IMG/VR virus record: IMGVR_UViG_3300027859_000083
Coordinates: 1 to 22,854 of that record
DNA: 22,854 nt
Source of the DNA: a virus
Strand: one strand, 5' to 3'
Shown here: piece by piece, positions 1 to 22,854 of the stretch
Position numbering within the stretch: position 1 is the stretch's first letter
How the letters are laid out: every line of letters begins with the position of its first letter
Position numbers and translations under genes: made by a program
Notes under the pieces: model-generated
Told to the model about the DNA's origin: nothing
What the model saw: the letters and a program-made list of their open reading frames with translations, nothing else
The model's database searches: none

Positions 1-1
1 A

Positions 2-904
2 TCACTAAAGAAAGCAGGTGGTTCACAACTACTATCTGCTGGTAAGTTCGAATCAATATCTACAGTAGAAGCTGCAATGAGAATGTATTCTATCGACCCA
101 AAAGGTAAAAGAAAAGTAGAATCATTAATTGATAATTTAGAAAAGAAAATGATTAAACTATCTACAAAAGATACTGTAGGTAAGTTAGAAAAGTTAGCAA
201 AGAAATCAAACTTATCACCAGCAGATAAAAAGAAAGTTGCAGAGTTAGACCAAGGTCAATTATATGCAGACGAACTAACAGATGAAATGGAAAAATTATT
301 CAACTCAGAAGCTTTGATGAAAGAATACTTTTGTTGGGAAGCTGCAACTGGTGAAAACAAATTCGGTAAAGGTTCTAAAGGTGTTGCAAACCAAGTGGTG
401 ACCTTTAAGGAAACAGGAATAATTACAGATGTTTTAAAATTAGATTCACCTAGTAAAGCAGGTAAAACACTTGCAAAGGGTAATAATTTTTATGTATCAT
501 TTAAAAGTTCATCTGGTTCACCACCTTATCTTTCATTAAGAAGCAGAAAATTAAAAAAATCAGAAATGCAAACTAATTCATATCAACCTACATTTGCAGA
601 GATTATAAAAGAAGAATGTGCAAAAGAAAGAATAGGAATGCAAGTCTTACACGAAAGTAATGTAGAACAGTTGGATGAATTTCAAATGTTTAACAAATTA
701 GTATCTAAGGCAAAAAATGTTGCATCTTCTATTAAGAATCAAGCAAAAAGAATTCTTGATGGTATTATGAAAAGAATGAAAGCTGCATTTGACTGGATTA
801 AGAAACAAGGTAGAAGACTAATCGATGCAGTTTTAAATTTCTTTGGATTAGATATTAAGGGTATAAAACTAACAGGGGGTGGGAAGTATCCCATAAAGAT
901 ATGA
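2..904 (+). CDS. Unrecognised phage protein, 5' end cut by window
   Basis: The reading frame is open from the first bases of the window, so the gene starts upstream. The first in-frame ATG (77) is only an internal methionine candidate. I do not recognise the family. What is visible: a Lys/Glu-rich, probably helical N-terminal half, a middle part rich in Ser/Gly and beta-prone residues, and a C-terminal region of about 70 residues made of consecutive basic amphipathic helices (for example RILDGIMKRMKAAFDWIKKQ and RLIDAVLNFFGLDIKG). Such helices could bind membranes or DNA, but this is inference. It ends in an ATGA overlap with the ParB-like gene, so the two are probably translationally coupled. 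A virion or capsid-internal role is possible from the neighbours only. Confidence 0.75.
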   Translation, partial: SLKKAGGSQLLSAGKFESISTVEAAMRMYSIDPKGKRKVESLIDNLEKKMIKLSTKDTVGKLEKLAKKSNLSPADKKKVAELDQGQLYADELTDEMEKLFNSEALMKEYFCWEAATGENKFGKGSKGVANQVVTFKETGIITDVLKLDSPSKAGKTLAKGNNFYVSFKSSSGSPPYLSLRSRKLKKSEMQTNSYQPTFAEIIKEECAKERIGMQVLHESNVEQLDEFQMFNKLVSKAKNVASSIKNQAKRILDGIMKRMKAAFDWIKKQGRRLIDAVLNFFGLDIKGIKLTGGGKYPIKI

Positions 905-1626
905 AGAGTTTTATAAGATATATAGCAGAAGGTAAGGGTGGTGCAGAAGCTGGTAAGATGGAACTTATCAAAACAGATGAAAAGAAAGCATACGAATATG
1001 CAAAGAAACTTTTTGATAAAAAAGGATTTGATATAGATAAAGAGATTCCTAAATTTTCTGCAAACTACAAAATTGCACAAAAACTTGCAAGGATGGGATT
1101 TGCACAAAGAAAAGATATGCCTGTAATCGATAACAGAGATATTAAACTATTACAAAAAAGATTAAAAGCAGGTGCAATTGATATTGCAAGACCTTTTGCA
1201 AAGAACGAAGTTCCAGATGACCCATTTCCTCAAGGACTAGACAAAGAGACAGGAAAGAAATGGGTAAATGGTGGTCTTGCAAAGAATGATGGTGAATCAT
1301 CCGATGACAAAGTAAATGTTAAAATTAAAAAGATTGCAGTAGGAAAACTAAAACCTATTCAGAGTCAAATCTATTTTGACAAATCAATTAAGAATGTATC
1401 AAAGTTTGGTGCAAAAGGAACTAAAGACTTTTCTGCATCTAAGAATAATTTTTATGTGGTATCTAAAGATGACAGAATCATAGATGGTCACCACAGATTT
1501 TTATCTGCTGTATTGGTTGACCCAGCAATAAATGTGACTGCATTAGAAATAGATTTACCAATCAAAGATTTACTACCCTTAACACTTGCATATACAGATG
1601 CAATAGGAAATGTGAGAAACAAATAA
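901..1626 (+). CDS. ParB/sulfiredoxin-like domain protein with capsid-targeting-like leader
   Basis: 241 residues. The C-terminal third (about 148-225) has the layout of a ParB N-terminal-like (ParB/Srx) domain: a conserved strand (GKLKPIQSQIYFDKS), then FYVVSKDDRIIDGHHRF at 184-200. The DGHHRF segment matches the family's G-H-x-R-nucleotide-binding motif. Family members bind or hydrolyse CTP/ATP or act as nucleases; which applies here cannot be told. The first ten residues, MKSFIRYIAE, closely resemble the T4 internal-protein capsid-targeting leader, ending in the (L/I)xE pattern cut by prohead protease. The start at 901 is set by the ATGA overlap with the upstream gene. The stop overlaps the next ATG (TAATG). 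An injected DNA- or nucleotide-acting protein is inference. Confidence 0.8.
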   Translation: MKSFIRYIAEGKGGAEAGKMELIKTDEKKAYEYAKKLFDKKGFDIDKEIPKFSANYKIAQKLARMGFAQRKDMPVIDNRDIKLLQKRLKAGAIDIARPFAKNEVPDDPFPQGLDKETGKKWVNGGLAKNDGESSDDKVNVKIKKIAVGKLKPIQSQIYFDKSIKNVSKFGAKGTKDFSASKNNFYVVSKDDRIIDGHHRFLSAVLVDPAINVTALEIDLPIKDLLPLTLAYTDAIGNVRNK

Positions 1627-2846
1627 TGGCAAGTCCAAATGTACATTTAGAACATATAGAAGATGAGATATTCAATAATGGTATTGATGGTGGTCGTGCA
1701 TCTATAAACTTTATTAGGTCACTTCGTGATATGTTATCATCTGGAAGTTCAAAAAGTACCAATGTAACTGTTAAGTGGGATGGTGCTCCAGCAATTTGGT
1801 GTGGAACTAATCCAGAGTCAGGCAACTTCTTTGTTGCGAAGAAAAGTTTATTTAGAAAAACAGGCCCTAGGTTCTATGAGTCTATCAAAGAAATAAATGA
1901 TGCAGATGATTTATCGGAAACACTTAAAGATAAGTTTAAAGCATGTTATACTAATCTAAAAGATTTAGGATTTACAGAGATACTCCAAGGTGACTTGATG
2001 TTTATCAAAGGAGATTTAGAAACACAAAAAATTAACGGCGAAAGCTATATTACCTTTGGCCCTAATACTATCACTTATGCAGTTCCTTCTACATCTAAAC
2101 TTGCATCTACTATGAGGAAAGCAAACATAGGTATTGTGTTTCATACAACATACACAGGTGACTCATTATCAAATCTTAAAGCATCATTTGGTGCAAACAT
2201 ATCTAAACTCAAGAGTTCAAGTAAAGTCTGGATGGACAATGCAGAATACAATGATGTATCTGGAACTGCAACATTAACTAAAAAAGATACAGCAGAATTA
2301 ACCAGATTAATGTCCAGAACAGGTAAGTTATTTGCAAAGATTAAAAAACCAGCCCTTGATGCATTCCTTAAAACTCAAGGTGAGATGGAAGCTGGGATGA
2401 GTTATAAAACATATCATAACAGTAAAGTGAGAGCAGGTGAAAACTTCCTACGACTAAACTACAAGAAACATGCAGATGGATACTTTCAGTTTGTTGAAGA
2501 GAAGTGGGATGCAAAGATAGATAAGCTTAAATCTGCTTCAGCAAAAAAAGTCAAAGCAAAAAACAAGAATATATACTTAACACAGATTAGAAAACAATTA
2601 TTAACACTTAAGTTGTTAGTTGAGTTTCAAGCATTAATAAACTATGCAAAGATTAAGATACTTACAAAAGTAAATAAAGCAAAACAATTAACAGATATGT
2701 TTGTTAAAAAAGATAATGGTTTTGATGTTGTTGCACCAGAAGGTTTTGTTGCAATTGACAATAATCTTGGTGGTGCAGTAAAGTTAGTAGATAGAATGGA
2801 ATTCTCACTAAATAACTTTACAGTTCAGAAAGATTGGGACAAATAA
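1626..2846 (+). CDS. Ligase-like nucleotidyltransferase (KxDG motif), DUF6267-like
   Basis: 406 residues. It resembles a conserved family of T4-like phages that I recall as DUF6267 (NVHLEHIEDEI start, then VKWDGAPAI). The sequence carries what look like ordered motifs of the covalent nucleotidyltransferase (DNA/RNA ligase, capping enzyme) superfamily. These are motif I K50-W-D-G53, a motif III-like ILQGDLMF (119-126), a motif IIIa-like IGIVFHTTY (168-176), motif IV E372-G-F-V and motif V VKLVDR (386-391), with K50 the predicted AMP-linked lysine. No OB-fold or zinc domain is evident. The substrate is unknown; a nucleic-acid end-joining or sealing role would fit the nearby nucleotidylyltransferase and P-loop kinase. 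It starts in TAATG with the ParB-like gene. The motif assignment is mine from reading, not from a profile search. Confidence 0.8.
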   Translation: MASPNVHLEHIEDEIFNNGIDGGRASINFIRSLRDMLSSGSSKSTNVTVKWDGAPAIWCGTNPESGNFFVAKKSLFRKTGPRFYESIKEINDADDLSETLKDKFKACYTNLKDLGFTEILQGDLMFIKGDLETQKINGESYITFGPNTITYAVPSTSKLASTMRKANIGIVFHTTYTGDSLSNLKASFGANISKLKSSSKVWMDNAEYNDVSGTATLTKKDTAELTRLMSRTGKLFAKIKKPALDAFLKTQGEMEAGMSYKTYHNSKVRAGENFLRLNYKKHADGYFQFVEEKWDAKIDKLKSASAKKVKAKNKNIYLTQIRKQLLTLKLLVEFQALINYAKIKILTKVNKAKQLTDMFVKKDNGFDVVAPEGFVAIDNNLGGAVKLVDRMEFSLNNFTVQKDWDK

Positions 2847-2862
2847 ATTATGGAGATATATT

Positions 2863-4074
2863 ATGGCAACTTCGTTGAAAGAGTACCAGTATCATGGTGC
2901 ATCATTTGGTAATGAGGGGTTAACCCTAAAAGATAAAGATGGACAACCTTTTATAATAAGAAAAGATATTTTAGAATGGGGTGGTTCAACAGTTTGGGAA
3001 AAATGTCATCCCACATTCATTTCACAAAAAAGAAAAGTTATACTTACATGTCCTCGTAAAGTAGGACATTCTTCTATTCGTTTTTATTTAAGTTATATGA
3101 ATAGTCATTATGATGATGACTGGACTTGGATTGAAGGAATAGATAGAGACCCACAAGAATGGTTAAGTGATGAAGATTCAGAATCTTTGTATCAAGATTT
3201 ATATTCAGACAATCCAGAAAACTCTAAAATATGTGTAGTTCCAGAACCAGATGCTTGTAGTAACACAAATCTTGAAGGTAATCAATACCATTATGGTTCT
3301 CAATTTATATCTAAAAAAGATACAGAGGAAGTAAACAAATTATTTGGAAAAGAAAATGATATCATATGGCCATTAGAATTTTCTGATAACAGTGAAAAAA
3401 TATTGAATAATGAAAGAGCATTCTTTCCACCATGGCAAAAACTAAAACCATTTTCGGATTATAAAACTTATTTAATAGTTAGAGACCCTTGGGATAGATT
3501 TATATCTGGACTAATAACAGAAATGGATAATGGTCTCATGAATCCTTGGAAGTATGATTCTATTGCAAATACAGAAAAGGGATGGGAACTTCTGTATACT
3601 GCTGTGAAAAGAATACTATTCTTTACAGAACCAGAATATCTTACATTAGGTGGTATGGATGGCCCTCAAGCAAATCATACATTTCTGTTAGGAAGACCTC
3701 TATGGAAAGGTGAATCTATGTATGATTCATATGATGTGTTAATTGACTTTAAACATGAATTAGAATTTGAATCAAATGAACAGGAAATAATGTCTGTATC
3801 TAATGATTCTTTAAAAAATAGTAAAGGTATTATTGATTCTCTTTTACATTATGGATTCATAAATCAAGAAGTTGTTGATGAATTCTATGGAAAACAACAC
3901 CATTCAATGTATGAACATACTCATATCAATGTGACACCTTATATCAGACAACATGTGATAAGTGAGTTACAGGAAGATAAAGACCTAAAAGAATGGTGGG
4001 ATAGAGCTCGTGAATTGGTTGATATTGAGTATAAACTCATAGAAAACAATAAACATAAAATCGAAAAAACATAA
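2863..4074 (+). CDS. PAPS-dependent sulfotransferase-like protein
   Basis: 403 residues. Two signatures of the sulfotransferase fold are visible. The 5'-phosphosulfate loop is VILTCPRKVGHSSIRFYL (59-76), with Lys66 and Ser70/71 in the expected places. The 3'-phosphate site is YLIVRDPWDRFISGL (203-217), with Arg207 and Ser215. The family moves sulfate from PAPS to sugars, lipids, proteins or small alcohols, and the motif style is closest to carbohydrate sulfotransferases. No signal peptide or membrane segment is seen, so cytosolic action is likely. The start has a clear Shine-Dalgarno (GGAG, 2852-2855). The insert between the two motifs (about 125 residues) is long and acidic. A phage could use it to modify a host surface glycan or a virion protein. 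Acceptor unknown. Confidence 0.8.
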   Translation: MATSLKEYQYHGASFGNEGLTLKDKDGQPFIIRKDILEWGGSTVWEKCHPTFISQKRKVILTCPRKVGHSSIRFYLSYMNSHYDDDWTWIEGIDRDPQEWLSDEDSESLYQDLYSDNPENSKICVVPEPDACSNTNLEGNQYHYGSQFISKKDTEEVNKLFGKENDIIWPLEFSDNSEKILNNERAFFPPWQKLKPFSDYKTYLIVRDPWDRFISGLITEMDNGLMNPWKYDSIANTEKGWELLYTAVKRILFFTEPEYLTLGGMDGPQANHTFLLGRPLWKGESMYDSYDVLIDFKHELEFESNEQEIMSVSNDSLKNSKGIIDSLLHYGFINQEVVDEFYGKQHHSMYEHTHINVTPYIRQHVISELQEDKDLKEWWDRARELVDIEYKLIENNKHKIEKT

Positions 4075-4082
4075 ATACTTGT

Positions 4083-4745
4083 ATGAAATCTTTCAGAGAC
4101 ATAGTAGAGGTGAAATCCAAGTCGGCAGTTTTTGCATTTGGTAGGTTCAATCCACCAACGGCTGGACATCTTAAACTTGCAATGAAAGTAAAAAGTGTCG
4201 CAGGTTTAGATGATGGATTCATCTATACAAGTCATAGTCAAGACTCAAAGAAGAATCCATTAGATTATAGAACCAAAACAAAGTTCATGAAACTCTTGTT
4301 TAAACCAGCTCGAGGAGTAACAGTTTCTACATCTAATTCTAGAACAGTATTTGATGTAGTTGTTGATTTATATAACCAAGGATACAGAAGTGTAAAGATG
4401 GTTGCTGGTTCAGATAGATTAAAAGAGTTTGAAAGTCTACTCACAAAGTACAATGGTGTGAAAGGTAGACATGGTTTCTACAACTTTAAAGATATCGAAT
4501 TGGTATCGGCAGGTGAAAGAGACCCAGATGCAGATGACATATCTGGTATGTCTGCATCTAAGATGAGAGCAATGGCTTTCGATGGTGATGAGAAAACATT
4601 TGTTAAATCATTACCAAGAACTTTTAGACAAGGAAAACAACTGTATAAGGCAGTAAGAAAGGGAATGGCAATTCGAGAAGAATTCCATCATATACCAGAG
4701 TACATGCAAAATGATATTGGAAAATACATACGAATCGCTACTTGA
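4083..4745 (+). CDS. Cytidylyltransferase-like nucleotidylyltransferase
   Basis: 220 residues. It has the HIGH-superfamily nucleotidylyltransferase layout: FGRFNPPTAGHLKL at 19-32 (the TxGH motif, Thr26-Ala-Gly-His29) and ISGMSASKMRAMA at 153-165, matching the ISxTxxR motif (here SGMSASKMR). Relatives include NMN adenylyltransferase and pantetheine-phosphate adenylyltransferase. The overall form also matches nucleotidyltransferases common in marine T4-like phages. The substrate cannot be assigned; NAD or CoA metabolism is possible, and CoA would be notable given the acyl carrier proteins at 16142-16599. The N-terminus MKSFRDIVE is a short version of the capsid-targeting-like leader and lies directly before the catalytic domain. 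The last 35 bases overlap the next gene. Confidence 0.85.
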   Translation: MKSFRDIVEVKSKSAVFAFGRFNPPTAGHLKLAMKVKSVAGLDDGFIYTSHSQDSKKNPLDYRTKTKFMKLLFKPARGVTVSTSNSRTVFDVVVDLYNQGYRSVKMVAGSDRLKEFESLLTKYNGVKGRHGFYNFKDIELVSAGERDPDADDISGMSASKMRAMAFDGDEKTFVKSLPRTFRQGKQLYKAVRKGMAIREEFHHIPEYMQNDIGKYIRIAT

Positions 4746-6141
4746 GGGAATAAACGACCCTGGCGTATTTAAAGCTGTCTTCATGGCAGGTGGGCCAGGT
4801 TCTGGAAAATCTCTTGCAGCTAAAAAATTAGGTTTCTTATCTATGGGTTTACGACCAGTAAACTCAGACTCATCTTTTGAAAATGGTCTTAAGAAAGCAG
4901 GTCTTTCACTTAAGATGCCAGAAGACGAAGAAGAACAAAGAGATGCAATCAGAGTTCATGCAAAAGCCATGACTGCAAAACGACAAGACATGTTAGTTAA
5001 AGGTCGTATAGGTCTTGTTATAGATTCTACTGCAAGAGATATAAAGAAACTACTTATACAAAAGAAATTACTAGAACAACTCGGTTACGAAACTGCAATG
5101 GTATTTGTAAATACTTCTTTAGAAACTGCATTAGACAGAAATAGAACAAGAGAAAGAAGTATACCAGATAAAATAGTACAAGATAACCATGCAAAAGTTC
5201 GTTCAAACATGGGTAAACTACAAAATGCATTTGGTCGTCCAAATTTCTTCATTATCGACAATGATGGTGATGTAAAAGATTTAGAAAAAAATACAACTAA
5301 AGTGTTTCCTAGACTACAATCATTTGTAAAAAGTTTCCCTTCTAATAAAATGGCACAATCATGGAAAAAGGCACTAACTATGAAACCTATGAAAAATATC
5401 AAACTTGCAGCTGAATATGAGAGTCCAGCAGATATGGACGATAGATTATTCAATGAAGATGCAACAACAGATGCACTAAAAGGTAAACAAGAAAGAGAAA
5501 AAGAACAACTTAAAGTAAAACACGATAGAGAAATGGATGCAGATAGAAGAAGAATAACAAGGGACAAGAATAGAGATACAGACCCATCATCTACTAATGA
5601 AGTCTCAGATGCAGTTCAAGCCACAAAAGAAAAGATTTATAAAGACCTCAAGAAGAAGAAAGATTACTTTGAGAAAGAGTATGGTGATAAAGCAAAAGAA
5701 GTCATGCATGGAACAGCAATGAATCAAGCAAAGAAAATACATAAGGTTGCAGAAGGTAGGTTTAATACTGAACTAACCAGACAACTACAACTTGAAGTAT
5801 TAACTGCAGCTCAAAGAAGAAAAATCGGAATGAGGATGAAAAGGTTTGCTAAAAAGATTCAAAAAACTAAAGAAAGAATGAAGAAAAGAATGAAAAATTC
5901 TAAACAACTTCAAACAAAAGCAAACAAACAAGCAAGAATAACCATGTTTAAAAAGATGTCTGGTGGTAAAACACCTGGCCAAGTTTCAATAGGAACTAGA
6001 ATTGCAGTAGGTAAAAAACTTGATAAAAAGAAAGGTGCAATAGCAAAACTTGCTAAAAAACTATTGCCTAAGGTTAGAAAAGCAGAACAAGAAAGACTTG
6101 CAAGATTTAGACAACAACAAAATCAGAAAAAGAAACAGTAG
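4711..6141 (+). CDS. P-loop kinase (zeta-toxin/AAA_33-like) with long basic tail
   Basis: 476 residues. The N-terminal domain (about 20-215) has Walker A GGPGSGKS (27-34), a Walker B-like LVIDSTARD (102-110) and an Arg-rich lid region (ALDRNRTRERSIPD), as in small-molecule or polynucleotide kinases and zeta-toxin-like proteins. The remaining 260 residues are a highly charged linker and a Lys/Arg-rich, helical tail (LTAAQRRKIGMRMKRFAKKI, and KKLLPKVRKAEQERLARFR near the end). I recall that tail from other marine T4-like phage proteins, and it looks fit to bind DNA. The leader MILENTYESLLE|G contains two (L/I)xE sites. The start overlaps the upstream nucleotidylyltransferase by 35 bases in another frame. 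The kinase substrate is unknown. Confidence 0.8.
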   Translation: MILENTYESLLEGINDPGVFKAVFMAGGPGSGKSLAAKKLGFLSMGLRPVNSDSSFENGLKKAGLSLKMPEDEEEQRDAIRVHAKAMTAKRQDMLVKGRIGLVIDSTARDIKKLLIQKKLLEQLGYETAMVFVNTSLETALDRNRTRERSIPDKIVQDNHAKVRSNMGKLQNAFGRPNFFIIDNDGDVKDLEKNTTKVFPRLQSFVKSFPSNKMAQSWKKALTMKPMKNIKLAAEYESPADMDDRLFNEDATTDALKGKQEREKEQLKVKHDREMDADRRRITRDKNRDTDPSSTNEVSDAVQATKEKIYKDLKKKKDYFEKEYGDKAKEVMHGTAMNQAKKIHKVAEGRFNTELTRQLQLEVLTAAQRRKIGMRMKRFAKKIQKTKERMKKRMKNSKQLQTKANKQARITMFKKMSGGKTPGQVSIGTRIAVGKKLDKKKGAIAKLAKKLLPKVRKAEQERLARFRQQQNQKKKQ

Positions 6142-6154
6142 AATTACTGATATA

Positions 6155-6162
6155 TATAAATA
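6155..6162 (+). promoter_or_regulatory. T4-type late promoter box TATAAATA
   Basis: An exact match to the T4 late consensus TATAAATA lies in the 50-base gap before the gene at 6192. In T4 this octamer is centred near -10 and is read by gp55 with the gp45 clamp. A start site near 6168 would leave a short leader containing the strong Shine-Dalgarno AGGAG (6181-6185). The location in one of the few real gaps makes chance less likely. Confidence 0.65.
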
Positions 6163-6191
6163 CTATAAGAAAGATTTAACAGGAGACCACA

Positions 6192-6824
6192 ATGTCAGAT
6201 ATAAACGATAGATTAAAATTCCAAAGTGGGACTGATAAGGTAACTCAATCGGTTGCTGACGCGGTCTCAGATGTCCTTAATTCTGGACAAACACCACAAA
6301 CTCGTATGGAGAAACAAGCTGCACTTCATAATTATCCTTTACAAGGTAAACCAGAAGTTGCAGAAACATTCACCAGAGAACTTGCAGAACTTAAAAAAGC
6401 AGTAAATGATGACAAAAAACAATTTGTTATGGCTGCTCGTAAAGCAAAAGCAGATGGTAAAAAAACCTTTATGTTTGCTGGTAAAGAATACCCTTGTACA
6501 GTAGGTGAAGAAGTAGTTGATGAAACTAATAAAAACGACAAATCAGATGATGGTGAAGGGTTAGACGCAGTTCAACCAAAAGCAGTTAAGAAAAAGTTTA
6601 AAGATAGAAAAGACAAAGACATCGATAACGATGGTGATGTTGATTCATCTGATAAATTCTTGCATAAGAAAAGAAAAGCAATCTCAAAAGCAATGGATAA
6701 AAAAGAAGATGCATCTGAGATTAAGTATGATGCAAGAAGTAAGTCCTTCAAAGAAACACTTAGAAGGTTAGGATATGTTAAAGAAAAATCTTTAATATAC
6801 AACAATAAGAAAGCTGGAAAATAA
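6192..6824 (+). CDS. Unrecognised phage protein with EF-hand-like calcium loop
   Basis: 210 residues, function not recognised. The middle holds a short module, DGKKTFMFAGKEYPCTV (88-104), that I recall from other marine phage proteins. It is followed by an acidic stretch and a perfect EF-hand/dockerin-type loop, DIDNDGDVDSSD (143-154), with Asp at loop positions 1, 3, 5 and 12, Gly at 6 and Val at 8. The loop is flanked by basic helices, and the C-terminus is Lys-rich. A calcium-binding virion component is a reasonable guess. It is the first gene behind an exact late promoter box and has a strong AGGAG Shine-Dalgarno seven bases before ATG, both pointing to late expression. The gene ends four bases before the next ATG. 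Confidence 0.75.
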   Translation: MSDINDRLKFQSGTDKVTQSVADAVSDVLNSGQTPQTRMEKQAALHNYPLQGKPEVAETFTRELAELKKAVNDDKKQFVMAARKAKADGKKTFMFAGKEYPCTVGEEVVDETNKNDKSDDGEGLDAVQPKAVKKKFKDRKDKDIDNDGDVDSSDKFLHKKRKAISKAMDKKEDASEIKYDARSKSFKETLRRLGYVKEKSLIYNNKKAGK

Positions 6825-6827
6825 ACT

Positions 6828-9377
6828 ATGTCATACTTAAGGGATGCTAAAACAGTATCGTCTGTTGCAGATGCATACAGGTCAATGTATGCAAAACCAA
6901 ATGAAGATATCTTAAATGAGGAGTTAATAGACTCTCTCATCGAAGATGTTCGTGATGATGAAATTAATGAATGGTTAGAGTATCTCGAAGAAGTTAAATC
7001 TGTCTTTTCTGTACCAAAACAAAACATGCAGAAGGTTAAGGTTGCCATAACAAAACTATCAAAAAGACATCCAAAAGTTAAAGTATCATTCGGTACACAT
7101 TCAAAAGGTAAGTTTGTAGATGATAATAATATAAACTTTGATGGTAGTCATGGAGATATTGATAACTTTATGAAAGCTATCCAAAAAGATAAAGCTCTCA
7201 TGAAGTTGATGGAAGGTAGTGAATTAGAAGAAGGTGCATTAGCAGATAAAGCTAAGAAGTCTGGTATCTCAGTAGGAACATTAAAAAAAGTTTATAATCG
7301 TGGAATGGCTGCATGGAAAACAGGTCATAGGCCAGGAACTACACCACAACAGTGGGGCATGGCAAGAGTTAATGCATTTATAGTCAAGAAGAAAAAAGGT
7401 GGTCTGAATCACGATAAAGACCTTGCACATGTCATACATCCAGACGATGATATGATGAATGAAGAACACTTTGCAACTTATCATACTCCAAATCAAAAGA
7501 AAAGTATGAAAGCCTTTATTGCACTTGCTAAAAAAATGCCAGGCGTTTCAGATGTTACAAATGAAAAACAAAAAAATAAAAGAGGTCAATTAATTTTTAG
7601 AACTTCTTATAAAACAGATAAAAGAACTGCTGACAAATTAGAGAAACAACAAGGTGCATTAGAAAAGAAATATAAAGAAGAATCAGTAGAGACTCAAATT
7701 GATGAAGTCAAGAAACAAGAAGTTGATGCAATGAAAAAGGTTTCTAAAGACATGCAGAGTGTCTTAAAATCTTATCAGAAGATTGCAAACATGGGTGACA
7801 AAGAACTCAAGAATACAGTTCATAACAAAGATTACAAAAAAGTTTTAGATGCAAGAGATACAATCCTTAAGATGATTGGAACTCTTAACACTAAAATGTT
7901 AATGCAAAAAGAAGATTTTGAACTAGTAGAAGCATCTGCTGGTGAAATGATTGACAAACTCTTTAATGCTGGTGGTGATAGGATGATGACTCAAGGTATT
8001 GCAAAACTTCTTAACATGACCGATGTTAAAGTTGCACTTGCAATGCAGAAACAAAATCCAACAGGATTTAAAAGTACTATGATTGCAATGGGTAAAGATA
8101 GTAAAACCAAACTTGCACCACAAGGTAAAGATGCTTACCTAAAAAGATTAAAAACGATGTTCAAGAAAGCTGGTGTTAAACCTATACCAGAAGCACTCGA
8201 TGATAAAGATGCACCAAAAGTAAAAGAAATAATCAAAAAATTAAAAGGTGCAAGTAAAGCTCATGCTGGTCAAGCAAAAGATTTAGAAAAAGCAGTGAGT
8301 GAAGACTTAGACGAGGCTGCAAAGTATACTAATGTATTCAATGCAATCAAAGGTATTAGAAACTTAAAAAGAAAAGAAGCAGAATTTATTGCAAATCTAG
8401 ACCCAGCAATAATGCATCAAGTTTCAAAAAAACTTGCACCTATGTTCAAAGCAAGTGGATTTAAAGAAGAATTAGATGAAAAAGTTAAAGATGGTAAGTT
8501 AGACCCACTATCTAAAATGGGTAAATCTAAACTTACAGGTTCAGAGATTAATCAATATTACAGAGATAATCCAAAACAGAAAGCAGCTGCAAGAGATAAG
8601 TCAGTTAAGAAAGCAATCGAACTTGCACTTGATTTAAGTGGTGCAACTAACTATGCAATCAAAGAGATTGAGAAGTTTAAAAGAGGATTATCAAAACATC
8701 CAGCAGTTAAACTTGCACTTCAACATGCAAACGAATCAAAAGAATTTACAGGTCATCATGTAGTGATTGAAAACCTATCACCAGCAAATGTTATCAAGTT
8801 AAAAACATTTGGTAAGATGATGGCAAAAATGACTAAACTACCATTTGATGAAAACAATCCAGAAAAAAGTATTGACAAATTAATGGGTCAAATCTGGAAA
8901 CAAAAACATGTTCCAGCAAACTGGGAAAGACTTCATAAGATGGTTGCAATGTTAAGAGACATTGGTGTCAAGATGCCTTCTCTAAAAGGTAAGTACATGG
9001 GACTAGACCCAGTTACTAAGAAAGCAATCTTCTATAAAGAAGGTACAGATGAAATAGTAGAGTGGCATCAAAAGATAGAAGAAATCAAAGAAGGTATTGA
9101 AGAACTTGTAGAGAAACAAGAAATGAAAGATGCAGACATCAAAAAGATTGCACAAATGACAGATAGAAATGACCATACTGGTTCATTAATGCATCTTGCA
9201 AAACTTCTTGGTGATAGAAAAGGACTAGAAGCATTAAAAGGTATTATGATGACACATAAAGCACTCGGTCATATGCCAGAAGGTTTAATGAAAACTAGAA
9301 ATCAAATCTATGATAATCTCATGAGACAATCATCGAGTAAGTATTCAAATCACAAAGATGTCATAAGACAGTTCTAG
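6828..9377 (+). CDS. Large modular phage protein with DUF5824-like module; possible capsid polyprotein
   Basis: 849 residues, the largest protein here. No catalytic motif is recognised. Residues about 136-193 (GALADKAKKSGISVGTLKKV, then AAWKTGHRPGTTPQQWGMAR) match a small phage domain that I recall as DUF5824. Other helical modules follow: about 369-460, 497-548, 552-640 and a C-terminal region to 849. The joints carry the pattern (L/I)xE: LEE at 133-135, IDE at 291-293, LVE at 366-368, LDE at 494-496 and LDE at 549-551. T4 prohead protease gp21 cuts after this pattern, and here new modules begin right after it. I infer a precursor processed in the prohead. It follows the EF-hand-like gene by three bases and probably shares its late transcript. 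There is no leader of the MKSF type. Confidence 0.75.
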   Translation: MSYLRDAKTVSSVADAYRSMYAKPNEDILNEELIDSLIEDVRDDEINEWLEYLEEVKSVFSVPKQNMQKVKVAITKLSKRHPKVKVSFGTHSKGKFVDDNNINFDGSHGDIDNFMKAIQKDKALMKLMEGSELEEGALADKAKKSGISVGTLKKVYNRGMAAWKTGHRPGTTPQQWGMARVNAFIVKKKKGGLNHDKDLAHVIHPDDDMMNEEHFATYHTPNQKKSMKAFIALAKKMPGVSDVTNEKQKNKRGQLIFRTSYKTDKRTADKLEKQQGALEKKYKEESVETQIDEVKKQEVDAMKKVSKDMQSVLKSYQKIANMGDKELKNTVHNKDYKKVLDARDTILKMIGTLNTKMLMQKEDFELVEASAGEMIDKLFNAGGDRMMTQGIAKLLNMTDVKVALAMQKQNPTGFKSTMIAMGKDSKTKLAPQGKDAYLKRLKTMFKKAGVKPIPEALDDKDAPKVKEIIKKLKGASKAHAGQAKDLEKAVSEDLDEAAKYTNVFNAIKGIRNLKRKEAEFIANLDPAIMHQVSKKLAPMFKASGFKEELDEKVKDGKLDPLSKMGKSKLTGSEINQYYRDNPKQKAAARDKSVKKAIELALDLSGATNYAIKEIEKFKRGLSKHPAVKLALQHANESKEFTGHHVVIENLSPANVIKLKTFGKMMAKMTKLPFDENNPEKSIDKLMGQIWKQKHVPANWERLHKMVAMLRDIGVKMPSLKGKYMGLDPVTKKAIFYKEGTDEIVEWHQKIEEIKEGIEELVEKQEMKDADIKKIAQMTDRNDHTGSLMHLAKLLGDRKGLEALKGIMMTHKALGHMPEGLMKTRNQIYDNLMRQSSSKYSNHKDVIRQF

Positions 9378-9386
9378 GGAGTCGTC

Positions 9387-10379
9387 ATGGAGACTTTCAT
9401 AGAAAGAAACTACAAAAAAGAATACCAAAACTACCATTCTAAACCAGAACAAAAGAAAAGAAGAGCTGGTAGAAATCATGCACGAAGACAACTAAAAGAT
9501 ACTAAAGGTATCGTTGGTAAAGATGTGCATCATAAAGATGGTAATCCTTTGAATAACGATAAATCAAATCTATCAATTGTAACCCAAAAGTATAACAGGA
9601 CTGAACCTCGTCTTAGAGATGAGGAAAGAGAACCTCAAGATAAAGATATCAAAGATAAAGAAGGTACTCAACCAGCAAAGTACTTCAAAGGTCTTAAAAA
9701 AACTACTAAGTCTAAAAGAGATGCACATTTCAAAAAAGGTGCAAAAAAATCAGATTCAGATTCTTCTGCATACAAAGATGCACCTGGCGATAAGAAAGCT
9801 AGAAAAGAACCTATGCGTAAGTCTAAGTATACTAAAGACTATCAAAAAATGTATGGAGAAGTTCTTGCATATGAAGCTCGTGCATTCCATGACTTTGGTG
9901 CAAACAGTCCATCTGCAAATAATAAAATAAGAGATATTGCAAACAAAGCTAAAGATTACAAGGATGCAATGAACAAGATAGTAACATTTGCAAGAGGAAC
10001 TAGTACACCAAGTAAGAAGTTTGCACAAGCAATCGGTTCTGGAAAGTTTACAGACTATGAACCAGACAAAGATATTGCACAAAATGTTAAAGATTTCATT
10101 CAACAAAGAGATAGAGTTAAGAAACTAGGCCCTCGTGCAAATGACCCAGATGCAAATCTACAAGTACAAATTAAAGGTGCAGAAGATTTAAGAACTGGTA
10201 GTAATATTAAACTTGATGATGGGTCAACAGTTAAAGTTACTCAAAAAAATGCAAAGATAATTAACATGGCATTAGACAGAGTAAAACCACAAATGAGAAT
10301 ACAACTACTTAAACTACTAGGAAAGAATAAAATGTCTTTCAACAAAACAGTAGGGGCAATAAAAAGAAGTCTTTCATAA
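9387..10379 (+). CDS. HNH-type endonuclease-like protein with phage-specific C-terminal region
   Basis: 330 residues. The N-terminal 70 residues hold an HNH-like core: GKDVHHKDGNPLNNDKSNLS (44-63), with His48/His49, Asn53 and Asn61 placed as in HNH nucleases with the HHxDGNxxNN pattern, preceded by a basic RRAGRNHARRQL helix. This is followed by a charged linker, then SKYTKDYQKMYGE (about 146-158), a type of segment I recall in other marine phage proteins. The last 150 residues are a helical region of unknown role. Start with a good Shine-Dalgarno (AGGGAG, 9376-9381). It could be a free-standing homing nuclease, but the long tail and the position in a late-type run suggest a virion-linked or packaged nuclease. 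No second HNH copy or zinc ribbon was seen. Confidence 0.7.
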   Translation: METFIERNYKKEYQNYHSKPEQKKRRAGRNHARRQLKDTKGIVGKDVHHKDGNPLNNDKSNLSIVTQKYNRTEPRLRDEEREPQDKDIKDKEGTQPAKYFKGLKKTTKSKRDAHFKKGAKKSDSDSSAYKDAPGDKKARKEPMRKSKYTKDYQKMYGEVLAYEARAFHDFGANSPSANNKIRDIANKAKDYKDAMNKIVTFARGTSTPSKKFAQAIGSGKFTDYEPDKDIAQNVKDFIQQRDRVKKLGPRANDPDANLQVQIKGAEDLRTGSNIKLDDGSTVKVTQKNAKIINMALDRVKPQMRIQLLKLLGKNKMSFNKTVGAIKRSLS

Positions 10380-10399
10380 TACGAATATATAATTACATA

Positions 10400-11629
10400 A
10401 TGAACATACTATTCCTTGAGATGGAACACCAGAATCTTCAATTCATGAAGAAACTGGTTGAGTCTGGACATAATGTCTATACCAATCAATACGACTCACC
10501 AAACTATCTAAAATCATTTGGAATCACTGCACTAGAAGAAATACCTTATATGATATGGGCAACTGATTTAGTTGATATAAAAGATTATGAAAAATATCAT
10601 AATAATTTACCAGAAATTATTTACGATAGGTTTGAACAAGTACTTGAAAAGTACAAAATAGATTTAGTTATTAATACATATCCAATTGCAAATGAAATGA
10701 TACATTCTAAAGATTGGGGAGTAGATATAGTTACATGTAGTTCAGAAGCTGTAAAATTAGAAACAGAAAAAATGTTTGCAAATAAGTTTGCAAAACATTG
10801 TGGTATAAAATGTCCAAATATATTACAGACAGGTAACGATAATCATAATATAAATGCTGAAAAATTACCAGATGAGTATGTTATTAAACCTATGATAGAT
10901 TGGATTTCATCTACAATGATGAGAAAAGAATATCATGATAAGGTTAAAGAATTGTATGGTGGACATAGTAAATCTTATTATGTAGAAGAAGTTATAAAAG
11001 GATTAGAAACTAACATATCATATATCATGTCAGATGGAGAATGGGCATTTACATTTTCAGAACATTGTGACGAATCAAAAGCAAAACAAATTTGGAATAT
11101 TAATCCACAGGTATGGTATGCAAATACTACAATAGAAGAACTAGAACCAGATATTGATAAAAAAGTAAGAGATAATGTTGTAGAATATCTTAATCAGACT
11201 GCAAAGTTAGGTGGTACATATGAGGGTAGTATTACTCAGATGTTAGGAGAAGATGGTGAACTATACTTTTTAGAGAATAATTGTAGACCATATGTAAATA
11301 ATACATTTCCAATACCATATACAGGTGATGAATACTTGGATGCATTTAGAAATAATCCTAAGAAAATAGGTGATTGGTTTGAAGGTAGAAAGTTTCCAAA
11401 GATAGTGTTACAATCACCTAAAATTGGTAAAGAGGATGAAAAATGTGTATATCCATTTCATTTACATACTAAATATAACATTGCAGAACCAACACCTATT
11501 GAGATAATTGACGATAAATATATTGCAACAAAGGGTGGTGTAGTAGTAGTATTTGAGGATGAAATCAATATGGATTTCATAGAGGAAGTAGAAAAAGAAT
11601 CAGAATTAAGAGCGTATTTCGGTAACTGA
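10400..11629 (+). CDS. ATP-grasp enzyme, PurD (GAR synthetase)-like
   Basis: 409 residues. The order of elements is that of ATP-grasp ligases of the PurD/carbamoyl-phosphate type. An N-terminal Rossmann-like part (NILFLEMEHQNLQFMKKLVE) is followed by VTCSSEAVKLETEKMFANKF (111-130, like the PurD 'SK.FAK' helix). Then come YVIKP (160-164, the ATP lysine strand), YYVEEVIKGLE (193-203, the hinge) and LYFLENNCRP (288-297, the metal-binding E-x-N-x-R). The family joins a carboxylate to an amine through an acyl phosphate. PurD itself is a purine enzyme of about 430 residues, but the N-terminal glycine-rich motif differs, so an unknown carboxylate-amine ligase is as likely. It is separated by 20 bases from the HNH-type gene and ends before a late promoter. 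Possibly an acquired metabolic gene. Confidence 0.75.
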   Translation: MNILFLEMEHQNLQFMKKLVESGHNVYTNQYDSPNYLKSFGITALEEIPYMIWATDLVDIKDYEKYHNNLPEIIYDRFEQVLEKYKIDLVINTYPIANEMIHSKDWGVDIVTCSSEAVKLETEKMFANKFAKHCGIKCPNILQTGNDNHNINAEKLPDEYVIKPMIDWISSTMMRKEYHDKVKELYGGHSKSYYVEEVIKGLETNISYIMSDGEWAFTFSEHCDESKAKQIWNINPQVWYANTTIEELEPDIDKKVRDNVVEYLNQTAKLGGTYEGSITQMLGEDGELYFLENNCRPYVNNTFPIPYTGDEYLDAFRNNPKKIGDWFEGRKFPKIVLQSPKIGKEDEKCVYPFHLHTKYNIAEPTPIEIIDDKYIATKGGVVVVFEDEINMDFIEEVEKESELRAYFGN

Positions 11630-11641
11630 GATATTGAAAGT

Positions 11642-11649
11642 TATAAATA
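11642..11649 (+). promoter_or_regulatory. T4-type late promoter box TATAAATA
   Basis: A second exact TATAAATA lies in the 76-base gap between the ATP-grasp gene and the Ig-like virion gene. A start site about 6 bases downstream would give a leader of roughly 50 bases carrying the Shine-Dalgarno GAGGAG (11694-11699) before the ATG at 11706. Confidence 0.65.
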
Positions 11650-11705
11650 CAATAGTATAAACAAAAAGTTTCTCATACAGGGAACTAATAAATGAGGAGA
11701 TAATT

Positions 11706-12269
11706 ATGTCTTTATGGGGTAATTCAGATGCAGACGAAGCCAAACCAAAGTGGTTGACAGCTGCAGAAAAGAAACTAACCTTTGCAACTGCAAAAGGTTG
11801 GGTATTTAAGAAGTCTGATAATCATCAAGAAGAGGTTCTCTGTGCAATCGGAGAACTTGCAACTTCTATAGGTCAAGCAGATATAACTAACATTGATTGG
11901 GTAACTACTGCATTTGATAAATCAGATGGTGGTACTTTATCAGCAACAGTAACTTTCAATGAGAAGGTCACAGTAAGTGGTAATCCTACTTTATCAGTAA
12001 CTAATGGTAACCAAGGTTCTGGTAGTGGAAGAGGCCCACATGTATTAGTATATGCAAGTGGTTCATCAACTAATAAACTTACATTCAGTCTTGCAATCGG
12101 AGCTGCAAATGCAGCCACAAACGCAGGTGATGTATTAAGTTTTGGTGCAAATCCATTAGCACATGCTGGTGGTTCAACTATTGTTGATAAAGCAGAAGGT
12201 GGAAATGCAACTATTACTAGTGCAGCTTCAATCGGAACTGCAGCTGGTACAATTACAGTAGCTGCATAA
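11706..12269 (+). CDS. Virion structural protein with Ig-like/SWM-type repeat domain
   Basis: 187 residues. The start MSLWGNSDADEAKPKWLT resembles N-termini that I recall from virion proteins of marine T4-like phages. The second half (about 72-187) is Gly/Ser/Thr/Ala-rich and beta-prone: LSATVTFNEKVTVSGNPTLS (78-97) and VLVYASGSSTNKLTFSLAIG (113-132). This is the pattern of bacterial Ig-like 'SWM' repeats found in adhesins and surface proteins. A capsid decoration or fibre-type protein fits. No signal peptide or membrane segment. Strong Shine-Dalgarno and an upstream late promoter support late, high expression. The Ala/Gly-rich composition differs sharply from the Lys-rich neighbours, as expected for an exposed beta protein. 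Confidence 0.75.
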   Translation: MSLWGNSDADEAKPKWLTAAEKKLTFATAKGWVFKKSDNHQEEVLCAIGELATSIGQADITNIDWVTTAFDKSDGGTLSATVTFNEKVTVSGNPTLSVTNGNQGSGSGRGPHVLVYASGSSTNKLTFSLAIGAANAATNAGDVLSFGANPLAHAGGSTIVDKAEGGNATITSAASIGTAAGTITVAA

Positions 12270-12281
12270 TAGGAAAACATT

Positions 12282-12728
12282 ATGAAATCATTCAAGAAAT
12301 ACATTGATGAGGCATACGAGACAGGTGCAAATGGTGGATACCAACTTAACAAAGATGTTACAGGTCGTGTAGACACTGCTGATTTACATCAATTTGCATC
12401 TGATTCTGGTGTATTGTCTAGATTAAACACTTGGATAGGTGATATTGCAGACAGAGAACACATTACAGTTCAAGCTGCATTAGAACAGTTATACAGAAAA
12501 GTAGAACAAATAGGAATAGAATTTGATACTGTTATGGACGAAAATGTATCGGATTCTGGTTCAATGGATTTACCTATCACGCAATATGGTGGTAGAATGG
12601 GTAAAGACGAAGAAGGAAACGATTTAGATGATAACTTTGTTTCCATCAAAGGGCCAGACTTAAAATTACATGTCGAGTATGAAAGACTTCCTAACAAAAT
12701 GTTTAAAGTCGTTGCAGACATTAAATAA
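12282..12728 (+). CDS. Small unknown protein with capsid-targeting-like leader
   Basis: 148 residues, no family recognised. The N-terminus MKSFKKYIDE|A fits the capsid-targeting pattern M-K-(S/T)-(F/Y)-x-x-(Y/F)-I-x-E almost residue for residue, with the expected small residue after the proposed cut. The rest has a helical segment (TVQAALEQLYRKVEQIGIEF) and a C-terminal beta-prone part (LKLHVEYERLPNKMFKVVAD). Without the leader it would be about 138 residues. It follows the Ig-like virion gene by 12 bases with a TAGGA Shine-Dalgarno and probably shares the late transcript, so a late, capsid-internal protein is plausible. No transcription stop hairpin is evident after it. Confidence 0.75.
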   Translation: MKSFKKYIDEAYETGANGGYQLNKDVTGRVDTADLHQFASDSGVLSRLNTWIGDIADREHITVQAALEQLYRKVEQIGIEFDTVMDENVSDSGSMDLPITQYGGRMGKDEEGNDLDDNFVSIKGPDLKLHVEYERLPNKMFKVVADIK

Positions 12729-12741
12729 CTTTTCATATAAT
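12712..12741 (+). promoter_or_regulatory. Sigma70-like promoter, TTGCAG-18-TATAAT
   Basis: A perfect -10 box TATAAT (12736-12741) stands 18 bases after TTGCAG (12712-12717), in the gap before the gene at 12779. A start near 12748 would give a leader of about 30 bases with Shine-Dalgarno CTAGGA. This would allow host-polymerase transcription of the downstream genes, unlike the late boxes upstream. A short inverted repeat (CTAGT/ACTAG, 12753-12768) lies in the leader. Confidence 0.5.
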
Positions 12742-12778
12742 TCACCTATATACTAGTGTAATAACTAGGATATAAATT

Positions 12779-13147
12779 ATGAAATTATTTGAGAAGTTGA
12801 CAGATGAAAACTTCACCATGTTTGCAATGCAGTGTTATGATAACCCTCAATGCACATCCATGGAAGAGTTCATGGAAGACCTTAGAAGGTTTAGATACCT
12901 AAAACGACTGTTAAGAAGATATTATAAAAATGGTGAACTCAGAGAACGATTGATTCTCAATCATCTAATTGTCATTTTTAATATTTTTGGATTCGATAAC
13001 TCAGTTAAAATGTTAGAATTCAAAATAGAAGAATCATACTGGCCTGTACTCAAAACTTGTTTAATCTACATGGAATATGTGAAAGAAGACTGGAAAGTTA
13101 ATATACCAGTTGATATGGAAGTAGCAGGAGTTTTAAGAGAACTATGA
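12779..13147 (+). CDS. Conserved T4-like phage protein of unknown function
   Basis: 122 residues. The pattern FAMQCYDNPQCTSMEEFMED (15-34), followed by RFRYLKRLLRRYYKNGELRE (37-56) and RLILNHLIVIFNIFG, is one I recall as conserved in marine and other T4-like phages, always annotated as unknown. It looks all-helical, with a basic YLKRLLRRY patch and a hydrophobic helix (LILNHLIVIFNIFG) that is probably buried rather than transmembrane. The start has a Shine-Dalgarno (AGGA, 12767-12770) and sits behind a sigma70-like promoter. The stop overlaps the next start (ATGA), so the two genes are likely coupled and may act together. Confidence 0.8.
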   Translation: MKLFEKLTDENFTMFAMQCYDNPQCTSMEEFMEDLRRFRYLKRLLRRYYKNGELRERLILNHLIVIFNIFGFDNSVKMLEFKIEESYWPVLKTCLIYMEYVKEDWKVNIPVDMEVAGVLREL

Positions 13148-13728
13148 ATCAAGTAGATTTAAAAGAAGGTGCAATGGGTGTAATAGATACAGTCATAGTA
13201 TTTCGTATTCTTAAAATGATGACCAGAAAATGGGAAGAGATGGATGCATACAAGTTCGGTATCATCGATGACAATGGTAAAAGAATCAAATCAAAAAAAC
13301 CCAAAACCTCAGAAGAAAAAAACTCATTCACACTACTTCACAGATTAGTATTTAATCTCAAAAGAGTTCTTGAACTACTACCATTTGGTAGGACAAGACT
13401 TGCATCTTACGCTGCATCGTTAGCACTACTCAAAGAAAATTTCAACATTGATGGAGAATATCTAGAAAGACATTTCTATCAATACCTTAAAGAAAACGAT
13501 TTAGTACTTGACTTATTAGAAGGTCATGATAATATGAATAATTTACAGAAAGGAAAAGAATATGAATTAAGACAATCAGTTTGGAACGAAGAGGACTGTA
13601 TTGGTACACGAGGTGACCAAGTACAGATGTTAGGAAGGACTGATAATGTGATGGGAGTAGATATTTACAGAGTCTACAACATAACACAAGACCAGTCCAT
13701 GTTAATTACAGGACATGATGTTAAATGA
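13144..13728 (+). CDS. Conserved T4-like phage protein of unknown function
   Basis: 194 residues. A conserved start GAMGVIDTVIVFRILKMMTR and a central LLHRLVFNLKRVLELLPFGR followed by LASYAASLALLKE resemble a family that I recall beside the previous gene in many marine T4-like phages. No enzyme motif is seen. The centre is helical, and the C-terminal 50 residues look beta-prone and end in LITGHDVK. The start at 13144 is in an ATGA overlap, and the gene ends in another ATGA overlap with the diiron gene. This three-gene coupling (unknown, unknown, diiron protein) suggests joint expression. A structural role is possible but unsupported by the sequence alone. Confidence 0.8.
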   Translation: MNQVDLKEGAMGVIDTVIVFRILKMMTRKWEEMDAYKFGIIDDNGKRIKSKKPKTSEEKNSFTLLHRLVFNLKRVLELLPFGRTRLASYAASLALLKENFNIDGEYLERHFYQYLKENDLVLDLLEGHDNMNNLQKGKEYELRQSVWNEEDCIGTRGDQVQMLGRTDNVMGVDIYRVYNITQDQSMLITGHDVK

Positions 13729-14831
13729 ATGGCTTTATGAAAATTACAAAAGTACAAAACCCACCAAAAGATATTGCACATTTCAGTGGTGCAACCTATC
13801 CAGTGGAAGACGAGGGAATCAATCCAGAGGATGTAATTGAAATATTTAATACACCTTTGACTGGTTCTTACAATTGGGATTACACAGTTCAAGATGATAG
13901 AATCAAAAAACTATATGAACTAGGTAAGGAAAAAGAATGGAATGTAGAAAAAGATATAAACTGGGATGTTCCTAATCCAGATGAAGATGAAACTGCATTC
14001 ATGTTTTTTAATGAACAGTGGAAAAATCACAAAGACTACAAACACTTATCTATAGAACAAAGAAAGGAGTTTGTTAAAGATTTAAATAATTGGACACTTG
14101 CACAACTATTACATGGTGAACAAGGTGCATTGTTAGTTGCATCTCAACTTACAAGTTGTGCTCCAACATTTAATGCAAAACTATATGCAGCTTCACAAAC
14201 TTTTGATGAGGCAAGACATGTAGAAGCATTCAACAAGTATATACAAACAAGAGTTGGTAGGATGTTTCCTATCGGTACACAGTTAAAAGCATTATTAGAT
14301 AAAATACTTACAGATGAAAGATGGGATTTAAAATTTATCGGAATGCAAATTATTATTGAAGGTCTTGCACTTGCAATCTTCAATACTATAAAACAAACAA
14401 CAACAGACCCAGTTCTCAGAGGAATACTTACTCTTGTTATTAGAGACGAAGCAAGACATGTAACTTTTGGTGTTAACTATCTAGAAAGTTATGTGCAAAC
14501 ACTAACTCTTCAAGAGAAAGAAGAAAGAGAAGACTTTTGTTTAGAGGCTTGTACAGTATTAAGAAATAGATTTAAACAGTATGATGTTTGGGAAAAGTGG
14601 GGATTCGATGTTGAATATACAGATGAGTACATTACTAAAAATGCACTGAATATTCAGTTCCAAGAACTACTATTTACTAGAATTATGCCCAATCTTAAGA
14701 AAGTTGGACTACTTCCAGATAGACTTTTGCATAAATATGATATATTAGGACTTTCTAAGTTTTCACTTGGAGATTCAGATTACGAAACATCATGGGAAGA
14801 ACTAAGTAAACCATTGGAAATAGTTAGATGA
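13725..14831 (+). CDS. Ferritin-like diiron protein (R2-like/oxygenase family)
   Basis: 368 residues. A full set of six carboxylate/histidine diiron ligands is visible in a four-helix arrangement. They are Glu132 (HGEQGAL), Glu162 and His165 (FDEARHVEAF), Glu212 (IIIEGLALA), and Glu242 and His245 (IRDEARHVTFG). The twin DEARH motifs and spacing are those of ferritin-like R2/oxidase/N-oxygenase proteins that activate oxygen. It is not NrdB, which is separately encoded at 21783 and has the D/ExxH/ExxH pattern with its radical tyrosine. The substrate is unknown; relatives oxidise fatty acids, aldehydes or arylamines, some bound to carrier proteins, which is suggestive with acyl carrier proteins 1.3 kb downstream. 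It starts in ATGA overlap and ends four bases into the next gene. Confidence 0.85.
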   Translation: MNGFMKITKVQNPPKDIAHFSGATYPVEDEGINPEDVIEIFNTPLTGSYNWDYTVQDDRIKKLYELGKEKEWNVEKDINWDVPNPDEDETAFMFFNEQWKNHKDYKHLSIEQRKEFVKDLNNWTLAQLLHGEQGALLVASQLTSCAPTFNAKLYAASQTFDEARHVEAFNKYIQTRVGRMFPIGTQLKALLDKILTDERWDLKFIGMQIIIEGLALAIFNTIKQTTTDPVLRGILTLVIRDEARHVTFGVNYLESYVQTLTLQEKEEREDFCLEACTVLRNRFKQYDVWEKWGFDVEYTDEYITKNALNIQFQELLFTRIMPNLKKVGLLPDRLLHKYDILGLSKFSLGDSDYETSWEELSKPLEIVR

Positions 14832-15910
14832 AAATAAAAAGGTTCAAAGAAGTATTCGAAGATGCACCAGCAAATTCAACTGGAGTTGCAGTAGCAACTA
14901 ATGAACCTATTGTTCGTAAAAAGAAAAAGAAACAAGATTCAGAGTATAGAGAGATAGGTACACCAGAACTTTTAAAAAGGTACAAAGAAGATACTCCTGG
15001 CCAAGAAGGTGCAATCACTGAAAGTGTAAAACTCAAAGCAGATATCTTAAAGAAACTTAAAAAGATGAAAGGTGTTTCAGATGCACTTGCACAAGAAATA
15101 GTTAAACTACCAATGCCTGTCATTACATCAATGATAAATCAAATGGGTATGATAGTCGCTGGTGATGATGAACATCCACCTCATGTAAAAGACAAAGAAA
15201 AAGAAAAGAAAAAAGTTGTACTTAAAGGTTCACTTGCATCTGTAAATGAAGCACAACTTGTAACAGATGGTAAAATTGTTACAGGTGTTTTACAAGTTCT
15301 TGATATCATAACTAAAAGACTCAAATCAGAAATGGGTAAAAGATACAAGAAGGATGCAAAAGATGGACTTGCATACATCAACTCCATTGCAAAGATGGTA
15401 GGAATGAAAGCAACCGATGAGAAACAAACTAAAAATAGAATGTTCTTGAAGTTGGGTGAAGATTTAGATGAAGGACTTTGGGATAATATCAGAAAGAAAA
15501 AGGCAAGAATTAAAGCTGGTTCTGGTGAGAAGATGAGGAAGAAAGGTGAAAAAGGAGCTCCAACTCCAGACCAAATCCAAAGAGCTCAAGAAGAGTGTTG
15601 TGCAGAGTGTTTAGGACATTATGACCATGTGATTACAGAATCAGAGTATCAAGGTAAGAAAGTTAAATTAAATGACCCTATAAGGACATCAGAGAACCCT
15701 AACAAGAAGTTTAAAGTATATGTGAAGAATGAGAAGGGTAAGGTTGTGGTAGTTCGATTTGGAGACCCTAAGATGGGTATAAATCGTGATAACCCAGAAA
15801 GAAGAAAATCATTCAGAGCAAGACATAATTGTGCAGACCCAGGCCCCAAATGGAAGGCAAGATATTGGTCATGTTATCAGTGGAGAGCAAGTGCAAAAGT
15901 GGATAACTAA
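14828..15910 (+). CDS. Modular phage protein with two small conserved domains and (L/I)xE joints
   Basis: 360 residues. The start MKIKRFKEVFEDA is a weaker capsid-targeting-like leader (VFE, not I/L-x-E). The middle is Lys-rich and helical. Two short modules follow that I recall from many large phage and giant-virus proteins. The first is GLWDNIRKKKARIKAGSGEK with KGAPTPDQIQRAQ (216-254). The second is a C-terminal domain with FKVYVKNEKGKVVVVRFGDP (295-314) and RRKSFRARHNC with CADPGPKWKARYWSCYQW (325-352). Cys257, Cys258, Cys261, Cys335 and Cys349 could bind zinc. Each module begins directly after (L/I)xE: LDE 213-215 and ITE 269-271; ITE 63-65 is another site. I infer processing by a gp21-type protease. 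The start overlaps the diiron gene (ATGA). Confidence 0.8.
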   Translation: MKIKRFKEVFEDAPANSTGVAVATNEPIVRKKKKKQDSEYREIGTPELLKRYKEDTPGQEGAITESVKLKADILKKLKKMKGVSDALAQEIVKLPMPVITSMINQMGMIVAGDDEHPPHVKDKEKEKKKVVLKGSLASVNEAQLVTDGKIVTGVLQVLDIITKRLKSEMGKRYKKDAKDGLAYINSIAKMVGMKATDEKQTKNRMFLKLGEDLDEGLWDNIRKKKARIKAGSGEKMRKKGEKGAPTPDQIQRAQEECCAECLGHYDHVITESEYQGKKVKLNDPIRTSENPNKKFKVYVKNEKGKVVVVRFGDPKMGINRDNPERRKSFRARHNCADPGPKWKARYWSCYQWRASAKVDN

Positions 15911-16142
15911 AGTCTGGGACTGGATTAAATGTGCATGGTTATGGTTCATAAATTTATTCAGAGAAAGATATGAGGTTACTGTATCATTCAATAAAGAATG
16001 GGGTGATGCAGATGATAGGACTTATGTTGCAAAAAAGATTCTAGTGCAGAAAGAAAAACATTTAAAATTTAGAAACGATGATAATGAAGTTGTCGAATAT
16101 AGAAGTGCAGCTGGACTGAACTATATAATAAGGGAGTTATAA
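15891..16142 (+). CDS. Small Trp-rich membrane-associated protein of unknown function
   Basis: I choose the GTG at 15891, giving 83 residues. It has a good Shine-Dalgarno (GGAG, 15882-15885) and overlaps the preceding gene by only 20 bases; an in-frame GTG at 15786 would force a 125-base overlap. The N-terminus is Trp-rich and hydrophobic or amphipathic (KVWDWIKCAWLWFINLF, about 7-23) followed by positive RERYEV, as in a membrane anchor with a cytosolic tail. The rest is beta-prone: VTVSFNKEWGDADDRTYVAK, then LNYIIREL at the end. I recall similar small proteins in cyanophages and pelagiphages, with no known function. It overlaps the acyl carrier protein start (TAATG), so coupled translation is likely. 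It lacks the length and helices of a typical holin. Confidence 0.75.
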   Translation: MQKWITKVWDWIKCAWLWFINLFRERYEVTVSFNKEWGDADDRTYVAKKILVQKEKHLKFRNDDNEVVEYRSAAGLNYIIREL

Positions 16143-16357
16143 TGTTAGAAAAAATATTATCTGATAGGTTAAATGTAGATGTATCTACAATTACAGATGA
16201 GTCACATATTGTTGATGACTTAGGTGCTGATTCATTATCTGTAGTTGAAGTAATCATGGATATCGAATCTCAGTTTGATGTTGAAATACCAGATGAAGAT
16301 GCAGAGAACCTTTTTACAGTTGCAGAAATTAAACAATGGATTGAGGATAATTCATAA
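16142..16357 (+). CDS. Acyl carrier protein
   Basis: 71 residues, near the usual 75-80 of type II acyl carrier proteins. It carries the classic LGADSLSVVEVIMDIESQFD core, with Ser31 of DSL as the phosphopantetheine site, then EIPDEDAENLFTVAEIKQWI as expected for helices II-IV, and an acidic composition. A 4'-phosphopantetheinyl transferase, from host or elsewhere in the phage, would be needed to load it. No ketosynthase, transacylase or acyl-ACP synthetase is seen in the window. Candidate partners are the diiron protein (13725), the ATP-grasp enzyme (10400) and the degenerate ACP encoded next. It is coupled by TAATG to the genes on both sides. The acyl load is unknown. Confidence 0.92.
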   Translation: MLEKILSDRLNVDVSTITDESHIVDDLGADSLSVVEVIMDIESQFDVEIPDEDAENLFTVAEIKQWIEDNS

Positions 16358-16599
16358 TGTCGTATGAGTTAACACATGAAGAAGAAAATAAAAAGATATT
16401 ACATTGGATATCTAAAACAGTTGCATCGAAAAAAGATATTAGAGCAAAAGAACTTGACCATGATGCAACTTTTGGTGAATTAGGAGTAGATGGTTATTTG
16501 ATAAGACAGGAAGTAAATAAGTTCTTTAATGTTGAAGTACCAGACAATCTAAATACAACTAATAAATTAAGAGATTATTTTAAGGATTGGCCACTATGA
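16357..16599 (+). CDS. Degenerate acyl-carrier-like protein lacking the attachment serine
   Basis: 80 residues. It aligns by eye with an acyl carrier protein: a long first helix (ENKKILHWISKTVASKKDI), then ATFGELGVDGYLIRQEVNKF (37-56) in the position of the LGADSL core, then FNVEVPDNL and a C-terminal helix. The invariant Ser is replaced by Gly46 (DGY for DSL), so it cannot carry phosphopantetheine. It probably keeps the fold and acts as a partner or regulator, perhaps pairing with the true carrier encoded just upstream, with which it is coupled by TAATG. Divergence between the two is high, so recent duplication is not evident. It could also be an unrelated small helical protein, but the order of elements argues for the ACP fold. 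Confidence 0.75.
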   Translation: MSYELTHEEENKKILHWISKTVASKKDIRAKELDHDATFGELGVDGYLIRQEVNKFFNVEVPDNLNTTNKLRDYFKDWPL

Positions 16600-16991
16600 A
16601 TCAAATATTAATAGGAGTAATCTTTGTCATGGGAGTCGGTGGATTTTTCCTATGGGAAGATTATCAAGGTGTCAAACAAGAAAACATGGCACTTACAGTT
16701 GCAGTAGCAGAACAGAAACAAACTATTACTGCAATAAAAGAATCATATGAAAAACAAGGACAGTCTTTACAAAATATGATGAGAAAGAATGCACAGATAG
16801 AACAAGAAATGAATTCTTATCTGGACATTTTTAGGAGACATAATTTAAACCAACTTGCAGTTGCAAAGCCAGGAATGATTGAGAAAAGAGTCAATGATTC
16901 TACAAAGCAAGTTTTTGAGAGTATAGAAAATGATAGCAAAGAATTGGACAGTTTGGACGACCCTACTAGCAATATCAATCCTAACAATTAG
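16596..16991 (+). CDS. Rz-like inner-membrane spanin (i-spanin)
   Basis: 131 residues from the ATG at 16596, chosen because it forms an ATGA overlap with the previous gene; an in-frame TTG at 16587 is less likely. The N-terminus is a single signal-anchor segment (ILIGVIFVMGVGGFFLW, 4-20) without a cleavage site. It is followed by a periplasmic helical, Gln/Glu/Lys-rich coiled-coil region to about 110 and a segment (LNQLAVAKPGMIEKRVND) that I recall from marine phage Rz-like proteins. With the overlapping lipoprotein gene it makes a spanin pair that fuses inner and outer membranes at lysis. No holin or endolysin is in the window. The pair implies a Gram-negative host. Confidence 0.75.
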   Translation: MNQILIGVIFVMGVGGFFLWEDYQGVKQENMALTVAVAEQKQTITAIKESYEKQGQSLQNMMRKNAQIEQEMNSYLDIFRRHNLNQLAVAKPGMIEKRVNDSTKQVFESIENDSKELDSLDDPTSNINPNN

Positions 16992-17427
16992 TGGTTGTGC
17001 ATCTAGACAGGTTGAGGTAATATCCAAACCTATTGAAATTGATATAATACAACCTACAATGCCTAGGAACATTGATTTGAAAGAACCAAGGTTCTATGTG
17101 GTATCAGAGGCAAAAATAACTAATCCATGTGTCAAAAACGAAGAAGGAAAAAGAGACTGCTCACTAGGCAAAGAAAATCCAGAGTGGCCAGAAGGTTATA
17201 CTTATCTAGACAGATTCTTGGATGATATGAAAAAGATGAATTCTGGAGATGTTGTATTCGTTGCAATGTCGGTCAGTGATTATGAACTTATGTCATATAA
17301 CATGCAAGAACTACGAAGATACATTAGAGAAGTACAAGAAGTTGTAGTTTACTATAGAAATGTGACCATCAAAAACCCAGATGGAACTACCACAGAAGCA
17401 CAGGCTGCAGTCATAGAAAAACCATAA
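16930..17427 (+). CDS. Rz1-like outer-membrane lipoprotein spanin (o-spanin)
   Basis: 165 residues. It has a clear lipoprotein signal: a short N-terminus with Lys4, a hydrophobic core TVWTTLLAISILTIS (7-21) and lipobox ISGC, with Cys23 the lipidated residue. The mature part has the helical segment YNMQELRRYIREVQEVVVYY and a conserved-looking SGDVVFVAMSVSDYELM before it. The gene begins in another frame inside the last 62 bases of the i-spanin gene, the overlapping layout typical of Rz/Rz1 pairs. It is larger than lambda Rz1 (60 residues), but larger o-spanins are known in other phages. Two cysteines (Cys67, Cys76) lie in the mature domain. Residue Ser24 is not used here: position +2 is Ala, so outer-membrane sorting is expected. 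Confidence 0.7.
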   Translation: MIAKNWTVWTTLLAISILTISGCASRQVEVISKPIEIDIIQPTMPRNIDLKEPRFYVVSEAKITNPCVKNEEGKRDCSLGKENPEWPEGYTYLDRFLDDMKKMNSGDVVFVAMSVSDYELMSYNMQELRRYIREVQEVVVYYRNVTIKNPDGTTTEAQAAVIEKP

Positions 17428-17440
17428 AACCAATGTCTAG

Positions 17441-17464
17441 ATATTCGTAAGAGAGAACGAATAT
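17441..17464 (+). repeat. Inverted repeat, 8-bp perfect arms
   Basis: ATATTCGT (17441-17448) and ACGAATAT (17457-17464) are perfect reverse complements around an 8-base loop AAGAGAGA. The stem has only two G-C pairs and no clear T-run follows, so it is a poor intrinsic terminator. It ends four bases before the -35 box of the promoter upstream of the primase gene, so an operator is an alternative. Confidence 0.5.
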
Positions 17465-17468
17465 ACCC

Positions 17469-17496
17469 TTGACAAATCCCAGACTTATAGTATTAT
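17469..17496 (+). promoter_or_regulatory. Sigma70-like promoter, TTGACA-16-TATTAT
   Basis: A perfect -35 box TTGACA (17469-17474) and TATTAT (17491-17496) are spaced by 16 bases in the 75-base gap before the primase gene. The start site would fall at or next to the ATG at 17503, giving a transcript with almost no leader. This fits early or middle expression of replication genes by host polymerase. Confidence 0.6.
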
Positions 17497-17502
17497 AGAT
17501 AT

Positions 17503-18492
17503 ATGTCTTTGTGGATTGATAAAAAATACCTTAAATTGGTATCCTCACGATTTAGGAACTATAAATGGAAAGATGATAAACTTCTTAACCATTCATGTCC
17601 TTATTGTGGAGACAGTTCCCAAAATGAGTTGAAAGCACGAGGTTATCACTTTGTGCATAAAGATACTTATGTATATAAGTGTCATAATTGTGGACATTCT
17701 ACCAATATAGGTATCTTCCTCAAAGACCACGATGATATGTTGTACAAACAATGGGTCATGGAAAAGTTTGGTAAGAAGAATGATACCAGACCAGTTGCAC
17801 AACAGAACTTTACTTTCGAACCACCAAAGTTTAAATCTAATCCACTTGCAAAGTATCCCAAGGCTGAAGATAGTCAATTATGTGTTGATTACTTGACCAG
17901 AAGACAGATACCAGAAAAGTGGTGGAAAGATTTCTATTTTGTTGAGAATTCACAAAGTCTAAGTTCGATAAATTATAAGTATAATAAGAGAGTTTTAGGA
18001 AACGACCCAAGACTAGTTCTACCCTTCTATGATAGACAGAAAAATCTCATAGGTGTTACAGGTAGAGCATTAAATGATTCACAACTAAGATATTTAACAT
18101 TAAGATTCGATGAAGAAAAACCACTTATTTTCAATCTCGACAAAGTTGATTTCAACCAACCTCTTTATGTTGTTGAAGGGCCAATTGACTCTTTATTTCT
18201 GCCCAACTGCATTGCAGTCGGTGGGTCAGACTTCTCCAAGGTAACAAACGAAATTAGTAAGAGTAACTCTACTCTTATCTTTGACAATGAACCTCGGAAC
18301 AAAGAAATCATCAAGAAGATGAGGTCTATGGGTGACCAAGGATACAAAGTTGTAGTTTGGCCAGAGACAATAAAAGAAAAAGACATCAATGATATGTGGA
18401 TGGTCGACATCAATGTCAAAGATATAATTATAGATAATACCAAGCAAGGATTATCATTAAACCTTGCAATCAACGATTGGAGTAAAGTATAG
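17503..18492 (+). CDS. 61: DNA primase, T4 gp61-like
   Basis: 329 residues, close to T4 gp61 (about 340). The N-terminal zinc-binding module is CPYCGDSS (Cys32, Cys35) and CHNCGHST (Cys60, Cys63). The middle part has VLPFYDRQKNLIGVTGRALN (172-191), as in the DnaG-type core. The TOPRIM motifs are LYVVEGPIDSLF (221-232, catalytic Glu225) and LIFDNEPRN (258-266, metal-binding Asp261). It makes RNA primers for lagging-strand synthesis with the gp41-type helicase, which is not in this window. No Shine-Dalgarno is evident before the ATG, which with the close promoter suggests a leaderless or nearly leaderless message. It is joined to nrdA by TAGTG. Confidence 0.9.
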   Translation: MSLWIDKKYLKLVSSRFRNYKWKDDKLLNHSCPYCGDSSQNELKARGYHFVHKDTYVYKCHNCGHSTNIGIFLKDHDDMLYKQWVMEKFGKKNDTRPVAQQNFTFEPPKFKSNPLAKYPKAEDSQLCVDYLTRRQIPEKWWKDFYFVENSQSLSSINYKYNKRVLGNDPRLVLPFYDRQKNLIGVTGRALNDSQLRYLTLRFDEEKPLIFNLDKVDFNQPLYVVEGPIDSLFLPNCIAVGGSDFSKVTNEISKSNSTLIFDNEPRNKEIIKKMRSMGDQGYKVVVWPETIKEKDINDMWMVDINVKDIIIDNTKQGLSLNLAINDWSKV

Positions 18493-20792
18493 TGAATGGT
18501 AATGGATTGAGTATCGTAAAGAGGGATGGGTCGACAGAAAAGTTAAACCTAGAAAAAATACATAAAATGGTAGAGGCTGCATGTGATGGTATCAATGGGG
18601 TATCTGCATCACAGGTAGAAATGAGTGCAAACTTGTCATTCTATGAAGGAATGACAACTCAAGAAATACAAGATACATTAATAAAATCTTCATCTGATTT
18701 GATATCTTTGGATTCACCAAATTATCAATATGTAGCTGCAAGATTATTATTGTTTGCAATTCGTAAGGATGTGTTTAACACCAAATGGAAAGACAGTAAA
18801 ATATATCCACCATTAAAAGATATAGTAGAAAGAAATATAGAACATGGTGTATATGATAAAGAACTAATAAGTTATTATGATGATGATGAGTGGGATAAAC
18901 TTAACTCGTATTTGAATCATAATCGAGACATGTTGTTTGCATACGCAGGTCTCAGACAGGTAGTGGATAAGTATCTTGTACAAGATAGGTCGTCTGGCCA
19001 GTTGTATGAGTCTCCACAGTTTATGTATATTTTGATTAGTGCAGTTCTTTTTAAGGACTACCCTAAAGAAACGAGGTTAAATTATGTTAAAAAATATTAC
19101 GACGCGATTAGTCAATTTAAGATTAACATCCCTACACCAGTTATGGCTGGGGTTAGAACTCCTCTTAGGCAGTTTGCTAGTTGTGTTTTGGTGGACAGTG
19201 ATGATACTCTTCCAAGCATTTTCTCTAGTGACATGGCTATTGGTAGGTATGTTGCACAGAGGGCTGGAATTGGTATTAATGCTGGTAGGATTCGTGGAAT
19301 CAATTCTAAAATTCGTGGTGGAGAAGTACAGCACACAGGAGTTATACCTTTTCTCAAGAAATTTGAATCCACAGTCAGATGTTGTACACAAAATGGTGTT
19401 AGGGGTGGAAGTGCTACTGTCCACTTTCCAGTCTGGCATCAAGAAATTGAGGATATTATTGTCCTCAAAAACAATAAAGGGACAGAAGATAATAGAGTCA
19501 GAAAACTCGACTACTCAATCCAATTAAGTAAATTATTTTATGAACGATTTATCAAAGACGAGGATATCACTTTGTTTTCTCCTCACGATGTGCCTGACCT
19601 CTACGATGCATTTGGAACAGAAGGGTTTGATGAACTTTACGAAAAGTACGAGAGAGCATATTCAATCCCTAAGAAGAAAATAAGTGCAAGAACTCTTTTC
19701 ATGGATATGTTAAAAGAGAGAGCAGAAACAGGAAGAATCTACATCATGAATGTAGACCATAGTAACAGTCATAGTTCATTCTTAGATAAGGTGAATATGA
19801 GTAATCTATGTCAAGAGATTACATTACCTACAACACCTATAAGTCATCCAGATGATGAAGATGGTGAGATTGCACTTTGTATATTATCTGCAATCAATGT
19901 AGGTTCTATTAAACTAGAAGAATTACCAGAGTTATGTGATATTGTAGTTCGTGGATTAGATGAATTAATTGATTATCAAAAGTATCCAGTAAGAGCTGCA
20001 GAAGTATCAACAAAGGCAAGAAGAAGTCTTGGTATAGGATACATCGGTCTTGCACATTATCTTGCAAAGAATAAGGTAAAGTATAACGACCCAGAAGCAC
20101 ATAAATTAGTGCATGAGTTAACAGAAGCATTTCAATACTGTTTACTAGATGCATCTAACAAACTTGCATTTGAAAAGGGTGCATGTGATTGGTTTGATAG
20201 AACAAAATATGCAGAAGGTATATTACCCATTGACACTTATAAGAAAGATGTTGATGAGATTACACCTAATGAACTAAATGAGGACTGGGAAGGTCTTAGA
20301 GAGAATATAAGGATGCATGGACTAAGACATAGTACATTGTCTGCACAGATGCCCTCAGAGTCCTCTAGTGTCGTTTCTAACGAGACAAATGGTATTGAAC
20401 CACCTAGAGACTACTTGACAATTAAGAAATCGAAGAAAGGGCCTCTAAAACAGATTGTACCATCATATCAGATACTACAAAACTTCTATACACTTTTATG
20501 GGATATGGAAGACAATGATGGTTATATTAAAGTAGTTTCTGTTATGCAAAAGTTTTTTGACCAAGGTATTAGTGGTAATTGGTCTTATAACCCAGAAAAC
20601 TATGATAATAATGAAGTTCCTTTGTCTATAATGGCAACAGACCTTCTTAAGACATATAAATATGGGTGGAAAACATCATATTACCAAAACACATATGATA
20701 TGAAAACAGATGAGGTTGTCGAAGTAAAAGACGAACCACTTCCAGTACAGGAAGACCTAGATGATGAGGAGTGTGAGGCATGCGCCATTTAA
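18492..20792 (+). CDS. nrdA: Ribonucleotide reductase class Ia, alpha subunit
   Basis: 766 residues, the expected size. An N-terminal ATP-cone (about 6-90, LSIVKRDGSTEKLNLEKI) suggests dATP/ATP control of activity. The catalytic set is complete: Cys231 (QFASCVLVDSDD), Asn438/Cys440/Glu442 (MSNLCQEI) and Cys463 (ALCILSAINVG). The radical-transfer pair is the double tyrosine in KTSYYQNTYD, and a C-terminal CxxC (Cys761, Cys764) is present for thioredoxin or glutaredoxin exchange. It reduces NDPs to dNDPs for phage DNA synthesis. The start is GTG at 18492 in TAGTG overlap with the primase gene. Codons in roughly 19080-19440, around Cys231, differ from the rest (AGG, GCT, GTT, CAG), hinting at recombination. 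The stop lies 13 bases into the next gene. Confidence 0.95.
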   Translation: MNGNGLSIVKRDGSTEKLNLEKIHKMVEAACDGINGVSASQVEMSANLSFYEGMTTQEIQDTLIKSSSDLISLDSPNYQYVAARLLLFAIRKDVFNTKWKDSKIYPPLKDIVERNIEHGVYDKELISYYDDDEWDKLNSYLNHNRDMLFAYAGLRQVVDKYLVQDRSSGQLYESPQFMYILISAVLFKDYPKETRLNYVKKYYDAISQFKINIPTPVMAGVRTPLRQFASCVLVDSDDTLPSIFSSDMAIGRYVAQRAGIGINAGRIRGINSKIRGGEVQHTGVIPFLKKFESTVRCCTQNGVRGGSATVHFPVWHQEIEDIIVLKNNKGTEDNRVRKLDYSIQLSKLFYERFIKDEDITLFSPHDVPDLYDAFGTEGFDELYEKYERAYSIPKKKISARTLFMDMLKERAETGRIYIMNVDHSNSHSSFLDKVNMSNLCQEITLPTTPISHPDDEDGEIALCILSAINVGSIKLEELPELCDIVVRGLDELIDYQKYPVRAAEVSTKARRSLGIGYIGLAHYLAKNKVKYNDPEAHKLVHELTEAFQYCLLDASNKLAFEKGACDWFDRTKYAEGILPIDTYKKDVDEITPNELNEDWEGLRENIRMHGLRHSTLSAQMPSESSSVVSNETNGIEPPRDYLTIKKSKKGPLKQIVPSYQILQNFYTLLWDMEDNDGYIKVVSVMQKFFDQGISGNWSYNPENYDNNEVPLSIMATDLLKTYKYGWKTSYYQNTYDMKTDEVVEVKDEPLPVQEDLDDEECEACAI

Positions 20793-21790
20793 ATTATGTA
20801 AGAAGACCCAAAGAGGAAAGAGTAGAAAGAAAACAACTTACCTCAGAGTTATTTAAAAGAACAAAAGAACGAATTATAGAAAGTTATAATTATTCAGAGG
20901 AAAGAAGATTAGAAGTCTTTAATCCAGAGACAGATTACGCAGATGATGTTCCAGAAATAACAAAAGAAGGTTATCAGTTTGCAAAGAATAGATTCTTTGT
21001 TGCAAGAAACTTCTTTGATAAATCTCACATTGAGTGGACTTATCATATGTTTAAGTTTCAAGAACATAGAAAACAGTATTACAGAGAAGAACATATTATT
21101 GGTTCAAACTTTGATGACAAAGGCGGTGGATTAGATACTTGGGTCAGTAGAGGAATGCCTTTCCCTAATTATGGGGAAACCATTCTCATGATGTATCAGA
21201 AAAAGATAGAAGAGTTATTTGGATATCGTTTACAACCAACATATTCATATGGAAGAACATATGATAGACATTCAAGATTGTTGAGTCATACTGATAGACC
21301 ATCATGTGAATTTAGTGCAACCTTTCCTATATCATATGATACCGATGATAGTACACCATGGACAATATGGGTTCGTAATGATATGAACTATTGTGGAATG
21401 GATAATGAGGAATCTTGGGATTTGACAATGGGAGCTCCTTTCGAGGAAAGAGAAAGTTGTGTTCCAGTAAAATTAGAGCCTGGTGATGCATTATTCTATC
21501 AAGGGTGTAATGTGGTACACTTTAGAGAAAGATTAGCAGGTGATTCTGCAAGACAAATCTTCATACATTATTTACATGCAGATGGGCCTATGTACAAGGA
21601 ATATCCCATACTTGCATATGATGGTAGACCATCAATATATCATGGAACAGGAAGTAAAGCAACTAGAGATTGGCAAGAAGCAAATGATAGGATTCAAAAT
21701 AGAAATGAATATTGGAGATGGGCCAACGCAGGAATAACAGACCCTATCACAGGTAAACCATGTGGTAAAGGACATGAGAAATATGAGTAA
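20780..21790 (+). CDS. 2-oxoglutarate/Fe(II)-dependent oxygenase
   Basis: 336 residues. The iron and cosubstrate residues of a prolyl-4-hydroxylase-type 2OG oxygenase are visible. His170-x-Asp172 lies in RLLSHTDRPSCEFSATF, the distal His247 in NVVHFRERLAGDSARQIFIH and the 2OG-binding Arg258 11 residues later, with LEPGDALFYQG before the distal His as usual. The first 150 residues are helical and of unknown role. It lies between nrdA and nrdB and overlaps both (13 and 8 bases), so it is in the same operon. Such oxygenases hydroxylate proteins, nucleobases or small molecules; the location suggests a nucleotide or DNA-related job, but that is inference. The ATG is embedded in the nrdA codons for the C-terminal CxxC. 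Confidence 0.88.
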   Translation: MRHLNYVRRPKEERVERKQLTSELFKRTKERIIESYNYSEERRLEVFNPETDYADDVPEITKEGYQFAKNRFFVARNFFDKSHIEWTYHMFKFQEHRKQYYREEHIIGSNFDDKGGGLDTWVSRGMPFPNYGETILMMYQKKIEELFGYRLQPTYSYGRTYDRHSRLLSHTDRPSCEFSATFPISYDTDDSTPWTIWVRNDMNYCGMDNEESWDLTMGAPFEERESCVPVKLEPGDALFYQGCNVVHFRERLAGDSARQIFIHYLHADGPMYKEYPILAYDGRPSIYHGTGSKATRDWQEANDRIQNRNEYWRWANAGITDPITGKPCGKGHEKYE

Positions 21791-22854
21791 AGTTTTTAAT
21801 AGAAATAAAGTAGACTTCTTAAAGAATCCAATCTTCTTTGGAGAGGAACTTAATACCCAACGATATGACGATTTTAAATATCCCATATTCGACAAGTTAA
21901 CACAAAGACAATTGGGTTACTTCTGGAGACCAGAAGAAGTTTCTCTTCAAAAAGATAGGAACGATTACAATGAACTAAGTAAAGCACATAAACATATCTT
22001 TACTAGTAATCTAAAGTATCAGACACTTTTAGATTCAGTTCAAGGTAGAGGCCCTGCTACTGCATTATTACCTTTCTGTACTCTTCCAGAGTTAGAAGGA
22101 TGCATTATTACATGGGACTTTATGGAAACTATCCATAGTCGTTCCTACACTTACATGATAAAGAATCTGTATCCAGACCCATCAAAAGTATTTGATACGA
22201 TTCTAGACGATGAGAAAATCATTGCAAGAGCAGAGTCAGTAACAAAAAGATATGATGAGTTTATTGACTATGCACAAAGATATAGTTTAGGTTATGAAAA
22301 AGATGAATACGAACTTAAGAAAAGATTATATCTTGCACTTATAAGTATTAACATACTTGAAGGACTTCGTTTCTTTGTATCATTTGCATGTACTTTTGCA
22401 TTTGGTGAAATGAAAAAAATGGAAGGGTCTGCAAAGATTATAAGTTTTATTGCAAGAGACGAAGCACAACATCTTGCAATTACTCAACACATTCTAAAAT
22501 GTTATCAGAATCAAGAGAAAGATAAAGTTATGACTAAGGTCATGAAGGACTGTGAACCAGATGTTTACCAGATGTATGAAGAAGCAGTCAAAGAAGAAAA
22601 AGACTGGGCAGAATACTTATTCATACATGGTAGTATGTTAGGACTATCTACTACACTTTTAAGTCAATATGTTGAATACATTGCAAACAGAAGACTTCGT
22701 GCAATTGGTTTAAATCCTATATATGAAGTATCAAGTAGAACTAATCCATTACCATGGACACAACATTGGTTGACATCAAAGGGTCAACAGAATGCACCAC
22801 AGGAGACTGAGATTGAATCTTATGTCATCGGTGGTATCAAACAAGATATTAAAG
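21783..22854 (+). CDS. nrdB: Ribonucleotide reductase class Ia, beta subunit (3' end cut)
   Basis: 357 codons are present and the frame is still open at the window edge. The last residues (ESYVIGGIKQDIK) resemble a NrdB C-terminus, so little is missing. All diiron and radical residues are seen: Asp84 (LLDSVQGRGP), Glu115, His118 and the radical Tyr122 (METIHSRSYTYM), Glu193 (NILEGLRFF), and Glu227 and His230 (ARDEAQHLAITQH). The first four have the same numbering as E. coli NrdB. It houses the tyrosyl radical that drives NrdA. The ATG at 21783 overlaps the 2OG oxygenase gene by eight bases. No missing key residue, so it is expected to be active. Confidence 0.95.
   Translation, partial: MSKVFNRNKVDFLKNPIFFGEELNTQRYDDFKYPIFDKLTQRQLGYFWRPEEVSLQKDRNDYNELSKAHKHIFTSNLKYQTLLDSVQGRGPATALLPFCTLPELEGCIITWDFMETIHSRSYTYMIKNLYPDPSKVFDTILDDEKIIARAESVTKRYDEFIDYAQRYSLGYEKDEYELKKRLYLALISINILEGLRFFVSFACTFAFGEMKKMEGSAKIISFIARDEAQHLAITQHILKCYQNQEKDKVMTKVMKDCEPDVYQMYEEAVKEEKDWAEYLFIHGSMLGLSTTLLSQYVEYIANRRLRAIGLNPIYEVSSRTNPLPWTQHWLTSKGQQNAPQETEIESYVIGGIKQDIK

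Follow-up and report, generated by a model that had tools for sequence, protein, structure and literature searches.

What a sulfotransferase-like gene does on a phage genome, and on which acceptor its product might act, is the question raised by the locus described here. The gene lies on a virus contig of 22,854 bases, the whole of which is referred to below as the window. The original prediction was that of a sulfotransferase carried by the phage, with both PAPS-binding motifs intact and a long acidic insert between them, and it held that such enzymes are uncommon in phages.

Gene and Neighborhood

The open reading frame is as predicted, and its surroundings are the same-strand genes of a T4-like phage (Table 1), with primase and ribonucleotide reductase genes further along on the strand of the sulfotransferase-like gene. 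The nearest phage relatives of the primase are in cyanophages, and the phage records nearest to the upstream DUF6267 protein are those of Methylophilales phage Melnitz (50.4% identity), Phage C48C1 (41.8%), and Pelagibacter phage HTVC008M (38.6%), a distribution that does not fix the host. Elsewhere in the window, two overlapping ORFs at 16587-17427 may represent an inner-/outer-membrane spanin pair, judging by eye, and the stretch 16142-16599 comprises an acyl carrier protein (ACP) gene (PF00550) and, behind it, a second small ORF that by eye resembles a carrier protein lacking the attachment serine and has a weak match to PEPCK as its sole Pfam match. The protein encoded at 20780-21790 matches phrog_2954 (labeled ferrochelatase, 7.8e-34) and no Pfam family at E 1, and its by-eye likeness to an iron-dependent oxygenase suggests that the ferrochelatase label may be wrong. 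A related 146-kb phage record (G014) has Pfam matches to curli genes (CsgG, CsgF, and curlin repeats), to CHASE2 and guanylate cyclase domains, to alternative oxidase, and to NifU; curli pore genes are known from Melnitz and pelagimyophages, as described in a passage of an earlier report (PMC9004378).

Table 1. Positions of the sulfotransferase-like gene, its parts, its neighbors, and the fused protein of related records (window positions unless a locus is named).
Feature	Position	Strand	Basis
Sulfotransferase-like gene, 403 aa	2863..4074	+	ORF from ATG to TAA; sub-threshold PF03567 match; 24-protein family; fold comparison
5'-PSB-like loop, residues 57-76, invariant Lys66	3031..3090	+	Alignment
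Long variable insert between motifs, residues 77-202	3091..3468	+	Composition; conservation low over about 101-180
3'-PB-like stretch, residues 203-224, invariant Arg207 and Ser215	3469..3534	+	Alignment; profile match to cyanophage sulfotransferases
DUF6267 protein, upstream neighbor, left slot edge	1626..2846	+	PF19782, E 5.7e-96; slot survey
Cytidylyltransferase-like protein, downstream neighbor, right slot edge	4083..4745	+	PF01467, 3.8e-5; phrog_3041, 4.2e-56; slot survey
Kinase-like gene	4711-6141	Same strand	
Fused APS-kinase-like/NMN-adenylyltransferase-like protein	L018 1492-2280; L122 1489-2292; L123 961-1749	L123: -	

Family Assignment and Cofactor Motifs

A Pfam search with the window protein returned a single family, Sulfotransfer_2 (PF03567), with an E-value of 0.0062 and 17.1 bits, below the cut-off of 22. 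The same family is the sole one to recur in the family alignment (the window protein plus 23 others), where it is matched by 14 of the 24 members at E 1 or better (best E 2.4e-5) and is absent in the other 10; among individual loci, L054 and L043 score 14.7 and 14.8 bits, both likewise below 22, and L046 and L055 have no match. Sulfotransfer_3 (PF13469) was found neither for the window protein nor in any of the eight related records that carry orthologues. No NCBIfam model matched the window protein, a PDB sequence search with it gave nothing at E 1, and the only matches of a PDB profile search, mineralocorticoid receptor chains (E 0.65-0.81), were dismissed as chance. By profile the protein lies nearest to Sulfotransfer_2, below the cut-off, and it may represent a divergent enzyme branch near this family. 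Relatives were found on 28 IMG/VR contigs, and tblastn against 50,697 phage records gave no match with the window protein (E 0.01) or with its distant relative L014 (E 1). A pattern scan of GTDB genome contigs yielded 44 stretches with no relatives among them, and therefore no cellular source was found.

Members of the PAPS sulfotransferase superfamily share a 5'-PSB loop containing a lysine and a 3'-PB containing an arginine and a serine. The corresponding stretches of the window protein are residues 59-76 (VILTCPRKVGHSSIRFYL) and 203-217 (YLIVRDPWDRFISGL), and Lys66, Gly68, Ser70, Arg73, Arg207, Arg212, and Ser215 are identical in all 24 aligned relatives, even where overall identity to the window protein is as low as 32%; they belong to a total of 54 alignment positions that are invariant throughout. 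The motifs are therefore intact as predicted, and the Lys, Arg, and Ser whose loss would have counted against a sulfotransferase (Lys66, Arg207, and Ser215) are retained without exception. The two motif patterns did not occur together in any of 20,000 shuffles of the protein, and among 347 frames (stop-to-stop, at least 80 aa) in overlapping pieces of the related 146-kb contig they occurred together only in the orthologue; both patterns were composed after the sequence had been seen, so that this test is post hoc and motif conservation is the stronger evidence. The insert between the motifs is indeed long (126 residues) and contains 21.4% D/E vs. 8.7% K/R with a computed pI of 4.2, but its acidity is not special, because the whole protein is acidic (17.4% D/E, pI 4.9) and the same region in the 23 other members contains 17.6-23.7% D/E.

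Predicted Fold

The sulfotransferase assignment is also consistent with the predicted structure. A first AlphaFold2 model, built from 13 alignment rows, had a pLDDT of 73.3 and placed sulfotransferases in fold rows 1-23, and a second model from 24 rows reached a pLDDT of 84.9 and a pTM of 0.87. For the fold comparison, 431 PDB chains were preselected by Foldseek and then aligned, and among the best 50 of these the first 47 rows for the second model were sulfotransferases or retinol dehydratase of the same superfamily (three rows), followed by two adenylate kinases (Z 3.5 and 3.4) and a PALS1 chain (Z 3.3). The best row, 8chs, aligned over 192 residues with Z 6.8 and an rmsd of 4.5, which, for a predicted model and with Z below 8, is no proof. 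Foldseek alone gave nothing at E 0.001, either in the PDB, where a glutathione S-transferase was the top row (first model only), or in BFVD, where the best match was a phage "sulfotransferase domain-containing protein" (E 9.6e-3). The absence of Sulfotransfer_2 structures such as HS2ST from the best 50 of the 431 chains excludes nothing. In four of the five NDST1 rows, the offset at the alignment start puts Lys66 on Lys614 of NDST1, provided that the first eleven residues are gap-free, and Lys66 therefore probably lies on this residue in the model; Lys614 is placed in the 5'-PSB in the relevant passage of a published account (PMC3733922).

Two other readings of the protein bear on these results. 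It could be a sulfotransferase-fold protein with other chemistry, or one that only binds a nucleotide, as the weak sequence scores, fold Z-scores below 8, a catalytic base that is not placed, and the presence among the fold rows of retinol dehydratase, a fold member with a different activity, would all allow. Such a reading appears unlikely, since both cofactor motifs are invariant in all 24 proteins while the remainder falls to 32% identity and adenylate kinases reach only Z 3.5; neither in Pfam nor in the fold comparison did another P-loop family fit better than sulfotransferase. Alternatively, the enzyme may sulfate a host or virion protein in the manner of the tyrosylprotein sulfotransferases, which also appear in the fold comparison (Z 4.2 and 4.0). 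This would be a distinctly improbable role, as the glycan-type NDST1 and 3-O-sulfotransferases rank above them (Z 5.8-6.8), though the differences are small, and a target motif is not known. Taken together, the motifs, the sub-threshold Pfam matches, and the predicted fold support the prediction of a phage-borne sulfotransferase, and the protein is most likely a PAPS sulfotransferase of a divergent type, its two motifs separated by a long insert.

A Fixed Slot Behind DUF6267

A survey of 58 loci, collected by searching with the DUF6267 protein and using 13 family members as sulfotransferase queries, showed the sulfotransferase-like gene directly behind DUF6267 in all 27 loci whose DUF6267 protein is at least 65% identical to that of the window, whereas it was found directly behind DUF6267 in none of the 30 loci where this identity is 51% or lower, at least three of which (L069, L070, and L085) end too near to tell; one further locus (L087) is truncated by the end of its contig. 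In the three cultured relatives, Melnitz, C48C1, and HTVC008M, other and shorter hypothetical ORFs of about 120-170 aa follow DUF6267. The contrast between near and distant loci indicates that, as far as the contigs show, a single uncultured clade carries the gene stably, and the idea of a recent or passing guest was dropped after the survey.

Divergence and Exchange of Alleles

Within its fixed slot, the gene is highly variable. Over 325 pairs of 26 loci, in three of which the two proteins are identical, the sulfotransferase-like protein has a median identity of.49, compared with.71 in DUF6267,.89 in the cytidylyltransferase, and.83 in the kinase, of which the first 200 residues were used. 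When 21 genes of the window were compared across up to 11 records, the sulfotransferase-like protein had the lowest mean identity (.58), the next lowest being those of the ACP (.64, in 7 records) and an ATP-grasp-like protein (.67). Nucleotide identity scanned in 100-base bins shifts abruptly at the gene ends. For example, records G005 and G014 are 95-100% identical in DUF6267, 56-84% inside the gene, and 94-97% behind it, and G004 and G019 are similarly 88-100, 54-82, and 81-95% identical in these parts. The pattern is reversed between the window and G009, where identity before the gene is 53-82% in 10 of 12 bins and 97-99% in the other two, and inside the gene is 97-100%. Such shifts point to allele exchange, which can arise by recombination in the conserved flanks, and to our knowledge there is no way for mutation alone to yield them. 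Diverged alleles are thus exchanged in one slot; the fixed slot, the lowest conservation in the window, and the identity jumps at the gene borders are described here for the first time. At the same time, dN/dS is 0.19-0.72 and below 1 in 13 of 13 pairs, one of which has only 2 differences, and the protein is therefore kept by purifying selection.

The swapping of very different versions hints at a target that varies among hosts. The gene is not alone in being exchanged, as strong differences between G005 and G014 are likewise seen in the ATP-grasp-like protein (57%) and the AurF-like protein (74%), and exchange by itself is no pointer to surface glycans. These same neighbors raise the possibility that the enzyme sulfates a metabolite or carrier-bound intermediate in a small biosynthetic route together with the products of the ATP-grasp-like, AurF-like, and ACP genes. 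All of them share one strand and fall within a 14-kb span. The ACP (PF00550, 6.6e-13) and the AurF-like diiron oxygenase at 13725-14831 (PF11583, 2.3e-10) have Pfam matches, and the ATP-grasp-like protein at 10400-11629 matches models of D-Ala ligase and purD with scores well short of the cut-offs. Pairwise identities of the sulfotransferase-like protein are correlated with the corresponding values for the ATP-grasp-like protein (r.48) and the AurF-like protein (r.61). However, unrelated genes correlate as closely (DUF7207, r.56; kinase, r.46; g15786, r.55). Record G001 (114 kb), which carries the sulfotransferase, gave no ATP-grasp-like or AurF-like match, and record G015 (130 kb) gave no ATP-grasp-like match, although both records may be incomplete; the AurF-like protein was seen in 3 of 13 related records, and many of the 13 are so short that its absence from them says little. 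The unspecific correlation and the missing partners weaken the metabolite route, which seems rather doubtful, and the same comparisons gave no support for a specific coupling to the three genes.

Acceptor and Sulfate Donor

A virion glycan had been among the suggested acceptors, and a look for glycosyltransferases elsewhere in the genome had been proposed. A search of 11 related records (19-146 kb, several of them short fragments) yielded no PF00535 glycosyltransferase in any of them, with all 14 control genomes positive in the same search, and for 107 of the 147 ORFs of G014 there was no glycosyltransferase among the Pfam families listed (25 of 35, 25 of 26, and 25 of 45). The lack of PF00535 makes a phage-built glycan less likely and a host-made acceptor likelier, so that the remaining candidates are glycans of the host, metabolites, and proteins, and diverged alleles in a fixed slot would fit an acceptor that differs between hosts.

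The reading that we tentatively favor, and hold to be somewhat short of probable, is that of a PAPS-dependent sulfotransferase near Sulfotransfer_2 that would act inside the cell on a host-made acceptor varying between hosts. In analogy to known sulfotransferases, the loop with Lys66 would bind the 5'-phosphosulfate, and the 3'-phosphate would be bound by Arg207 and Ser215, while an invariant acidic residue (Asp85 or Asp86) or His272 is a candidate activator of the acceptor. The acceptor pocket may be shaped by the variable regions, chiefly the long insert, and the acceptor itself would most likely be a surface-glycan precursor or another host-specific small molecule. An acceptor of this kind would explain why strongly different alleles are exchanged in one slot.

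A possible link to donor supply is a fused protein of 262-267 aa in the three longest related records (G001, G014, and G015), the first half of which resembles an APS kinase and the second half an NMN adenylyltransferase. A profile of the three proteins matches APS kinases (2yvu, 8.9e-9) and NMN adenylyltransferases (1f9a, 2.5e-5) in the PDB, and APS_kinase (PF01583, cut-off 21.1) is matched with 35.1 bits in G015, 28.8 in G001, and 20.5 in G014 (21.1 together with its neighbors); of the 11 records searched, the remaining 8 gave no match above this threshold. The match spans about 80-90 residues, other P-loop models fit about as well, and the G001 protein scores only 21.4 bits against NCBIfam apsK (cut-off 138.7); given these three points, the fused protein is not claimed as a PAPS synthase. 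Relatives occur in five phage records, in the inspected stretches of two of which no sulfotransferase is annotated, and from its sequence the protein could serve PAPS or NAD metabolism. A more far-reaching and quite speculative scheme would have the slot as an exchangeable host-remodeling locus, whose alleles, traded among phages of one lineage, would sulfate surface glycans specific to host types during infection and thereby shut out rival phages or free progeny, with the fused protein helping to supply the donor.

Comparison With Known Sulfotransferases

Sulfotransferases have been reported from other marine viruses. Sulfotransfer_3 (PF13469) proteins were described in two metagenomic OM43-phage genomes, and these are also of a marine-phage sulfotransferase type but belong to another Pfam family than the proteins of the window clade; the passage concerned calls the function of phage sulfotransferases unclear (PMC10580990). 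Sulfotransferases are also named among the auxiliary genes of estuarine viruses in part of a further study (PMC12285232), and among the open-access papers searched none was found that joins Sulfotransfer_2 with phage or pelagimyophage with sulfotransferase. With one slot in a marine clade, selected and yet exchanged as diverged alleles, the window subfamily offers a way into this function. If the alleles differ in acceptor, the difference would be measurable in vitro and would reveal what such phages sulfate and why.

Among proteins of known structure, NDST1 and the 3-O-sulfotransferases give the best fold rows, with 191-201 residues aligned at 8-15% identity to the window protein, which differs from them in its long insert between the motifs. 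The closest counterparts in phages are the cyanophage proteins annotated as galactose-3-O-sulfotransferase in P-SSM7 (YP_004324849.1), S-T4 (YP_009810820.1), and Sf-CH5 (XYM58138.1), which likewise come from marine T4-like phages and are of sulfotransferase type. A profile built from them matched the window family with 84.4% probability, only over 30 columns at the 3'-PB, vs. 0.1% for another P-loop family as a control. Unlike the window protein, the P-SSM7 protein scores above the Sulfotransfer_2 cut-off of 22 (26.9 bits), and the cyanophage proteins are shorter (196-241 vs. 403 aa), with 55 residues from the loop Arg20 to the 3'-PB Arg75 in P-SSM7 vs. 141 from Lys66 to Arg207. Their loop reads IPRT, whereas most members of the window family have PRKVG or PRKAG, and their genes lie at other genome places, for example, behind gp5 in P-SSM7. 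The original prediction is thus partly supported: it was right in kind, its statement of rarity needs qualification, since annotated sulfotransferases are present in P-SSM7, S-T4, Sf-CH5, and other marine T4-like cyanophages, and it did not touch on the exchange of alleles in a fixed slot. Sulfotransferases in phages were already known, and the gene of the window represents a divergent subfamily that is rare among them.
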